Source of the DNA: Amnibacterium kyonggiense
Lineage (GTDB): Bacteria > Actinomycetota > Actinomycetes > Actinomycetales > Microbacteriaceae
Reading direction: 5' to 3'
Length of the DNA: 64,000 nt
NCBI RefSeq assembly: GCF_004364555.1
Contig: NZ_SOAM01000002.1
Location: forward strand, 806,001 to 870,000
In this document: in pieces, positions 1 through 64,000 of the stretch
Layout of the letters: every line of letters begins with the position of its first letter
Numbering within the stretch: the stretch's first letter is position 1
The notes under the pieces: model-generated
Database searches by the model: none
What the model was told of the DNA's origin: nothing
Seen by the model: only the letters and a program-made list of their open reading frames with translations
Made by a program: the position numbers and the translations under genes

Positions 1-1
1 G

Positions 2-652
2 CAGGTCGACTACCCGTCGAGCGACCCGTACGTGACGGCGGTCGGCGGCACGTCGGACGCCATCGACTCGAGCGGCACGCTGCTCGGCCGCACCGGCTGG
101 GGCACCGTGAAGGAGAGCCTGTCGACGAACGGGAAGTCGTGGACGCCGGTCGGCTTCACCTCCGGCGCGGGCGGCGGCTCCTCGTCGCTGTTCAACAAGC
201 CCGCCTACCAGAACGGCACCGTCGGCGGCGGCGCCCGGCAGACGCCGGACGTCAGCGCCCTCGCGGACCCGACCACCGGGTTCCTCGTCGGTCAGACGCA
301 GACGTTCACCGACGGCGTCTACTACGACGAGTACCGCATCGGCGGCACGAGCCTCGCCTCACCCCTGTTCGCCGGCCTCACGGCGCTGTCGATCCAGCAG
401 GCGAAGCACGACGTCGGTCTGCTGAACCCGACGATCTACCGCTCGAAGGCGGCCTTCACGGACGTCACCGCGAAGTTCCCGGACGTCGGCAACGTCCGCG
501 CCGACTACGCCAACTCGGAGAACGCCGCGAAGGGCATCCTCTACTCCGTGCGCCTCTTCGACGAGGACAGCTCGCTGCCCACGACCGCCGGCTACGACAA
601 CGTCACCGGTGTCGGCACGCCGAACACGAAGTGGTTCTCCGCGCTGAAGTGA
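2..652 (+). CDS. S53 (sedolisin/kumamolisin-type) serine-carboxyl protease, C-terminal part
   Basis: The frame is open from the window edge, so the N-terminus lies outside; 216 residues are visible. The signature is the sedolisin catalytic serine segment GGTSLASPLFAGL (around residues 113-125 of the visible part), plus the upstream SSDPYVTAVGGT stretch that precedes the oxyanion region in this family. Family knowledge: S53 enzymes are secreted, acid-active endopeptidases with a Ser-Glu-Asp triad made from a pro-form. The Glu/Asp pair and any signal peptide are not visible here. It is followed by a strong hairpin and a convergent gene, so it ends its transcription unit. Confident in family, not in substrate. 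Confidence 0.9.
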   Translation, partial: QVDYPSSDPYVTAVGGTSDAIDSSGTLLGRTGWGTVKESLSTNGKSWTPVGFTSGAGGGSSSLFNKPAYQNGTVGGGARQTPDVSALADPTTGFLVGQTQTFTDGVYYDEYRIGGTSLASPLFAGLTALSIQQAKHDVGLLNPTIYRSKAAFTDVTAKFPDVGNVRADYANSENAAKGILYSVRLFDEDSSLPTTAGYDNVTGVGTPNTKWFSALK

Positions 653-667
653 TCCACTGACGAAGGA

Positions 668-693
668 GGGCCCGGGCGGCGACGCCCGGGCCC
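668..693. terminator. Bidirectional hairpin terminator
   Basis: An 11-bp perfect GC stem (GGGCCCGGGCG paired with its complement) with a 4-nt loop lies 15 bases after the protease stop and is followed by TTCCTC. It sits between two convergent genes and probably serves both. Confidence 0.75.
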
Positions 694-742
694 TTCCTCG
701 TGCGTGGAGCGGCAGGGGCGCCGGCTCCCGTCGACCGCGCCG

Positions 743-2833
743 CTACGCGTCGATGCGGTCGCGGTTCAGCGTGCTCGAGTTCTGCGTGATGAAGTCCTTG
801 CGCGGCGCGACGTCGTTGCCCATCAGCAGCTCGAAGGTGCGCTCCGCCGCCGCGGCGTCGGTCACGCGGACCCGGCGCAGCGTGCGGTACCGACGGTCCA
901 TCGTCGTCGTCGACAGCTGATCGGCGTCCATCTCCCCCAGCCCCTTGTAGCGCTGGATCGGCTCCTGCCAGCGCTTCCGCTCCTTGCGCAGCTGCGCGAG
1001 CACGCCGGCGAGCTCCTGCTCGCTGTAGGTGTAGACCGGCTCGTTCCTCTTGCCCGTGACGACCACGCGGTGCAGCGGCGGCACCGCGGCGAACACGCGG
1101 CCCTCCTCCACCATGGGCCGCATGTAGCGGAAGAAGAGGGTGAGCAGCAGGGTGCGGATGTGCGCGCCGTCCACGTCCGCGTCGCTCATCAGGATGACCT
1201 TGCCGTAGCGGGTGGCCTCGAGGTCGAACGTGCGGCCGGAGCCGCCGCCCAGGGCGGTGATGATCGCGGCGCACTCGGCGTTGCCGAGCATGTCGCTGAT
1301 CGACGCCTTCTGGACGTTGAGGATCTTGCCGCGGATCGGCATGAGCGCCTGGTACTCCGCGTTGCGGGCGAGCTTCGCCGTGCCGAGCGCCGAGTCGCCC
1401 TCGACGATGAACAGCTCGGTGTCGGCGACGTTCGTCGACCGGCAGTCCTTGAGCTTCGCGGGCAGGGAGGAGGACTCCAGCGCGTTCTTGCGACGCTGCG
1501 TCTCCTTGTGCGCGCGGGCAGAGATGCGGGTCTTCATCTCACCGACGACCTTCTCGAGCAGGACGCCGGTCTGCGCCTTGTCCTCCCGCTTCGGCGAGTC
1601 GAAGCGCTCGGTCAGCGCCTTCGTCAGGACCTGACGGACGATGCCGCGGACCGCGGGCGTGCCGAGCACCTCCTTCGTCTGGCCCTCGAACTGCGGCTCC
1701 GGCAGGCGGACCGTGAGCACGGCCGTGAGTCCGGCGAGGACGTCGTCCTTCTCGAGCTTCTCGTTCGCACCGACCTTGAGTCGGCGGGCGGCCGCCTCGA
1801 CCTGCGACTTCAGGACCGCGAACAACCCGGCCTCGAAGCCCTGCGCGTGGGTGCCGCCCTTCGGCGTCGTGATGATGTTGACGAAGGTGCGGGTGGTCGT
1901 CTCGTACCCGGTCCCCCAGCGGAGCGCCACGTCGACCTCGCAGGTGCGCTCGACCTCGGTCGCCTCCATGTGCCCGTTCGCCTGCAGCACCGGGATGGTC
2001 TCGGTGAACGCGCCGGAGCCCTGGATGCGCCAGGTGTCCGTGAGGGGCGCGTCGGGGGCGAGGAAGTCGACGAACTCGGAGATGCCGCCGTCGTACCGGA
2101 ACGTCTCGACGACGGGCTCCTCCCCGCGGAGGTCCTCGATGGTGATGCCGAGCCCCGGGACCAGGAACGCGGTCTGGCGCGCGCGGGACGTGAGGTCGCC
2201 GAGCGAGAACGCCGCGTCCCGGATGAAGATCTGCCGGTCCGCCCAGTAGCGCACCCGCGTGCCGGTGCTCCCCTTCGCGGCGCGGCCGACGACGCGCAGG
2301 GTGCTGCCGGAGACGAACGGCTCGAAGGGCGCGTCCGGCGACGGCCGCTTCGGGTCGGCGTCGGCGAAGGTGCCGGGCTCACCGCGGTGGAAGGACATCG
2401 CCCACGTCTTGCCGCCCCGGTCCACCTCGACGTCGAGGCGCTCGGACAGCGCGTTCACGACGGAGGCGCCGACGCCGTGCAGGCCGCCCGAGGCGGCGTA
2501 GGAGCCGGAGCCGAACTTGCCGCCGGCGTGCAGCTTCGTGAAGACGACCTCCACGCCCGTGAGACCGGTCTTCGGCTCGATGTCGACGGGGATGCCGCGG
2601 GCCCGGTCGCGGACCTCGACGCTCGAGTCGGGGTGCAGCACGACGTCGATGGAGGACCCGTGCCCGGCGAGCGCCTCGTCGACGGCGTTGTCGATGATCT
2701 CCCAGAGGCAGTGCATGAGCCCGCGGGAGTCGGTCGACCCGATGTACATCCCCGGCCGCTTCCGCACCGCCTCGAGGCCCTCGAGCACCGAGAGATGCCT
2801 CGCGTTGTAGGAGTTCGCGTCGTTCGCAGCCAT
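743..2833 (-). CDS. parE: DNA topoisomerase type IIA subunit B (ParE/topo IV type)
   Basis: ATPase and TOPRIM subunit of a second type IIA topoisomerase, acting on chromosome decatenation with ParA/ParC encoded elsewhere. GHKL ATPase motifs: EIIDNAVDEA (residues 45-54), the Mg/ATP loop at 74-82, and GGLHGVGASVVNALS (116-130). TOPRIM motifs EGDSA (478-482) and DADVDG (551-556) are intact. At 696 aa it has full family length. The ATP loop normally reads DNGRGIP; here it is DRARGIP, with the aspartate kept but two neighbours changed. Actinobacterial gyrB normally sits beside dnaA/gyrA, while the copy near sigA is the parE-type one. It is divergent from the DUF7455 gene. Confidence 0.9.
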   Translation of the reverse strand: MAANDANSYNARHLSVLEGLEAVRKRPGMYIGSTDSRGLMHCLWEIIDNAVDEALAGHGSSIDVVLHPDSSVEVRDRARGIPVDIEPKTGLTGVEVVFTKLHAGGKFGSGSYAASGGLHGVGASVVNALSERLDVEVDRGGKTWAMSFHRGEPGTFADADPKRPSPDAPFEPFVSGSTLRVVGRAAKGSTGTRVRYWADRQIFIRDAAFSLGDLTSRARQTAFLVPGLGITIEDLRGEEPVVETFRYDGGISEFVDFLAPDAPLTDTWRIQGSGAFTETIPVLQANGHMEATEVERTCEVDVALRWGTGYETTTRTFVNIITTPKGGTHAQGFEAGLFAVLKSQVEAAARRLKVGANEKLEKDDVLAGLTAVLTVRLPEPQFEGQTKEVLGTPAVRGIVRQVLTKALTERFDSPKREDKAQTGVLLEKVVGEMKTRISARAHKETQRRKNALESSSLPAKLKDCRSTNVADTELFIVEGDSALGTAKLARNAEYQALMPIRGKILNVQKASISDMLGNAECAAIITALGGGSGRTFDLEATRYGKVILMSDADVDGAHIRTLLLTLFFRYMRPMVEEGRVFAAVPPLHRVVVTGKRNEPVYTYSEQELAGVLAQLRKERKRWQEPIQRYKGLGEMDADQLSTTTMDRRYRTLRRVRVTDAAAAERTFELLMGNDVAPRKDFITQNSSTLNRDRIDA

Positions 2834-3005
2834 GTCGCCCCCACGCTAACCGTCGGGGACGACACGCCCGTCATGCGGCCCGGTGCGGCGCCCACCCTCG
2901 CTGTGGGGGTTCCGCGTACAGCGAACTGCCCGGTGGATCGACGCACTGTTGAAACATCCCCGTGCGAACATGGTTCACCGGCACGAAGCCCAAGAGGAGG
3001 TCGTC

Positions 3006-3239
3006 ATGACCCGCGCGTCAGACAGCAGCAACCTGGACTCCCTGGAGTCGCAGTTCTCGCTCACCGCGCTCGACCGCTGCGACAGCTGCGGCGCTCAGGC
3101 GTACATCCGAGTGCAGCTGGACAGCGGTGAGCTGCTCTTCTGCGCCCACCACGGCAAGAAGTACCAGGAGAAGCTCGCGGGCATCGCCCAGAGCTGGCAC
3201 GACGAGTCGTCTCGTCTGCTCCAGGAGTCGAAGGCGTAG
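3006..3239 (+). CDS. DUF7455 small zinc-knuckle protein
   Basis: A 77-aa cytosolic protein of unknown function. The start was chosen at the ATG preceded by a strong AGAGGAGG ribosome site; longer in-frame upstream sequence lacks coding character. The core has CDSCGAQAYIRV followed by FCAHHGKKY, a C-x2-C and C-x-H-H arrangement that probably binds one zinc. In actinobacteria this small protein is found beside topoisomerase and sigma-factor genes, as here. It has a hairpin terminator after its stop. The family is recognised; its biochemical role is unknown. Confidence 0.85.
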   Translation: MTRASDSSNLDSLESQFSLTALDRCDSCGAQAYIRVQLDSGELLFCAHHGKKYQEKLAGIAQSWHDESSRLLQESKA

Positions 3240-3258
3240 CCCTTCCCCCAGTCCTGCC

Positions 3259-3294
3259 GGAGGCCCGGGTCGCGTTCGCGCGCCCCGGGCCTCC
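3259..3294. terminator. Hairpin terminator between convergent genes
   Basis: An 11-bp perfect stem (GGAGGCCCGGG and its complement at 3284-3294) with a 14-nt loop, 20 bases after the DUF7455 stop and 12 bases beyond the convergent GatD-like gene. Confidence 0.7.
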
Positions 3295-3306
3295 GTCGTT
3301 CCCGGA

Positions 3307-4032
3307 TCAGGCGGAGGCGAGGAGGGCGGTGCGGATGCGGGCCGCTGCCGCGTCGGCCGCCGCCGCGGTCTCGCCGCGGACCGACACCGGACCGCCGAGC
3401 GCGGCCGCGAGCATCGCGTCCGCGAGCGCGGGGTTCTTCGCGAGCACCGGGCCGTGCATCCGCGTGCCGATGATTGAGCCGTGCCGGACGCCGTCCGACC
3501 CGCGGCCGTCGCCGACGCCCCGCCGCACGACGCCGAGCGGCGGCACGCCGGCCTCGAGCACGAGGCCGCGGGAGTGGTTCTCGTAGCCGACGAGGTCGCC
3601 CTCGGTCGCGCGGACGACGAGGTCTCCCGCCGCCCGCGACGGCAGCGGCTCCGCGATCGCCGGGACGAGCCCGAGGCCGTCCAGGCGGCCCTCCGCCAGC
3701 ACGATCGCGCGGGTCAGCGCCTCGAGCCCGGTCCCGACGGCGAGCACCGGCACGCCGTCGTCGATCCAGCCCTCGAGGTCGTCCTGCACCTCGCGCAGCG
3801 CCGCGAGGAGCGCGGGCAGCACCGGGTCGGTCGTCGATCCCAGGACGACCGCGACGGGCGTCGAGGTCGGCGCCTCCCCCGCGGCCAGCCGCTCGACGCG
3901 GATGTCGAGGTGGCCCGCCCAGACGGCGCGCCGCGCGAGCACGAGCGCGTTCTGCGCGTCGCCGTTCACGTCCGTCAGCTCCGGGAAGAGCGCGAGCACG
4001 CCGCGCTGTCCTGAGGTCCTCGAAGGGGTCAT
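3307..4032 (-). CDS. GatD-like class I glutamine amidotransferase fold protein lacking the catalytic cysteine
   Basis: 241 aa, alignable to GatD, the glutaminase half of lipid II isoglutaminyl synthase, over its whole length. Shared features are the N-terminal FPELTDVNGDAQNALVL, GYENHS (149-154), and GTRMHGPVLAKNP (189-201) with the usual histidine (His193). The nucleophile elbow, normally AICxxxQ in GatD, reads AVGTGLE (98-104): glycine 100 replaces the cysteine and Glu replaces the glutamine-contacting position. The protein contains no cysteine at all, so it cannot hydrolyse glutamine by the known mechanism. It overlaps the MurT-like gene by 4 bases (ATGA), so the two are translated together. 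I infer a structural or allosteric partner of the ligase. Confidence 0.8.
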   Translation of the reverse strand: MTPSRTSGQRGVLALFPELTDVNGDAQNALVLARRAVWAGHLDIRVERLAAGEAPTSTPVAVVLGSTTDPVLPALLAALREVQDDLEGWIDDGVPVLAVGTGLEALTRAIVLAEGRLDGLGLVPAIAEPLPSRAAGDLVVRATEGDLVGYENHSRGLVLEAGVPPLGVVRRGVGDGRGSDGVRHGSIIGTRMHGPVLAKNPALADAMLAAALGGPVSVRGETAAAADAAAARIRTALLASA

Positions 4033-5266
4033 CCGGCGAGCCCCAGGTGGCTCCGCGTGCGGCGCATGGCATCGGCCGTGAACACGATCGTCTTGATCCC
4101 CCGGTCGGGTTCGGGCAGGGCGAGGAACTCGTCGAGCGCGCGCCCGAGGTCGGGCTCGACGCGGTCGACCGTCACGCCCTGGTAGAGGAGCTGCAACGCG
4201 ATCTCGTCGGCCTTCGACCCCGACACGATCCGGGCGCGCCCGATCCGCGCGGTGTCCGCAGGCCAGAAGTAGGAGGGGTCCCGCACGTCCGACCCCATCG
4301 CGACGAGCACCTGGTCGAGGCCCTCGTCGAGCTCGTCGACGTTGAGCTGGAAGCTCGCGGTGTTCTGCACGAGGACGAACTCGACCTGCCGACCGCGGAC
4401 CGTCACGATCTCGCCGCGCCCGAAGACGGGAGACATCGCATCGAGCGCGCCGACGGCCGTCCGGGCGTCGAACGCCCCGCCGAGCAGCCGCTCCGCGGCG
4501 GCGAGCGCGCCGGCGGCGTCGACCGCGTAGTGCACGCCCTTCGCGGGCAGCCGGACGGACAGGGGTTCCCCGCGCACCTCGATGCGCGCCTCGCGCCCCG
4601 TCACGGCGACGACGCGGGTACCGGCGGTGATGCGCTGCGGTGTCGTCGCGGCGTAGCCGAGGCCGCGCGGCGCACCGGCGAGCACGGCATCGGCGACGCC
4701 GAACGGAACCACCTCCGCGTGGGGCGCGAGCGCGGTCAGCAGCGCGTCGTCGCCGTTCAGCACCACGGCGTCCGCGGCGCGGGCCGCGATGCGGCCGAGC
4801 ATCGCCTGCACCTGCTGCGCGTCGTGGAACCGGTCGATCTGGTCCGTCATCACGTTCGTGAGCAGGACCAGCCGGGCGCGGAAGCGGTCGGCGAGCCGCG
4901 CGCCGTGGCCCTCGTCCATCTCGAGCACCGCGAGATCCGCGTCGATGCGGCCGGTGATCGAGGCGCGCTCGAGGAGCGCGGACGTCAGCCCCTGCGTGAT
5001 GTTCGCGGTCGACGGGTTGGTGAACACCCGCTTCCCGTGCGCGACGAGGATCGCGACGAGCATCTTCGTGGTCGTCGACTTCCCCGCCGAGCCCGAGACG
5101 ACGACGAGGCCCTCCGGGAAGGAGGAGAGCACGTCGCCGAGGAAGCCGGGCGCGACGCGGTTGACCACGAGGCCCGGCACGGCGGAGCCGCCGCCCGCCT
5201 TCCGCAGACGGGCGGCAAGCCGAACGCCCCGGCCGATGAGCACGGCCGGGGCGTAGCGGGGAGAAC

Positions 5267-5270
<4 letters not shown>
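4029..5270 (-). CDS. MurT-like Mur ligase, divergent
   Basis: 413 aa Mur-ligase fold protein. P-loop GSAGKSTTT (60-68), LEMDEGH (116-122) and the [10 protein letters not shown] segment (138-147) match the MurT central domain. Known MurT activates the D-Glu alpha-carboxyl of lipid II with ATP and transfers ammonia supplied by GatD. In this copy the C-terminal motifs are altered: the usual KNPAG region reads QNTASF, and the DGxDxSWxWD region reads [13 protein letters not shown]. No cysteine is present, so there is no zinc ribbon. It overlaps both sigA (5267-5270) and the GatD-like gene (4029-4032), forming a tight operon. The ligase fold is sure; the transferred group is unknown. Confidence 0.8.
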
Positions 5271-6568
<1,298 letters not shown>

Positions 6569-6720
6569 GTGGCCCCCTCAGGACAGGCGTCGGGTTCGAC
6601 GTCGACGATGGCGGAAACGGGTTCGGGCCGCCCTCCCCGACGGGCGACGTACAGCGACAACGACCGCGAGTGCTCGCGTGTTCCCACTCGGCGCGTCCGG
6701 TGCCGCCCGACGCTCCTACA

Positions 6721-6726
6721 ATTGTA
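6721..6726 (-). promoter_or_regulatory. sigA -10 element
   Basis: TACAAT on the minus strand, the most consensus-like -10 in the window, lies about 150 bases before the sigA ATG, giving a long 5' leader. No convincing -35 was found. Confidence 0.55.
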
Positions 6727-6745
6727 CACGGCTCTCGGCGTGTCC

Positions 6746-8077
6746 TCAGGACCGGGGGCGCGACCTGCGCATCGCGGCTCGCGACCGGAACGCCCGCCAG
6801 AGCGGGCCGACGTCGACGCCCTCGTCGCGGAGGATGTCGCGGCGGGCCAGCCTGCGGGTGAGCCAGAAGCCCACGACGCCGCCGCCGACGATCAGGTACT
6901 GGACGGAGAGCGCGACCTTGAAGGCGCCGAGCGAGTAGAGCGGCGCGCCGGTCGCGTCGTGCTGCACGTCGAGCAGCAGGCCGATCAGGAACATCATCGT
7001 GAAGCTCGCGGTGAACCCGCCGACGTTGACGAAGCCGCTCGCGCCGCCGAGCCCCTCCGGCGGGTTGTAGGTGCGGGCGTAGTCGAACCCGATCTGCGAC
7101 GCGGGACCGCCGGCTCCCATCGCGACGACGAGGAGCACGAGCAGACCGATCGGCGGCGGGCCGGGCCAGAGCAGCACGAGCGTCCACGCGCCCGCCAGCC
7201 CGATGACGATCGCGAGGACGAGGTTCGACCGGCGGAGCGGGAAGCGGGCGGTCAGGCTGCCGAGCAGCGGCCCGATGAGGAAGCCGGTGAGCACCTGCAC
7301 GGTCAGGAGCGCCGACGCCTCGGCGCGCGGCAGCCCCACCGCGGACACGAGGAACGGGTACCCCCACAGCAGCGCGAACACGACGCCGCTCGACTGCGTC
7401 ACGAAGTGCGCCCAGAAGCCGAGCCGGGTGCCGCGGCGGGCCAGCGCGCCGCGGAGGGATCGCAGCGCGGACGGCAGGTCCGTCGACCGGACCGGCACCC
7501 CGGCGGGCGCGTCGTGCAGCACGAGCAGCGCGACGACGAACGCGACGCCGGAGACGCCCGCGGCGCCGAGGAACGCCGGGGTCCACCCGGCGACGCCGAG
7601 GAACGCCGCGAAGGGGAGCGCCGAGAGCACCTGCCCCAGCTGGCCGAGGTTGCCGAGCCACTGGCTGAGCACCGGCACCCGCCGCGGCGGGAACCACGCG
7701 TTCACGAGCCGGAGGGCGGCGATGAAGGTGGTGGCGTCACCCGCGCCGACGAGGGTGCGACCGAGGACCGCCACCGGCAGGACGCCCGCGGAGGCGACCG
7801 TCGCCTGCCCAGCCGCCATGAGCAGCGCCCCGACGACGATCACCTTCTTGGGGCCGAAGCGGTCGACCAGCACGCCGACCGGGATCTGCAGCACGGCGTA
7901 GACGAGGAGCTGGACGACGCCGAGCGTCGAGAGGGCGGCGGCCGAGGTGTCGAAGCGCTGCGCCGCCGCGACCCCGGCGACGCCGAGCGTGCTGCGCTGC
8001 AGCACCGCGCAGAGGTAGGCGACGACGGCGCCGCCGAGCACCAGCCACGCGCGGGCGGGAGTGCGCTCCCGGATCAC
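6746..8077 (-). CDS. MFS transporter, 12 TM
   Basis: 443 aa with about 12 hydrophobic helices and the MFS loop motif VDRFGPKKVIVVGALLM after helix 2. The GTG start (VIRERTPARAW) overlaps the stop of the upstream PAC2 gene by 4 bases (GTGA), so the two are coupled. Substrate cannot be read from sequence; the general class is the NarK/sugar-phosphate-like carriers. A basic C-terminal tail (RSRAAMRRSRPRS) is cytoplasmic. Its 3' end abuts the sigA promoter. Confidence 0.8.
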   Translation of the reverse strand: MIRERTPARAWLVLGGAVVAYLCAVLQRSTLGVAGVAAAQRFDTSAAALSTLGVVQLLVYAVLQIPVGVLVDRFGPKKVIVVGALLMAAGQATVASAGVLPVAVLGRTLVGAGDATTFIAALRLVNAWFPPRRVPVLSQWLGNLGQLGQVLSALPFAAFLGVAGWTPAFLGAAGVSGVAFVVALLVLHDAPAGVPVRSTDLPSALRSLRGALARRGTRLGFWAHFVTQSSGVVFALLWGYPFLVSAVGLPRAEASALLTVQVLTGFLIGPLLGSLTARFPLRRSNLVLAIVIGLAGAWTLVLLWPGPPPIGLLVLLVVAMGAGGPASQIGFDYARTYNPPEGLGGASGFVNVGGFTASFTMMFLIGLLLDVQHDATGAPLYSLGAFKVALSVQYLIVGGGVVGFWLTRRLARRDILRDEGVDVGPLWRAFRSRAAMRRSRPRS

Positions 8078-8991
8078 GCCTCGTCGTCGTTCGAGCGCCG
8101 CAGCGCGAGGAACTTCTCCAGCTCGGCCGCGAGCTCGTCGGCGCTCGGCACCTCCCCCTCCACGTCCGTGAGGGGCGAGCGGACCGGGTTGCCGGCCATG
8201 TAGGCGTCGTGCCGCTCCTCGAGGGTGCGGACCAGGCCCTCCAGCTCGGCGTTGCCGGCGACCTGCTCGTCGACGCGCGCGGTGAAGTCCCGCGAGCGGT
8301 CGCGCACCGGGTCGATCGCGAAGAGCAGCCCCGTCGCCGCCGAGACGACCTCGAGGCCCTTCGCCACGGCGGCGGGCAGCTCGGTGTCCGCGAGGTAGTG
8401 CGGGATGAGGAGCACGAACTCGGCGACCTCGCGGTCCTGCTCCGCAAGACGGAACTCGAGCAGGTGCAGCACGTTCGACGGCGCCCTCGTCGTCGGCCGC
8501 CAGGCGCTCATGGAGTCGATCAGCGCCTGCCGGTTGCCGCCGACCGTGACCTGCAGCGGTCGCGTGTGCGGGACGGGCATCGGGATCGCCTGCACCCAGG
8601 TCGTGCTCGTGACGCCGAACCGCTCGATGAGTCCGATGACGGCGGCCGTGAAGCGGTTCCACTGGAAGTCGGGCTCGAAGCCGCTGAGCAGCAGGAACGG
8701 GCGGCCGATCTCGTCGTGGCAGAGGCTGAGCTCGAGGGACGACGTCGTGAAGGACGCGATGTGGTCCTCGTCGAACTCGATGACCGGGCGGCGGGCGCGG
8801 TAGTCGAGCAGCTCGTCGGTGTCGAAGACGGCGATCGGCGTCGGCGAGGCGTTGTCGGCGAAGTACTCGGCGAGCTGCTGGACCGCGCCGCCCGCGTCGG
8901 CGAAGCCCGTCAGCCCGGCGACGAGCGGGAGCCCCTGCGGCACGTCGGCCGCGTCGGGCGTGAGCTCGTACAGGTCCTCGGGCTCGCGCAT
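8074..8991 (-). CDS. PAC2 family protein
   Basis: 305 aa member of the PAC2 family, named from the archaeal and eukaryotic proteasome assembly chaperone 2 fold. It has the typical start PLVAGLTGFADAGGAVQQLAEY, the central FLLLSGFEPDFQWNRFTAAVIGLI and the VPHTRP segment after IPMP. In actinobacteria these cytosolic proteins are conserved but without proven function; the link to the proteasome is by fold only. It is transcribed from a leaderless promoter immediately upstream (TAGAAT, then 6 bases, then ATG) and is coupled to the downstream MFS gene. Confidence 0.85.
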   Translation of the reverse strand: MREPEDLYELTPDAADVPQGLPLVAGLTGFADAGGAVQQLAEYFADNASPTPIAVFDTDELLDYRARRPVIEFDEDHIASFTTSSLELSLCHDEIGRPFLLLSGFEPDFQWNRFTAAVIGLIERFGVTSTTWVQAIPMPVPHTRPLQVTVGGNRQALIDSMSAWRPTTRAPSNVLHLLEFRLAEQDREVAEFVLLIPHYLADTELPAAVAKGLEVVSAATGLLFAIDPVRDRSRDFTARVDEQVAGNAELEGLVRTLEERHDAYMAGNPVRSPLTDVEGEVPSADELAAELEKFLALRRSNDDEA

Positions 8992-8997
8992 CGGTCG

Positions 8998-9003
8998 ATT
9001 CTA
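8998..9003 (-). promoter_or_regulatory. -10 element, leaderless PAC2 transcript
   Basis: TAGAAT on the minus strand with a 6-base gap to the PAC2 ATG; no room for a ribosome site. Confidence 0.6.
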
Positions 9004-9046
9004 CGGACGCCCGCCGACGGCGGCGGGCGCGTGACAGGGTGGCGGG

Positions 9047-9178
9047 ATGCCCCCCGCGCCGCCGATTGAGGAGGTCGTCGCCGCGCTCGCCGAGGCGTGG
9101 ACGCGGCACCCCGTGACCGACGGGTTCCGGCTCGAGACCGACCGGGCTGAGGCTCCCGGCCCAGCGACGCCTCCCTAG
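9047..9178 (+). CDS. Possible small protein (43 aa) or gene remnant
   Basis: ATG-to-TAG frame of 43 residues with GC-rich third positions in its first two thirds (PIEEVVAALAEAWTRHPV looks helical and coding). It is preceded by CAGGGT and a 6-base gap, the leaderless layout used elsewhere in this window. Its stop codon TAG forms the first three bases of the pepA -10 element. The last ~10 residues look non-coding, so it may be the 5' stub of a deleted gene. No homologue is recognised. Confidence 0.3.
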   Translation: MPPAPPIEEVVAALAEAWTRHPVTDGFRLETDRAEAPGPATPP

Positions 9179-9181
9179 GCT
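9176..9181 (+). promoter_or_regulatory. pepA -10 element (leaderless)
   Basis: TAGGCT with a 6-base gap to the pepA ATG. Confidence 0.6.
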
Positions 9182-9187
9182 CGGGCC

Positions 9188-10702
9188 ATGACCGCGCCCG
9201 AGCTCATCGTCACGTCCGCCCCCGCCGCCGAGGTGGAGGCCGACGTGCTCGTCGTCGCCGTCCGGTCCACCGAGTCCGACGGGGCCGCCGTCCTCGGCGA
9301 CGTCGGCGCGGGGATCGACCTCGGCTCGATCGGGTTCACCGGCACCGTCGGCGACGGCGTGCGCCTCCCGGCCGCGGACGCGAGCGCCGGGTCGCTGCTG
9401 CTCATCGGCGTCGGCCGAACGGTCGATCCGGACGGGCTCCGCGCCGCCGCGGCGAACGCCGTCCGCCGGCTCGCGGGGACCCCGCACGTCGCCCTCGCGC
9501 TGCCCGTGGAGGACGGGACCGCGCTGGCCGCCGTGCTCGAGGGCGCCGCGCTCGGGACGTACGCGTACACCGATTACCGGGAGCGCACGAAGGCGGCGCA
9601 GAAGGCGCCCGTCGCCCGCGTCACGGTCGTCGCGCCGGAGTCGGCGGACGCGGACGCCGCGGTGCGGCGCGCGACCGTGCTCGCGGACGCGGTCGCGCTC
9701 GTCAAGGACCTCGTCAACACGCCGCCGAACGACCAGCCGCCCGCCGTCCTCGCGGACCGCGCCGTCGAGGCGGCCGAGGCCGCCGGCGCGACCTCGCGCG
9801 TCTGGGACGAGGCCGCGCTCGCCGAGGACGGCTTCGGCGGCATCCTCGGGGTGGGCGCCGGCTCGGTGCGGCCGCCGCGGCTCGTCCGCGTCGGCTGGGA
9901 GCCGGAGGGCGCCGAGGCGTCCGTCGCGCTCGTCGGCAAGGGCATCACGTTCGACTCGGGCGGCCTCTCGCTGAAGCCCGCCGCCTCGATGGTCGGGATG
10001 AAGTACGACATGACCGGGGCCGCGACCGTGCTCGCGGTCGTCGCCGCCGCCGCGCGCCTCGCCCTGCCGGTGCGGGTCGTCGCCTGGCTCTGCATCGCGG
10101 AGAACCTCCCGTCGGGCAGCGCGGTCCGACCGAACGACGTCCTGCGCATCCGCGGCGGCCGGACGGTCGAGGTGCTGAACACCGACGCCGAGGGCCGCCT
10201 CGTGATGGCCGACGGGCTCGTCGTCGCCGGCGAGGAGCACCCCGACCTGATCCTCGACGTCGCGACGCTGACCGGCGCCGTGATCACCGCGCTCGGCACC
10301 CGTTACACGGGGGCGATGGGCGACGGCGCGCTCGTCGCCCGCACCCAGGCCGCGGCGAAGCGCGCCGGCGAGCTGCTCTGGCACCTCCCGCTGCCGGAGG
10401 AGCTGCGCACGATCCTGAACTCGGACGTCGCCGACATCGCGAACGTGAAGATCGGGAACACCGCGGGCGGCGCCCTGGTCGCCGGCCAGTTCCTCAAGGA
10501 GTTCGTGCCCGAGCGGGAGGACGGCTCGCCGGTGCCGTGGGTGCACCTCGACATCGCCGGGTCGTCCGAGAACAAGGGCGGTGCGTACGGCGCGACGGGC
10601 TCCGGCCCGACCGGCGTGATGGTGCGGACGCTGCTCGCGCTGCTCGAGGACGTGGCGGCCGAGGGCGTCGCTCCGAGTCGTCCCGCACCCGGCAGGGAGT
10701 AG
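9188..10702 (+). CDS. pepA: Cytosol (leucyl) aminopeptidase, M17 family
   Basis: 504 aa, full length for PepA. It removes N-terminal residues from peptides using two metal ions, as a cytosolic hexamer. The C-terminal catalytic domain shows GKGITFDSGGLSLKP with metal-binding Lys/Asp, MKYDMTGAATV, and the family signature NTDAEGRLVMADGL. The N-terminal macrodomain-like half is less conserved, as usual. The start is the ATG right after a leaderless promoter. The stop codon TAG is embedded in TAGGGT, the likely -10 for lpdA downstream. Confidence 0.95.
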   Translation: MTAPELIVTSAPAAEVEADVLVVAVRSTESDGAAVLGDVGAGIDLGSIGFTGTVGDGVRLPAADASAGSLLLIGVGRTVDPDGLRAAAANAVRRLAGTPHVALALPVEDGTALAAVLEGAALGTYAYTDYRERTKAAQKAPVARVTVVAPESADADAAVRRATVLADAVALVKDLVNTPPNDQPPAVLADRAVEAAEAAGATSRVWDEAALAEDGFGGILGVGAGSVRPPRLVRVGWEPEGAEASVALVGKGITFDSGGLSLKPAASMVGMKYDMTGAATVLAVVAAAARLALPVRVVAWLCIAENLPSGSAVRPNDVLRIRGGRTVEVLNTDAEGRLVMADGLVVAGEEHPDLILDVATLTGAVITALGTRYTGAMGDGALVARTQAAAKRAGELLWHLPLPEELRTILNSDVADIANVKIGNTAGGALVAGQFLKEFVPEREDGSPVPWVHLDIAGSSENKGGAYGATGSGPTGVMVRTLLALLEDVAAEGVAPSRPAPGRE

Positions 10703-10744
10703 GGTTCCAGCGGCGCTCCGGGGTGGGGCACCGCTCCCCACCGG
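10700..10744 (+). promoter_or_regulatory. lpdA promoter -10 and leader hairpin
   Basis: TAGGGT (10700-10705) overlaps the pepA stop. About 90 bases of leader follow, holding a stem in which CCGG and TGGGG (interrupted by two bases) pair with CCCCACCGG (10736-10744). It could attenuate or stabilise the lpdA message. Confidence 0.4.
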
Positions 10745-10803
10745 ACACCGGCGGGACGGTCTTCCTCGGTCGCGTCAGTGACGAGAACGGGAGTACCGAC
10801 GAC

Positions 10804-12177
10804 GTGCCAGACCAGTCCTTCGACCTCGTGATCCTCGGCGGCGGGAGCGGGGGCTACGCCGCTGCGATCCGCGCCGCCGAGCTCGGCATGTCCGTCGGTC
10901 TCATCGAGAAGGACAAGGTGGGCGGCACCTGTCTCCACCGCGGGTGCATCCCGACCAAGGCGCTGCTGCACGCCGCCGAGGTCGCCGACACCGCGAAGGA
11001 CTCGGAGCACTACGGCATCAAGGCGTCGTTCGACTCCGTCGACATCGCCGGCGTCACCTCGTACCGCACGGGCATCGTCGCCAAGAAGTTCAAGGGCCTG
11101 CAGTCGCTGCTCAAGGCGCGCGGGATCACGACGATCGACGGCGAGGGGCACCTCGCCTCCGCGACCACGATCCATGTCGGCGACTCGACGATCACGGGCA
11201 AGAACATCGTCCTCGCGACGGGCTCGTACTCGCGCTCGCTGCCCGGCCTCGAGCTCGGCGGCCGGGTCATCGACTCCGAGCAGGCGCTCGACCTCGACTA
11301 CGTCCCGAAGAAGGTCGCGGTCCTCGGCGGCGGCGTGATCGGCGTGGAGTTCGCCAGCGTGTGGCGCTCCTTCGGCGCGGACGTCACGATCATCGAGGCG
11401 CTCCCCCACCTCATCCCGAACGAGGAGGAGGTGCTGTCGAAGGCGCTCGAGCGCGCCTACCGCAAGCGCGGCATCCAGTACTCCCTCGGGGTCCGCTTCC
11501 AGTCCGTGACCCAGGACGACGCCGGCGTCGTCGTCACGCTCGAGAACGGGAAGACGATCGACGCGGAGCTGCTGCTCGTCGCGGTCGGCCGCGGTCCGTC
11601 GACGGCCGGCATGGGCTTCGAGGAGGCCGGCGTCACCCTGAACCGCGGGTTCGTGAACACGAACGAGCGGCTCGAGACCTCGCTCAAGGGCGTCTACGCG
11701 GTCGGCGACATCGTCTTCGGCCTGCAGCTCGCGCACCGCAGCTTCCAGCAGGGCATCTTCGTGGCGGAGGAGATCGCGGGCCTCAACCCGGCGATCGTGT
11801 CCGACACGAACATCCCGCGGATCACGTACTGCGAGCCCGAGGTCATGTCCGTCGGCCTCACCGAGGCGAAGGCGGTCGAGCAGCACGGCCGCGACGCGGT
11901 CGTCGCCTACGACTACAGCCTCGCGGGCAACGCGAAGAGCGAGATCCTCGACACCAGCGGCTCGATCAAGGTCGTGCGGCTGAAGGACGGCCCGGTGCTC
12001 GGCGTCCACGGGATCGGCACGCGCGTCGGCGAGCTCGTCGGCGAAGCGCAGCTGGTCGTCAACTGGGAGGCCTACCCGGAGGACGTCGCGCCGTACGTCC
12101 ACGGCCACCCGACGCAGTACGAGGCTCTCGGCGAGGCCTTCCTCGCGCTCGCCGGCAAGCCCCTCCACGCCCTCTGA
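10804..12177 (+). CDS. lpdA: Dihydrolipoyl dehydrogenase (E3)
   Basis: 457 aa flavoprotein that reoxidises dihydrolipoyl groups of 2-oxoacid dehydrogenase complexes with NAD. FAD-binding [19 protein letters not shown] is followed by the redox disulfide GGTCLHRGC (Cys43, Cys48). The NAD-binding motif is [15 protein letters not shown], and the C-terminal interface carries the catalytic [12 protein letters not shown]. The start was chosen at GTG 10804 because it places the FAD motif at residue 11, as in the family; longer in-frame sequence overlaps pepA and lacks similarity. It lies 52 bases before the E2 gene, likely in one operon. Confidence 0.95.
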
Positions 12178-12229
12178 CCGCACCGCACCACGTCCGACGG
12201 CGATGCCGCCGCCCGAAAGGAACCATCCG

Positions 12230-13747
12230 ATGAGTGAGTCCGTCACCCTTCCGGCGCTCGGGGAGAGCGTCACCGAGGGCACGGTGACCCGCTGGCTGAA
12301 GCAGGTCGGCGAATCGGTCGAGGTCGACGAGCCGCTGCTCGAGGTCTCCACCGACAAGGTCGACACCGAGATCCCGTCCCCGATCGCGGGCGTGATCGAG
12401 GAGATCCTCGTCCAGGAGGACGAGACGGTCGAGGTCGGCGCGGAGCTGGTGCGCATCGGGGACGGCTCGGGTTCCGGCTCGAGCGGCAGCGAGCCCGCAC
12501 CGGAGCCGGAGGAGGCCGACCAGGCGCCGATCCGCTCCGACCCGGAGCCCGCGCCGACGCAGGTCTCGGACGCCGGGCCGGAGGAGGACGTCGACGCCGG
12601 CTCGTCCTACAGCGAGCCGACGCCCGAGGAGGAGGTCGCCCCGGCCGCGAGCCAGGAGCCCGAGCCGGTGCCGTCGAGCGAGGCTCCGGTGGGATCCGAC
12701 CGCCCGGCCGCCCAGGCGCCCGCCGCACCGCCCGCGCCCGCGCAGCAGGCTCCGGCGCCGAGCGCTCCGTCGGCCCCGAGCGCGCCCTCGGCGCCTTCGG
12801 CCCCGGCCGAGGGCGGCGGCTCGCACGCCGCTGCGCCGTACGTCACGCCGATCGTCCGCAAGCTCGCGCACGACCGCGGGGTCGACCTCGCGACGATCAC
12901 GGGTTCCGGCGTCGGCGGCCGCATCCGCAAGGAGGACGTCATCGCCGCCGCGGAGGCGCAGGCTCCGGCCGCCGCGCCCGCCCCGGCCGCGGCCGCGGCC
13001 GCTCCGGCCAAGCCGGTCGAGCCGTCACCGCTGCGCGGCACGACGGTGAAGATGTCCCGCCTGCGGAAGGTCGTCGCGGAGCGCGCGGTCGTCTCGATGC
13101 AGTCGACGGCGCAGCTCACGACGGTCGTCGAGGCGGACGTCACCGCGGTCGCGAAGCTCCGCGGCCAGGTGAAGGACGAGTTCCTCGCGAAGACCGGCCA
13201 GAAGCTGTCGTTCCTCCCGTTCTTCGCCCTCGCGGCGGTCGAGGCGCTGCAGCAGTACCCGATCATCAACGCGACCGTGGACGGGGACTCGATCGTCTAC
13301 CCGGACACGGAGAACGTCTCGATCGCGGTCGACACGGAGCGCGGCCTGCTGACGCCGGTCATCCGCAACGCGGGCGGCCGCTCGATCGCGGACCTCGCGG
13401 CGCAGATCGCCGACCTCGCGAGCCGGACGCGCGACAACAAGCTGAAGCCGGACGAGCTCGCGGGCGGCACCTTCACGCTCACGAACACGGGTTCGCGCGG
13501 CGCACTGTTCGACACCCCGCTGGTCTTCCTGCCGCAGGTCGCCATTCTCGGCACCGGCGCGGTCGTGAAGAAGCCCGCGATCGTCGCGACGGCGGACGGC
13601 GGCGAGTCGATCGCGATCCGCTCGACGGTGTACCTGGCGCTCAGCTACGACCACCGGATCGTGGACGGCGCCGACGCGGCCCGCTTCCTCACCGCGGTCA
13701 AGCAGCGGCTCGAGGGCGGCGACTTCCGGGGCTCCCTCGGCATCTGA
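12230..13747 (+). CDS. sucB: Dihydrolipoamide acyltransferase (E2) of pyruvate/2-oxoglutarate dehydrogenase
   Basis: 505 aa, starting at the ATG after a GAAAGGA ribosome site; an earlier ATG 27 bases upstream is less likely. There is one lipoyl domain (residues 1-80) with the lipoylated lysine in STDKVD (Lys43), then a long Pro/Ala/Glu linker. A peripheral subunit-binding domain follows ([19 protein letters not shown]), then a second Ala/Pro linker. The catalytic domain ends with [16 protein letters not shown], holding the His and Asp of transacylation. Known for actinobacteria: one E2 serves both AceE and the E1o-E2o fusion OdhA. No separate aceF is next to aceE at 37 kb, which fits sharing. 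Confidence 0.92.
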
Positions 13748-13750
13748 CGC

Positions 13751-14890
13751 TCACCGTCCCACTGGAGGCTCCGCGACGACGTCGCGGAGCCTCCAGCCGT
13801 TCCGGTCCCGGATCGCGAGCGCCGTGCCTCGCCCGACCGTGCCGAGCGCGGTGGCGCCGCTCGCGGTGACCGTCAGGCGGGCGGGATCGAGCCGCGCCGC
13901 GTCGACCCCGGCGCGGACGGCCGCGAGGTCCGCGTCCAGGACGGGAGACCCCGCGGCGTCGACCCCTCGGAGACAGGGCTCGCTCCCCCGCTCGAGGCAG
14001 CGGTCGCGGTCCGCCAGCAGCCGGCGGAGCGCATCGGCCGGTCCGGTCGATGCCGGGACGCCCGCGGACGACGCGGACGACCCGGACGACGCCGTCGATG
14101 CCGTCCGGGTCGGCGCGACCGGGGTCGAGGCCGCCGTCGCGGCCGGCGCCGCATCCCCGGACGGGAGCAGGACGACCGCCGTCGCGAGCAGCACCGCGGC
14201 CGCACCGAGCGCACCCCAGGTCCTCGGCCGCACCACGCGGAGCGATGCGAGCACCGCAGCGGCACGACCGTCCGCGGCGACCCGCTGCGGCGCGGTCGGC
14301 GCGGACGCCGGCAGCAGCCGGGACGGCGGCCCGGCCGGCGGGGTCGCGGCACTGCGGACGAGCCGGACGGGCTCCGGCGGCGCGACCGCGAAGAGGCGGA
14401 CGGCGAGCTGCTCGAGATCCGGCGCGTCCGGCACCGACGCGGGACCGAGCAGCGCGCCGCAGAGCGCCCGGAAGCCGACCTCGTCCTCCCCGACCCGCAC
14501 GGCGAACGCCGCCGGTCCGACCGCCCGCAGCAGCGACGGGGCGAGCGGCGCCGTCCAGGCCGGGCTGCCGTCCGCGTCGAGCACCACCGCGCCCGCGCGG
14601 ATCCCGCCGTGCGCGACGCCCGCGGCGTGCAGCCGGTGCAGCGCCTGGGCGAGCGGCACGAGGACCGTGACCGACTCCCCCGGCGTGAGCCCGCCGGGCG
14701 CCTCGAGCAGCGTCGTCAGCCGTGCGGCGGGCACGGGGAGGACGACGACGAGATCGCCGTTCGCGGCCCCGCCGACGTCGAGCACGGGCTCGAGGTGCGG
14801 TCCGGCGCCGAGCAGCAGCGCCTCCAGGCGCTGGGTGCGGTCGGGCCGCAGCCGCAGCTCGACGGTCGCGACGGTCGGGGCGCTGGTCAT
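13751..14890 (-). CDS. Membrane-anchored pseudokinase-like protein
   Basis: 379 aa, start at ATG 14890. The cytoplasmic part resembles the C-lobe start of an actinobacterial Ser/Thr kinase: LAQALHRLHAAGVAHGGIRAGAVVLD matches the LxxLHxxGVxHGDIKPxNVLLD pattern. HGG replaces the HRD/HGD catalytic loop and no DFG or glycine-rich loop is seen, so phosphotransfer is unlikely. A single TM helix (ALGAAAVLLATAVVLL) follows, then a Ser/Thr/Ala-rich stretch and an extracellular domain with two cysteines (RCLERGSEPCL). Known pseudokinases of this layout, such as mycobacterial MviN, recruit FHA proteins at the cell envelope; a scaffold role here is inference. It converges on the E2 gene with 3 bases between. 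Confidence 0.55.
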   Translation of the reverse strand: MTSAPTVATVELRLRPDRTQRLEALLLGAGPHLEPVLDVGGAANGDLVVVLPVPAARLTTLLEAPGGLTPGESVTVLVPLAQALHRLHAAGVAHGGIRAGAVVLDADGSPAWTAPLAPSLLRAVGPAAFAVRVGEDEVGFRALCGALLGPASVPDAPDLEQLAVRLFAVAPPEPVRLVRSAATPPAGPPSRLLPASAPTAPQRVAADGRAAAVLASLRVVRPRTWGALGAAAVLLATAVVLLPSGDAAPAATAASTPVAPTRTASTASSGSSASSAGVPASTGPADALRRLLADRDRCLERGSEPCLRGVDAAGSPVLDADLAAVRAGVDAARLDPARLTVTASGATALGTVGRGTALAIRDRNGWRLRDVVAEPPVGR

Positions 14891-14951
14891 GGCGCTGCAG
14901 CCTGCCGCGCCACGGCGGCCCGCGTGCCGTCCGGGCCTGTGGAGGAGCGGA

Positions 14952-14957
14952 TATCCT
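14952..14957 (+). promoter_or_regulatory. -10 element, leaderless DUF4191 transcript
   Basis: TATCCT with a 6-base gap to the ATG of the DUF4191 gene. Confidence 0.6.
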
Positions 14958-14963
14958 GCTGCC

Positions 14964-15659
14964 ATGGCCCGTCCCACCGGCCGGCCGGCCAAGGAGCCGG
15001 GCCGCGTCAAGCAGCTGATCGACGTCTTCCACATGACGAGGAAGGTCGACTCCACCCTCGTCTGGTGGATGGTGCTGGCGTTCCTCGTCCCGGTGCTCGT
15101 CGGGATCGTGCTCGCGGTCCTCGTCGGCGGCACGGTGCTCGGCGTCATCCTCTGGGTCGTCCTGGGCGTCTTCGCGGGCGTCCTCGCCGCGCTCATCGTG
15201 ATGAACCGTCGCGCCGAGCGCGCGGCGTACGCCCGCATGGAGGGGCAGCAGGGCGCGGTCGGCGCGGTCCTCCGGGCGACCCTGCGGCGCGGCTGGCGCG
15301 GCAGCGAGATCCCCGTGGCCGTCAACCCGCGGACCCGCGACGCCGTCTACCGCGCCGTCGGCCGCCCCGGCGTCGTCCTCATCGCCGAGGGCCCGAAGGG
15401 CCGGACGCAGCGGCTCGTCGACGAGGAGCGCCGCAAGGTCACCCGCGTCGCGCCGAACGTCCCGGTGTCGGTCCTCCGCGTCGGGCAGGACGACGGCTCG
15501 ATCCGCCTCGGGCAGATCAACCGCAGCCTCACCCGCCTGAAGGGCAAGCTCACCCGGGCGGAGGTGCTCGCGGTGAGCAACCGGCTCGAGTCCCTCGCGG
15601 GCGGCGTGCCCGTGCCGAAGGGCATCGATCCGACGAAGACGCGTCCCGTCCGGCGGTGA
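14964..15659 (+). CDS. DUF4191 membrane protein
   Basis: 231 aa. A basic cytoplasmic N-terminus ([16 protein letters not shown]) precedes two closely spaced TM helices (about residues 35-80). A soluble C-terminal domain follows with [22 protein letters not shown] and [23 protein letters not shown], the conserved core of DUF4191. Function is not established; the family is actinobacterial and usually sits near lipoate or E2 genes and glnA, as here. The stop overlaps the next start by one base (TGATG). Confidence 0.8.
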
Positions 15660-16069
15660 TGCCCGCGGCGGCGCCGATGTCGCGCGACGACGCGGCCGCG
15701 CTGCTCGGCGTGCCCGCCGACGCCGACCCCGCCGCCGTGCAGCACGCCTACCTCCGCGCCGCTCGGCGCACGCACCCCGACCTGCTCACGGACGCGGACG
15801 AGACCGAGCGGCGCGCCGCAGCGGACGCCTTCGACGCGCTGACGCGCGCGCGGGACCTGCTCGTCGAGTCCGCGCCGGTCGACCCGCTGCAGCGTGCGAC
15901 GTGGGCGGTGCGCCCGGACGCGCCCCCGCCGCGGGCCCCGCAGCGGGGTCTCGGCGGCCCGCTGGTCGTCCTCGCGCTGCTCGGCTTCCTCCTGATGGGC
16001 ATCGTCGTCGCCGAGCACGCGCTGCTGGGACAGGGCGTCCCGGCGCCCGCCGTCTCGGCGAACCCGTAG
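15659..16069 (+). CDS. Membrane-anchored J-domain protein
   Basis: 136 aa. The N-terminal J domain (residues ~7-65) contains the HPD tripeptide in RTHPDLL, the element that stimulates Hsp70 ATPase. A Pro-rich linker and one C-terminal TM helix ([16 protein letters not shown]) follow, so the J domain faces the cytosol. It is translationally coupled to DUF4191. Probable role: local recruitment of DnaK at the membrane; client unknown. Confidence 0.7.
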
Positions 16070-16074
16070 GCCGT

Positions 16075-16112
16075 GTAACACCCCGGAAACGCATCGGTGA
16101 CCTCGCCGAAAT
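16075..16112 (+). promoter_or_regulatory. GlnR box upstream of glnA
   Basis: GTAAC-n6-GAAAC-n6-GTGAC-n6-GAAAT, four half-sites with exact 6-base gaps, matching the actinobacterial GlnR consensus (GTnAC-n6-GAAAC repeated) except the last base. It ends 11 bases before the likely glnA -10 element. Confidence 0.85.
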
Positions 16113-16123
16113 CCGGACCCCAA

Positions 16124-16129
16124 TAGGGT
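16124..16129 (+). promoter_or_regulatory. glnA -10 element
   Basis: TAGGGT about 57 bases before the glnA ATG. No -35 is evident, consistent with activation by GlnR from the adjacent box. Confidence 0.45.
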
Positions 16130-16185
16130 CGGAGGGGCTGCAAGCGCAGCCATCCGAAGGACCAGGCGCAGGAGATCCGACCGGC

Positions 16186-17622
16186 ATGCCCACTCCCAAG
16201 TTCACCGACTCTTCCGAGGTCATCAAGTTCATCAAGGACACGGACGTCAAGTTCCTCGACATCCGGTTCACCGACCTCCCGGGCGTGCAGCAGCACTTCA
16301 ACATCCCGGCGTCCACCGTCGACGAGGAGTTCTTCTCGGTCGGCCAGCTCTTCGACGGCTCGTCGATCCGCGGCTTCGCGAACATCCACGAGTCCGACAT
16401 GCAGCTCATCCCGGACATCTCGACGGCGTACATCGACCCGTTCCGCGTCGAGCGCACCCTGATCCTGGTGTTCGACATCTACAACCCGCGCAACGGCGAG
16501 ATCTACGCGAAGGACCCGCGCCAGATCGCGCACAAGGCCGAGAAGTACATCGCTACGACGGGCATCGCGGACACCGCGTTCTTCGCCCCCGAGGCGGAGT
16601 TCTACATCTTCGACGAGGTCCGCTACGACGTCTCGCAGGGCTCGAGCTTCTACAAGGTCGACTCCTCCGAGGCGGCCTGGAACTCCGGCCGCGAGGAGAT
16701 CGGCGGCAACCTGGGCAACAAGACGCCGTTCAAGGGCGGCTACTTCCCCGTCTCCCCCGTCGACCAGCACGCGGACCTCCGCGACGACATCTCGCTGAAG
16801 CTCATCGAGGCCGGCCTGATCCTCGAGCGCGCGCACCACGAGGTCGGCACCGCCGGCCAGGGCGAGATCAACTACCGCTTCGACACGCTCGTGCACGCGG
16901 CGGACGACATCCTGAAGTTCAAGTACATCGTTAAGAACACGGCGAAGCAGTGGGGCAAGACGGCGACGTTCATGCCGAAGCCGCTGTTCGGCGACAACGG
17001 CTCGGGCATGCACACGCACCAGTCGCTCTGGAACGGCGGCCAGCCGCTGTTCTACGACGAGGCCGGCTACGGCGGGCTCTCCGACCTCGCGCGCTGGTAC
17101 ATCGGCGGCATCCTCAAGCACGCCCCGTCGCTGCTCGCGTTCACGAACCCGACGACGAACTCGTACCACCGGCTCGTGCCCGGCTACGAGGCGCCCGTCA
17201 ACCTCGTGTACTCGGCCGGCAACCGGTCCGCCGCGATCCGCATCCCGATCACGGGCACGAACCCGAAGGCGAAGCGCATCGAGTTCCGCGCGCCCGACGC
17301 CTCCGGCAACCCGTACCTCGCCTTCGCCGCGCAGCTGATGGCGGGCATCGACGGCATCCAGAACCGCATCGAGCCGCACGAGCCGGTCGACAAGGACCTC
17401 TACGAGCTGCCGCCGGAGGAGGCGAAGCTCATCCCGCAGGTGCCGGGCTCGCTCGACAAGGTGCTCGACGCCCTCGAGGCCGACCACGACTACCTGACCG
17501 CGGGCAACGTCTTCACGCCCGAGGTCATCGAGACGTGGATCGACTACAAGCGCGAGAAGGAGATCAAGCCGCTGGCGGCTCGTCCCCACCCCTTCGAGTA
17601 CGAGCTGTACTACGGCGTCTGA
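16186..17622 (+). CDS. glnA: Glutamine synthetase type I (GlnA)
   Basis: 478 aa, ATP-dependent ligation of ammonia to glutamate in a cytosolic dodecamer. Motifs: FDGSSIRGF in the N-domain, [10 protein letters not shown] and [12 protein letters not shown] at the active site, and IRIPITG with [11 protein letters not shown] for ATP/glutamate binding. The adenylylation loop [10 protein letters not shown] keeps its tyrosine, so it can be switched off by GlnE (gene at 25302-28334). The ATG was chosen because AGGAGA precedes it by 10 bases. A GlnR box controls the promoter. A GC hairpin terminator follows. Confidence 0.97.
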
Positions 17623-17635
17623 TCCCCGCTCGTCG

Positions 17636-17671
17636 CCGAGGCCGCCGTCCCGTCCGGGGCGGCGGCCTCGG
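17636..17671 (+). terminator. glnA terminator
   Basis: Perfect 11-bp stem CCGAGGCCGCC (17636-17646) with its complement (17661-17671), just after the glnA stop. Confidence 0.75.
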
Positions 17672-17680
17672 CCATTCCGG

Positions 17681-17725
17681 CTCAGTTCTGGACGCGTCCG
17701 GGCGTCCGACGCGTGCAGAACTGAG
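17681..17725. repeat. 18-bp near-perfect inverted repeat at the end of the DUF559 gene
   Basis: CTCAGTTCTGGACGCGTC (17681-17698) and, after 9 bases, its inverted copy (17708-17725) with one mismatch. It includes the DUF559 stop codon. It could terminate transcription or be the end of a mobile unit. Confidence 0.6.
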
Positions 17726-18704
17726 CCGCACGACACCCTGCTGGCGAACTCGTGGACGCTTCAGCCCTCGAGATGCGTCCGGAATCGAGCCGCCGGGGCA
17801 TCACACGCGCGCCGCGAGCCGGCTCGCCACCCGCACGACGAGGGCCCGCCTCGTCGCCCCTCAGGTCGTCGGCGGAGACGCGGATGATGTCCCACCCCGC
17901 GTCGCGGAACCGCTCGATGCGACCGATGTCGTACCGCATCCGCGCCTCGTCGGCGTGGCCGCCGCCCTCGTACTCGACGCCGACGCGCTGCGGGAGCCAC
18001 GCGAGGTCCGGCTTCCCGAGGTAGAGGCCGTCCTCGCGGTGGATGCGCCGGTTCAGCGCGGGCTCCGGGAGGCCGGCGCGCACCAGCAGCAGGCGCACGC
18101 GCGTCTCACCAGGCGACAGCACGGGGCACCGCGCTTCGGCAAGGGCCGCCCGCAGCAGCGGCGCGGCGGCACGTCGGACGGCCGCGATCCTCGTTTCGAG
18201 CAGCAGGCGGGTGCGCTGCTCGTCCATCGGCGAGACGGTGAGCAGATGGTCCGCGATCTCGATCGCCTCATCCAGGGTGAGGACGTCGCCGAGCTGCGCC
18301 CAGGCCTCGGTCGGTGCGCAGACGGGCAGCCCGTCGACCGGCTGCAGCGCCGGCGCCCTCGAGAGCCGGTGCGGGACCACGCCCCTGGTCCGAGGCGGAC
18401 TCGCCGGACGCACGGCGGCGACGTGGAGCGGCAGCTCGGTCTCCAGGCGGCGAGGGAGCGGCTCCCGATGGAGGAGCGCCGCGGTGACGTGCGAGAACGA
18501 CTGACCGGGTCGAAGTCGCACGGCGTAGGCGTGGCAATGCTCGAGCAGCGTCGTCGGCGTCCTCGAGGTGTGGACGCCGTGATAGGGGTTCTCGATGTCC
18601 CTGCGCCTCGTGCGCCCCTGGGTGACACGGGCCGCGTCCAGCGCTGCTCGGTCGAAGGGGCGCCCCTGCAGGTCGTCCGGAAGCGGTCGCGGGCTGCTCG
18701 GCAT
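17682..18704 (-). CDS. DUF559 (Vsr-like PD-(D/E)XK fold) protein
   Basis: 340 aa, start at ATG 18704. The N-terminal half (SRTPTTLLEHCHAYAVRL and later) resembles the AbiEi-like regions of actinobacterial DUF559 proteins. The C-terminal half carries the nuclease-like fold: VGVEYEGGGHADEARMRYD and AGWDIIRVSADDL. Family proteins are often annotated as endonuclease-domain or type IV toxin-antitoxin-related, without proof of activity. The final ~28 residues run through an inverted repeat and look unrelated to the family, suggesting the original stop was lost. It sits in an accessory region with a second, truncated family member at 24.6 kb. Confidence 0.7.
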   Translation of the reverse strand: MPSSPRPLPDDLQGRPFDRAALDAARVTQGRTRRRDIENPYHGVHTSRTPTTLLEHCHAYAVRLRPGQSFSHVTAALLHREPLPRRLETELPLHVAAVRPASPPRTRGVVPHRLSRAPALQPVDGLPVCAPTEAWAQLGDVLTLDEAIEIADHLLTVSPMDEQRTRLLLETRIAAVRRAAAPLLRAALAEARCPVLSPGETRVRLLLVRAGLPEPALNRRIHREDGLYLGKPDLAWLPQRVGVEYEGGGHADEARMRYDIGRIERFRDAGWDIIRVSADDLRGDEAGPRRAGGEPARGARVMPRRLDSGRISRAEASTSSPAGCRAAQFCTRRTPGRVQN

Positions 18705-18837
18705 GATGGCCAGGGTGGCGCGACGCCGAAGCGGCCGTCGCACGTTCTCCACACCACGCCCCGACGCCGGCACGGATGCGGTCGCATCGAGCACATCGGT
18801 GCGACCGGACGTGAACCGGCGACGTGCGGCGAGCGCA

Positions 18838-18843
18838 TAGGTT
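18838..18843 (+). promoter_or_regulatory. -10 element, leaderless lysR transcript
   Basis: TAGGTT with a 6-base gap to the ATG of the LysR gene. Confidence 0.6.
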
Positions 18844-18849
18844 GGCCCG

Positions 18850-19839
18850 ATGACGCTGATCCAGCTGCGCGTGTTCCTCGCAGCCGCTCGGCTCGGCAGC
18901 TTCACGGCGGCCGCCGTCGCGATGCACATGGCGCAGCCGTCGGTCTCCGAGCTGATCCGACGCATCGAGGAGACCTACGGCGCCCGGCTCTTCGTGCGGG
19001 GCGGTCGCCGACTCGTCCTGACCGCCGCCGGCGAGACCCTGCTGCCGCTCGCGGAGCAGACGGTCGCCGGCGCGGACGAGGCGGACCGCTCCCTCCGGTC
19101 GCTCACCTCGCTGTCCGGCGGGACCGCGTCCTTCGGGCTGCTGCGCAACGCGAAGTACTACGCGCTGGAGGCCCTGGTCGCCCGGTTCCACGCGCTCCAT
19201 CCGGACGTGCGCCTGCGGATCGTCGGACTCAACTCGGTCGAGGTCGCCGCCGCGGTCGCGTCGGGCGAGCTCGAGGCCGGGCTGGTGGTGCTCCCCGTCG
19301 ACGACGACGGCCTCCACGTCACGCCGCTCGTGCACGACGAGGTCCTGTACGCGAGCATCGACCCCGCCGCCGTCGCCGAACCCGTCACGATCCAGGCGCT
19401 CGCCGAGCGGCAGCTGGTGCTCTACGACGCGCACTACGGCTGGCGGGATCCGACGCGGCGGCAGATCGCGGATCGCGCCCGCCTCGCCGCCGTGCGGGTC
19501 GATCCGCTCGTCGAGGTCGAGCAGGTCGAGTCGGCGCTCGCGCTCGTCGCGGCCGGCGTCGGCGACACGTTCGTCTCCCGGGCGGTGGCCGAGGCGCAGG
19601 TCCACGGCGGCCCGATCCGCTTCGTTCCGTTCGCCGAGCCCCTCCACGACACCATCGCGCTGGTCCGACGGCGCCAGACCGCCATGTCGGCGGCGACGGT
19701 CGAGCTGATCCGGCTCGCCCGCAGCATGCTCGAGGACGTCGGCGGCGGAGCCGGAGTCCTCCGCGGGCCCGCCGCAGAGGGCGACCCTGTGGCAGGGAAC
19801 GGACGCTGGTCGGTTCCGGAGGACGTGCCCGCCCTCTAG
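18850..19839 (+). CDS. LysR-type transcriptional regulator
   Basis: 329 aa. The N-terminal winged helix (residues 1-60) has LRVFLAAARLGSFTAAAVAMHMAQPSVSELIRRIE split across the usual HTH. The effector-binding periplasmic-fold domain spans ~90-300 (FGLLRNAKYYALEALVARFHALHP). It lies 31 bases upstream of the double SnoaL gene on the same strand, so it probably controls the SnoaL, hydrolase, MFS and HisD-like set in response to a substrate of that pathway. The ~25-residue C-terminal extension is unrelated to LysR and may be disordered. Confidence 0.85.
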   Translation: MTLIQLRVFLAAARLGSFTAAAVAMHMAQPSVSELIRRIEETYGARLFVRGGRRLVLTAAGETLLPLAEQTVAGADEADRSLRSLTSLSGGTASFGLLRNAKYYALEALVARFHALHPDVRLRIVGLNSVEVAAAVASGELEAGLVVLPVDDDGLHVTPLVHDEVLYASIDPAAVAEPVTIQALAERQLVLYDAHYGWRDPTRRQIADRARLAAVRVDPLVEVEQVESALALVAAGVGDTFVSRAVAEAQVHGGPIRFVPFAEPLHDTIALVRRRQTAMSAATVELIRLARSMLEDVGGGAGVLRGPAAEGDPVAGNGRWSVPEDVPAL

Positions 19840-19870
19840 CGTCGGATCGACACGCAGCGGAGGAGCGCAG

Positions 19871-21067
19871 ATGACGGAGCCGACCCCGGCGGACGGATCG
19901 GGAGCGACGAACGACGGTCGCCCGATCCTCTCCGCGACCCTCTCCGAGGCGCAGACGCCCAGGACGATGCCGCAGGATCTGTCCATCACGGTCCGGCCGG
20001 CGTCGGGCCGGGACACCGCCCGCGGCGAGCGCGACCGCGGTCCTCGGCGCCAGTCGATGCGCGGCTTCGAGGACACCTACACGGACATCGTCGACTGGAT
20101 CGTGCGGGTCACCCACCGGATCTGGGAGGAGCAGGACGTCGGCTACGTGTACGACACGTACGCGACCGGCGCCTTCGTCTTCTCCGACCACGGGCCGCAG
20201 TGGGGCGTCGAGCGCGTCGTCGAGGACACCGTGCAGTCGATCCACGCGTTCCCCGACACGCGGAGCCTCGCGGACGAGGTCATCTGGGCGGGGAACGACG
20301 TCGAGGGCTTCGTCACGTCCCACCGGTACATCACCGCCGGCCACCACCTCGCCCCGTGGCGCTGGGGCCCCGCGACGGGCCGGCACGTGCGGCTGTGGGG
20401 CATCGCGAACTGCGTGGTGCGGGAGAACGAGATCTACGAGGAGTACGTCCTCTACAACATGTGCTCGCGGTTCGCGCAGCTCGGGATCGACGTCGCGTGG
20501 GCGGCGCGGCAGTACGGCGACGAGCTGCAGCGGGTCAGCGCGGACGCGCACATGCCGGAGGTCGACCGGCTCGTCCGAGGCCGGCACCCCGAGCCGTACC
20601 CGACGGGCGGCGACCGGTTCGACCTGGACCACGCCGTCCGGGGGCTCTTCCACGACGTCTGGAACCGTCGCGACCTCTCCGCCGTCGACCGCGCCTACGC
20701 CGCGAACGTCCGATGGCACGGCACCTCCGACCGGTCCGGGTTCGGTCGCGCGGACGTCAAGGGGCAGGCGCGGGCCCTGCTCGCCACGTTCCCCGACCTC
20801 GGTCTGCGGGTCGAGGAGGTCTACTGGATGGGCAACGACGAGGAGGGCTACCGCGCGTCGGTGCGATGGTCCGCGGCCGGCACGCATCGCGGGTACGCGC
20901 TCTACGGGCAGCCGACCGGGCGGCGGGCGTTCCTGTGGGGCATCTCGCAGCTCTACTTCTCCGACGGGCTCATCACCGAGGAGTGGTCGATGTTCAACGA
21001 GTTCGACGTGCTCGCGCAGCTGCTCTCGTCGGAACCGCGCCCGATGTTCCCGACCCCGCAGCCGTAA
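19871..21067 (+). CDS. Tandem SnoaL/NTF2-like double-domain protein
   Basis: 398 aa; two copies of the SnoaL-like cone fold. After a ~60-residue variable N-terminus, domain 1 (about 65-215) contains DTYTDIVDWIVRVTHRIWEEQDVGYVYDTY and RHVRLWGIANCVVREN. Domain 2 (about 245-390) contains VRGLFHDVWNRRDLSAVDRAY and RRAFLWGISQLYFSDGLITEEW. These parallel positions show internal duplication. SnoaL-type proteins act as polyketide cyclases, hydroxylases, hydratases or isomerases of small molecules; the reaction here is unknown. It precedes the alpha/beta hydrolase-like gene by 4 bases, indicating one operon. Confidence 0.75.
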   Translation: MTEPTPADGSGATNDGRPILSATLSEAQTPRTMPQDLSITVRPASGRDTARGERDRGPRRQSMRGFEDTYTDIVDWIVRVTHRIWEEQDVGYVYDTYATGAFVFSDHGPQWGVERVVEDTVQSIHAFPDTRSLADEVIWAGNDVEGFVTSHRYITAGHHLAPWRWGPATGRHVRLWGIANCVVRENEIYEEYVLYNMCSRFAQLGIDVAWAARQYGDELQRVSADAHMPEVDRLVRGRHPEPYPTGGDRFDLDHAVRGLFHDVWNRRDLSAVDRAYAANVRWHGTSDRSGFGRADVKGQARALLATFPDLGLRVEEVYWMGNDEEGYRASVRWSAAGTHRGYALYGQPTGRRAFLWGISQLYFSDGLITEEWSMFNEFDVLAQLLSSEPRPMFPTPQP

Positions 21068-21071
21068 CGGC

Positions 21072-21563
21072 ATGGAGCAGGACGGGCGGCCGGTCGGGAG
21101 CGGTGCGGACGGCCTCGGCGCGTTCGCCGCGCCCGCGGGGGCGCTCCCGGTGCTCGTCATCGAGGAAGCGGGACGGGAGGCGGTGTGGGACGAGCTGCTG
21201 CTCGAGCCGTCGCCGCCGCGCCCCGTGCGCTTCGTGTCGCGCACGGCAGCCAGGGCGCTGCGATCGCCCCTCGAGGTCCCCTCCCAGCCGCGCAGCGGGT
21301 TCGTCGTCGCGGCGGCCGGGCCGTCGGCCGGGGCCGCCCTCGGCCTGGCCGCCGCCGACGACCGGGTGCGGGCGCTGCTCCTCGTCGACCCCGTGGCGTC
21401 GCCCGTCGACCTCGCCGTGGGGGTGCGCGTGCTGGTCGTCCGCTCGGGCGACCACGCCGACGACGGGATCGCGCTGCCCGACGGCGAGGGCCGCGCCATC
21501 GCCGTTGCCCGCATCCGGTCGGCCCTCGCCGCCCCGCCGTTCGTGCCGTCCGCGCGCCGGTGA
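21072..21563 (+). CDS. Small alpha/beta-hydrolase-like protein
   Basis: 163 aa. VVAAAGPSAGAALGLAAADDRVRALLLVDP has the strand-nucleophile-helix layout of alpha/beta hydrolases with G-P-S-A-G as the GxSxG elbow. VRVLVVRSGDHADDG would be the acid-loop region. At about 160 residues it is shorter than a full hydrolase, and no clear catalytic histidine is visible, so activity is doubtful. It overlaps the MFS gene by 4 bases (GTGA). The call rests on the elbow pattern and context only. Confidence 0.4.
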   Translation: MEQDGRPVGSGADGLGAFAAPAGALPVLVIEEAGREAVWDELLLEPSPPRPVRFVSRTAARALRSPLEVPSQPRSGFVVAAAGPSAGAALGLAAADDRVRALLLVDPVASPVDLAVGVRVLVVRSGDHADDGIALPDGEGRAIAVARIRSALAAPPFVPSARR

Positions 21564-22846
21564 CGCGGACCCGCTCCGCCGCGGTGCTCGTCGCCGCCGT
21601 GCTCGTCACCGCCTTCAGCCTGCGCACCGCGGTCGCGAGCGTGGGCGTCCTGCTGAGCGAGCTGCGGGCGGACCTGGCCCTCTCCCCCGCTCTCGCGGGC
21701 GTGCTCACCTCGCTGCCGGTGCTGTGCTTCGCGGCGCTCGGTCCGTTCGCGCCGCGGATGGCCGCTCGCATCGGGCTCGACCGCCTGCTCGTGCTCGGCT
21801 TCGCCGCCGTCACCGTCGGTACCGCCCTCCGCCCGTTCACAGGGCAGGCCGGCTTCACGGCCTGCAGCCTGCTCGCCTACGCGGGGTGCGCGGTCGTCAA
21901 CGTCCTCCTGCCCGGTCTGATCGGCCGCGACTTCCCCGGCCGCGTCCCGCTCCTCACCGCCGGGTACTCGACGGCGATCGCCGTCGGCGTCGGACTCGCG
22001 TCACTCGTCACCGTGCCGATCGCCGACGGCGGCGCGATGTGGCGGCTGGGCCTCGTCGTCTGGGCGGTGCCCGCCGCGGCGGCGACGCTGCTGCTGGCGC
22101 TGCGGCCGACGCCCCGCGTGCTCCGCGGGCCCGAGGAGGCCGCCCCGCCGCGGGTCCCCCGCCGGGCGGCGCTGCTGGGCGCGCTCCCCCTCGCCGTCTA
22201 CTTCGGGACGCAGGGCCTGCAGTCCTACGTCGCGATCGGCTGGATGCCGCTGTTCCTCCGCTCGGCCGGCCTCTCCGCGGAGCAGGCGGGCGCGCTCGTC
22301 GCGCTGCTGCTCATCACGGCGGTGCCGGTGTCCCTGGTCGTCCCGCTGCTCGCGCGCGGTCCGCACCTGCTGACGACGGTGCTCGTGCTCGCCGCCGCGT
22401 ACGCCGCCGGCTACGTCGGCCTCGCGACGGCGCCGGTGCCCGGTGCCGTGGTCTGGATGCTGCTGATCGGCACGGGGGCGGGCGCGTTCCCGCTCGCCCT
22501 GGCCGTCATCGGCGGGTGGAGCCGGCACGCGACCGCGACCGCCGGCTTCTCCGCAGCGGTCCAGTCGATCGGCTACCTGATCGCGGCGCCGGGCCCCGTG
22601 CTCGTCGGTGTCGCGTCCGCCGCGGTGGGGACGAGGACGGCGCTGCTCACCGTCCTCGGCGTCACCTGGGTCGTCCACGCGGCCGCGGGCGTCACCACCG
22701 CGATCGTGGTGCGGCGGCGGACCGCGGCCGACGCGGCGGGCGCCCGGTCGTCCTCCCGGCCGCCCGGGGACCTCAGGCGCGGTAGCGCTCGAGACGGAGG
22801 GTCGCGGTGGCGCGATGCGCGGCCATGCCCTCCGAAGCCGAGATGA
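21560..22846 (+). CDS. MFS transporter, CynX/NimT-like
   Basis: 428 aa with about 12 TM helices. The N-terminal segment RTRSAAVLVAAVLVTAFSLRTAVASVGVLLSEL (split over helix 1) and TSLPVLCFAALGPFAPRMAARIGLDR are typical of CynX/NimT carriers, which move small anions or nitroimidazole-like compounds. GTG start overlaps the preceding stop, so it is co-translated with the hydrolase-like gene. Its last 74 bases overlap the 3' end of the convergent HisD-like gene; the extra C-terminal tail (RSSSRPPGDLRRGSARDGG and on) is low complexity and probably recent. Confidence 0.8.
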   Translation: MTRTRSAAVLVAAVLVTAFSLRTAVASVGVLLSELRADLALSPALAGVLTSLPVLCFAALGPFAPRMAARIGLDRLLVLGFAAVTVGTALRPFTGQAGFTACSLLAYAGCAVVNVLLPGLIGRDFPGRVPLLTAGYSTAIAVGVGLASLVTVPIADGGAMWRLGLVVWAVPAAAATLLLALRPTPRVLRGPEEAAPPRVPRRAALLGALPLAVYFGTQGLQSYVAIGWMPLFLRSAGLSAEQAGALVALLLITAVPVSLVVPLLARGPHLLTTVLVLAAAYAAGYVGLATAPVPGAVVWMLLIGTGAGAFPLALAVIGGWSRHATATAGFSAAVQSIGYLIAAPGPVLVGVASAAVGTRTALLTVLGVTWVVHAAAGVTTAIVVRRRTAADAAGARSSSRPPGDLRRGSARDGGSRWRDARPCPPKPR

Positions 22847-24092
22847 CGTCGACCGCCTCGGCGAGCTCTGGCGTCGCCTCCCGGGTGATCCGCTGGTACG
22901 TCAGCGGCTTGAGGAACCGGCCGACGGAGAGCCCGGCGCTGTGCTTCGCACCGCCGGCGGTCGGGAGGGTGTGGTTCGTACCCGCCATGCCCTTGTCGGA
23001 GTAGGCGACGGTGCTCCACGGTCCGAGGAACAACGAGCCGTAGTTCCGGAGCCGCTCGAAGTACCAGTCGTCGTCCGCGGTGATGATCTCGAGGTGCTCG
23101 GGAGCGAGGTCGTCCATGAGCGCGGCGGCGGTCTCCCGGTCGTCCGCGACCGTGATGGAGCCGAAGTCGCGCCAGGCGGCACCGGCGATCTCCGCGGTCG
23201 CGAGGGTCGAGAGCTGCCGCTCCACCTCCTCGTCGACGCGGTCCGCGAGCCCGCGGTCCGTCGTGACGAGCGCGGCCGGCGAGTTGGGGCCGTGCTCCGC
23301 CTGCCCGAGCAGGTCCGCGGCCACGATCACCGGGTCGGCGGTGCCGTCCGCGAGCACGGCGACCTCGGACGGGCCGGCCGGCAGGTCGATCGCGACCCGA
23401 CCGAAGAGCTGGCGCTTCGCCTCCGCGACGTACGCGTTGCCGGCACCGACGAGCATGTCGACCGGCGCGTCGTCGAGCAGGCCGAACGCCATGGCGGCGA
23501 GCGCCTGCACACCGCCCAGCACGACGATCCGATCGACCCCGGAGCAGTGCGCCGCGTACAGGACCGCGTCGTTCGCGCCGCCACCGGGCTGCGGCGGGGT
23601 GCAGGCGAGCACGGTGGGGACGCCGGCGACCTTCGCGACGCCGACGGTCATGAACGCGCTGGCCGTCAGCGGGAAGCGCCCGGCGGGCAGGTAGGCGCCG
23701 ACGCGGCCGACGGGGACGTAGCGCACGCCCGTCACCAGCCCGGGCACCGGTTCCGTCCGGAAGTCGACGAGGTGCTCGCGGGTCGCCGCGGCGAACGCCC
23801 GGGTCCGGGAGGAGCCGAGCTCGATGGCGGCGCGGAGGTCCGCGGGCAGGCGGTCACCGCTGGAGGCGACGCGCTCGGCCGACAGCTCGAGCTCGTCGGG
23901 TCCCTGGTGGTCGAGCCGCTCGGCGTACTCGAGCACCGCGTCCATCCCGCGCCGCTCGATGTCGATGAGCATCGACGAGACGGTCTCGGCGACCCGGGGA
24001 TCGGTCTGCGCGGCCGGCGCGTCCACGGCGGGGCTCTTGACGAACGAGTAGGAACCGGAGAGCGCCGAGAGCACGGCGGGGGTGTGACGCAT
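22773..24092 (-). CDS. HisD-family zinc-dependent alcohol dehydrogenase, probably catabolic
   Basis: 439 aa. Histidinol dehydrogenase fold: VGRVGAYLPAGRFPLTASAFM, AGPSEVAVLAD for NAD binding, LLGQAEHGPNSPA (zinc Gln and His), APEHLEI (catalytic Glu-His), SDKGMAGTNHTLPT (zinc Asp) and EGMAAH (zinc His). All metal and catalytic residues are present. The KHSAGLSVGRFLKPLTYQRIT segment is closer to catabolic HisD-like enzymes such as sulfopropanediol dehydrogenase (HpsN) than to biosynthetic HisD. No his genes are nearby. I infer a sugar-alcohol or related two-step oxidation to a carboxylate, with the adjoining MFS as importer. Leaderless start. Confidence 0.8.
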   Translation of the reverse strand: MRHTPAVLSALSGSYSFVKSPAVDAPAAQTDPRVAETVSSMLIDIERRGMDAVLEYAERLDHQGPDELELSAERVASSGDRLPADLRAAIELGSSRTRAFAAATREHLVDFRTEPVPGLVTGVRYVPVGRVGAYLPAGRFPLTASAFMTVGVAKVAGVPTVLACTPPQPGGGANDAVLYAAHCSGVDRIVVLGGVQALAAMAFGLLDDAPVDMLVGAGNAYVAEAKRQLFGRVAIDLPAGPSEVAVLADGTADPVIVAADLLGQAEHGPNSPAALVTTDRGLADRVDEEVERQLSTLATAEIAGAAWRDFGSITVADDRETAAALMDDLAPEHLEIITADDDWYFERLRNYGSLFLGPWSTVAYSDKGMAGTNHTLPTAGGAKHSAGLSVGRFLKPLTYQRITREATPELAEAVDVISASEGMAAHRATATLRLERYRA

Positions 24093-24098
24093 GGCTCG

Positions 24099-24104
24099 AG
24101 GCTA
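24099..24104 (-). promoter_or_regulatory. -10 element, leaderless HisD-like transcript
   Basis: TAGCCT on the minus strand with a 6-base gap to the ATG. Confidence 0.6.
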
Positions 24105-24494
24105 GGGAGCGCGTCCACGCCCGTGCAGGACCGATCGCGAGTGGGCGCGATAGGTCGGGCCTATGCGCACCGCCGCGCCGACGAGAAGGCGCTCGCTCCG
24201 GTGCCGAAGCCGGGTGCGCATCGAAGGGCCGCCGTGCGCACGCGCATTGCGCGATCAGGCTCTTCTGAGAGGATCGAGGGCCCGTCCTGGGAGGCGGGGT
24301 GCACCCGTGGGAGAGGCGCTCAGTCGGAGGGATCCGCCGCTGGGCGCCTCGATCACATCTCGGCGAGGAACCGCCTGACCGCCGCGAGCAGCGCCCAGGA
24401 CACCCGCCCTCCACGACCGACCTGCAGGAACACGACTCCGACCATCCTCCGGCCGCTCCTCCGCGGGCAGCCCCAGGACGGGGGGCCGGTCCAC
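24105..24494. other. Gene-poor stretch, possible gene remnant
   Basis: No intact gene is seen. On the minus strand a short segment ending at a TGA at 24353 reads MVGVVFLQVGRGGRVSWALL with GC-rich third positions and may be the tail of a decayed gene. The rest shows no frame preference. Confidence 0.35.
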
Positions 24495-24580
24495 GAGCAA
24501 CTGAGCAGGCCGATCGCTCTTCGGCAGGCCGAACAGCGGCTCGGGAGCCTGCCGAAGCGCGACCGATCTGCCGAGGTGCG
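24495..24580. repeat. Palindromic repeat family B, copy 1
   Basis: Alternating GAGCAGGC / TCGGCAGGC and inverted GCCTGCCGA motifs over ~86 bases. It aligns at roughly 70% with 25196-25284. It lies just beyond the 3' end of the DUF559 remnant. Confidence 0.55.
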
Positions 24581-24600
24581 CCGATGGGTCCAACGACCGC

Positions 24601-25090
24601 TCAGCGAACCGGCGCGTGCTGGCGGAGGACGTCCTGGACGCATGCGAGAACGAAGACCCAGTCGTACAGGATCGTCGCGTACCCGAAGCGGAGGACGATG
24701 CGGCCGTCCCGCATGATCGTCGCCTCATGGACGCGATCCCTGGTGAAGGCCCTGTCCTGCGCGTGCGTGCCGCGTCCGTCGAGCTCAAGCACCAGCCAGT
24801 CGTCGATCAGCACGTCCACGCGGCAGGCGCCGCGGACGACGACCTGGATCCGCGCCCGGATGCCTGCCGCCCACAGCCCGAACCGGACGATGGACTCGAT
24901 GCCCGAGGCCGACTGGGCGTTCAGCCGCGGCGCGAGGTGCTGGAGCCGCTGCGGCCCGCGCAGGATGAGCGCCTCGAGCCGGTTGCGCTGCACCACCCGC
25001 TCGTGCAGCAGCGAGTCCAGCGTGGCGACGATGAACCCCGGCGGCTGGCAGAGGAGCAGGTCGGCGACCGCGTGCTCGGAATTCGCCCAT
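24601..25090 (-). pseudogene. Truncated DUF559 gene
   Basis: The frame reads ANSEHAVADLLLCQPPGF, then IVATLDSLLHERVVQRNRLE, ASGIESIVRFGLWAAGIRAR, CRVDVLIDDWLVLELDGRGT and RDGRIVLRFGYATILYDWVF, the middle and C-terminal parts of DUF559 proteins. The N-terminal third (100 or more residues) is missing and no start codon precedes the homologous part; the only in-frame start is an internal GTG at 24996. Upstream the sequence turns abruptly into a palindromic repeat. It is therefore an N-terminally deleted copy, bracketed by two copies of repeat family B. A shortened 131-aa product from the internal GTG cannot be ruled out. Confidence 0.65.
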
Positions 25091-25195
25091 GGACGACGAC
25101 CTTGCTGCGCCGCCAGCGGGCGTGCGCGCCGGACGGCGCTCGCGCGCGGAGAACGCGGCTGTGGAGGAGCCGACGTCGGACCGATGCCCCCGCGC

Positions 25196-25284
25196 GAGCT
25201 CTTGAGCAGGCTGTGCGCGCTTCAGCAGGCTGACATCGGCTCATCGGGCCTGCCGAAGTGGGAACAGCCTGCCGAGGTGCTCGG
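25196..25284. repeat. Palindromic repeat family B, copy 2
   Basis: TTGAGCAGGCTG, CTTCAGCAGGCTGA, then inverted GGCCTGCCGAAG and GCCTGCCGAGGTGC. Same order and spacing as copy 1 at 24495-24580, so the two are direct copies of one imperfect palindrome. Copy 2 ends 17 bases before the glnE stop and may act as its terminator. Confidence 0.55.
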
Positions 25285-25301
25285 AACAGGACGGGGGCCG
25301 G

Positions 25302-28300
25302 TCAGGCGAAGAGGCGCTCGAAGATCGTCCGGGCCCGGCGCGCGGCGCGGAGGAGGTCGTCCTCGAGCTGCGCGGCCGACCCCGGCGGGTACTCGAGGAT
25401 CCGGGCGATGCCCTCGAGCGCCGCGCGGTCGGTGGGCAGCACGTCGGAGGTCCGGTTCGTCCAGAGGGTGATCGCGCTCCGCAGTCGGGAGGCCAGCACC
25501 CACGCGTGCCGCAGCTGGGCCGCGTCGTCCCGGTCGATGAGGCGGGCGGTCGTCGCCGCGTCGAGGGCGCCGAGGGTGCTCTGCGTGCGGAGCGCCGGCA
25601 CCTGCGCCGCGTGCTGCAGCTGGAGCAGCTGGACGATCCACTCGACGTCGGAGAGCCCGCCGGGGCCGAGCTTCAGGTGCCGGGTCGGGTCGACGCCGCG
25701 GGGCAGCCGCTCGGTCTCCATCCGCGCCTTGATGCGCCGGATCTCGCGGACGGACGCGTCGTCGAGCGCGTCCGGATACCGGAGCCGGTCCGCGAGCGCC
25801 TCGAAGTCGACGACGAGCGTGCGGTCCCCCGCGACGCCGTGCGCGCGGAGCAGGGCCTGGGACTCCCACGTGAGCGACCAGCGCGCGTAGTACGCCTCGT
25901 AGGACCGGAACGACCGCACGACGGGGCCGTTCCGGCCCTCCGGGCGCAGGTCGAAGTCGAGGTCGAGCGGCAGGCGCGGGTCGGTGGTGAGCCGCTTCAC
26001 CTCCGATACGAGCACGCCTGCCTGCTTCTGCGCGACGTCGTCCGGCATCCCGGCGATCGCGCGGTAGACCACCATCACGTCGGCGTCGGAGCCGAACCCC
26101 AGCTCCGCTCCCCCGTATCGGCCCATCGCGATGATCGCGAACTCGGGCCACGGCCCCTCGTCGCGCCGGACGGAGCGGACGCAGCCGGCGAGCAGCGCCG
26201 TGGTCACGTCCGCGAGGGCCGGCCCCAGCTCCTGCACCGTGATCGTCCCGAGCAGCGCCCCGAGGGCGAGGCGGAGGACCTCGCGGCGCCGGGCCGTGCG
26301 CAGCGCCGCCGCGGCGTCGTCGCGGGACGCGTGCCGGAGCACCGTGGCGGAGGTCTCCGCGCGCAGGGTCGCCCGCGGCCTCGGCCGCAGGTCGGCGTCG
26401 CGCTCGAGCCACGCCGCGGCCTCCGGGTTCGTCTCCAGCAGGCCCGTGACGAAGCGGGACTCCGAGAGGACGGTGGCGAGGCGCCGGGCCGCGGTCGGCG
26501 AGTCGCGGAGCATCCGGAGGTACCAGGCCGTGTCGCCGAGCCGCTCCGAGAGCCGCCGGAACGCGAGCAGCCCGAGATCCGGCGCGGGCCCCTCCGTGAA
26601 CCACTGGAGCAGGACCGGGAGCAGGGTGCGCTGGATGGCGGCGCGGCGGGAGACGCCGGCGGTGAGGGCCGCGATGTGCTGCAGTGCCCCGCGCGGGTCG
26701 AGGAAGCCGATGCCGGCGAGTCGATCGAGGGCGGCGCCCTGGGTGAGCATGAGCTCGTCCTCGGGCAGGTTGCTCACCGCCGTCAGCAGCGGCCGGTAGA
26801 AGAGGCGCTGATGCAGCCCGCGGACCCGTCCGCGCACGCGCGCGAGGCGCTCGGCGAGCGCCGGCCCGTCCGCCGCGAGACCGCTCGACCGCGCGACGAC
26901 CCGCAGCTCGGCCTCATCCGTCGGCAGCAGGTGCGTGCGCTGCAGCCGCCGCAGCTGCAGCCGGTGCTCGACGAGACGGAGCACGCGGTAGTCCTCACCG
27001 AACTCGGCCGCCTCGACGCGGCCGACGTAGCCCTGCTCGGTGAGCGACCGGAGCGCCGGCAGGGTCGCCCGCGCGTGCACGCGGTCGTCGGTGCGGCCGT
27101 GCACGAGCTGCAGCAGCTGGACGGTGAACTCGACGTCGCGGAGGCCGCCGGCGCCGAGCTTCAGCTCGCGGTCGGCGTGCCCGGCGGGGATGTGCTCCTC
27201 CACGCGGCGGCGCATCCGCTGCACGTCCTGGACGAAGTCCTCCCGGGCCGACGCCTGCCACACCCGCGGCCGCAGCGCCTCGACGTAGCGGGCGCCGAGC
27301 TCGAGGTCCCCGGCGAGCGGCCACGCCTTCAGCAGCGCCTGGAACTCCCACCCGGACGCCCAGCGCTCATAGTAGCCGATGTGGGAGGAGAGCGTCCGGA
27401 CCAGCGCCCCGTTGCGGCCCTCCGGGCGCAGGTTGGCGTCCACCTGCCACAGGGACGGCTCCACGTCCGTGTCGTCGATGACGCGCATCAGGCCGATCGC
27501 GAGGCGGGTGGCGATCGGCACCGGGTCGAAGCCGGTGTCGGGGTCCGGCCGGTCGGTGACGAAGATCACGTCGACGTCGCTCACGTAGTTGAGCTCACGC
27601 GCGCCCGCCTTCCCCATGCCGATCACGGCGAGCGGCACGGCGCGCACCCGGTCGGCGCCGCCGGACGCGGCGACCTCCGCGCGCGACACCGCGAGCGCCG
27701 CCCCGAGGGCCGCGGCGGCGAGGTCCGAGAGCGCCGCGGCGACCCGCTCGAACACGGCGGTGCCGGACGGCTGCTCCAGGTCCCAGGCCGCGAGCCGCGT
27801 CAGCTCGCGTCGGTACGCGACCCGCAGCGCCCGCCGCGCCTCGGCGCCTGTCAGCGCGGCGACGCCGTCCTCGGCGGCGACGGACTCGAGCAGGCTCGTC
27901 GCGAACGCCTCCGGCGACGGGGGCGCGAGCATCCCGTCCAGCAGCACCGGCAGCGCCTCCGGCCGGCGGACGAGGAAGTCGGCGATGCCGTTCGACGCGC
28001 CGAGCACGAGCGCGAGCCGGCGCCCCGCTCCGCGGTCCTCGAGCAGCGCCGCGACCCCGGCCGCGTCCCGGTCCGCGAGACGCTGGAGCGCGAGCAGCGC
28101 CTCGTCGGGCGAGCCGACCGGCCGGCCGAATGCGGCCAGGACGGTCGCGGACGGCAGCCCGACCTGCTCGGCGAGCGCCCGCACGCCGGCGCCAGCGGCG
28201 GTCAGGTCGAGGAAGCCCGCCCGGGCCAGGTCCGTGAGGCGGAGGTCGGCCGCGTCGCCCGGCCGTCGCGCCGCGACGTCCCGGGTCGCACGGCGCCCCG

Positions 28301-28334
28301 CGTCAGAGGAGCTCGAGGTTGCTGGCGAGCTCAT
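25302..28334 (-). CDS. glnE: Glutamine synthetase adenylyltransferase/deadenylylase
   Basis: 1010 aa, full-length GlnE. It attaches AMP to, or removes it from, the GlnA tyrosine according to nitrogen status. Two nucleotidyltransferase domains are visible: VIGMGKAGARELNYVSDVDV in the N-half (deadenylylase) and AMGRYGGAELGFGSDADVMV in the C-half (adenylyltransferase). Each is followed by a helical domain with LKLGAGGLRDVEFTVQLLQL or LKLGPGGLSDVEWIVQLLQL, showing the internal duplication. The start at 28334 overlaps glnA2 by 32 bases, so the two are co-transcribed. In actinobacteria GlnE modifies GlnA but not GlnA2. Confidence 0.96.
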   Translation of the reverse strand: MSSPATSSSSDAGRRATRDVAARRPGDAADLRLTDLARAGFLDLTAAGAGVRALAEQVGLPSATVLAAFGRPVGSPDEALLALQRLADRDAAGVAALLEDRGAGRRLALVLGASNGIADFLVRRPEALPVLLDGMLAPPSPEAFATSLLESVAAEDGVAALTGAEARRALRVAYRRELTRLAAWDLEQPSGTAVFERVAAALSDLAAAALGAALAVSRAEVAASGGADRVRAVPLAVIGMGKAGARELNYVSDVDVIFVTDRPDPDTGFDPVPIATRLAIGLMRVIDDTDVEPSLWQVDANLRPEGRNGALVRTLSSHIGYYERWASGWEFQALLKAWPLAGDLELGARYVEALRPRVWQASAREDFVQDVQRMRRRVEEHIPAGHADRELKLGAGGLRDVEFTVQLLQLVHGRTDDRVHARATLPALRSLTEQGYVGRVEAAEFGEDYRVLRLVEHRLQLRRLQRTHLLPTDEAELRVVARSSGLAADGPALAERLARVRGRVRGLHQRLFYRPLLTAVSNLPEDELMLTQGAALDRLAGIGFLDPRGALQHIAALTAGVSRRAAIQRTLLPVLLQWFTEGPAPDLGLLAFRRLSERLGDTAWYLRMLRDSPTAARRLATVLSESRFVTGLLETNPEAAAWLERDADLRPRPRATLRAETSATVLRHASRDDAAAALRTARRREVLRLALGALLGTITVQELGPALADVTTALLAGCVRSVRRDEGPWPEFAIIAMGRYGGAELGFGSDADVMVVYRAIAGMPDDVAQKQAGVLVSEVKRLTTDPRLPLDLDFDLRPEGRNGPVVRSFRSYEAYYARWSLTWESQALLRAHGVAGDRTLVVDFEALADRLRYPDALDDASVREIRRIKARMETERLPRGVDPTRHLKLGPGGLSDVEWIVQLLQLQHAAQVPALRTQSTLGALDAATTARLIDRDDAAQLRHAWVLASRLRSAITLWTNRTSDVLPTDRAALEGIARILEYPPGSAAQLEDDLLRAARRARTIFERLFA

Positions 28335-29643
28335 ACGGCGTGACCTGCGCCCGGTATGCCTCCCACTCGCGCCGCTTGTTCGCGAGGACGTAGCGGAAGA
28401 CGCGTTCGCCGAGCGTTTCGGCGACCAGCTCGGAGTCCTCCATCAGCCGGATGGCCGTGTCGAGGTTCGTCGGCAGCGGGTCGTATCCGAGCGCTCGCCG
28501 TTCGCCGTCGGACAGCGACCAGACGTCGTCCTCGGCCTCCGGCGGCAGCTCGTAGCCCTCCTCGATCCCCTTCAGCCCGGCGGCGAGCATCAGGGCGTAG
28601 GAGAGGTACGGGTTCGCGGCGGAGTCGATCGCGCGGTACTCCACCCGCGACGACTGCCCCTTCGTCGGCTTGTACAGCGGGACGCGGACGAGCGCGGAGC
28701 GGTTGTTGTGCCCCCAGCAGACGTAGCTCGGGGCCTCGTCGCCGCCCCACAGCCGCTTGTAGGAGTTCACGAACTGGTTCGTGACCGCGGTGATCTCCGG
28801 CGCGTGGCGGAGCAGGCCGGCGATGAACCGGCGCCCGATCGTCGACAGGTGGTACTCGCCGCTCGCCGAGAAGAACGCGTTCGCGTCGCCCTCGAACAGC
28901 GACATGTGCGTGTGCATCCCGCTGCCCGGCCGGCCGGAGAGCGGCTTCGGCATGAAGGTCGCGTAGACGCCCTGCTCGATCGCCACCTCCTTGATGACCG
29001 TGCGGAACGTCATGATGTTGTCGGCCGTCGTCAGCGCGTCGGCGTACCGGAGGTCGATCTCGTTCTGACCGGGGCCGGCCTCGTGGTGGCTGAACTCGAC
29101 GGAGATGCCGAGGTCCTCGAGCATCCGCACGCTGCGGCGGCGGAAGTCGTGCGCGGTGCCGCCGGGCACGTTGTCGAAGTAGCCCGCCGAGTCCACCGGC
29201 TCCGGCCCGGCCGGGCCGATCGTGCTCGACTTCAGCAGGTAGAACTCGATCTCGGGATGCGTGTAGAAGGTGAAGCCGTGGTCGTTCGCCTTCGCGAGCG
29301 CCCGCTTCAGCACGTTCCGCGGATCGGCGGCGGCGGGCTGCCCGTCCGGCGTCATGATGTCGCAGAACATCCGGGCGGTCGGGTCGATCTCGCCCCGCCA
29401 GGGTAGGATCTGGAACGTGCCCGGGTCGGGCATCGCGAGCACGTCCGCCTCGTAGGAGCGGGTGTAGCCCTCGATCGCGGAGCCGTCGAACCCGATGCCC
29501 TCCGCGAACGCCCCCTCCACCTCGGCCGGCGCGATCGCGACCGACTTCAGGGTGCCGACGACGTCGGTGAACCACAGGCGGACGAACTTGATGCCCCGCT
29601 CCTCGATGGTGCGGAGCACGAAGTCGCGCTGCTTGTCGACCAC
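28303..29643 (-). CDS. glnA2: Glutamine synthetase GlnA2 type
   Basis: 446 aa, the GSI-alpha-like paralogue of actinobacteria. FDGSAIEGYTR, HPEIEFYLLKS, GSGMHTHMSLFEG and VRVPLYKP are the catalytic motifs. The position of the adenylylation tyrosine loop reads DDVWSLSDGERR, so it lacks the tyrosine and should escape GlnE control. It is followed by glnE with a 32-base overlap. The GTG/ATG choice is not an issue: an ATG-proximal GAGGAGA ribosome site precedes the GTG-initiated MVDKQRDF. In mycobacteria the homologue is non-essential; related enzymes in Streptomyces act on other amines, so alternative substrates are possible. Confidence 0.92.
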   Translation of the reverse strand: MVDKQRDFVLRTIEERGIKFVRLWFTDVVGTLKSVAIAPAEVEGAFAEGIGFDGSAIEGYTRSYEADVLAMPDPGTFQILPWRGEIDPTARMFCDIMTPDGQPAAADPRNVLKRALAKANDHGFTFYTHPEIEFYLLKSSTIGPAGPEPVDSAGYFDNVPGGTAHDFRRRSVRMLEDLGISVEFSHHEAGPGQNEIDLRYADALTTADNIMTFRTVIKEVAIEQGVYATFMPKPLSGRPGSGMHTHMSLFEGDANAFFSASGEYHLSTIGRRFIAGLLRHAPEITAVTNQFVNSYKRLWGGDEAPSYVCWGHNNRSALVRVPLYKPTKGQSSRVEYRAIDSAANPYLSYALMLAAGLKGIEEGYELPPEAEDDVWSLSDGERRALGYDPLPTNLDTAIRLMEDSELVAETLGERVFRYVLANKRREWEAYRAQVTPYELASNLELL

Positions 29644-29695
29644 GATGTCTCCTCGTCCGGTCGGTGGGGCGGATCCGGGGTCGGAGCCCGTGACA

Positions 29696-29701
29696 AACCT
29701 A
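29696..29701 (-). promoter_or_regulatory. glnA2-glnE -10 element
   Basis: TAGGTT on the minus strand about 53 bases before the glnA2 start, leaving space for a GAGGAGA ribosome site. Confidence 0.45.
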
Positions 29702-29735
29702 CCGGGCGGGCCGGACAGCCGGGTCGGCCCTCGCG

Positions 29736-29741
29736 TACCCT
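29736..29741 (+). promoter_or_regulatory. panB -10 element (leaderless)
   Basis: TACCCT with a 6-base gap to the panB ATG; divergent from the glnA2 promoter. Confidence 0.6.
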
Positions 29742-29747
29742 CGCCGC

Positions 29748-30557
29748 ATGGCCGACCCCCGCGCGAAGGTGCGCACCCGACACTTCCTCGAGGCGAAGCA
29801 GAAGGGCATCCGGATCACCGGGCTCACCAGCTACGACACGAACACCGCGGCGATCTTCGACGAGGCCGGCATCGACTTCCTCCTCGTCGGCGACTCCGCG
29901 GGCAACACCGTGCTCGGCTACGACACCACGGTGCCGGTGACGGCGGACGAGCTGATCCCGCTGACCCGCGCCGTCGCCTCCTCCGTCCGCCGCGCGTTCG
30001 TCATCGCGGACCTGCCGTTCGGGTCGTACGAGATCGGCGCCGAGCAGGCGCTCACGACCGCGATCCGCTTCATGAAGGAGACGGGGGCGCACGCCGTCAA
30101 GCTCGAAGGCGGGCGGCGCAGCGCCAACCAGATCTCGCGGATCGTGGAGGCCGGTATCCCCGTGATGGCGCACATCGGCTTCACCCCGCAGAGCGAGCAC
30201 CGGCTCGGCGGCCACCGCGTCCAGGGCCGCGGCTCCGACGCGGACGAGCTGCTCGCGGACGCGCTCGCGGTCGAGGACGCCGGGGCGTTCGCCGTGGTGC
30301 TCGAGATGGTGCCGTCGGACGCGGCCCGGCGGGTCACCGAGGCGCTGACGATCCCGACGATCGGCGTCGGCGCCGGGCCGCACGTCGACGGCCAGCTGCT
30401 CGTGTGGACGGACTTCGCCGGCCTCACGTCGGGCCGGATGCCGAAGTTCGTGAAGCGCTACGCGGACCTCCGCGGCGCGCTCACGCAGGCCGTCGCCGAC
30501 TTCCGCGAGGAGGTCGCCTCCGGGGCGTACCCCGCCCCGGAGCACGAGTACGAGTGA
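29748..30557 (+). CDS. panB: 3-methyl-2-oxobutanoate hydroxymethyltransferase
   Basis: 269 aa. First committed step to pantothenate: transfer of a hydroxymethyl group from methylene-tetrahydrofolate to 2-oxoisovalerate, a cytosolic Mg-dependent reaction. Motifs: LTSYDTNTAAIFDEAGIDF, LLVGDSAGNTVLGYDTT with the metal-binding Asp, VKLEGG, and MAHIGFTPQ. EMVPSD carries the catalytic Glu. Leaderless start at the ATG after TACCCT. It converges on the SPOR-like gene with one base between stops. panC and panD are not in the window. Confidence 0.96.
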   Translation: MADPRAKVRTRHFLEAKQKGIRITGLTSYDTNTAAIFDEAGIDFLLVGDSAGNTVLGYDTTVPVTADELIPLTRAVASSVRRAFVIADLPFGSYEIGAEQALTTAIRFMKETGAHAVKLEGGRRSANQISRIVEAGIPVMAHIGFTPQSEHRLGGHRVQGRGSDADELLADALAVEDAGAFAVVLEMVPSDAARRVTEALTIPTIGVGAGPHVDGQLLVWTDFAGLTSGRMPKFVKRYADLRGALTQAVADFREEVASGAYPAPEHEYE

Positions 30558-30558
30558 G

Positions 30559-30726
30559 TCAGTCGTCCTCGTTCATGCGGCGGGAGTTCGCGGCGATGCG
30601 CGCCGGCGCGCCCTCCGCCTCCTCGCGGGTCTTGTAGGGCCCCGCACGGTCCGACCACGGGGACTGCGCGCCGTGCTCGACCTCGCCGGTCGTCGTGTTG
30701 TACCACCACTGGTCGTCGTCGGCCAC
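30559..30726 (-). CDS. Small SPOR-like actinobacterial protein
   Basis: 55 aa, GTG start with an AAGGGAGG ribosome site. The sequence DQWWYNTTTGEVEHG followed by GPYKTREEAEGAPARI resembles the short SPOR/WW-like proteins that are common, uncharacterised single-domain proteins in Microbacteriaceae. In larger SPOR domains the YxTRxEA pattern precedes a peptidoglycan-binding helix; nothing here shows export. A longer frame to 30894 exists but crosses the ppgK start and lacks similarity. Confidence 0.7.
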   Translation of the reverse strand: MADDDQWWYNTTTGEVEHGAQSPWSDRAGPYKTREEAEGAPARIAANSRRMNEDD

Positions 30727-30786
30727 GGGGCCTCCCTTCGTCCCGGGGCCCTCTCGGCGCCCCAGCGGGCATCGTAACGGGGGCAC

Positions 30787-30792
30787 TACTGT
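30787..30792 (+). promoter_or_regulatory. ppgK -10 element (leaderless)
   Basis: TACTGT with a 7-base gap to the ppgK GTG. Confidence 0.6.
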
Positions 30793-30799
30793 CGACGCC

Positions 30800-31612
30800 G
30801 TGGCGCAGGCGATCGGCATCGACATCGGCGGAACCGGCATCAAGGGCGGCCTGGTCGACCTGGACTCCGGCCAGCTGCTGAGCGACCGCATCAAGCACCC
30901 GACCCCGGACGGCGGTCAGCCGGACGACGTCGTCGCGGTCGTGAAGACGATCCTCGCGGAGCTGTCCGACGCGGAGGACACCGCCCCGATCGGCGTCTGC
31001 TTCCCCGCCGTCGTCCGGGGCGGTCGGACGATGTCCGCGGCGAACGTCTCGAAGAAGTGGATCGGCCTCGCGGCGGAGAAGCTCTTCGAGCAGGCGCTCG
31101 GCCACGACATCACGTTCGTGAACGACGCGGACGCGGCCGGCTACGCGGAGAGCGAGTACGGCGCCGCGAAGGGCCACGACGGCCTCGTCATCATGACGAC
31201 CCTGGGCACGGGCATCGGCAGCGCGATCATCTACCGCAACCTGCTGGTCCCGAACGCGGAGCTCGGCCACATCGACATCGGCGAGCACGCCGACTTCGAG
31301 AAGTACGCGTCGAACGCGGTGCGGGAGAAGAAGGAGCTCAGCTGGAAGCAGTGGGCGGAGCGGCTCCAGACGTACTACGCGACACTCGAGAAGCTCTTCT
31401 CCCCCGATCTCTTCATCGTCGGCGGCGGCGTCAGCAAGCACGCGGAGGAGTTCCTCCCGCTCTTGGAGCTCGACACCCCGATCGTCGCCGCGGCGCTGCG
31501 GAACAACGCCGGGATCCTCGGGGCCGCGTCGCTGGCGGCGCACGGCTCCGGCGACCGACCCTCGACGGGTGCGGAGCACCTCGTCCGCGCCACGAACCCG
31601 GTCGCCCCGTAG
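30800..31612 (+). CDS. ppgK: Polyphosphate glucokinase
   Basis: 270 aa ROK-family sugar kinase; phosphorylates glucose using polyphosphate (and ATP). IGIDIGGTGIKGGLVDL is the phosphate-1 motif; FVNDADAAGYAE holds the catalytic Asp; TTLGTGIGSAII is the phosphate-2 motif. WKQWAERLQTYYATLEKLFSPDLFIVGGGVS is typical of PpgK rather than ATP-only ROK kinases. The GTG was chosen because it immediately follows a leaderless -10. The stop codon TAG also starts the -10 of rnpB. Confidence 0.93.
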   Translation: MAQAIGIDIGGTGIKGGLVDLDSGQLLSDRIKHPTPDGGQPDDVVAVVKTILAELSDAEDTAPIGVCFPAVVRGGRTMSAANVSKKWIGLAAEKLFEQALGHDITFVNDADAAGYAESEYGAAKGHDGLVIMTTLGTGIGSAIIYRNLLVPNAELGHIDIGEHADFEKYASNAVREKKELSWKQWAERLQTYYATLEKLFSPDLFIVGGGVSKHAEEFLPLLELDTPIVAAALRNNAGILGAASLAAHGSGDRPSTGAEHLVRATNPVAP

Positions 31613-31615
31613 ACT
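31610..31615 (+). promoter_or_regulatory. rnpB -10 element
   Basis: TAGACT, whose first three bases are the ppgK stop codon, lies about 10 bases before the predicted 5' end of RNase P RNA. Confidence 0.5.
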
Positions 31616-31625
31616 CGCCCGCAGG

Positions 31626-32002
31626 AACGGGCCGGTGGACGGTCGCGTCGTCGCCCGCGAGGGCGGCGCCGAGGAACGTCCGGGCTCCGCAGAGCAGGGC
31701 GGTGGGTAACGCCCACCCGGGGTGACCCGAGAGCAAGTGCAACAGAGAGCAGACCGCCTCCGAGGGCCTTCGGGTCCTCGGCGGTAAGGGTGAAACGGTG
31801 GTGTAAGAGACCACCAGGGGCCCGTGTGAGCGGGCTCGCTGGGTAAACCTCGCCCGGAGCAAGGTCGAACAGGGACCGATTCGGCTGCTCGTCGATGGTC
31901 CCGGGTGGACCGCTGGAGGGCCGCGGCAACGCGTCCCCGAGATAGATGGCCGTCACCGGTGCCTCGGCACCGGGACAGAACCCGGCGTACAGCCGGCCCG
32001 TT
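31626..32002 (+). ncRNA. rnpB: RNase P RNA, bacterial type A
   Basis: Catalytic RNA that matures tRNA 5' ends. P1 is formed by AACGGGCCGG at the 5' end and CCGGCCCGTT at the 3' end. Universally conserved pieces are present in order: GAGGAACGTCCGGGCTCC, the AGAGCAAGTGCAACAGAGAG region (CRI), GGTAAGGGTGAAACGGTGG, GTAAGAGACCACCAG, GGTAAACC and the CR-V region ACAGAACCCGGCGTACAG. Exact ends are inferred from P1 pairing and may shift by a few bases. No RNase P protein gene is nearby. Confidence 0.95.
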
Positions 32003-32040
32003 CCGCACTGCCCCACGGCCGCGCCGCCGCCCCCACCCGC

Positions 32041-32130
32041 TGGTCGAGGTGCGAGCGAAGCGAGCCTCGAGACCACCCCGCGCGGCATGGGTCCGACACG
32101 GGCGCAGAGCGCCCGGCTGAATCACCGGGT
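32041..32130. repeat. Dispersed palindromic repeat, Microbacteriaceae type
   Basis: TGGTCGAG / CTCGAGACCA arms (32041-32076) enclose GCGAGCGAAGCGAGC. A second hairpin follows, GGGCGC-AGA-GCGCCC (about 32098-32112), then a TGAATCACCGGG tail. The second part resembles 46755-46785. Similar GGTCGAG-type palindromes are widespread between genes in this family and can also act as terminators, here for rnpB. Confidence 0.5.
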
Positions 32131-32141
32131 CCCCGTTCCGG

Positions 32142-32777
32142 TCAGCCGAGGACCGCGATGACCAGGTTCACCGTCGTCGCCACGACGACGGCGCCGAGCA
32201 GGTACGAGAGCAGCGACTGCTCGAGCACGATGCGCCGGATCGTCGACGACGAGATCGTGGTGTCCGACACCTGGTACGTCATGCCGAGGGTGAAGCCGAC
32301 GTACGCGAAGTCCAGGTACGCGGGCTCCTCCTTCTGGTTGAAGTCGATGCCGCCCGTCGGGGCCGAGTAGTAGTCGGCCGCGTACCGCAGCGTGTACAGC
32401 GTGTGCACGACGACCCAGGACGCCGCGACGCTCAGGACGCCGAGCGCCGCCGCCAGCAGGTCGTCCTTCTTCGTGCTCGCGAGGAAGAGGACGGCCACCC
32501 CGCCGAGGCTCGCCAGGCTCGCGATCGTCAGCACGATGCGCGCGACCGGCGCCGCGGGGTCCTCGCGGAGCGCGTGCCGCCGGGTCGAGGCCGCGTCCAT
32601 GGGGCGGATCACCGCCCAGGTCCAGACGAGGAACACCAGGGCTGCCGCGATCCAGCCGACGACCGGGCCGAACTCGGCGCCGAGCGTCACGGCGGCCGCG
32701 ACCCAGCCGACCGCGCCCGCGAGGACGGCGACGCCCAGGCGCCGGGCGGCGGTGTGGCCCATCACGTCCGCGCTCAC
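32142..32777 (-). CDS. DUF1345 family membrane protein
   Basis: 211 aa from GTG 32777; ATG 32762 is an alternative giving 206 aa. Five or six TM helices: two at the N-terminus (VAVLAGAVGWVAAAVTLGA, VVGWIAAALVFLVWTWAV), two central ones and two at the end. The cytoplasmic loop LRYAADYYSA and the DFAYVGFTLGMTYQVSDT segment are the DUF1345 signature. Function unknown. It follows the coiled-coil gene by 10 bases and is likely co-transcribed with it. Confidence 0.8.
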   Translation of the reverse strand: MSADVMGHTAARRLGVAVLAGAVGWVAAAVTLGAEFGPVVGWIAAALVFLVWTWAVIRPMDAASTRRHALREDPAAPVARIVLTIASLASLGGVAVLFLASTKKDDLLAAALGVLSVAASWVVVHTLYTLRYAADYYSAPTGGIDFNQKEEPAYLDFAYVGFTLGMTYQVSDTTISSSTIRRIVLEQSLLSYLLGAVVVATTVNLVIAVLG

Positions 32778-32787
32778 GGTCGCCCGT

Positions 32788-33522
32788 TCAGGCCCGCACG
32801 AGGATGCAGTTGCTCTCCGGGTCCAGCACGATCGCTTCCGGCGCAGCCGCGCGGACCTCGGCCAGATCGGCGCCGGTGAGCGCCATGTTGCTGCCCTCGG
32901 ACACGGCGCCGACGAGGCGGGCCGCGCCGACGCCGTACCGCGTGCGCTGCCGGTCGTACAGCGCGACGAGGTCGGCCGGCAGCTCCTCCACCAGTGCGGT
33001 CCGGCGCGCGGCGGCGTCCGTCTGCTGCGCGTCGAGCCCGGCGAGCGCGTCGTCGCGGTCCGTCCGCATCGCGGCGAGGCGCTGCTCGACCTCGTCCAGC
33101 GCTGCGGCGACCTCGCCGGCCGCGGCCTCGACCGCCTCGACCTGCTCCATGAGCTCGAGCTCGTCGTCCTCGAGCGCCTCGCGACGGCGGCGGAGGGACG
33201 CGATCTCCTGCTCCAGGCCGTGCGCGTCCTTCGGCGAGCTCGTCGTCGCGAGCCGCTCCCGGTCGCGCTCCAGTCGCTGCTCGACGGTGCGGACGTCGGT
33301 CTCGACCCGCCCGATGCGGGTCCGGAGGTCCTCGAGCTCGCCACGGCGGTCGGCGGCGGTGCGGCGCAGCGCGCTGCGCTCGGCCTCGGCCGCGGTCACG
33401 TCGGCCGCCTGCTCGAGGCGGCGCCGGTGCTGGGCGACGCGGGTGAGCTCGTCGTCGATGCGCTGCAGGTCGAGCAGGCGCGCCTGGACGGCGGGGGGCG
33501 CGAAGATGCCCGGTACGGTCAT
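32788..33522 (-). CDS. Coiled-coil protein of the C4-zinc-ribbon (DUF164/CdsZ-like) family with degenerate ribbon
   Basis: 244 aa. Residues ~10-170 form a long antiparallel coiled coil (LLDLQRIDDELTRV to RRTALVEELPADL). The C-terminal domain RYGVGAARLVGAV begins the region that in the family holds CxxC pairs, ending in CILVR. Here the first pair is replaced (SEGSNMALTGADL), and only one cysteine remains in the whole protein, so zinc cannot be bound in the usual way. In many actinobacteria the neighbour is a NIF3-like gene; here the next upstream gene, overlapping by 4 bases (ATGA), is a large membrane protein. Confidence 0.8.
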   Translation of the reverse strand: MTVPGIFAPPAVQARLLDLQRIDDELTRVAQHRRRLEQAADVTAAEAERSALRRTAADRRGELEDLRTRIGRVETDVRTVEQRLERDRERLATTSSPKDAHGLEQEIASLRRRREALEDDELELMEQVEAVEAAAGEVAAALDEVEQRLAAMRTDRDDALAGLDAQQTDAAARRTALVEELPADLVALYDRQRTRYGVGAARLVGAVSEGSNMALTGADLAEVRAAAPEAIVLDPESNCILVRA

Positions 33523-36290
33523 CCCTCCACCGTATCGGCGGGGCGGGCGGCCGATCGGCCGATCGTGGTCGCGGAGCCGCCGAGCAGGCCGGCGAGCGCG
33601 CCGACGACGAGCGCGGCGAGCAGGCCGAGCGCCGGGCCGCCGTGCAACCCCGAGGAGGACGGCAGCGCCGCGAGCAGCGGGCTCCGGACCCCGGGCAGGA
33701 CGCCGTCGGAGAGCGCCCAGCCGAGGACGGTCGCGACGACGAGTCCGGCGGTCGTCACGGCGGGCCGCAGCGCGCCGCGGGTCGCGGTGAGCGCACCGGC
33801 CCAGGCGGCGACCGGGGCGCCGCACAGCGCGGCGACGGCGAGCACGTCCGCGGTCGGGTCGACCCCGCCCGCGAGGAGACCGAGCGCGACCGCGAGGGCG
33901 AGGAGGCCGCTCGCGACGGCACCGAGGCGGACGGGCCGGCCGGCACCGAGCAGCCGCGCGGCGGCCGCCCCCGAGGAGCGCACGAGCAGGGCGGGCAGCG
34001 TGATGCCCGCCACGAGCAGGATCACGAGCATCGGCGCGGCGAGCAGGCTCGCGGAGGCGTCGGAGAGCGCGCCGGCGAACTCGTCGAGCGCGTCCCCGCC
34101 CCCGCTCAGTCGCGACGCGATCACGGTGCCCCCGGCGAGGATCGCAGCGCCGCACACCACCGCGACGATCGAGGCGACCGCCGTCGCCACCGGGTGCGCG
34201 AGGTCGGTCCGCCAGCGAGCGACGTCGGCGCCGCAGAGGACGAGGAGCAGGCCGATCCCGGCGAAGCCCGCCGCGGCGCCGGCGACGGCGCCGGAGGCCG
34301 TGGTCGCGATCGGCGGACCGCCGTTCGGTGCGAGGACGAGCGCGATCAGGAGCGTGCCGACCGCACCGCCGACGGCGGCGAGGAGGGCGAGCGCCGCCGT
34401 GGCGCGGACCGGCAGCGCGGCGCAGAGGATCGCCAGCAGGCCGACGCCGGTGCAGCCCAGCAGGGCCGCGTTCGAGGCGCCGAGGCCGAGCGCGCCGGTC
34501 CGGTCCGCCCAGGCCCCGGCGGCGGAGCCCGCCGCGAACAGCACGGTCGCGGCGGCGCCGAGGCGGGCGAGGAGCAGCGCGATCGCGACCCCGCGGCCCG
34601 CTGCGCCGCCGAGCACCGCGGTCTCGTGCATCGCGCCGTCGTCAGTCGCGCGCGCCGACCACCCGGCGGTGCGGATCAGGGCCGGGACGGCGAGCAGTGC
34701 GCCGGCGACGACCGCGACGGCGGCGGCGGGACCGGCGCCGGCCGCGGCGAGTCCGAAGGCGAGGACGAGCACGACCGGCGACGTGAACGCGCCGATCCAT
34801 CGGCCGACGATGGCGCCCGCACCCGACCCGGTGGGCGACGGCGGCACGGTCGGCAGCTGGAGCAGGGCCGTGCGGACGCGCTCGATGAGGACCGGCGCCG
34901 TGCGGGGCCTCGGCTCGACCTGCGGGAGGTCCACCGCGCCCGTCGTCGCGGCGCTCACGACCGGGTAGTCGACGGCGACCTCGTCGATGCCCTCGGCGTC
35001 GTCGTCCGTCCCGAGGACGGAGTCGGCGCGCTCGGCCTGCAGCTGCTGGAACGGCTGCGGGGCGGACGGGAGGACCTCACCGGTCGGCGCGTCCGGCTCG
35101 ACGATCGGCGCGGGAGCGGACGCGACCGGGGCAGACGCGGGGGCGGCGGGCGGCTGCGGCAGCGCGTCCTCCGGCACCGCGGCCCGGCGGCGGCCGGAGC
35201 GCCGCGGGCGCGCCTCCGGCTGCTCCGGGAGCTCGACCGGCGCGGCGTCGGCGGGCAGCGCGTGCGCGCCGCGGCTCGCGGCCTCGGGGATCGGCGGGGC
35301 GCTCGGCACCGGACCGGTCGGCTGGATCCGGACCGCGACCGTCGCCACGTCCGGGTCGCCGCCGGTCGGCACGATCTGCTCGTCGTCGACCTCCCACGGC
35401 GGGCGGGGGCGGCCGATGGCGCGGAGCGACTGCTCCCAGTCCTCGTAGAACCCGTCGGAGGCGCCGGCGGGAGCCGCCCAGGGCGCCGTCTCGAGCTCCC
35501 CGGCGGGTGGCGTCGTCGAAGCGGGCCGGGCCGCGGCGGGCTCGGACCAGACCGGCAGCGCGATCGCCGGAGCCGGAGCCGGAGGCGCGGGCAGTGGAGC
35601 CGGAGCCGCGGGCGGTGGCACGGCGGCCTGCGGCGCGGTCTCCGCGACCGGCTCCGCCGCCCAGGGGCCGGCGTCGACGTCCGGTGCCGCGTGCCGGGCG
35701 GTGCGCTGCGTCGGGGTGTCGATCACCGGGATGGCCCCGGTGATCATCTCGTCGAGCAGGCTCGCCGTCGGCTCCGGCAGGGACACCGGCCCGGTCGCGG
35801 GGAGCACGCGGTCCAGCGGCTCGACCGGCGGCAGCGGGACGGCGCTGGGCGGCGGCCGGAAGCCGGTGCGGCGCTTGACGGGGAGGTCGTCGGCGGTGGG
35901 GAGGGCGGTCGGCTGCATGATCGGACCGGTCGCGCTGCGCCGACCGGTCGGGCGGTCTGCGCGCCGGAACGGTCCGGCCGTCGCGGCGGTGTCCACCGTC
36001 GCCTGCGCTCGGACCGGCGCCGTCTGCACCTCGCGGATGGTGCGCTCGACCTCTGCGGCGCGACGCGCGAAGGCACCCTCGTCGACGGTCGCGGCCGGCT
36101 CGATCCGCGGCACGGCGAGCGGCTGGATCGGGTCCTCCGTCGGCGCCGGAGCCGACACCCGCGGCAGCACGGGCACCGTGCCGGTGGAGTACCGCTCGAG
36201 CTCCGCGGCCAGCACCTCGGCGAGCTCGTCGTCGTCGTGGACGGAGGCCTCGGGCGCCGCGGAGCCGGTGTTCGACCGGTCGTCCGCCAT
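33519..36290 (-). CDS. Large membrane protein with ~500-residue disordered cytoplasmic N-terminus
   Basis: 923 aa; ATG 36290 follows TAGCAT by 8 bases. Residues 1-~510 are Pro/Ala/Glu-rich and low complexity, with short islands such as ELAEVLAAELERYSTGTVPVLPR, RRTGFRPPPSA and DDLPVKRR repeated in spirit as TGPV/TGAI motifs. The rest holds about 12 hydrophobic helices (from WIGAFTSPVVLVLAFGLAAAG to LGLLAALVVGALAGLLGG) with several cysteines inside helices. The helix number suggests a transporter of the APC or MFS type, but no signature was recognised. It overlaps the coiled-coil gene by 4 bases. Real gene: high confidence; function unknown. Confidence 0.7.
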   Translation of the reverse strand: MADDRSNTGSAAPEASVHDDDELAEVLAAELERYSTGTVPVLPRVSAPAPTEDPIQPLAVPRIEPAATVDEGAFARRAAEVERTIREVQTAPVRAQATVDTAATAGPFRRADRPTGRRSATGPIMQPTALPTADDLPVKRRTGFRPPPSAVPLPPVEPLDRVLPATGPVSLPEPTASLLDEMITGAIPVIDTPTQRTARHAAPDVDAGPWAAEPVAETAPQAAVPPPAAPAPLPAPPAPAPAIALPVWSEPAAARPASTTPPAGELETAPWAAPAGASDGFYEDWEQSLRAIGRPRPPWEVDDEQIVPTGGDPDVATVAVRIQPTGPVPSAPPIPEAASRGAHALPADAAPVELPEQPEARPRRSGRRRAAVPEDALPQPPAAPASAPVASAPAPIVEPDAPTGEVLPSAPQPFQQLQAERADSVLGTDDDAEGIDEVAVDYPVVSAATTGAVDLPQVEPRPRTAPVLIERVRTALLQLPTVPPSPTGSGAGAIVGRWIGAFTSPVVLVLAFGLAAAGAGPAAAVAVVAGALLAVPALIRTAGWSARATDDGAMHETAVLGGAAGRGVAIALLLARLGAAATVLFAAGSAAGAWADRTGALGLGASNAALLGCTGVGLLAILCAALPVRATAALALLAAVGGAVGTLLIALVLAPNGGPPIATTASGAVAGAAAGFAGIGLLLVLCGADVARWRTDLAHPVATAVASIVAVVCGAAILAGGTVIASRLSGGGDALDEFAGALSDASASLLAAPMLVILLVAGITLPALLVRSSGAAAARLLGAGRPVRLGAVASGLLALAVALGLLAGGVDPTADVLAVAALCGAPVAAWAGALTATRGALRPAVTTAGLVVATVLGWALSDGVLPGVRSPLLAALPSSSGLHGGPALGLLAALVVGALAGLLGGSATTIGRSAARPADTVEG

Positions 36291-36298
36291 GGACGTGG

Positions 36299-36304
36299 AT
36301 GCTA
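36299..36304 (-). promoter_or_regulatory. -10 element of the 923-aa membrane protein gene
   Basis: TAGCAT on the minus strand with an 8-base gap to the ATG. Confidence 0.5.
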
Positions 36305-36370
36305 CCGGCGGGCGGGGAGCCGCCACCGCCCGGCCGCGGCGTGTGCAGGACCCCGCGCCCGGCGCAGCCC

Positions 36371-36503
36371 GGAGCACGACAGCAGGAACCCGCGAGCCCA
36401 TCAGCAGGAACGAGCCAGTCCGACAGCAGGAACGAGCCGCTTCAGCAGGATGCGGACGACGGCGAGTTCCTGCTGCAGCGCCTGCTTCCCGCTGAAGCGC
36501 TCG
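36371..36503. repeat. Palindromic repeat family A, copy 1
   Basis: Starts with GGAGCACGACAGCAGGAACC, an exact 20-base match to 51339-51358. CAGCAGGAACGAGCC units follow, then inverted GAGTTCCTGCTG and CGCCTGCTTCC. Arms CGAGCCGCTTCAGC and GCTGAAGCGCTCG pair with one bulge. Confidence 0.65.
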
Positions 36504-36616
36504 AACACGAAGAGCGGCGATGTCTCGACGCACACGAGATCGGAGAGCGCCGTCAGCCGAGCGAGCGTTCAGCGAGCCGGTACGGCACAGCCGCGCCGGA
36601 GGCGCGGCCATCAACA

Positions 36617-36791
36617 CCGTGGGCCCTGCCGGGATCGACTCCCCACCGGCTCCCCGCACGCCGCTGGCGCGTCGCGCGGGGCCCCTCGCCGGCGGGGCCC
36701 CAGACGAGATCGCGTCCCTCGCGCCGGCAGGGCCCACGGCGACCCGCGTGCCTTCGGCCCGGTGGGCCGCCGTGGGCCCTGCCGGGATCGA
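36617..36791. repeat. Three copies of the tRNA-Val 3' end, alternating orientation
   Basis: CCGTGGGCCCTGCCGGGATC and two further bases occur identically at 36617-36638 and 36770-36791 (the latter inside tRNA-Val). An inverted 17-base copy lies at about 36724-36740. The first and last are 153 bases apart. Confidence 0.6.
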
Positions 36792-36845
36792 ACCGACGAC
36801 ATCCACGGTGTAAACGTGGCGCTCTACCAGCTGAGCTAAGGGCCC
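36773..36845 (-). tRNA. tRNA-Val (UAC)
   Basis: On the minus strand the 7-bp acceptor GGGCCCT pairs with AGGGCCC, the D-loop region is TAGCTCAGCTGGTAGAGC, and the anticodon stem CCACG/CGTGG encloses loop TTTACAC with anticodon TAC. The T-arm carries GGTTCGATCC. Discriminator A; CCA is not encoded. 73 nt. Confidence 0.95.
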
Positions 36846-36929
36846 GGGCGCGGTCAGCGTAGCGCCGCGAGTCCACCGCGAGTCGGGTCCTGCGGACGGA
36901 CGCCGGTCGGTCGCCGGTCGGCCGCCGAC

Positions 36930-36935
36930 TAGCAT
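36930..36935 (+). promoter_or_regulatory. aceE -10 element
   Basis: TAGCAT, 40 bases before the aceE GTG, leaving a short leader with an AGGAAGTGAGAG ribosome site. Confidence 0.5.
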
Positions 36936-36975
36936 CGGAAGCCGCTCGTCCTCGACCAGGAAGTGAGAGCGCAAG

Positions 36976-39702
36976 GTGGCGGTCAACGATCAGAATCCCT
37001 ACCTCGCAGGCACCCTCGACCGTGACCCGGCCGAGACCGCCGAGTGGGTGGAGTCCCTCGACACCCTCGTGAGCCGGCTCGGCCACGAGCGGGCGCGCGA
37101 GATCATGCTCAGCCTGCTGAGCCGCTCGCAGGAGCTGCATCTCGGCATCCCGATGGTGCCCACGACGGACTACGTCAACACCATCGCACCCGAGGACGAG
37201 CCCGCGTTCCCCGGGGACGAGGACGTCGAGCGGCGGTACCGGGCGTGGATCCGCTGGAACGCGGCCATCACGGTGCACCGCGCGCAGCGCCCCGGCATCG
37301 CGGTCGGCGGCCACATCTCCACGTACGCCTCCTCGGCGGCGCTGTACGAGGTCGGCTACAACCACTTCTTCCGCGGTCCCGACTTCCCGGGCGGCGGCGA
37401 CCAGGTCTTCTTCCAGGGGCATGCCTCCCCCGGCATGTACGCCCGCGCGTTCCTGGAGGGGCGGCTCTCGGAGCAGGACCTCGACGGGTTCCGCCAGGAG
37501 AAGTCCCGCGCTCCGCACGCGCTCCCCTCGTATCCGCACCCGCGGCTCATGCCGGAGTTCTGGCAGTTCCCGACGGTGTCGATGGGCATCGGCCCGATCA
37601 ACGCGATCTACCAGGCGCAGGTCGCGAAGTACCTCACCAACCGTGGTCTCAAGGACGCGTCCGAGAGCCATGTGTGGGCGTTCCTCGGCGACGGCGAGAT
37701 GGACGAGGTCGAGAGCCGCGGCCAGCTGCAGATCGCGGCGAACGAGGGCCTCGACAACCTGACGTTCGTCATCAACTGCAATCTGCAGCGCCTCGACGGA
37801 CCGGTCCGCGGCAACGGGAAGATCATCCAGGAGCTGGAGAGCTTCTTCCGCGGCGCCGGCTGGAACGTCATCAAGGTCGTCTGGGGCCGCGAGTGGGACG
37901 ACCTGCTCGCCCGCGACACGGACGGCGCCCTGCTGCGCCTCATGAACACGACGCCGGACGGCGACTTCCAGACGTACAAGGCGGAGAGCGGCGCGTACGT
38001 CCGCGAGAACTTCTTCGGCCGCGACCCGCGCGCCGCGAAGCTCGTCGAGGGCTACACCGACGACCAGATCTGGAACCTCAAGCGGGGCGGCCACGACTAC
38101 CGCAAGGTGTTCGCGGCCTACCAGGCGGCGATGGAGCACAAGGGCCAGCCGACGGTCATCCTGGCGAAGACGATCAAGGGCTACGGCCTCGGACCGAACT
38201 TCGCGGGCCGCAACGCGACCCACCAGATGAAGAAGCTGACGCTCGACAACCTGAAGCAGTTCCGCGACGAGCTCCGCATCCCGATCTCCGACGCGCAGCT
38301 CGAGGAGAACCCGTACCTGCCGCCGTACTACCACCCGGGGCAGGACGACGAGGCGATCCAGTACCTGCAGGAGCGTCGCCGCGCGCTCGGCGGATACGTG
38401 CCGCAGCGCCGCACCGAGCACAAGCCGCTCGCGCTGCCGGATGCGAAGGCGTACCAGGTCGTGAAGAAGGGCTCGGGGACGCAGCAGGTCGCCACGACCA
38501 TGGCGTTCGTCCGCCTGCTGAAGGACCTGGTCCGCGCGAAGGACTTCGGCGCCCGCGTGGTGCCGATCATCCCGGACGAGGCCCGCACGTTCGGCATCGA
38601 TGCGTTCTTCCCGACCGCGAAGATCTACAACCCCCGCGGCCAGCACTACACGTCGGTCGACCGCGAGCTGCTCCTCGCCTACAAGGAGAGCCCGCAGGGC
38701 CAGATCGTCCACGTCGGCATCAACGAGGCGGGCGCGCTCGCCGCGTTCACGGCCATCGGCACGTCGTACGCCACGCACGGCGAGCCGCTCATCCCGGTCT
38801 ACGTCTTCTACTCGATGTTCGGGTTCCAGCGGACCGGCGACGCGATCTGGGCGGCGGGCGACCAGATGACCCGCGGCTTCATGATCGGCGCGACCGCGGG
38901 TCGCACCACGCTGACCGGCGAGGGCCTGCAGCACGCGGACGGCCACTCGCTGACGCTGGCCGAGACGAACCCGGCGGTCGTCGCCTACGACCCCGCCTAC
39001 GGGTACGAGATCGGGCACATCGTCGCCGACGGCCTCGACCGGATGTACGGCGGGCAGCACCCCGACCCGAACGTCATGTACTACCTGACCGTCTACAACG
39101 AGCCGATGCCGCAGCCGGCCGAGCCGGAGGGACTCGACGTCGAGGGCGTCAAGCGGGGCATCTACCTGCTGAAGCGCTCCGAGGCGCAGGGCCCGAAGGT
39201 GCAGCTGCTCGCATCCGGCGTCGGTGTGCCGTGGGCGCTCGAGGCGCAGGAGCTGCTCGAGAAGGACTGGGGCGTCTCCGCCGACGTGTGGAGCGTCACG
39301 TCATGGTCCGAGCTGCGTCGCGACGGCCTCGCCGCCGAGCACGACGCGTTCCTGAACCCGACGGAGGACCGCCGTACGCCGTTCGTGACGGAGAAGCTGC
39401 AGTCGACCGAGGGGCCCGTCGTCGCGGTCAGCGACTTCGCGCACTCGGTCCCGGACCAGATCCGGCAGTTCGTCCCCCGCACCTACGCGACGCTCGGCGC
39501 CGACGGCTTCGGCTTCTCGGACACCCGGGCGGCCGCCCGACGGTTCTTCCACATCGACGGCCCGTCGCTCGTCGTCCGCGCCCTCGAGGCGCTCGCCGAC
39601 GAGGGCAAGGTCGACCCGTACGCGGCGGCGCAGGCGATCGACAAGTACAAGCTGCACGACGTGTCCGCCGGGACGTCCGGCACGGCCGGCGGCGAGAGCT
39701 GA
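36976..39702 (+). CDS. aceE: Pyruvate dehydrogenase E1 component (homodimeric)
   Basis: 908 aa. Decarboxylates pyruvate with thiamine diphosphate and loads the lipoyl group of E2. The ThDP motif begins at [13 protein letters not shown] and ends ~28 residues later at [11 protein letters not shown]. The regions [21 protein letters not shown] and [19 protein letters not shown] are highly typical of AceE. The GTG start ([12 protein letters not shown]) fits family length. E2 and E3 genes are about 24 kb away. It is followed after 10 bases by the fasR-like gene, so acetyl-CoA supply and fatty-acid regulation may be linked on one transcript. Confidence 0.97.
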
Positions 39703-39712
39703 CGCGCCGGCG

Positions 39713-40960
39713 GTGGCCGCTCGGACCAAGGCGGAGACCCTCGCGTGGCTGCGTCAGATCGCCGGTGAGCTGGCCACCGCCACGCTGAAGCGGCTCGAGG
39801 ACACCCTCCCGTGGTACCGGGACATGCCCCCGGGCCGCCGCAGCTCCGTGGGGCTCGTCGCGCAGGCCGGCATCCGATCGTTCATCAGCTGGTACGAGGA
39901 CCCGGCGTCGACCCCGTGGATCGCCGCCGACGTGTTCGGGGCGGCGCCGCGGGAACTCCTCCGGTCGGTCAGCCTGCAGCAGACGCTGCAGCTGATCCGC
40001 GCCACGGTGGAGGTGGTGGAGGAGCGCATCGCGAGCTCCACCGACCAGGGCCTGCGCGAGCCGATCCTGCTCTACTCGCGCGAGATCGCGTTCGCGGCCG
40101 CCGACGTCTACGCGCGGGCGGCGGAGGCGCGCGGCCTGTGGGACGCGCGGCTCGAGGCGCTCGTCGTCGACTCGATCCTGTCGGGCGAGGCGGACGACGC
40201 GCTGCCGAGCCGTATCGCCGCGCTCGGGTGGCACGGGCACGGGGAGGTGTCCGTGCTCGTCGGGACGACGCCGCGACTGCTCGACGTCGATCAGCTGCGG
40301 CGCACCGCGCGACACCTCGCCTCCGACGTCCTCATCGGCGTGCAGGGCGCGCGGCTCGTCCTCGTGATCGGCCGGTCGGACGAGGCGGCGGCGCAGGTCC
40401 CGCGCGCCGAGGACCTGCCCCCGCGCCCGGAGGACCCGCCGCTCGAGGAGCTGCCGCCGGGCTCGCAGCCGTCCTTCCTCGACATCGCGACGAGCCTCGA
40501 GCCCGGGTTCGGCCCCGGGCCGGTGGTGCTCGGACCGACCGTGCCGGACCTCGTCGCCGCGTCCCGCAGCGCGCGGGCCGCCCTCGCCGGGTTCGCCGCC
40601 GCCCGCGCGGTGCGGTCCGCGCCGCGGCCGGTCGCCGCGGACGACCTCCTGCCCGAGCGCGCCCTCGCGGGCGACCCGCTCGCCCGGACCACGCTGGTCT
40701 CGCGCATCCACCAGCCGCTCCGGGAGCACCACAGCCCGGAGCTGCTCGCGACGCTGTGGGCGTATCTCGACAACGGCCGCTCGCTGGAGGGCACCGCCCG
40801 CGAGCTGTACGTCCATCCCAACACCGTCCGCTACCGCCTCAAGCGGATCACGGAGCTGCTCGGCTGGGACCCGACCTCGCCGCGCGACGCCTTCGTCCTC
40901 CACGCCGCGCTGATCGTGGGCGCCATCAGCGAGCCCGTCCAGGTCCGCAGGAGGAAGTAG
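39713..40960 (+). CDS. fasR: PucR/CdaR-type regulator of fatty acid synthesis, FasR-like
   Basis: 415 aa, GTG start. N-terminal helical domain, a degenerate GGDEF-like middle (LVVDSILSGEADDALPSRIAALGW), and a C-terminal PucR HTH: LLATLWAYLDNGRSLEGTA then ARELYVHPNTVRYRLKRITE. In Streptomyces, FasR of the same architecture precedes and activates the fabD-fabH-acpP-fabF operon; the gene order here is identical. It is followed by a TGTGCG-ACC-CGCACA palindrome before fabD, a plausible operator. Effector probably an acyl thioester or malonyl-CoA, by inference. Confidence 0.85.
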   Translation: MAARTKAETLAWLRQIAGELATATLKRLEDTLPWYRDMPPGRRSSVGLVAQAGIRSFISWYEDPASTPWIAADVFGAAPRELLRSVSLQQTLQLIRATVEVVEERIASSTDQGLREPILLYSREIAFAAADVYARAAEARGLWDARLEALVVDSILSGEADDALPSRIAALGWHGHGEVSVLVGTTPRLLDVDQLRRTARHLASDVLIGVQGARLVLVIGRSDEAAAQVPRAEDLPPRPEDPPLEELPPGSQPSFLDIATSLEPGFGPGPVVLGPTVPDLVAASRSARAALAGFAAARAVRSAPRPVAADDLLPERALAGDPLARTTLVSRIHQPLREHHSPELLATLWAYLDNGRSLEGTARELYVHPNTVRYRLKRITELLGWDPTSPRDAFVLHAALIVGAISEPVQVRRRK

Positions 40961-40973
40961 GGCGTCCCACCGC

Positions 40974-40988
40974 TGTGCGACCCGCACA
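40974..40988. promoter_or_regulatory. Candidate FasR operator palindrome
   Basis: TGTGCG-ACC-CGCACA, a perfect 6-bp inverted repeat with a 3-base centre, 69 bases before the fabD GTG and 13 after the fasR stop. Confidence 0.4.
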
Positions 40989-41056
40989 ACGATCCGGACG
41001 ATCCTTTGGACGCGTTCTCAGCACGGCGCGCGGCGTCTCCGACAGACTTGGATCTC

Positions 41057-41962
41057 GTGATCGTCGTCGTCGCGCCCGGTCAGGGCTCCCAGACCCCCGG
41101 GTTCCTCACCCCGTGGCTCGAGCTCGACGGGGTGCGCGAGCGCCTCGAGGCGCTCGGGGACGCGGCGGAGCTCGACCTCGTCTCGCTCGGCACCACCGCC
41201 GACGCGGACACCATCCGCCGCACCGAGATCGCCCAGCCGTTGATCGTCGCCGCCGGCATCGTCACCGCCGCCGCGCTGGAGCGCACGCCGAGCGCGGTCG
41301 CGGGCCACTCCGTGGGCGAGGTGACCGCCTCGGTCGTGAGCGGCGTGCTGTCGGACGTCGACGGCATGCGCCTCGTCGCCGTGCGCGGCCGTGCGATGGC
41401 GGAAGCGGCCGCGGCCGTGCTCACCGGGATGAGCGCCGTCGTCGGCGGCGACGAGACGGCCGTGGTCGAGCGGCTCACCGAGCTCGGCCTGATCCCCGCG
41501 AACCGCAACGGCGGCGGCCAGATCGTCGCGGCCGGCGAGCTCGCCGCCCTCGACACCCTGCGGGCCGAGCCGCCCGCCGGCACGCGGGTGATCCCGCTGC
41601 AGGTCGCCGGCGCCTTCCACACCGCCTTCATGGCGCCGGCCGTCGACGCGCTGCGCGGGTTCGCGGCCGGCCTCGCCCCCGCCGACCCGTCCGCACGGCT
41701 GTGGACGAACAAGGACGGGTCCGAGGTCGGGTCCGGCTCCGCCTACCTCGATCTGCTCGTCGGGCAGGTCGCCTCACCGGTACGGTGGGACCGCTGCATG
41801 GAGTCGTTCGCGGCCGCCGGGATCACGGGGCTCGTCGAGCTCGCTCCGGCCGGCACGCTGACCGGGCTCGCGAAGCGCGGGCTCAAGGGCGTGCCGACCG
41901 TCGCGGTGAAGACGCCTGCGGACCTGGCCGCGGCGCAGGACCTGCTCGATCGGACGGCATGA
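41057..41962 (+). CDS. fabD: Malonyl-CoA:ACP transacylase
   Basis: 301 aa. Transfers malonyl from CoA to ACP. N-terminal IVVVAPGQGSQTPGFL, the nucleophile motif AGHSVGEVTA with catalytic serine, and GAFHTAFM with catalytic histidine. The GTG at 41057 was chosen because the family begins with this strand; an upstream in-frame TTG at 41006 would add 17 non-conserved residues and overlap the promoter region. The stop overlaps an ATG that opens a 14-codon frame leading to fabH. Confidence 0.94.
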   Translation: MIVVVAPGQGSQTPGFLTPWLELDGVRERLEALGDAAELDLVSLGTTADADTIRRTEIAQPLIVAAGIVTAAALERTPSAVAGHSVGEVTASVVSGVLSDVDGMRLVAVRGRAMAEAAAAVLTGMSAVVGGDETAVVERLTELGLIPANRNGGGQIVAAGELAALDTLRAEPPAGTRVIPLQVAGAFHTAFMAPAVDALRGFAAGLAPADPSARLWTNKDGSEVGSGSAYLDLLVGQVASPVRWDRCMESFAAAGITGLVELAPAGTLTGLAKRGLKGVPTVAVKTPADLAAAQDLLDRTA

Positions 41963-42003
41963 ACACCATCCCCCCGCGCACCTCGTCGGCGGCCGCCCGA
42001 TGA
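41959..42003 (+). CDS. 14-codon linking frame between fabD and fabH
   Basis: ATG at 41959 overlaps the fabD stop (ATGA), and its own TGA (42001-42003) overlaps the fabH ATG (ATGA). It encodes MNTIPPRTSSAAAR. Such an arrangement would let terminating ribosomes hand over from fabD to fabH. It may be chance, as the peptide has no likeness to anything known. Confidence 0.3.
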   Translation: MNTIPPRTSSAAAR

Positions 42004-43004
42004 CCGCGCTGCACCAGACCGTCGGCCGCGCCGGGTCGCGCATCCTCGCCTACGGTGCCGCCCGCGGCTCGGAGGTCGTCACGAACGACGACATCGTCGG
42101 CCCGATCAACTCCTCCGACGAGTGGATCCGCCAGCGCACCGGCGTGATCGCTCGTCGCCGCGCCACCGCGGACGTCCAGGCCGTCGACCTCGCGGAGGAG
42201 GCGGCGAAGCAGGCCATCGAGGCCGCCGGCATCCGCCCCGAGCAGATCGGCGCGGTGCTCGTGTCGACCATCTCGAACACGGTGCAGACGCCGTCGCTCG
42301 CTGCGCTCCTCACCGACCGCGTGGGCGCGACGCCCGCGCCGGCGTACGACATCTCCGCCGCGTGCGCCGGCTTCACCTACGGCATCGCGCAGGCCGACTC
42401 CTTCATCCGCACCGGGCTCGCCGAGTACGTGCTCGTCGTCGGCGCCGAGAAGCTCTCGGACTACGCGAAGCCGACGGACCGGACGATCTCGTTCCTCCTC
42501 GGCGACGGCGCGGGCGCCGCGGTGCTCGGCCCCGCCGACGAGCCCGGCGTCTCCCCCACCGTGTGGGGCTCCGACGGCGGCAAGTGGGACGTCGTGGGGA
42601 TGGACAGCACCCTGGGCGCCTACCGCGACGGCAACGGCGAGGTCGACTGGCCGACGCTGCGGCAGGAGGGCCCGACCGTCTTCCGCTGGGCCGTCTGGGA
42701 GATGGCGAAGGTGGCCCAGCAGGCGCTCGACGCCGCCGGCATCACCGCCGACGACCTCGCCGCGTTCATCCCGCACCAGGCGAACATGCGGATCATCGAC
42801 GAGCTCGCCAAGCAGCTGAAGCTGCCGGCGCACGTCGCGATCGCGCGCGACATCGCGCTGACGGGCAACACCTCCGCCGCGTCGATCCCGCTCGCCGCGC
42901 ACGCCCTGCTCGCCGAGCACCCCGAGCTGTCCGGCGGTCTGGCCCTCCAGATCGGCTTCGGCGCGGGGCTCGTGTTCGGCGCCCAGGTCGTCCGCCTGCC
43001 CTGA
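42000..43004 (+). CDS. fabH: 3-oxoacyl-ACP synthase III
   Basis: 334 aa. Condenses an acyl-CoA primer with malonyl-ACP, setting the branched or straight starter of fatty acids. Catalytic Cys in DISAACAGFTYG, His in IPHQANMRI, Asn in LTGNTSAASIP, and the C-terminal GFGAGLVFGAQVV. ATG start overlaps the small linking frame; no good ribosome site lies just before it, which supports coupling. In this family primers are usually branched (anteiso), so broad primer use is expected. Confidence 0.96.
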   Translation: MTALHQTVGRAGSRILAYGAARGSEVVTNDDIVGPINSSDEWIRQRTGVIARRRATADVQAVDLAEEAAKQAIEAAGIRPEQIGAVLVSTISNTVQTPSLAALLTDRVGATPAPAYDISAACAGFTYGIAQADSFIRTGLAEYVLVVGAEKLSDYAKPTDRTISFLLGDGAGAAVLGPADEPGVSPTVWGSDGGKWDVVGMDSTLGAYRDGNGEVDWPTLRQEGPTVFRWAVWEMAKVAQQALDAAGITADDLAAFIPHQANMRIIDELAKQLKLPAHVAIARDIALTGNTSAASIPLAAHALLAEHPELSGGLALQIGFGAGLVFGAQVVRLP

Positions 43005-43024
43005 GTGCGCGGCACGCGCCCCAA

Positions 43025-43030
43025 TACACT
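43025..43030 (+). promoter_or_regulatory. acpP -10 element
   Basis: TACACT, 60 bases before acpP and 20 after the fabH stop; suggests an extra promoter for the abundant carrier protein. Confidence 0.4.
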
Positions 43031-43089
43031 GATCACCGACCGGTTCCGCGCGCTGCGGAGCCCGTGAGACCAAGGAGAACGACCCCCAC

Positions 43090-43338
43090 ATGGCTCAGTC
43101 CACCGAAGAAGTCCTCGCCGGCCTCGCCGAGCTCATCAGCGACGAGACGGGCATCGCGACCGACACCGTCGAGATGGAGAAGTCGTTCACGGACGACCTC
43201 GACATCGACTCGATCTCGATGATGACCATCGTGGTCAACGCCGAGGAGAAGTTCGACGTGAAGATCCCGGACGAAGAGGTCAAGAACCTCAAGACGGTCG
43301 GCGACGCCGTCAACTTCATCACGGCCGCCCAGGCCTGA
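43090..43338 (+). CDS. acpP: Acyl carrier protein
   Basis: 82 aa acidic four-helix protein that carries growing acyl chains on a phosphopantetheine arm attached to the serine in DIDSISMM (the usual DSL is DSI here). VVNAEEKFDVKIPDEEVKNLKTVGD is the recognition helix region for partner enzymes. It has a strong AAGGAG ribosome site 11 bases upstream and probably its own promoter, in keeping with high demand. Confidence 0.97.
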   Translation: MAQSTEEVLAGLAELISDETGIATDTVEMEKSFTDDLDIDSISMMTIVVNAEEKFDVKIPDEEVKNLKTVGDAVNFITAAQA

Positions 43339-43400
43339 TCGAGCCGGGTCCGCGAGGACCCGGCCCTCCCATCCGCATCGAGGAAGGCGAACGCCGCTCC

Positions 43401-44642
43401 ATGGCAGCTCCAGACATCGTCGTCACCGGCATCGGGACGTTCTCGCCGCTCGGCGTGAACGTCCAGGACACCTGGACGGCTCTGCTCGCCGGCGAGTCGG
43501 GGGCGCGCACGCTCCCCTACCCGTGGGCGGAGGAGCTGGAGCTGCCGGTGCGGTTCGCGGGCATCACCAAGGTCGATCCGACCGAGGTGCTCGATCGGAT
43601 CGAGGCGAAGCGGCTCGACCGCGGGGCGCAGCTGGCACTCATCGCGGCTCGCGAGGCCTGGGCCGATGCCGGATCGCCCGAGGTCGAGCCGACGCGGCTC
43701 GGCGTCGACTGGGCGACCGGCATCGGCGGCGTCTGGACGCTGCTCTCGGCGTGGGACACGTTGAAGGAGAAGGGACCGCGGCGCGTGCCGCCGATGACGG
43801 TCCCGATGCTCATGCCGAACGCGGCCGCCGCCGCGATCGAGATGGAGTTCACCGCACGGGCCGGTGCCCGCACGGTGGTCTCCGCCTGCGCCTCCAGCAA
43901 CGAGTCGATCGGCAACGCGATCGAGCACCTCCGCCGCGGCTACGCCGACGTGATCATCGCGGGCGGTACGGAGGCGTGCGTGCACGCGCTCCCGCTCGCG
44001 GCGTTCGCGCAGATGCAGGCGCTCTCGAAGCGCAACGACGCCCCGGAGCTCGCCTCCCGACCGTACGACTCCGGACGCGACGGGTTCGTGCTCGGCGAGG
44101 GCGCCGCGGCGCTCGTCCTCGAGCGCGAGGACCACGCGAAGGCCCGTGGCGCGCGGATCTACGCCCGCGTCCTCGGCGGCGCGGTGACGAGCGACGCGTT
44201 CCACATCAGCGCGCCGGACCCCGACCCGAACGGCTCGGTGCCGCGCGCGATGCGCCTGGCGCTCGAGGACGCGTCGGTGACGACCACGGACGTGGCGCAC
44301 ATCAACGCCCACGCGACGAGCACGCCGGTGGGCGACATCGCCGAGTACAAGTCGATCCGGAACGTGTTCGGCGACCACCTCGACGAGGTCGTCGTCAGCG
44401 CCACGAAGGCCGCCACCGGTCACCTCCTCGGCGGGGCCGGCGCGATCGAGGCGGTCTTCACCGTCAAGGCGCTCCAGGAGCGCACGGCGCCGCCGACCAT
44501 CAACCTCACGGCGCAGGACCCCGAGATCGTGCTCGACGTCGCCACGTCGCCGCGGAAGCTGCCGGACGGCGACCTCGTCGCGGTCAGCAACTCCTTCGGG
44601 TTCGGCGGCCACAACGCGGTGACGGTCTTCGCGACCGCCTGA
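43401..44642 (+). CDS. fabF: 3-oxoacyl-ACP synthase II
   Basis: 413 aa elongation condensing enzyme. Catalytic Cys in VVSACASSNESIGNAI, the two histidines in HINAHATSTPVGD and AATGHLLGGAGAIEA, and the C-terminal SNSFGFGGHNAV. N-terminal DIVVTGIGTFSPLGVN is standard. 62 bases after acpP with an AGGAAGGCGA ribosome site. Last of the fabDHPF set; nadE starts 25 bases later. Confidence 0.96.
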   Translation: MAAPDIVVTGIGTFSPLGVNVQDTWTALLAGESGARTLPYPWAEELELPVRFAGITKVDPTEVLDRIEAKRLDRGAQLALIAAREAWADAGSPEVEPTRLGVDWATGIGGVWTLLSAWDTLKEKGPRRVPPMTVPMLMPNAAAAAIEMEFTARAGARTVVSACASSNESIGNAIEHLRRGYADVIIAGGTEACVHALPLAAFAQMQALSKRNDAPELASRPYDSGRDGFVLGEGAAALVLEREDHAKARGARIYARVLGGAVTSDAFHISAPDPDPNGSVPRAMRLALEDASVTTTDVAHINAHATSTPVGDIAEYKSIRNVFGDHLDEVVVSATKAATGHLLGGAGAIEAVFTVKALQERTAPPTINLTAQDPEIVLDVATSPRKLPDGDLVAVSNSFGFGGHNAVTVFATA

Positions 44643-44653
44643 CGCGTCGATTC

Positions 44654-44660
44654 GAGGAGG
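44654..44660 (+). promoter_or_regulatory. nadE ribosome-binding site
   Basis: GAGGAGG with a 7-base gap to a TTG codon; it decides the rare TTG start of nadE. Confidence 0.7.
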
Positions 44661-44667
44661 CGCCGCC

Positions 44668-46713
<2,046 letters not shown>

Positions 46714-46725
46714 GCGGTTCCCCGC

Positions 46726-46806
46726 CTGCTCGGGGTGGTTTCGACGCGGGCGCGGAGCGCCCGGGTCAACGACCGTCGCGGGCCCCGCCGGTCGAGCCCG
46801 ACCCCG
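46726..46806. repeat. Degenerate dispersed repeat, Microbacteriaceae type
   Basis: GGTGGTTTCGACGCGGGCGC, then GAGCGCCCGGGTCAACGACCG and GCCGGTCGAGCCCGACCCC. The CGGGCGC-GGA-GCGCCCG hairpin resembles 32095-32115. Confidence 0.4.
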
Positions 46807-46816
46807 CGCAAAGGGA

Positions 46817-46855
46817 AGAGCCCCCGTTCCGGTACCCATCCGGACGGGGGCTCTT
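46817..46855 (+). terminator. nadE terminator
   Basis: Stem AAGAGCCCCCGT(T)CCGG with its complement (46840-46855), 7-nt loop, one bulged T, followed by CTGCC. The best hairpin in the 46.7-47.0 kb gap. The stretch after it (46900-47010) is unusually AT-rich for the window and holds no gene. Confidence 0.75.
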
Positions 46856-47017
46856 CTGCCGCACGATGCTGAGGTTCGAGGGCCGCTACCCATACAGCCC
46901 GAACACTAAGAAGTCGCACCAGCGGACGTGAAGAAGGTACTGAACTCCGCCCCCTTCGCAGGCCCTGACACGCCGATGAATTACATCTTCGTGATTCGGA
47001 TCTTCCGCGGGGCGCGG

Positions 47018-47524
47018 TCAGACCGCGGAGCGGTGCAGCCAGGTCACCGAAGAGGTGCCGATGGCGTGCCGGAACGGCTCGAGCTCGTCGTCCCAGGCCT
47101 GCCCGAGGGCGAGGCGGAGCTCCCGGTGGAGCTCGATCGCGCTGGTGCCCGCGGCGTCCATCGCGGCGCGGATCCGGTCCTCGGGCACGACGATGTTGCC
47201 GGCCGCGTCGGTCTGCGCGTGGAAGATCCCGAGGTCGGGCGTGTGCAGCCACCGGCTGCCGTCGACGCCGTCACGGGGGTCCTCCGTGACCTCGAAGCGC
47301 AGGTGCTCCCATCCGCGCAGCTTCGACGCGATGGCAGCGCCAGTGCCCGGGCCACCCTCCCAGGTGAAATCGGTGCGCTGCGCACCGCGCAGCACGGGCT
47401 GATCCGTCCACGTGAAGCTGACGGGTCGACCGATCGCATGACCGGCCGCCCACTCGACGTGGGGGCAGAGTGCTCGCGGTGACGAGTGCACGTACAGCAC
47501 GCCACGGGCGACTGAGGTGACCAT
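47018..47524 (-). CDS. DUF3145 family protein
   Basis: 168 aa, ATG 47524 with a GGAGGA ribosome site; the family starts here (VTSVARGVLYVHSSPRALCPHVEWAAG, split at the first helix). RGWEHLRFEVTEDPRDGVDG and AWDDELEPFRHAIGTSSVTWLHR are conserved across actinobacteria. Cytosolic, function unknown; essentiality has been suggested for homologues only by broad conservation. Single-gene unit with repeats or terminators on both sides. Confidence 0.88.
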   Translation of the reverse strand: MVTSVARGVLYVHSSPRALCPHVEWAAGHAIGRPVSFTWTDQPVLRGAQRTDFTWEGGPGTGAAIASKLRGWEHLRFEVTEDPRDGVDGSRWLHTPDLGIFHAQTDAAGNIVVPEDRIRAAMDAAGTSAIELHRELRLALGQAWDDELEPFRHAIGTSSVTWLHRSAV

Positions 47525-47726
47525 GGATTCGTCCTCCGTTCGAACAGATGCGTCTTCCCCAACGATCTGTGGTGAACGGTCGGAACCGAGTGTCACCTCT
47601 ATGAAATTAGCGCGGGCCTATTCGGCACCCGGGAAGTATGCCGGACGACACGCCGGGAAGACAACCGAATCGGTACCCGCCCGGCGCGCCGCGGGGCGTC
47701 CCCAGTCCTGGGGGCCGCCCCGGAGG

Positions 47727-48677
47727 TCACGGAATCAGGGCGATCTTGCCCCCCGGGTGGCCGTCCGCGAGGAACGTCAGCGCTTCCGCTGCGCGGGCGA
47801 GCGGGTAGGTCCGCGCGATCGGGACGACCAGGTCACCGGAGCCCGCGAGGGCGATGAGCGAGGCGCGGACCGAGTCGCGGAAGGCCGCGCTCTCCGGCAT
47901 CCGGCCGCCGACCGCGAGGAACCCATCCCGCTGAGCCCGCCCCATCGCGGCGATCGTCACGACCCGCTCCTTCGGCGCGACCGCGAGCGAGACGTCGACC
48001 GCCTCGTCGGTGCCGACGCAGTCGAGCGCGGCGTCGACGCCGTCGGGCGCCAGCGCGCGGACGCGGTCGAGGAGCCCGTCGCCGTAGCGGACCGGTTCGC
48101 CGCCGAACTCGGTGACGACGTCGGCGCGGGCGCCGCTCGTGGTGCCGATCGCGCGGATGCCGCGCAGGCGCGCGAGCTGGAGGACCATCACCCCCACCGC
48201 GCCGGAGGCGCCGTGCACGAGCACCGTCTCGCCGGCCCGCACGCCGGTGACCCGCAGCATGTCCTCCGCCGTCGTCCCGGCGAGCAGCAGGTTCGCCGCC
48301 GCCGGGAAGTCGAGGGCGGCGGGCTTGGCGAAGACGTCCGTCGCGGGCACGGTGATGCGGGAGGCGTATCCGCCGCCCACGCGGAACGCCAGCACCTCGT
48401 CGCCGACCGCGCCGCCGCCCGAGGCAAGCTCGGTGTCGGCACCGAGGTCGAGGACGACCCCGGCCACCTCGTAGCCGGGGTGGATCGGCAGCGCTTCCGG
48501 GTCCTTCGAGTAGGCGCCGGCGAAGCCCTTGTAGTCCGCGGGGTTCACCCCGGCCGCGCGCACCTCGACGGTCACCTGGCCCGGGCCCGCCTGCGGGATC
48601 TCCTGCTCGACCTCCTCGAGGACCTCGGGCCCGCCGTACCGGGGGGCGACGATCTGCTTCGCCGTGCGCTGCGTCAT
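47727..48677 (-). CDS. Zinc-independent quinone oxidoreductase (MDR superfamily)
   Basis: 316 aa. N-terminal GroES-like fold (VEVRAAGVNPADYKGFAG), no zinc ligands, then Rossmann motif VLVHGASGAVGVMVLQLARL that binds NADPH. The ending VPIARTYPLARAAEALTFLADGHPGGKIALIP is standard for QOR/Zta1-like enzymes that reduce quinones or enones. Located 35 bases after the polymerase gene, so probably read through from it. Physiological substrate unknown. Confidence 0.85.
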   Translation of the reverse strand: MTQRTAKQIVAPRYGGPEVLEEVEQEIPQAGPGQVTVEVRAAGVNPADYKGFAGAYSKDPEALPIHPGYEVAGVVLDLGADTELASGGGAVGDEVLAFRVGGGYASRITVPATDVFAKPAALDFPAAANLLLAGTTAEDMLRVTGVRAGETVLVHGASGAVGVMVLQLARLRGIRAIGTTSGARADVVTEFGGEPVRYGDGLLDRVRALAPDGVDAALDCVGTDEAVDVSLAVAPKERVVTIAAMGRAQRDGFLAVGGRMPESAAFRDSVRASLIALAGSGDLVVPIARTYPLARAAEALTFLADGHPGGKIALIP

Positions 48678-48712
48678 GGGGCGAGCACACACCGTCCTGC
48701 TGAGGGCGCCGT

Positions 48713-50356
48713 TCAGCCGGCCTCGTCGTACCGGTCGACCACGGCGACGTCGAGGGGGAAGTCGATCGGGAAGTCGCCGAAGAGCAGGCGCCCCGCGCTC
48801 TCCGCCGACGCCGTGACGGCCTCCGCCACCCGGTCGGCCATCGCGGCGGGCGTGTGCACGATCACCTCGTCGTGCAGGAAGTAGACGAGGTGCGGTCGCT
48901 CCTCGACGCGCCCCTCCCCCAGCTCCCACAGCCGACCCCGGAGGTCGGCGAGCCAGCACAGCGCCCACTCGGCGGCGGTGCCCTGCACGACGAAGTTTCG
49001 GGTGAAGCGGCCGCGGTCGCGCGCGACGGACCGGGCACGCTGCAGCACCCGCTCGTCGGCGTCGAACACCGCCGCGTCGCGGTCGAGCGCGCGCTGCCGG
49101 TCGGAGACGGGCGGGGTCGACCGGCCGAGCAGCGTCGAGACCGTGCCGCCCCGCTCCCCCTCCCGCGCCGCCTGCTCGACGAGCGCGAGGGCGCGCGGGA
49201 AGCGCTGGGCGAGCCGCGGGACGAGCCGGCCGCCCTCGCCGCCGGTCGCGCCGTAGAGCGCCCCGAGCATCCCGACCTTCGCGCTCTGCCGGGTCGCGAC
49301 GGCACCGCTCGCGACGATGCCGGCATAGAGGTCCCGACCGCGACCCGCATCGGCCATCGCCCGGTCGTGCGCGAGGCCGGCGAGCACTCGCGGCTCGAGC
49401 TGAGCCGCGTCCGCGACGACGAGGCGCCAGCCGTCGTCGGCCGACACCGCCGACCGGATCTGCTTCGGCAGCTGGAGCGCTCCGCCGCCGCGAGCGGCCC
49501 ACCGCCCGGTCACGACGCCGCCGACGAGGTACTCGGGGTGGAAGCGGTCGTCGCGCACCCACGTGTCGAGCCACGCCCACCCGTTGGCAGCGTGGAGGCG
49601 CGCGAGCTTCTTGTACTCGAGCAGCGGGCCGACGGCGGGGTGGTCGATCGTGCGCAGCTCCGCGGCGCGGGTGCTGGCCACCTCGATCCCGGCCGACCGC
49701 AGCGCGCGGGCCAGCTCGATCGGCGAGTCCGGGTTCAGCGCGGGGGCACCGAGCGCGATCCGCACCGCATCGGCGAGCCGCTCGAGCGATGCGGGCCGGC
49801 GATCGGCGGGGACCCGCGGGCCGAGCAGCGATGCGAGGAGGCGCTCGTGCTCCGCCCGGCGCCACGGCAGCCCCGCGAAGCGCATCTCCGCCGCGGCGAG
49901 CGCGCCGGCGGACTCCGCCGTGAGGAGCAGGCGCAGCGCGCCCGGGCGCTCGGAGGCGGCGATCTCGGCGGCCTGCCGGGCGTGCTCGGCGACCGGGTCG
50001 AGGTCGGACCCGAGGTCGAGGGGCAGCGCCCCGTCGTCGACGGGCGCGAGCTCGTCCCAGCCGTCGGCGGGCAGCGCCGCGATCGTGCCCCGCGTGCCGG
50101 CTGCGCGGCGCAGCAGTGCCCGACCGAGCCGCAGGTCCCACGCCCGGGCGACCCGGACGCCCGCTTCCAGCAGCGCCGGGTAGACGTCGGCGGTGTCCCA
50201 CGCCCAGCGCGGCCCCTGCGCCTCGAGCCGCGCGACGGCGGCGGCCAGCGCACCCGCGGCGACCTCCTCCACCCCGTCGCCGTGCGCGAGGGCGTGGCCG
50301 TCCGCGGTCCGGCGCACGACGACCACGTGATCGCGCTCGCCGGTCCGCTCGTCCAT
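48713..50356 (-). CDS. Stand-alone family A DNA polymerase with vestigial 3'-5' exonuclease
   Basis: 547 aa, about half of PolA. Polymerase motifs: A, DAAQLEPRVLAGLAHD; B, RQSAKVGMLGALYGATG; C, FLHDEVIVHTP. The N-terminal ~190 residues match the exonuclease fold (WDTADVYPALLEAGVRVARAWDL) but the DEDD acidic set is not evident, and there is no 5' nuclease domain. Motif B has MLGALYG instead of the usual NFGxxYG. This type accompanies a full PolA in actinobacteria. Probable role in repair or Okazaki processing is inference. Leaderless start at ATG 50356. Confidence 0.85.
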   Translation of the reverse strand: MDERTGERDHVVVVRRTADGHALAHGDGVEEVAAGALAAAVARLEAQGPRWAWDTADVYPALLEAGVRVARAWDLRLGRALLRRAAGTRGTIAALPADGWDELAPVDDGALPLDLGSDLDPVAEHARQAAEIAASERPGALRLLLTAESAGALAAAEMRFAGLPWRRAEHERLLASLLGPRVPADRRPASLERLADAVRIALGAPALNPDSPIELARALRSAGIEVASTRAAELRTIDHPAVGPLLEYKKLARLHAANGWAWLDTWVRDDRFHPEYLVGGVVTGRWAARGGGALQLPKQIRSAVSADDGWRLVVADAAQLEPRVLAGLAHDRAMADAGRGRDLYAGIVASGAVATRQSAKVGMLGALYGATGGEGGRLVPRLAQRFPRALALVEQAAREGERGGTVSTLLGRSTPPVSDRQRALDRDAAVFDADERVLQRARSVARDRGRFTRNFVVQGTAAEWALCWLADLRGRLWELGEGRVEERPHLVYFLHDEVIVHTPAAMADRVAEAVTASAESAGRLLFGDFPIDFPLDVAVVDRYDEAG

Positions 50357-50362
50357 GCGGGA

Positions 50363-50368
50363 ACCGTA
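50363..50368 (-). promoter_or_regulatory. -10 element, leaderless polymerase transcript
   Basis: TACGGT on the minus strand with a 6-base gap to the ATG. Confidence 0.55.
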
Positions 50369-50389
50369 GAACACACCTCCGACGGTCCG

Positions 50390-50423
50390 TCGGTCGGCGG
50401 ACGCGGGCGCGTCCGCCGACCGA
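50390..50423. terminator. Perfect 16-bp palindrome, terminator of the DUF1684 gene
   Basis: TCGGTCGGCGGACGCG, a 2-base centre, and its exact complement, seven bases beyond the DUF1684 stop. Confidence 0.7.
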
Positions 50424-50429
50424 GCCGCG

Positions 50430-51269
50430 TCACTCGTGCAGGAGCGACCCGTCCGTGCCGAGCACCTGCTTCTCGCCCGCCTCGATGCGGAACGGGAAGC
50501 GGTTCTGCTTGGGCGGCATCGGGCAGTTGAAGTTGTACGAGAAGGCGCAGGGCGGCAGCACCGCGTAGTTGAAGTCGAGCGTGATCGTGCCGTCCGGGTT
50601 CGGCGCGATGAAGAGGAAGCGGCCGACGCCGTAGGTGTCGCCGTCGCTCGTCTCGTCGGCGAACACGAGCTGCAGGCGACGGCCGTCCTTGAACGCCGCG
50701 ATCCGGTACTCCTCGCCGCGGAGGGTGACCGCGATGTCGCCCGGGACGGGCAGCTCGCGGGTCGCGCCGTCGTCCTTCACGTGCGAGAACCCGACCGTCG
50801 TGCCCGCCGGGTTCGGCGTGAAGGTGCCAGTGACGACCCACTCCTCGTTGTACGGGAAGGTGCTGATCGAACCGAACTCCTCGATCGCCTCCGACTTCGC
50901 GTCCCAGACGCGGAGCGCGTACTGGCCGTCCTCGCCGCGGATGACGGTGCCGGTGGTGTGGTCGTCGAAGACGATCTTCGACGGCTGCGGGTCGTCCTTG
51001 CCGCGGACCACGACCGTGCCGTCGACCGGCTCGCCGTCGACGACGATCCCGTCCTCCGGCGCGGCGGTCACGAGCAGGCCGGACTCGCCGTCCGCGCGCG
51101 GCGCCCAGGTGCCGGGCACGCCCCAGATCGTCTGCTCCTCCCCCACCCACTGCGTGTTCGTCAGGGCGAGGAAGCCCTGCGCGGTCTGCACCGCCTGCTC
51201 GCGGGCGGCGTGGAAGCGCTCGAGGCGCTCCTCAGCGGAGGGGGCGGGTGCGGTGGCGGTGTCGGTCAC
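50430..51269 (-). CDS. DUF1684 protein
   Basis: 279 aa, cytosolic beta-rich protein. The signature is in the last third: DTYGVGRFLFIAPNPDGTITLDFNYA followed by PPCAFSYNFNCPMPPKQNRFPF, with the conserved PPCAF and CPxPPxxN. N-terminal helix RLERFHAAREQAVQTAQGFLAL is also typical. Function unknown; sometimes proposed as FHA/ruvB-like accessory without evidence. Own terminator; promoter not clear. Confidence 0.88.
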   Translation of the reverse strand: MTDTATAPAPSAEERLERFHAAREQAVQTAQGFLALTNTQWVGEEQTIWGVPGTWAPRADGESGLLVTAAPEDGIVVDGEPVDGTVVVRGKDDPQPSKIVFDDHTTGTVIRGEDGQYALRVWDAKSEAIEEFGSISTFPYNEEWVVTGTFTPNPAGTTVGFSHVKDDGATRELPVPGDIAVTLRGEEYRIAAFKDGRRLQLVFADETSDGDTYGVGRFLFIAPNPDGTITLDFNYAVLPPCAFSYNFNCPMPPKQNRFPFRIEAGEKQVLGTDGSLLHE

Positions 51270-51338
51270 GGGTGTCCTTCCGGAGGCGGTCGTGGGGAAG
51301 GAACGTAGCGGGTGCCTCGGACCTTCCCGCCGCGCCGA

Positions 51339-51449
51339 GGAGCACGACAGCAGGAACCGTCGAGCACGACGGCAGGGACCAGGCGCATCAGCAGGAAGGA
51401 GGCGCTCCGGAGTTCCTGCTGACGCGCCTCCTTCCTGCGATCGTGCTCC
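51339..51449. repeat. Palindromic repeat family A, copy 2
   Basis: Terminal inverted repeats GGAGCACGA (51339-51347) and TCGTGCTCC (51441-51449) enclose CAGCAGGAA and inverted TTCCTGCTG motifs. Its first 20 bases equal those at 36371-36390. It lies between two same-strand genes (DUF1684 and the S9 peptidase upstream of it). Confidence 0.65.
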
Positions 51450-51458
51450 GGGACGCCG

Positions 51459-53354
51459 TCAGCGGTCGAGCGGCAGGACCGGGACGTCCGGCGGCGTGAA
51501 CCCGAGCACCTGGCCGTAGAAGGAGAGCGCCGCCTCGCGGGACGACACGAGCGCCTCCCGGCCGCGGAACCCGTGCCCCTCCCCCGGGTACTCGATCAGC
51601 GCGTGCGGGATCCCGCGCGCGGCGAGCGCGTCCCGGAACAGCCGCGACTGGGCGGGCGGCACGACCTTGTCGTCGAGTCCCTGCAGCAGCAGGACCGGCG
51701 CCCGCAGGCCGTCCACGTGCGTGATCGGCGACCGGTCCCGGTAGACCTCCTCGGCCTCGGGGTAGGGCCCGATCAGGCCGTCGGTGTAGCGGGACTCGAA
51801 GTCGTGCGTGTCCGCGGCCAGCACGGCGCCGTCCGCGATGCCGTACTTGGAGACGCCGGCGGCGAACGCGTCGGTCGTGGTCAGGGCCGCGAGCACGGTC
51901 CAGCCGCCGGCGGAGCCGCCCTCGATCGCGATGCGCGAGCCGTCCGCGATGCCGAGCTCCGCGAGCCCGCGCGCGACGGTCACCACGTCCTGGACGTCGA
52001 CGACGCCCCACTGCCCGCGCAGGCGCTCCCGGTACGCGCGGCCGTAGCCGGTGGAGCCGCCGTAGTCGACGTCGACGACGCCGATGCCGCGGCTCGTGTA
52101 GTACGCGTACGCCGGGTTGGTGCGGATGCCGGCCTGCGCCGTCGGGCCGCCGTGGACGAAGGCGACGAAAGGCGGCAGCGTGCCCTCCGGCGCGGCGAAC
52201 GCCGGGTTCCGCGGGCGGTACACGACCGCGTGCACGCCCCCGAACTCGAGCAGCTCCGCCTCCGGGAACACGTCGAGCGGCAGATCGTCGACCCCGCTCC
52301 GGACGAGGGTGAACGAGCCCGCGTCGACGTCGAGCGACCAGAGGGAGACCGGGTCGGCGGCGGACTGGTCGATCAGCAGCACGCGGCCGTCGCGGGTGTC
52401 CTCCCACGTCACGTCGGACCGGTCGTCGCGGAGCACGGTCGTCGCCCCGTCCGCGTCGAGCAGCACCTCCTGCGTGCCGCCGAGGGTGGAGCTGAGGAGG
52501 ATCCGCCCGTCGGGCAGCGGCTGGTACCAGCGGGTGCCGAGGACCCACAGCGGTCCGCCGGTCTCGCGCTCCGCGGCCAGCAGGGGCTGCGGCTCGCCGC
52601 CGTCCGCGTCGAGCGCCACGAGGTTCCACCAGCCGGACCGGTCGGAGATCGCGGCCAGCCGCCCGTCGGGCAGCCACTCGGGCTGCAGCACCGACTCCGC
52701 GGGGCCGCCGAGGACCGTCCGCCACGTCGCGACCCGGCCGTCGCGGAGGTCGCCGACGCGCAGCTCGGTCCCGTCCCAGGGCATGTTCGGGTGGTCCCAC
52801 GCGATCCACGCGATGCGGGCGCCGTCGGGGCTGATGCGCGGCTGCGCGAGGAACCGCGAGCCGGCGACGACGCTCGTCACGGTCCCGGATCCGTCGAGCG
52901 GCACGAGCACGAGGTCGCGCTCGACGTCCTGCGGACCGTCGCCGGTGTGGACCTCGCGGACCGCCAGCACCGCGTCGCCGGCGGGGACGAGGCCGCCGTA
53001 CGCGACGCCGTCCTGCTCGGGCGTGAGCGGGACGGGCTCCGCGCCCGGCCAGTCGAGGCGACGGAGGCGGCCGTCGTCGAAGTGCGCGAACACGACGGTC
53101 GCGCCGACGGCCGTCCAGGCGCCGCCGCCGTACTCGTGCACGGAGGTCCGCACGTTCCAGGGCGCGGGGAGCACCACCTCGAGGCCGCCGGAACCCGACC
53201 GGAGCAGGGCCGTCCGCCGCTCGGCGGCGACCGGCTCGGCCCACCAGATCTCGTCGCCGACGAACCGGGCGGAGTCCGGGGCGTGGCTGCCCGCGGCGAC
53301 GGCCTCGGCCGTCAGCGGCGAGCGCCACTCCCCGTAGGGGGCGGTGGTGACCAT
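51459..53354 (-). CDS. S9 family peptidase (prolyl oligopeptidase/acylaminoacyl-peptidase type)
   Basis: 631 aa. N-terminal beta-propeller (~1-370) with repeated WD-like blades (RISPDGARIAWIAWDHPN, QPEWLPDGRLAAISDRSG). C-terminal alpha/beta hydrolase: catalytic Ser in IEGGSAGGWTVLA, Asp in LQGLDDKVVPPAQS, His in YPGEGHGFRG. FVHGGPTAQAG is the oxyanion segment. No signal peptide, so cytosolic; cleaves short peptides or N-acylated residues. Leaderless start at ATG 53354. Confidence 0.93.
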   Translation of the reverse strand: MVTTAPYGEWRSPLTAEAVAAGSHAPDSARFVGDEIWWAEPVAAERRTALLRSGSGGLEVVLPAPWNVRTSVHEYGGGAWTAVGATVVFAHFDDGRLRRLDWPGAEPVPLTPEQDGVAYGGLVPAGDAVLAVREVHTGDGPQDVERDLVLVPLDGSGTVTSVVAGSRFLAQPRISPDGARIAWIAWDHPNMPWDGTELRVGDLRDGRVATWRTVLGGPAESVLQPEWLPDGRLAAISDRSGWWNLVALDADGGEPQPLLAAERETGGPLWVLGTRWYQPLPDGRILLSSTLGGTQEVLLDADGATTVLRDDRSDVTWEDTRDGRVLLIDQSAADPVSLWSLDVDAGSFTLVRSGVDDLPLDVFPEAELLEFGGVHAVVYRPRNPAFAAPEGTLPPFVAFVHGGPTAQAGIRTNPAYAYYTSRGIGVVDVDYGGSTGYGRAYRERLRGQWGVVDVQDVVTVARGLAELGIADGSRIAIEGGSAGGWTVLAALTTTDAFAAGVSKYGIADGAVLAADTHDFESRYTDGLIGPYPEAEEVYRDRSPITHVDGLRAPVLLLQGLDDKVVPPAQSRLFRDALAARGIPHALIEYPGEGHGFRGREALVSSREAALSFYGQVLGFTPPDVPVLPLDR

Positions 53355-53360
53355 GCGGAC

Positions 53361-53366
53361 ACGGTA
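53361..53366 (-). promoter_or_regulatory. -10 element, leaderless S9 peptidase transcript
   Basis: TACCGT on the minus strand with a 6-base gap to the ATG. Confidence 0.55.
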
Positions 53367-53404
53367 CGGGCGTGTCCCTCCTTGCCGCCGGGGCGGCTGC
53401 AGCG

Positions 53405-53433
53405 TACCGTCATGCCATCGAACAGGTGTTCGA
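53405..53433 (+). promoter_or_regulatory. LexA-controlled promoter (SOS box)
   Basis: A -10-like TACCGT (53405-53410) is followed by TCGAAC-AGGT-GTTCGA (53418-53433), a perfect palindrome matching the actinobacterial LexA site. It covers the likely transcription start, as expected for repression. Confidence 0.75.
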
Positions 53434-53446
53434 ACAGGAGGAGCGC

Positions 53447-53716
53447 ATGTCGAGCATCGCCGTCGGGACGGAGCAGGACGCCGACCTCGTCACGGGCAGC
53501 CGCGGCCGACCGCGCCTGCTCCGCTGGCGACGCCGCACCTACCGGGTGACGGACGCCCCGACGCCCCTCGAGGACGCGCTCGGCTCCGTGGTCACCCATC
53601 CGCTGCCGGTGCACGGCTGGCGGTTCCAGGGCACCTGCGTGCACGACGGCGAGACCCTCGTGTTCGACGTCGTCGAGCTCGGCGCCGGCTGGCATGTGCT
53701 GAAGACGTACGCCTGA
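53447..53716 (+). CDS. Small SOS-regulated protein, DUF6504-like
   Basis: 89 aa from ATG 53447 with an AGGAGG ribosome site. After a variable start it reads RPRLLRWRRRTYRVTDAP and later WRFQGTCVHDGETLVFDVVELGAGWHVLKTYA, the wRGRxYxV...W...y.l...W layout of DUF6504 proteins. Those are often found next to imuB/dnaE2, the SOS mutagenesis genes; here it stands alone behind a LexA box. Function unknown; a role in translesion synthesis is inferred only from that association. Gene is certain, family tentative. Confidence 0.65.
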   Translation: MSSIAVGTEQDADLVTGSRGRPRLLRWRRRTYRVTDAPTPLEDALGSVVTHPLPVHGWRFQGTCVHDGETLVFDVVELGAGWHVLKTYA

Positions 53717-53750
53717 CCGCGCGTCGCCGGGCGCGGGGACGCGCCGGTCC

Positions 53751-53756
53751 TACTCT
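53751..53756 (+). promoter_or_regulatory. -10 element, leaderless SLT gene transcript
   Basis: TACTCT with a 6-base gap to the ATG. Confidence 0.6.
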
Positions 53757-53762
53757 GGCCCG

Positions 53763-54887
53763 ATGCGAGCGGGGCTGCGGAGGGTGCCGGCCGTCGCGCT
53801 CGTCGCCGGCCTGATCGTGATCGCGGTCGGCTTCGGGCCCACGACGACGGCGCGCGCCGACGACCCGACCTGGGCCGAGGTGCAGGCCGCGAAGAACGAC
53901 GTGAAGAAGAAGGCCGCCGTCGTCGCCGCGATCGAGACGACGCTCGACGGGCTCGAGGCGCAGGCGGCGCGGCTCGGCACGGTCGCCCTGCAGAAGGCGG
54001 CCCTCGCGTCCGCGGCGCAGGCCCGGCTGCAGGCGGCGCAGCAGGTCTACGACGTGCTCGAGCGGCAGACGACGACCGCGGCGGACCGGGCGCGCTCGGC
54101 GCGGCGCACCGCCGCGAGCGTTGCGACGCAGCTCTACCGCGGGGGCGACCCCGACCTGCAGGTCTGGCTGTCGGGGCAGTCGTCCGGGTCGCTCCTCTAC
54201 CGGCTCGGCGCGCTGTCGCAGATCGGCGACACCTCCAGCGCCCTGCTGTCGCAGGCGGAGACGGACGAGCACCAGGCGAAGTCGCTCGGCGACCAGGCGA
54301 AGGCGCAGGCGGCGGTCCGGAACACGCTGGCCGACCAGGCGCAGGCGGCGGCGAACGTCGCGAAGGCGGCGCAGCAGGCGGCCGACCGGCAGGTGGCGCA
54401 GACGAAGGCGCAGCGCGCGAAGCTGCAGGCGCAGCTCGCGACGCTGAAGGCGCGGTCGTCGGCGCTGCAGGACTCCTACGCGGCGGCGCAGCGGGCGAAG
54501 GCCGCCGCGGCGGCGAACGGCGCGACCTCCGGCGGCACGGGGCTCGGCGGCATCGCGGCGGGTCCCGATTCGCTGTCACCCGCCGGGGCGCAGGCGTACG
54601 CGCAGTCGCGGCTCGGCGCGTACGGCTGGGGCGGCGGGCAGATGTCCTGCCTGATCAGCCTCTGGAACATCGAGTCCGGCTGGCGCTGGAACGCCTACAA
54701 CGCGTCGTCGGGGGCCTACGGCATCCCGCAGTCGCTGCCCGGCTCCAAGATGGCGACCGAGGGCGGCGACTGGACGACGAGCTCGAAGACCCAGATCGAG
54801 TGGGGCCTCGGGTACATCCAGGCCCGGTACTCGACGCCGTGCGGGGCGTACGCGTTCGAGACGAGCCACGTCCCCTACTGGTACTGA
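53763..54887 (+). CDS. Secreted coiled-coil protein with lytic-transglycosylase-like C-terminus
   Basis: 374 aa. Signal peptide (RRVPAVALVAGLIVIAVGF, cut after ARA), then a long Ala/Gln-rich coiled coil (~35-250) like the PcsB/RipA N-terminus, a Gly/Ser linker, and a ~90-residue C-terminal domain. LWNIESGWRWNAYN carries the probable catalytic Glu, with SGAYGIPQSLPGSKM and WGLGYIQARYSTPCGAYAF, the aggregation-promoting-factor type of SLT fold. Probably trims peptidoglycan at division. The coiled coil may respond to FtsEX, as in RipA; this is inference. Adjacent Rpf genes fit a cell-wall cluster. Confidence 0.8.
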   Translation: MRAGLRRVPAVALVAGLIVIAVGFGPTTTARADDPTWAEVQAAKNDVKKKAAVVAAIETTLDGLEAQAARLGTVALQKAALASAAQARLQAAQQVYDVLERQTTTAADRARSARRTAASVATQLYRGGDPDLQVWLSGQSSGSLLYRLGALSQIGDTSSALLSQAETDEHQAKSLGDQAKAQAAVRNTLADQAQAAANVAKAAQQAADRQVAQTKAQRAKLQAQLATLKARSSALQDSYAAAQRAKAAAAANGATSGGTGLGGIAAGPDSLSPAGAQAYAQSRLGAYGWGGGQMSCLISLWNIESGWRWNAYNASSGAYGIPQSLPGSKMATEGGDWTTSSKTQIEWGLGYIQARYSTPCGAYAFETSHVPYWY

Positions 54888-54984
54888 GCGACCGCCCAGG
54901 CGGAACGGCCGCGCGGGACCGCCGCCGCTCGGGGACGCGCTCGGCGCGTCGGTCCCGATCGGCGGCGGGTCCGCATCATGGCGA

Positions 54985-55659
54985 TCAGGCCGGGAGCTGC
55001 AGCTTCTGGCCGGTGAAGATCAGGTTCGGGTCGCCGACCTTCGGGTTCGCGGCCCACAGCCGCTGCCAGCCCCCGTCGATGTCGAGGCGCTGCGCGATCT
55101 TCGAGAGCGAGTCGCCGGACTTGATCGTGTACGTCTCGCCGGAGGTCTTCACCGCCGCCGGACGAGCGGGCGCCGCGGCGACCGCGGCGCGCGGCGCGGG
55201 GCTCGAGGACGTCGTGCGCGACGGCGTCGAGGAGTGCGAAGAGTACTCGTGCGACGACGAGGTCGAGCGCGAGGACGACGAAGCGGAGCTCGAGCTCGAC
55301 GAGGCGGAGCTCGAGGAGCCGGTCGCCCCGGCCTTCACGGAGCAGACCGGCCAGGCACCCCAGCCCTGGCCCGCGAGGACCTTCTCGGCGATGGCGATCT
55401 GCGTCGACTTGCTCGCGGCGGCCGGGTTGCCCGTGCCGCCGTAGCCGTGCCAGGTCGCGAGGCTGAACTGCAGCCCCCCGTAGTAGCCGTTGCCGGTGTC
55501 GATGCTCCAGTTGCCGCCGGACTCGCAGGCGGCGACGCGGTCCCAGACGCTCGTCGGAGCGGCCTGGGCGGGTGCTGCGCCGAGCGCGAGGCCGGCGGTG
55601 GCGAGGCCCGCCACGGCGAGCGTCGAGATGACGGCACGGGTGTTGGTCAGGATCTTCAT
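54985..55659 (-). CDS. Resuscitation-promoting factor-like muralytic enzyme with LysM (1)
   Basis: 224 aa. Signal peptide to AQA, Rpf transglycosylase domain beginning SVWDRVAACESGGNWSIDTG with the catalytic Glu in CESGG, then a Ser-rich stretch with His/Tyr. C-terminal LysM: GETYTIKSGDSLSKIAQRLD with WQRLWAANPKVGDPNLIF. Rpf enzymes cleave peptidoglycan glycan strands and promote regrowth of dormant cells. Its leader RNA is closely similar to that of the second rpf gene just upstream, so the pair is a tandem duplication. Confidence 0.92.
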   Translation of the reverse strand: MKILTNTRAVISTLAVAGLATAGLALGAAPAQAAPTSVWDRVAACESGGNWSIDTGNGYYGGLQFSLATWHGYGGTGNPAAASKSTQIAIAEKVLAGQGWGAWPVCSVKAGATGSSSSASSSSSSASSSSRSTSSSHEYSSHSSTPSRTTSSSPAPRAAVAAAPARPAAVKTSGETYTIKSGDSLSKIAQRLDIDGGWQRLWAANPKVGDPNLIFTGQKLQLPA

Positions 55660-55790
55660 GGCGTACGTGCTCCGACGGGTCCGCCTCCGCTCGCCCCATC
55701 CCTGGGGTTCGACGCGCCGCTGCCCACCCTGATGTTGCGAAGGTATCGGTCGGTGCGGTCTGGGGGCAGCGCGAGGCGTGGCCGTACCGG
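55660..55790 (-). promoter_or_regulatory. Conserved leader of rpf gene 1
   Basis: In mRNA sense it contains GCTGCCCCCAGACCGCACCG (identical in the other leader), GGGCAGCG, then CCCAGGGATGGG able to form a hairpin, and ends ACCCGTCGGAGC-ACGTACGC before the ATG. The 3' part faintly recalls the ydaO cyclic-di-AMP riboswitch often found before actinobacterial rpf genes. Confidence 0.45.
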
Positions 55791-55914
55791 GCAGTAGCCC
55801 GGGGGACGTAGGTCGCGGTGGTTCCTGATCACCGGTTCCCCTCGGGCGCCACGAGGGTGCCATGGAAATCCAGGGCAGCGGAACCCGGTTCCGCTCGCCG
55901 GAAACAGTTTCGAT

Positions 55915-56499
55915 TCAGGCGGGCAGGTGCAGGCGCTGCCCGATCCGGAGGACGTTCGGGTTCGTCAGCTGCGGGTTCGCGGCGGCGAGGCGGTGCCAGC
56001 CGCCGCGGACGCGGGCCCGCTGCGCGATGCGGACGAGGGTGTCGCCGGACCGCACGACGACCGTGCGCTTCGACGCCTTCACGTGCGTGCGGTGCCGCAC
56101 CACGTGCCGCTTCGCGTGGTGCTTCGTGTGATGCGCCGTGTGCTTGGCGGCGGGCTTGCCGTGGAGGCCGAGCCGGCTCGAGCACGCCGGCCACGCGCCC
56201 CAGCCCTGGCTGCGGAGCACCTTCTCGGCGACGCGGATCTGCCCGGCCTTCGACGCTCGGGCCGGGCTGCCGCTGCCACCGTGGGCCCGCCACGTGCCCA
56301 TGCTGAACTGCAGGCCGCCGTAGTAGCCGTTGCCGGTGTCGATGTGCCAGCGGCCGCTCGACTCGCACTGGGCGAGGCGGTCCCAGGTGCGGGTCGCGGC
56401 GGCTTCGGCGGGGGCGGCGGTGGCGACGACGCCACCGAGGACGAGTGCAGCGGTCGCGACGGCGGACACGAGGGCGCGACGGAAGGACAGGAGGGGCAT
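55915..56499 (-). CDS. Resuscitation-promoting factor-like muralytic enzyme with LysM (2)
   Basis: 194 aa. Signal peptide to AEA, Rpf domain TRTWDRLAQCESSGRWHIDTG with catalytic Glu in CESSG, GYYGGLQFSMGTWRAHGG, then a short His/Lys-rich linker (KHTAHHTKHHAKRHVVRH) instead of the Ser-rich one. C-terminal LysM-like RTVVVRSGDTLVRIAQRAR with WHRLAAANPQLTNPNVL. It is a paralogue of the neighbouring gene with a very different, basic linker, which may bind wall polymers. Separate transcription from its own conserved leader. Confidence 0.92.
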   Translation of the reverse strand: MPLLSFRRALVSAVATAALVLGGVVATAAPAEAAATRTWDRLAQCESSGRWHIDTGNGYYGGLQFSMGTWRAHGGSGSPARASKAGQIRVAEKVLRSQGWGAWPACSSRLGLHGKPAAKHTAHHTKHHAKRHVVRHRTHVKASKRTVVVRSGDTLVRIAQRARVRGGWHRLAAANPQLTNPNVLRIGQRLHLPA

Positions 56500-56632
56500 G
56501 TGCGTACGGGCTCCGCGGGTCCGCCGCCGCTCGTCCCATCCCTGGGGGTCGACACGTCGCTGCCCGCCCTGGGGGGGTGTGGATCGTCCAGCCGGTGCGG
56601 TCTGGGGGCAGCGCGTGGCGTGGCCGCACCGG
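56500..56632 (-). promoter_or_regulatory. Conserved leader of rpf gene 2
   Basis: Aligns along its whole length with 55660-55790; GCTGCCCCCAGACCGCACCG and the CCCAGGGATGGG hairpin are kept, while the middle differs in sequence. Confidence 0.45.
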
Positions 56633-56767
56633 GGTATGCAGCTCACGGAGGAAGGGGGTGTCCGACCGCTCCTGCGCGTCGGTTCCTCCGCAAGTGGTGT
56701 GAGAGTGCCATGGGTTTTCAGGGCAGATCAAGCGATTTCCACGTGCCGGAAGTGGGAATCTGATGCC

Positions 56768-57091
56768 GTGGCGGACGATCCCGAGCTCACGGAGCGCGTC
56801 CGTCGACTGCTCGACGGGGAGCCCGACGTGGTCGAGCGGCGCATGTTCGGCAGCGTCGGCTTCATGGTCGGCGGCGTGCTGCGGGTGGGCGTCGGACGCC
56901 ACGCGGACCACGTGATGATGGCGCGGATCCCGCTCGCGCAGGCGGCCGCGGCGCTGGCCGAACCGGGCGTCCGGCCCGCGATCATGCGGGGTGCCCGGAT
57001 GCGCGGCTGGCTGTTCTTCGAGGACGAGGCGGTCGCCGCCGACGCCGCCCTCGAGCGCTGGGTGAGCGCGGCGCTCGCCGCGGAGGTCTGA
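56768..57091 (+). CDS. TfoX/Sxy N-terminal domain protein
   Basis: 107 aa from GTG 56768. VRRLLDGEPDVVERRMFGSVGFMVGG is the TfoX-N signature (RRMFGGxxFxxxG), followed by AAALAEPGVRPAIMRGARMRGWLFF. In enterobacteria Sxy/TfoX activates competence genes; actinobacterial single-domain forms are uncharacterised, with no CRP-S context here. GAATCT lies 6 bases before the start, possibly a weak leaderless promoter. It precedes an SDR gene by 28 bases, likely one transcript. Confidence 0.8.
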   Translation: MADDPELTERVRRLLDGEPDVVERRMFGSVGFMVGGVLRVGVGRHADHVMMARIPLAQAAAALAEPGVRPAIMRGARMRGWLFFEDEAVAADAALERWVSAALAAEV

Positions 57092-57119
57092 GTACAGGTC
57101 CGTCGGCCAGGCTGCGGGG

Positions 57120-58016
57120 ATGGTCTCCCCCGACGCCTTCCCCATCCCCGACCAGCACGGCCGCACCGTCGTCGTGACCGGCGCGAACAGCGGGATCGGC
57201 TTCGAGACCGCGCGGCGGCTCGCCGGCGCCGGCGCCCACGTGGTCCTCGCGGCGAGGAACCGCGAGAAGGCGGAGGACGCGGCCTCCCGCATCGAGGGCA
57301 GCACCGAGGTGCGGCTCGTGGACACGAGCAGCCTCGCGTCCGTCCGCGCGTTCGCCGAGGCGGCGCCGGAGCGGATCGACGTGCTCGTGAACAACGCCGG
57401 GGTGATGGCGACGGACGAGTCGCGCACGGTCGACGGCTTCGAGCTGCAGTTCGCCACGAACTACCTCGGGGCGTTCGCGCTGACCGGTCTGCTGCTCCCG
57501 CGGCTCACCGACCGCGTGGTGATGGTATCGAGCCTCGCCCACTACGGCGGACGGATCGTCCTCGACGACCTCAACCGGCAGCGGCGGCGCTACTCCCGCT
57601 GGGCGGCGTACGCCGACTCCAAGCTGGCCGATCTGATGTTCGCGCTCGACCTGCAGGCCCGGTTCGCGGCGGCCGGCTCCCCGCTGCGCGCGATGGCGGC
57701 GCACCCGGGCATGGCGGGCACGAACCTGACGCGGGACCTCCACGTGCCCGCGCCGGTCTCGGCCGTGTCGGAGGCGATCCTCAAGGGCGTCGGCCAGTCC
57801 GCGGCCGGCGGCGCGCTGCCGCTGCTGCTCGCCGCGACGGCGCCGGACCTGCCGGGCGGCTCCTTCGTCGGGCCCGGCGGTCTCGCCGAGGTGCAGGGCT
57901 CGCCGATCGTCGTCGGCACCAGCCGTCGCGCCCGCAACCGGGAGCTGCAGCGACTTCTCGTGCAGGAGTCCGAGCGCCTCACCGGCGTGACGATCGAGGT
58001 GCCCGCGCCCCGCTGA
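57120..58016 (+). CDS. Short-chain dehydrogenase/reductase
   Basis: 298 aa. NAD(P)-binding VVVTGANSGIGFETARRLAG, NNAG at ~95 (LVNNAGVMAT), catalytic YADSK (Y/K of the triad) after a serine in VSSLAHYGG. The retinol dehydrogenase-like branch of classical SDRs, often annotated as oxidoreductase in actinobacteria. Substrate unknown. Basic Arg at the end of strand 2 (AARNREKA) favours NADP. A terminator hairpin follows. Confidence 0.88.
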   Translation: MVSPDAFPIPDQHGRTVVVTGANSGIGFETARRLAGAGAHVVLAARNREKAEDAASRIEGSTEVRLVDTSSLASVRAFAEAAPERIDVLVNNAGVMATDESRTVDGFELQFATNYLGAFALTGLLLPRLTDRVVMVSSLAHYGGRIVLDDLNRQRRRYSRWAAYADSKLADLMFALDLQARFAAAGSPLRAMAAHPGMAGTNLTRDLHVPAPVSAVSEAILKGVGQSAAGGALPLLLAATAPDLPGGSFVGPGGLAEVQGSPIVVGTSRRARNRELQRLLVQESERLTGVTIEVPAPR

Positions 58017-58037
58017 CGGGCCGGCGCCGACACGAGC

Positions 58038-58073
58038 AGCGCCCCGCCCTCCCTGGTGGGAGGACGGGGCGCT
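58038..58073 (+). terminator. SDR gene terminator
   Basis: AGCGCCCCGCCCTCCC with a near-complement after TGGT (one mismatch, 16-bp stem), followed by CATCAT. Confidence 0.7.
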
Positions 58074-58221
58074 CATCATGGGAGTCCGCTCTACTCGTCC
58101 GGGCTCCGGATCCGCGGTCCATCGTTCATGTCGTTCACGGTGCGCCGCGAACCTGAGATCCAGGTGAGTCTTTCGGCGTGTCCGCGGTGGAGGTCCGCGC
58201 AGGCTCGACGGCGGCACGACC

Positions 58222-58227
58222 TACAGT
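58222..58227 (+). promoter_or_regulatory. -10 element, leaderless TPR gene transcript
   Basis: TACAGT with a 7-base gap to GTG 58235; it decides the start of the TPR gene. Confidence 0.55.
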
Positions 58228-58234
58228 CGACGGG

Positions 58235-58933
58235 GTGCAGGAGGACGTGGAGCTGCGGACTCTGCGCGAGGCCTGGTCGACCGCGCGCGACGGCGTCACG
58301 GGTACCCGGTACGCGGAGGGTCTGCGCGCCGCCGGCGAGATCGAGGCGGCGATCGCGGTGTGCCGCGAGGTCGCCGAGCTCGGCTACTTCGCGGGCTGGT
58401 ACGAGTGGGCCTGGCTCGAGCACGGCCGCGGTGACGTCCGCCGGGCGATCGGGCTGATGGAGGAGGTCGCCGAGCTCCTCGACGACGACCCGGACCGCGC
58501 CTACGCGCTCGGGGTCGCCGGCCACTGGCGCTGGGACGACCTGAGCGACGTCGGGTCGGAGCCGCTGCTCCGGGTCGGGATGGACGCGTACCCGGACGCC
58601 CGCGCGGACCTGGCGCACCTGCTGATGGCCACCGGTCGGCGGGAGGAGGGCCTCCGGGTCCTCGCGGACGGCGTGCGGGACGGCCAGGTCGCCTGCATGC
58701 TCCCGCTCGCGAACATCCTCAGCGAGGACGGCGAGAAGGAGGCCGCCGAGGCGCTCTACCGGCGCGCCTTCGAGGCGGGCGACAGCTACTCGGCCTGGAA
58801 CCTCGCCGTGCTGCTGTGGGAGACGGGGCGCGGCGACGAGGCCGAGCAGTGGGTGTGGAAGGCGGCCGAGGGCGGCGACGACCTGGCGATCGGCTATCTC
58901 AGCGACGTGGACCCGAGCGACCTCGACCGCTGA
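58235..58933 (+). CDS. Tetratricopeptide/Sel1-like repeat protein
   Basis: 232 aa of helical repeats: AGEIEAAIAVCREVAELGYFAGWYEWAWLE, GRREEGLRVLADGVRDGQVACMLPLANIL, GEKEAAEALYRRAFEAGDSYSAWNLAVLL and GRGDEAEQWVWKAAEGGDDLAIGYL share the ~36-residue Sel1/TPR pattern (each quoted region is one helix pair). Cytosolic, no enzymatic domain; probably a protein-binding scaffold. GTG start was chosen from the leaderless promoter; a GTG 57 bases earlier is possible. Partner unknown. Confidence 0.7.
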   Translation: MQEDVELRTLREAWSTARDGVTGTRYAEGLRAAGEIEAAIAVCREVAELGYFAGWYEWAWLEHGRGDVRRAIGLMEEVAELLDDDPDRAYALGVAGHWRWDDLSDVGSEPLLRVGMDAYPDARADLAHLLMATGRREEGLRVLADGVRDGQVACMLPLANILSEDGEKEAAEALYRRAFEAGDSYSAWNLAVLLWETGRGDEAEQWVWKAAEGGDDLAIGYLSDVDPSDLDR

Positions 58934-58976
58934 CGCGTCCGCCTCGGGCGCGCTCGGCTCGGCCCCTCTCGCGGGC

Positions 58977-59030
58977 GTTGCCACTTCGGGTACGTTTCCG
59001 GGCGCAGAACGTGCCCGAACCGGCAACCCC
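58977..59030. repeat. Palindromic repeat family C, unit 1
   Basis: 54-bp imperfect palindrome: GTTGCC, TTCGG and ACGTT arms pair with AACGT, CCGAA and GGCAAC. Confidence 0.7.
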
Positions 59031-59060
59031 GAGCGCATCGGCCGGCGCTTCGACCGGGGA

Positions 59061-59114
59061 GTTGCCACTTCGGACACGTTTTCGGGCACGAAACGTGCCC
59101 GAACCGGCAACCCC
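59061..59114. repeat. Palindromic repeat family C, unit 2
   Basis: Same 54-bp palindrome as unit 1 with about 6 differences, confined largely to the unpaired centre and the two bases between arms. It ends 5 bases before the stop of the convergent XRE-Wzz gene, so the pair could terminate both flanking genes. Confidence 0.7.
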
Positions 59115-59118
59115 AGCG

Positions 59119-60009
59119 CTACGGGATCGCGAGTCGGCCGACCGCGCCTGGAGGATCCAGGGGACGCCGCCGGATCAGCGCGACGATGAGACCGACGAGG
59201 AGCCCGCCGCCGAGCCCGATGCCGCCGAGGCTCGCGATGCCGACGAACCAGCCCGAGTCCGTCGAGATCCTCGGCCCGTCGATCTGTCGCAGTCGCACGC
59301 GTTCATTCGGACCTTCCGGCGTTACGAGTCCGACCACCTCGATGAGCGACTGCACAACAGCGTCCACCCGACGCTCAGCTGACAACGGGGTGCTCCCCCG
59401 AGCGGTTACGGCGAGTACGACGGTGCCGGGTTCGACTCGGGCGACTACCGAGCCGGGAAGATCCCGCCCGTCCTGCCCGAGTCGGGCTGCAGCCCGATTG
59501 AGCACCACCGGCTCCTCCACGAGCGCCGCGTAGGACCGCGCAGCCTCCTGCGCGTAGGTCGCTTCCGACAGCAGATAGACCGACGCCCCGCCGTCCGATG
59601 AGGCGTAGAGCTGCACGGAGGCTTCGAAGCCAGCGGGGCGAACAGCGCCGACAGCGGCTCCTGCAAGCGATCCGGCCAGCGCGAGGACCCCGATGAGGAC
59701 CGCGATCCGTGCCGCGCCCCTGGGTGAGCCGCGACGCTCAGCCCGCGCGGACGCCGTCACCTCTGCCGGGCCGACCGGCACGGTCGTCGCCTCGATCTCC
59801 CCTGAATCCCCCGGACTCGCACTCGCGGCGAAGAGCTCCGGCACCGGGACCTCGAGCGCGGCCGCGACGCGCCGGAGGGTCTCGAGGCTGCCGTCCTCGC
59901 CGGCCTCGAGCCGCTGGACGGTGCGCACCCCGACGCCGCTCACCGAGGCCAGGTGCTCCTGGGTCCAGCCTCGCTCCCGCCGGAGCGCGGCGATCCGCAT
60001 GTCCGTCAC
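59119..60009 (-). CDS. Membrane protein fusing an XRE DNA-binding domain to a Wzz/YveK-like domain
   Basis: 296 aa. Residues ~5-60 are a complete XRE helix-turn-helix (RIAALRRERGWTQEHLASV then GVGVRTVQRLEAGEDGSLETL). A 40-residue linker leads to TM1 (ARIAVLIGVLALAGSLAGAAV). The external part (VQLYASSDGG, YAQEAARSYAALVEEPVVLN, GTVVLAVTARGSTPLSAERR) has the spacing of Wzz/polysaccharide co-polymerase proteins, whose helix ends at TM2 (FVGIASLGGIGLGGGLLVGLIVALI). Wzz controls chain length of exported polysaccharide. A cytosolic DNA-binding head on that scaffold suggests direct coupling of envelope state to transcription. Start GTG 60009 or ATG 60000. Confidence 0.65.
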   Translation of the reverse strand: MTDMRIAALRRERGWTQEHLASVSGVGVRTVQRLEAGEDGSLETLRRVAAALEVPVPELFAASASPGDSGEIEATTVPVGPAEVTASARAERRGSPRGAARIAVLIGVLALAGSLAGAAVGAVRPAGFEASVQLYASSDGGASVYLLSEATYAQEAARSYAALVEEPVVLNRAAARLGQDGRDLPGSVVARVEPGTVVLAVTARGSTPLSAERRVDAVVQSLIEVVGLVTPEGPNERVRLRQIDGPRISTDSGWFVGIASLGGIGLGGGLLVGLIVALIRRRPLDPPGAVGRLAIP

Positions 60010-60126
60010 CCCGCCATCGTCCTCCGGCGGGGTCGCCCGCCACCAGGCCCGAGACCCGCCGATCGCCCGCCAGCGGTCGCCGCAGCTGCGGCGACGGGTC
60101 GATGGCGCTTCAGCGCGCGCGGTGCG

Positions 60127-61284
60127 TCACTCGCAGACCCACCCGTCGTGGTCGCGGTCCTGGTACCAGGCGTACTCGGGGTCCACGCCGCGGTGGTACG
60201 GCGCGTGGTTCGGGTGCTTCTTCAGCTCGGTGCAGGTCGGGTAGCGCTTGTCGAGCCCGGTGGTCGTGCCACCGCCGCCGGAACCCGAGTGCTTCGTCGA
60301 TCCGGCGAGCGCGGTCAGGTTCGGCTTGCCGGGCTTCGCCACGTACGGGTCGACGCAGTACTGGACGAGGTCGTGCTGGAGCGCGGCCTTCTCGTCGGCG
60401 TCGACCTTCAGGCCCCAGCGGTACTTCACCGCGACCCAGTCGCGGACGTAGGTGCAGTCGTAGGAGGTCCTCGGCGGCAGGTAGGCGTCGGGCGCCTTGT
60501 CGCCCTTCGACCGGTTGGCGTGCTGCGAGACGGCGACGAGGGACGGTCCGTAGCCGAGGTCGTTCGCGTACGCCGTGCGCTTCTTCGTGGACCAGGAGGC
60601 AGCGCCGGAGGTCCACGCCTCCTCCAGCGGCACGAGGTGGTCGCTGTCGAGCTTCGAGCCGACGGTGAAGACCTTCCCGTCGTAGGGCGAGACCCAGCGG
60701 CCGGTCCTCACGGTCCCGCTCCGGCTGAGCACGACCTTCTTCTTCGACTCGGCCTTCAGCACCTCGGCCCGGGTGTTCTCACCGTTCCGGTTCGCGTCGA
60801 CCCAGAGCGTGAACTTCGACCGCTTGTACGAGGACGCATGGCTCTCCGGGGCGACCGACAGCTTGCCGAGCAGCGTGAGGGCCGAGACCTGTCCCCGCTT
60901 CGCCGCGACCGCGTGACGCGAGACCGTGGCGGAGTACAGGACGGTCTCCGTGCAGTCGGAGAACTCGCCCTCATCGATGCAGTTGACGCCGACCACGCGC
61001 ACCTTCGCGGGGCCGGCCGAAGCCGCACGTTTCGTGCTGTAGACCGCGCTCCGGCCCGGCGCGGGGTCCGGTGCTCCGACTCGGCGGGCGCCGTCGATCT
61101 CGACCACCATGTCCTGGTCGCCGGAGCCGGTGGCGACCCAGGGGTAGGTGACGCGGAGCGTGTCGTTCACCCAGACGGCCTTCACCGACGGGGCGGACAC
61201 GACGGCGGTGGCCGCGGTGGCCGGGACCACGGCCGCGAGGCCGGCGAGGGACGCGGCGGCGAGGCCGGCGAGAAGGCGCTTCAT
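60127..61284 (-). CDS. Secreted HNH nuclease (DUF1524-like) with excalibur domain
   Basis: 385 aa. Signal peptide (KRLLAGLAAASLAGLAAVVPATA), a beta-rich N-domain, then the GmrSD/DUF1524 HNH core: SKLDSDHLVPLEEAW, LVAVSQHANRSKGDKAPDAYLPP, with the DH and N/K-D residues of the beta-beta-alpha metal site. After a Gly-rich linker comes an excalibur calcium-binding domain: YPTCTELKKHPNHAPYHRG to YAWYQDRDHDGWVCE. Secreted nucleases of this kind scavenge nucleic acids or act on competitors' DNA; which applies is unknown. Single-gene unit. Confidence 0.85.
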   Translation of the reverse strand: MKRLLAGLAAASLAGLAAVVPATAATAVVSAPSVKAVWVNDTLRVTYPWVATGSGDQDMVVEIDGARRVGAPDPAPGRSAVYSTKRAASAGPAKVRVVGVNCIDEGEFSDCTETVLYSATVSRHAVAAKRGQVSALTLLGKLSVAPESHASSYKRSKFTLWVDANRNGENTRAEVLKAESKKKVVLSRSGTVRTGRWVSPYDGKVFTVGSKLDSDHLVPLEEAWTSGAASWSTKKRTAYANDLGYGPSLVAVSQHANRSKGDKAPDAYLPPRTSYDCTYVRDWVAVKYRWGLKVDADEKAALQHDLVQYCVDPYVAKPGKPNLTALAGSTKHSGSGGGGTTTGLDKRYPTCTELKKHPNHAPYHRGVDPEYAWYQDRDHDGWVCE

Positions 61285-61409
61285 CGGGTCTCCTGAGTCA
61301 TCGGAGGGACCGTAGGAGCGCGCGCCCGCGTCGCGAGGACGCCATGCCGTGCCGACGCGGAAATGGTTCAGCGAAGGCCCGAGGAGCTCGACGTCGGAGC
61401 CACGGGCCG

Positions 61410-61634
61410 TCAGCGCGGAGGCGCTCCGGTCCCGCCGCCGGCACCGCCCGCCGCTTGGGCCCGCTTCCAGACGAGGACCTGGACACCGGCGAGCAGCAGG
61501 CGCGACGCCACGATGAAGATCGCGATGAGGCGGGTCGTGTCGTTACCCGTGAGGAGGAGCACGACACCGAAGGCGACGAGGACGCCGTCCGCGAGCCACA
61601 ACCAGGTGCGCCGACCGAGCCAGTAGCCGCTCAT
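61410..61634 (-). CDS. Small two-TM membrane protein
   Basis: 74 aa from ATG 61634. SGYWLGRRTWLWLADGVLV, then LVAFGVVLLLTGNDTTRLI and AIFIVASRLLLAGVQVLVW form two or three hydrophobic segments; the tail is Gly/Ala-rich. No family recognised. Codon use is strongly GC3 and no other frame competes, so it is probably expressed. It lies 68 bases from the CAU tRNA. Confidence 0.55.
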   Translation of the reverse strand: MSGYWLGRRTWLWLADGVLVAFGVVLLLTGNDTTRLIAIFIVASRLLLAGVQVLVWKRAQAAGGAGGGTGAPPR

Positions 61635-61701
61635 GTCCGTGAGCGTACGGGGCTGCCGCGCGCAGCCCGCGCATCGCCCCGTCCACCAGGCATTCCGCAA
61701 G

Positions 61702-61775
61702 TAGGGCGGACGGGACTTGAACCCGTGACCGACGGATTATGAGTCCGCTGCTCTGACCGGCTGAGCTACCGCCCC
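61702..61775 (-). tRNA. tRNA with CAU anticodon (Ile2 or elongator Met)
   Basis: Acceptor GGGGCGG pairs with CCGCCCT (first pair G-U), D-arm TAGCTCAGCCGGTCAGAGC, anticodon loop CTCATAA, T-arm GGGTTCAAGTCCC, discriminator A, no encoded CCA. AGAGCAG before the anticodon stem favours the lysidine-modified tRNA-Ile2, but elongator Met cannot be excluded by eye. Confidence 0.9.
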
Positions 61776-61866
61776 GCATCAGACCCTAGCGGCGCCCTGG
61801 CCCGCCTCCGGGCGGCAATCGGGCCTGCCGGCGCGGGCGAGATTGCCGCGAAGCGGCGGGCGAGGG

Positions 61867-62819
61867 CTACTTCACGTTGACGATGCCGCCGAAGCCCTCC
61901 GGAACCACGACCACGTTGCCCGATGCGGCGAGCTTCGCGAGCGTGTCGATGTAGTTCTGCTTCAGCACGTTCGTCGTCAGCGACTTGTTCAGCGAGTCGT
62001 TCGCCTTCGCCTTCGCCTCGGCCTGCACGACCTGCTGCTGCGCCGACACCTGCGCGGCCTCCAGGAGGTTCTTCTCCGTCGACACCTTGATCTGCGCGTT
62101 CTGCGCGGCCGCGTACGCGTCGGTGACGCTCTTCGGGGGCGTGATCTGCTGCAGGCTCACGGAGTCGACGGTCACGCCTGTCCCCTCCCACCGCTTCGAG
62201 AGGCCTCCTGGATCGCGGTGTTCACGTCGGCGCGCTTCGTGATGAGATCGAGCGTCGTGAAGGCGTTCGGCGCGTCCCGGACCGTCGAGCGGATGTCCTG
62301 CGTCACGAACTGGGACACGAAGTTCGTCTCGTCGCGGAACTGCTTGTAGATCGTCGTCACCTGGTCGGAGCGGATCGAGTACCGCACCGCGATGTCGATG
62401 TCGCTCGTCACCCCGTCCGCGTCCTGCACGGTGATGCCGGGGCCGAGCGCGGAGCCGCCGGTGAAGTCCGTCGACGCGCGGGTGCCTGCGAAGACGACCT
62501 GCTGGTTGCGCACGCTGAAGGTCTTCACCTCGCTCCACGGCGCCTTCACGTGGAGGCCCGGCGTCGTCTCCTGGCCGAGGATGTCGCCGGTCCACGACAC
62601 GATGACGCTCGCGTCGCCGGTGTCCTGCGCGTAGGCGCTCGAGGCGCCGACGAAGGCGACGCCGAGCAGGCCGCCGACCCCTGCGGCCAGGCCGAGGATG
62701 ACGCCGGTCCGGCGCTGCGCCGCGCTCGACTGCCCGCCTCTCCGTCGACGTCGCAGCACGACGACGAGCAGCACCGCGGCGGCGATGAGGAACAGGAGGC
62801 CCACGACGAACACGTGCAC
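61867..62819 (-). pseudogene. SPFH/band-7 (prohibitin-like) membrane protein, frameshifted
   Basis: N-terminal part (from ATG 62819, to the stop at 62172) has a TM helix, VGASSAYAQDTGDASVIVSWTGDILGQ and the SPFH core to NTAIQEA. The C-terminal part continues in another frame from LSKRWEGTGVTVDSVSLQQITPPKS to GGIVNVK, with the Ala/Gln coiled coil LLEAAQVSAQQQVVQAEAKAKAN. One extra base near 62200-62205 (GAGGCCTCTCG, expected GAGGCCCTCTCG) would join the two as QEALSKRW. So a single-base deletion splits the gene; a sequencing error is possible. SPFH proteins organise membrane microdomains. Confidence 0.75.
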
Positions 62820-62959
62820 ACGCTAGAGGTGCGGAGCCTCCACGACGAAATGGTGCGCGGGATCAGACCGGATGGAGGATGATCGCCCTCGGCGCCGACC
62901 CGGGCGCCACCGCTCGAACGCCCCCGGAGCACCATGCCCTCCACCCCCGCGACCCGCTC

Positions 62960-63952
62960 ATGAGGATCGCCGCCTTCATCGTCGCGCTCGTGGTGACGAA
63001 CCTCGTCGTCACCGGCGGCATCCTCCTGATCGTCGTGTCCAGCCCCGAGCCGTTGATGCCGCTGATCTGGCTCCCGACGTCGGCGCTCATGCTGCTCGTC
63101 TATCCTCCGCTCCTCGCGGGCATGCTCCTGTCGTGCTGGGACGTCCGGTCGAGCGAGGAGGCCGCCGTCTACTTCCGGCGCTGGTGGATCGGGCTCGGCA
63201 GCGCGCAGGCGCTCGGCGCCGTCGCGGTCCTGACGTTCAGCGTCCTCGCCGGCACGGCGTGGTGGCTGACACCCGCCTACCTCGTCGTCGCCGTGCTGCT
63301 CGACCTCCTCGTGGTCCGGGTCGGCCGGGCGCTCCGCCTGCGGGAGGAGGCGACCCGTCCGCGCCAGGTGCCGTGGACCCCGATGTCGCGCCAGGAGATC
63401 GTGCGTCGGATCGTCGTCATCGCCGGCGTCTTCGTGCTGGTGCTGCTCGTCGCCGGAATCGGACTCTCCCTGCTGACCACGGCCGTCGGGGCCCCGCGCG
63501 AGCGGACCGACGTACCCGCGCTGCTGTTCGCGGTCGAGTTCGCGTTCCTGGCCGCCGCGCTCACCTGCACCGCGACCGCGCTCCGACTGCAGCGCCAGGT
63601 GCGCGAGCAGGTGACGCGGGACGTCGGGATGCTGCGGCGCATCGCGAAGGTCGTCGCGCGCGGCAAACGGATCGACCTGGCGCCGGACGAGGAGGTCCTC
63701 GCCGCCCGTTACGCCGCGATCATCGCCGTGAGCCTGCCGTTCACCCTCGGGTTCACGGTGCTGCTCTACGCCGCGCTCGCCGCGCAGCAGGCGGAGCAGA
63801 TCCTCTCGGGACGCCTCGGCTGGTTCCCGGTGGGATTCCTCGTCTTCCTCGTCGTCGCGCTGGTGGCCCTGACTCCGCTGCAGATCGTGCGCATCCGCCG
63901 GGTCCGCGCCTACGCCCGCACGCACGCCGCGCTGCTGCACGAGGTCCCCTGA
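62960..63952 (+). CDS. Polytopic membrane protein of unknown function
   Basis: 330 aa from ATG 62960; an ATG at 62879 would add 27 unlikely residues. Six or seven TM helices (RIAAFIVALVVTNLVVTGGI, LIWLPTSALMLLVYPPLLAG, ALGAVAVLTFSVLAGTAWWL, VVIAGVFVLVLLVAGIGLSL, VEFAFLAAALTCTATALRL, the last two near 245-310) and a cytoplasmic loop VREQVTRDVGMLRRIAKVVARGK. No transporter or enzyme motif was recognised. Divergent from the SPFH gene, so possibly expressed alongside it. Confidence 0.6.
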   Translation: MRIAAFIVALVVTNLVVTGGILLIVVSSPEPLMPLIWLPTSALMLLVYPPLLAGMLLSCWDVRSSEEAAVYFRRWWIGLGSAQALGAVAVLTFSVLAGTAWWLTPAYLVVAVLLDLLVVRVGRALRLREEATRPRQVPWTPMSRQEIVRRIVVIAGVFVLVLLVAGIGLSLLTTAVGAPRERTDVPALLFAVEFAFLAAALTCTATALRLQRQVREQVTRDVGMLRRIAKVVARGKRIDLAPDEEVLAARYAAIIAVSLPFTLGFTVLLYAALAAQQAEQILSGRLGWFPVGFLVFLVVALVALTPLQIVRIRRVRAYARTHAALLHEVP

Positions 63953-63975
63953 CAGCCGCCGTCCGCGGGCGGTCC

Positions 63976-63981
63976 TAGGGT
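63976..63981 (+). promoter_or_regulatory. -10 element of a gene entering at the window end
   Basis: TAGGGT with a 6-base gap to the ATG at 63988. Confidence 0.55.
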
Positions 63982-63987
63982 CGGCGC

Positions 63988-64000
63988 ATGACCGACGGGA
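63988..64000 (+). CDS. Start of a gene cut by the window end
   Basis: ATG ACC GAC GGG, the first codons after a leaderless-type promoter. Too short to identify. Confidence 0.4.

Follow-up and report, generated by a model that had tools for sequence, protein, structure and literature searches.

The gene slot downstream of sigA in the family Microbacteriaceae probably encodes the ligase that places the first bridge residue on the D-Glu α-carboxyl of B-type peptidoglycan, judging from the sequences of its occupants and from their distribution. In the window, i.e., the whole stretch of 64,000 nucleotides of Amnibacterium kyonggiense DNA that was analysed, the slot holds a MurT/GatD-like pair whose GatD-like subunit lacks the nucleophilic Cys. 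Pairs of the window's kind, which are linked to sigA, Cys-less and without a zinc ribbon, are designated type a, and pairs in which the Cys is present are referred to as Cys-type. The features of the locus are as follows.

3307..4032, minus strand: GatD-like subunit, class I glutaminase fold without the nucleophile (241 aa; ORF, Pfam and model)
3454..3456, minus strand: codon of His193, the equivalent of S. aureus GatD H189, retained (alignment)
3733-3735, minus strand: codon GGG of Gly100, the site of the GatD nucleophile Cys, C94 in S. aureus (alignment)
4029..5270, minus strand: MurT-like ATP-dependent ligase without a zinc ribbon (413 aa; ORF, Pfam and model)
4071..4073, minus strand: codon of Asp400 of the MurT-like protein; among MurT rows, invariably Asp or Glu in type a (100%) vs Thr in the Cys types (100%) (alignment columns)
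4278..4280, minus strand: codon of Asp331 of the MurT-like protein, the equivalent of S. aureus MurT D349, retained (alignment)
4518..4520, minus strand: codon of Asp251 of the MurT-like protein; among MurT rows, Asp throughout type a (100%) vs Asn in 98% for the Cys types (alignment columns)
5073..5093, minus strand: P-loop GSAGKST of the MurT-like protein, intact (alignment)
5267..6568, minus strand: sigA, the principal sigma factor; lies upstream of the pair in the operon (ORF and sigA comparison)

The sigA stop and the murT start overlap by 4 bp (5267-5270), as do the murT stop and the gatD start (4029-4032), which bears out the placement of the pair inside the sigA operon by the initial annotation. 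Its description of the two proteins holds as well: both have a Cys count of 0, the GatD-like protein, according to its ORF and its alignment with S. aureus GatD, has Gly at residue 100, within VPVLAVGTGLEAL and opposite C94, and the P-loop of the 413-residue MurT-like protein is present as GSAGKST. The C-terminal stretch of the latter aligns to the S. aureus MurT stretch ADGRDTSWIYDAD. A Cys-free protein of such a size could be due to chance; the non-Cys residue at the nucleophile site is not, because it is found again in every readable sigA-linked relative. Among the Pfam models, GATase_3, which stands for the class I glutaminase fold of the CobB/CobQ kind, matches the GatD-like protein at 50.1 bits (cut-off 27) and Mur_ligase_M the MurT-like protein at 47.5 bits (cut-off 24), with MurT_C (PF08353) at 21.2-24.3 bits, under its cut-off of 25; matches to the NCBIfam MurT and GatD equivalogs lie far under the cut-offs (NF045635, 93.6 bits vs 800). 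AlphaFold models of the GatD-like and MurT-like proteins have a mean pLDDT of 95.3 and 90.5, respectively, and the best structural matches of both are MurT/GatD crystal structures. The closest named relative is Amnibacterium setariae, with 92% identity in MurT. The window's genome contains one PF08353 match; a profile search found no FemAB match in it, nor was the ATP-grasp gene (PF14397) found there.

The loss extends beyond the nucleophile. The glutamine pocket of the window's GatD (pattern GGG..D..Q in Cys-type GatD) is lost, since the motif GGGGQD is gone, and Ser66 and Leu72 occupy columns in which every Cys-type row (100%) has Gly and Gln, respectively; the same columns are mostly altered in type-a GatD rows. 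The catalytic GatD His (H189 equivalent), present in the window, is absent from several type-a relatives, and Cys occurs at other positions in some relatives of the window's pair. The MurT-like ligase retains K64, N90, E117, D119, E120, R285, N303 and D331. By alignment reading, K64, D119/E120, N90 and R285 were matched to S. pneumoniae MurT K59, D112/E113, N85 and R304, to which ATP, Mg and acceptor roles are ascribed (PMC6085368). Across 180 type-a rows the MurT ATP, Mg and acceptor residues are kept (at least 90% per column), and two new invariants appear, Asp251 at a site of Asn and Asp/Glu400 at a site of Thr in the Cys types. A diamine pocket formed by Asp400, on the model of the acidic MurE residues, was considered and rejected: such a residue is expected in the GKGHE loop, and in a profile alignment with MurE-like rows (a set that included MurF-like rows and was without L416) Asp400 fell opposite an F-D-D motif near the C-terminus, not in the MurE lysine-binding loop. 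As Asp400 was placed outside the GKGHE loop, no pocket is claimed.

The occupancy of the slot was read in a named set made up of the best 80 of 501 confirmed sigA loci. Since the 84 C-terminal sigA residues of all 80 are 100% identical to those of the window, this set does not cover genera whose sigA end has diverged. Among these best 80 of 501, a MurT-like gene lies downstream of sigA in 65 and a CofE-like gene in 12, both were found together at none, and three loci have neither ligase (L209, where the contig ends, L253 and L254); none of the 61 readable GatD proteins of this set has Cys at the nucleophile site (G 48, A 7, H 3, Q 1, N 1, S 1). Among the matches listed, the pair is held by Clavibacter, Rathayibacter, Agromyces, Cryobacterium, Leifsonia and Subtercola, and also by Agreia, Mycetocola, Frigoribacterium, Frondihabitans and Herbiconiux. 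The CofE-like gene is held, again among the matches listed, by Salinibacterium xinjiangense, a Lacisediminihabitans MAG and Agromyces seonyuensis, and two other Salinibacterium species in the same list have the pair.

In a sample of 249 genomes of the family, 201 gave a match to the MurT profile A1 at E ≤ 1e-20; six best candidates were scored per genome, so second copies can be missed. Apart from type a, four types of pair were distinguished. Type c is sigA-linked and has a zinc-ribbon MurT, with His or Gln at the GatD nucleophile position and the catalytic His absent; type e, from two genomes of genus g53, is Cys-less; in types b and d the Cys is present and sigA is absent from the stretch. 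None of the 123 readable sigA-linked loci has Cys at the nucleophile site (G 86, H 17, A 13, S 4, Q 2, N 1, C 0), and Cys is kept in 80 of the 83 loci without sigA in the stretch; these 123 and 83 loci span the family and other families of the order, with some genomes represented more than once. The three Cys-less loci without sigA in the stretch are L018, L024 and L289, the last two from one genome. Eighty further type-a loci, from 80 genomes, gave the same picture (G 58, A 12, S 4, T 4, N 2, C 0), with sigA within the stretch in 78. In other families of the order 94 genomes had a MurT match, and Cys was present, with sigA absent from the stretch, in 48 of the 48 read.

The initial annotation had pointed out that Cys-containing orthologues at the same locus would speak for simple decay; not one was encountered among the 123 sigA-linked and the 80 further type-a loci. 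It had also raised a second, Cys-containing GatD. Such a pair does coexist with the Cys-less one in six genomes of the family (G159, G209, G066, G054, G124 and G163), and 23 of the 249 genomes gave Cys types only, among them G247, which has a second, unread match. Several of the six double-pair genomes are fragmented assemblies. The Cys-containing pairs of the family are found away from sigA. Median dN/dS values in six genera were 0.06-0.23 for murT and 0.10-0.32 for gatD, those of gatD being the higher in all six, and the selection acting on the pair is purifying. Simple decay of a canonical pair was rejected, on the grounds that no readable sigA-linked locus has the Cys while copies elsewhere have kept it, and that the pair is under purifying selection. 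It is likewise highly improbable that the two genes are a decaying or regulatory remnant, a pseudoenzyme pair kept by its position in the sigA operon. The lost GatD nucleophile and glutamine pocket and the higher dN/dS of gatD in all six genera would suit such a remnant, but not the conservation of the MurT catalytic residues (at least 90% in each column of the 180 type-a rows), the dN/dS of 0.06-0.32 in a widespread pair, or the presence of another ligase in the slot of most genomes without the pair.

In a MurT tree of 143 rows, built by a quick method, type a forms one clade (67 rows, SH-aLRT 99) and types c and e a separate one (16 rows, SH-aLRT 98), with the Cys types falling outside both. 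The supported branches force at least two Cys-less changes, the details being unsure owing to long branches (L018, L285 and others). On this tree the Cys-less pairs are two separate lineages, both of them sigA-linked with the exception of L018 and L024.

The other occupant of the slot belongs to a different family of ligases. In 28 sigA loci from genomes without a MurT match, a CofE-like gene was next in 21, and the three CofE-like proteins scanned were confirmed as members of PF01996, the F420 ligase family. A strong CofE-like gene (>300 bits) is present in 37 of the 249 genomes, and these 37 do not overlap with the 201 MurT-positive ones (E ≤ 1e-20; Fisher 1.1e-34, a value that is overstated since the genomes are related and not independent); 11 of the 249 have neither ligase. 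Weak NF045635 matches in some of the 37 carriers (best 2e-6) are taken for other Mur ligases. Among the 24 carriers in which sigA was located, the CofE-like gene directly follows sigA in 21, is separated from it by one gene in G020 and is unlinked in G094, and in G044 the linkage could not be assessed. MurT-positive and CofE-positive genomes both occur within ten genera (g7, g9, g13, g57, g58, g74, g76, g79, g84 and g85). Weaker CofE-like matches accompany MurT in G053, G123 and G147; in the first two the gene adjoins the MurT/GatD-like pair, which counts against the proposed function.

Outside the family, a CofE-like domain was found in 27 of 297 genomes of the order, from families f12, f18 and f6. 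Here AsnB and CofE-like parts lie in one frame in 22 of 23 stretches, and in two frames in L302; the AsnB domains were confirmed by Pfam in the three scanned, and the CofE-like part of the fusions is based on profile A3. The AsnB nucleophile Cys is kept in 16 of the 23, replaced by Ser in L275, L295, L298 and L305, and unreadable in L308, L310 and L311. No genome in f12, f18 or f6 contains both MurT and AsnB-CofE, the numbers of genomes with the one and the other being 5 vs 16 (f12), 15 vs 7 (f18) and 16 vs 4 (f6). As read from the sequences, two unrelated ligases are thus uncoupled from glutaminase in this family, because the CofE-like protein is fused to AsnB in f12, f18 and f6 but stands alone here, and GatD is dead here. 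Since the relatives mostly couple both ligases to a glutaminase and the family uncouples both, the nucleophile is presumably something other than glutamine-derived ammonia.

Two further genes accompany the slot. An ATP-grasp gene (PF14397) occurs in 46 of the 249 genomes, namely in 34 of the 37 CofE carriers, 7 of 15 type-c genomes, three genomes with an empty slot and two others, and in its seven type-c genomes it adjoins the pair. In G020 a diaminobutyrate transaminase gene (625 bits, over the cut-off) lies between sigA and the CofE-like gene.

The state of the slot is related to the distribution of FemAB (PF02388), the family of A-type bridge enzymes. FemAB was matched in 33 of the 249 genomes, by weak and partial matches that are all over the cut-off. 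The slot was counted as empty where a genome had Cys-type pairs only (23) or neither ligase (11, three of them less than 90% complete); it was actually read and found empty in 9 of the 23 and 6 of the 11. FemAB is present in 22 of 34 empty-slot vs 11 of 214 filled-slot genomes (Fisher 3.6e-15, again with related genomes) and, counted per genus, in 12 of 17 vs 8 of 68; the remaining 12 of the 34 empty-slot genomes are without it and, like the 11 filled-slot genomes that have it, count against the proposed function. In the corresponding comparison of MurE motifs (19 of 20 loci read, L433 left out and L420 probably mis-extracted), the motif of G003, which has FemAB and an empty slot, reads DDDVH and lies near the DDPH/DNPR of five other-family genomes; DHHPR or DHQPR is found in six of the seven filled-slot genomes read, and DFHPR in the seventh, G209. 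Against the proposed function, the same DFHPR is found in G016, an empty-slot genome of the window's genus with a Cys-type pair only and no FemAB match.

These distributions also bear on the idea that the occupants of the slot form amides on another envelope or cofactor carboxylate, the link with the wall being a mere marker of the family. By Pfam the CofE-like occupant is a member of F420_ligase, whose known reaction is the glutamylation of F420, and the Microbacteriaceae are one clade, so the wall link depends on few independent events. Such a ligase is nevertheless judged unlikely, given the conserved acceptor-binding Asn90 and MurT architecture, the separate occurrence of CofE-like and MurT genes in f12, f18 and f6 too, the complementarity of FemAB and the filled slot, and the diaminobutyrate transaminase in the same gene row in G020.

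The comparison with wall type suggested by the initial annotation was made indirectly, through the walls described for named genera, the distribution of FemAB and the replacement of the pair by an unrelated amide ligase. B-type walls are characteristic of Rathayibacter, Cryobacterium, Leifsonia, Mycetocola, Frigoribacterium and Herbiconiux, and independent lineages such as Erysipelothrix, Acetobacterium and Eubacterium limosum have them too. They have also been described in C. michiganensis (PMC9603630), whose sigA loci bear the Cys-less pair among the matches listed, in Subtercola, Agreia and Frondihabitans (PMC5945732), in an Agromyces (PMC5217419), in Lacisediminihabitans and Salinibacterium (PMC7033078), and in Rhodoluna lacicola (PMC4156110). 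In walls of this type the D-Glu α-carboxyl bears the bridge, and amidated D-Glu has been reported in muropeptides of C. michiganensis (both from PMC9603630). The amidated D-Glu of C. michiganensis is also explained by free ammonia.

The main rival to a bridge ligase is an ammonia-dependent amidase, in which D-Glu would still be amidated with ammonia that is free or comes from another glutaminase, the GatD site having decayed for that reason. S. aureus MurT with GatD C94G is reported to lose glutamine-dependent amidation in vitro and to retain amidation with free NH3 at pH 8.5 (PMC3266927), from which it follows that the ligase can work with a free amine when its GatD carries Gly instead of Cys. 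The result fits a bridge amino acid as the nucleophile and free ammonia equally well. The amidated muropeptides of C. michiganensis and the retention of the GatD fold and of residues common with the Cys types are likewise in line with an amidase. It is set against the occupation of the same carboxyl by the bridge in B-type walls and the presence of a Cys-type pair alongside the Cys-less one in six of the genomes read; moreover, amidation alone predicts neither a replacement by a CofE-like ligase without a glutaminase domain nor the rarity of FemAB in filled-slot genomes. An amidase of this kind is therefore regarded as rather unlikely, and the distribution evidence favours a bridge ligase as the predicted function. 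This gives partial support to the proposal of the initial annotation that an amino acid or diamine, not ammonia, is joined to D-Glu.

What such a bridge ligase acts on, which amine enters and what GatD contributes are inferred as follows. The pair would be a MurT/GatD-derived peptidoglycan ligase that has lost its own ammonia production. Like MurT, its MurT-like subunit would phosphorylate the D-Glu α-carboxyl (position 2 of the lipid-linked precursor); the amino group that then attacks the acyl phosphate would come from the first cross-bridge residue, in place of ammonia from glutamine. In B2 walls the incoming residue may be a D-diamino acid, e.g., D-DAB in Clavibacter, and the dead GatD may have been retained for a structural role, completing the active site.

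A broader scheme can be offered only tentatively. The sigA slot might be that of the missing B-type ligase, filled at least three times (by type a, by types c/e and by the CofE-like protein) with enzymes each uncoupled from a glutaminase, be it GatD or fused AsnB; the ATP-grasp protein might add a second residue, type a leading to bridges of one residue (B2) and CofE or type c with ATP-grasp to bridges of two (B1). In the open-licence literature, as judged from titles, term counts and the openings of abstracts, no paper was recognised that deals with this pair in the family or puts a name to the bridge ligase of B-type walls. If the function proposed for the slot is correct, it would provide assayable candidate genes for the D-Glu α-carboxyl bridge bond of B-type peptidoglycan and explain how an amidotransferase becomes a peptide ligase through the loss of its ammonia source. 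It would also mean that unrelated ligases are able to perform the same job at one chromosomal slot, and the AsnB-CofE fusions would become candidates for a second D-Glu amidation route outside the family, elsewhere in the order.

Among known systems, the pair is closest to the MurT/GatD lipid II isoglutaminyl synthase of S. aureus, S. pneumoniae and M. tuberculosis, with which it shares two adjacent subunits, the Mur ligase middle domain and the class I glutaminase fold, as well as the P-loop, the Mg ligands, the acceptor Asn, the D349 equivalent and the GatD His. It differs from this synthase in having no nucleophile Cys, glutamine pocket or zinc-ribbon cysteines, in its location in the sigA operon, and in the replacement of Asn and Thr by Asp251 and Asp/Glu400. 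The other slot occupant belongs by Pfam (three proteins scanned) to the CofE, or F420-0:glutamyl ligase, family (PF01996), a family different from that of the window's pair; it gives no match to the MurT models and stays under the NCBIfam F420 equivalog cut-offs (two proteins scanned). MurT-type and CofE-type enzymes both form amides from an activated carboxylate. In A-type peptidoglycan the bridge residues are added to wall precursors by FemABX and AslA, which are tRNA-dependent or ATP-grasp enzymes and act on position 3; in contrast to these, the ligases proposed here fill the post-sigA slot in genomes in which FemAB is rare.

Where the slot after sigA is filled, by the Cys-less MurT/GatD-like pair or by a CofE-like (PF01996-family) ligase, the MurE diamino-acid motif of the few genomes read is DHHPR, DHQPR or DFHPR; it departs from these forms in some other genomes of the family (DDDVH in G003, DDEPH in G005), a difference noted with loci L416 and L432. 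G005 also carries, in a stretch without sigA (L018), a divergent MurT on a very long branch, and the nucleophile site of its GatD, matching S. aureus C94, is Asn. The sigA-linked pair is retained in the highly reduced 0.93-Mb genome G015 (L285); its nucleophile site reads FLAISNGL, without Cys there.

In genus g53 (L289, L290, L405) the CofE-like gene immediately adjoins the Cys-less pair; in G123 of this genus the CofE-like gene adjoins sigA too. Other neighbours of CofE-like genes are the following:

L395:1939-3264 (G020), diaminobutyrate--2-oxoglutarate transaminase gene, flanked by sigA and the CofE-like gene
L395:4084-5115, ATP-grasp gene (PF14397), nearby
L396:3581-4693, the same
L397:3776-4804, the same
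L399:3907-4929, the same
L407:1418-2449, the same

A second transaminase gene of this kind, incomplete at the stretch end, lies downstream of CofE in L402. PF14397, a sugar-transfer-associated ATP-grasp family, also adjoins type-c pairs (zinc-ribbon MurT, His or Gln at the nucleophile site) in seven genomes and has no match in the window genome.

Outside the family, AsnB-CofE fusion proteins of ~800-1000 aa occur in three families of the order (L275-L277, L295-L314), in which no co-occurrence with MurT was seen. The AsnB nucleophile Cys is replaced by Ser in 4 of 23 fusions; the fusion is a candidate alternative D-Glu amidotransferase.
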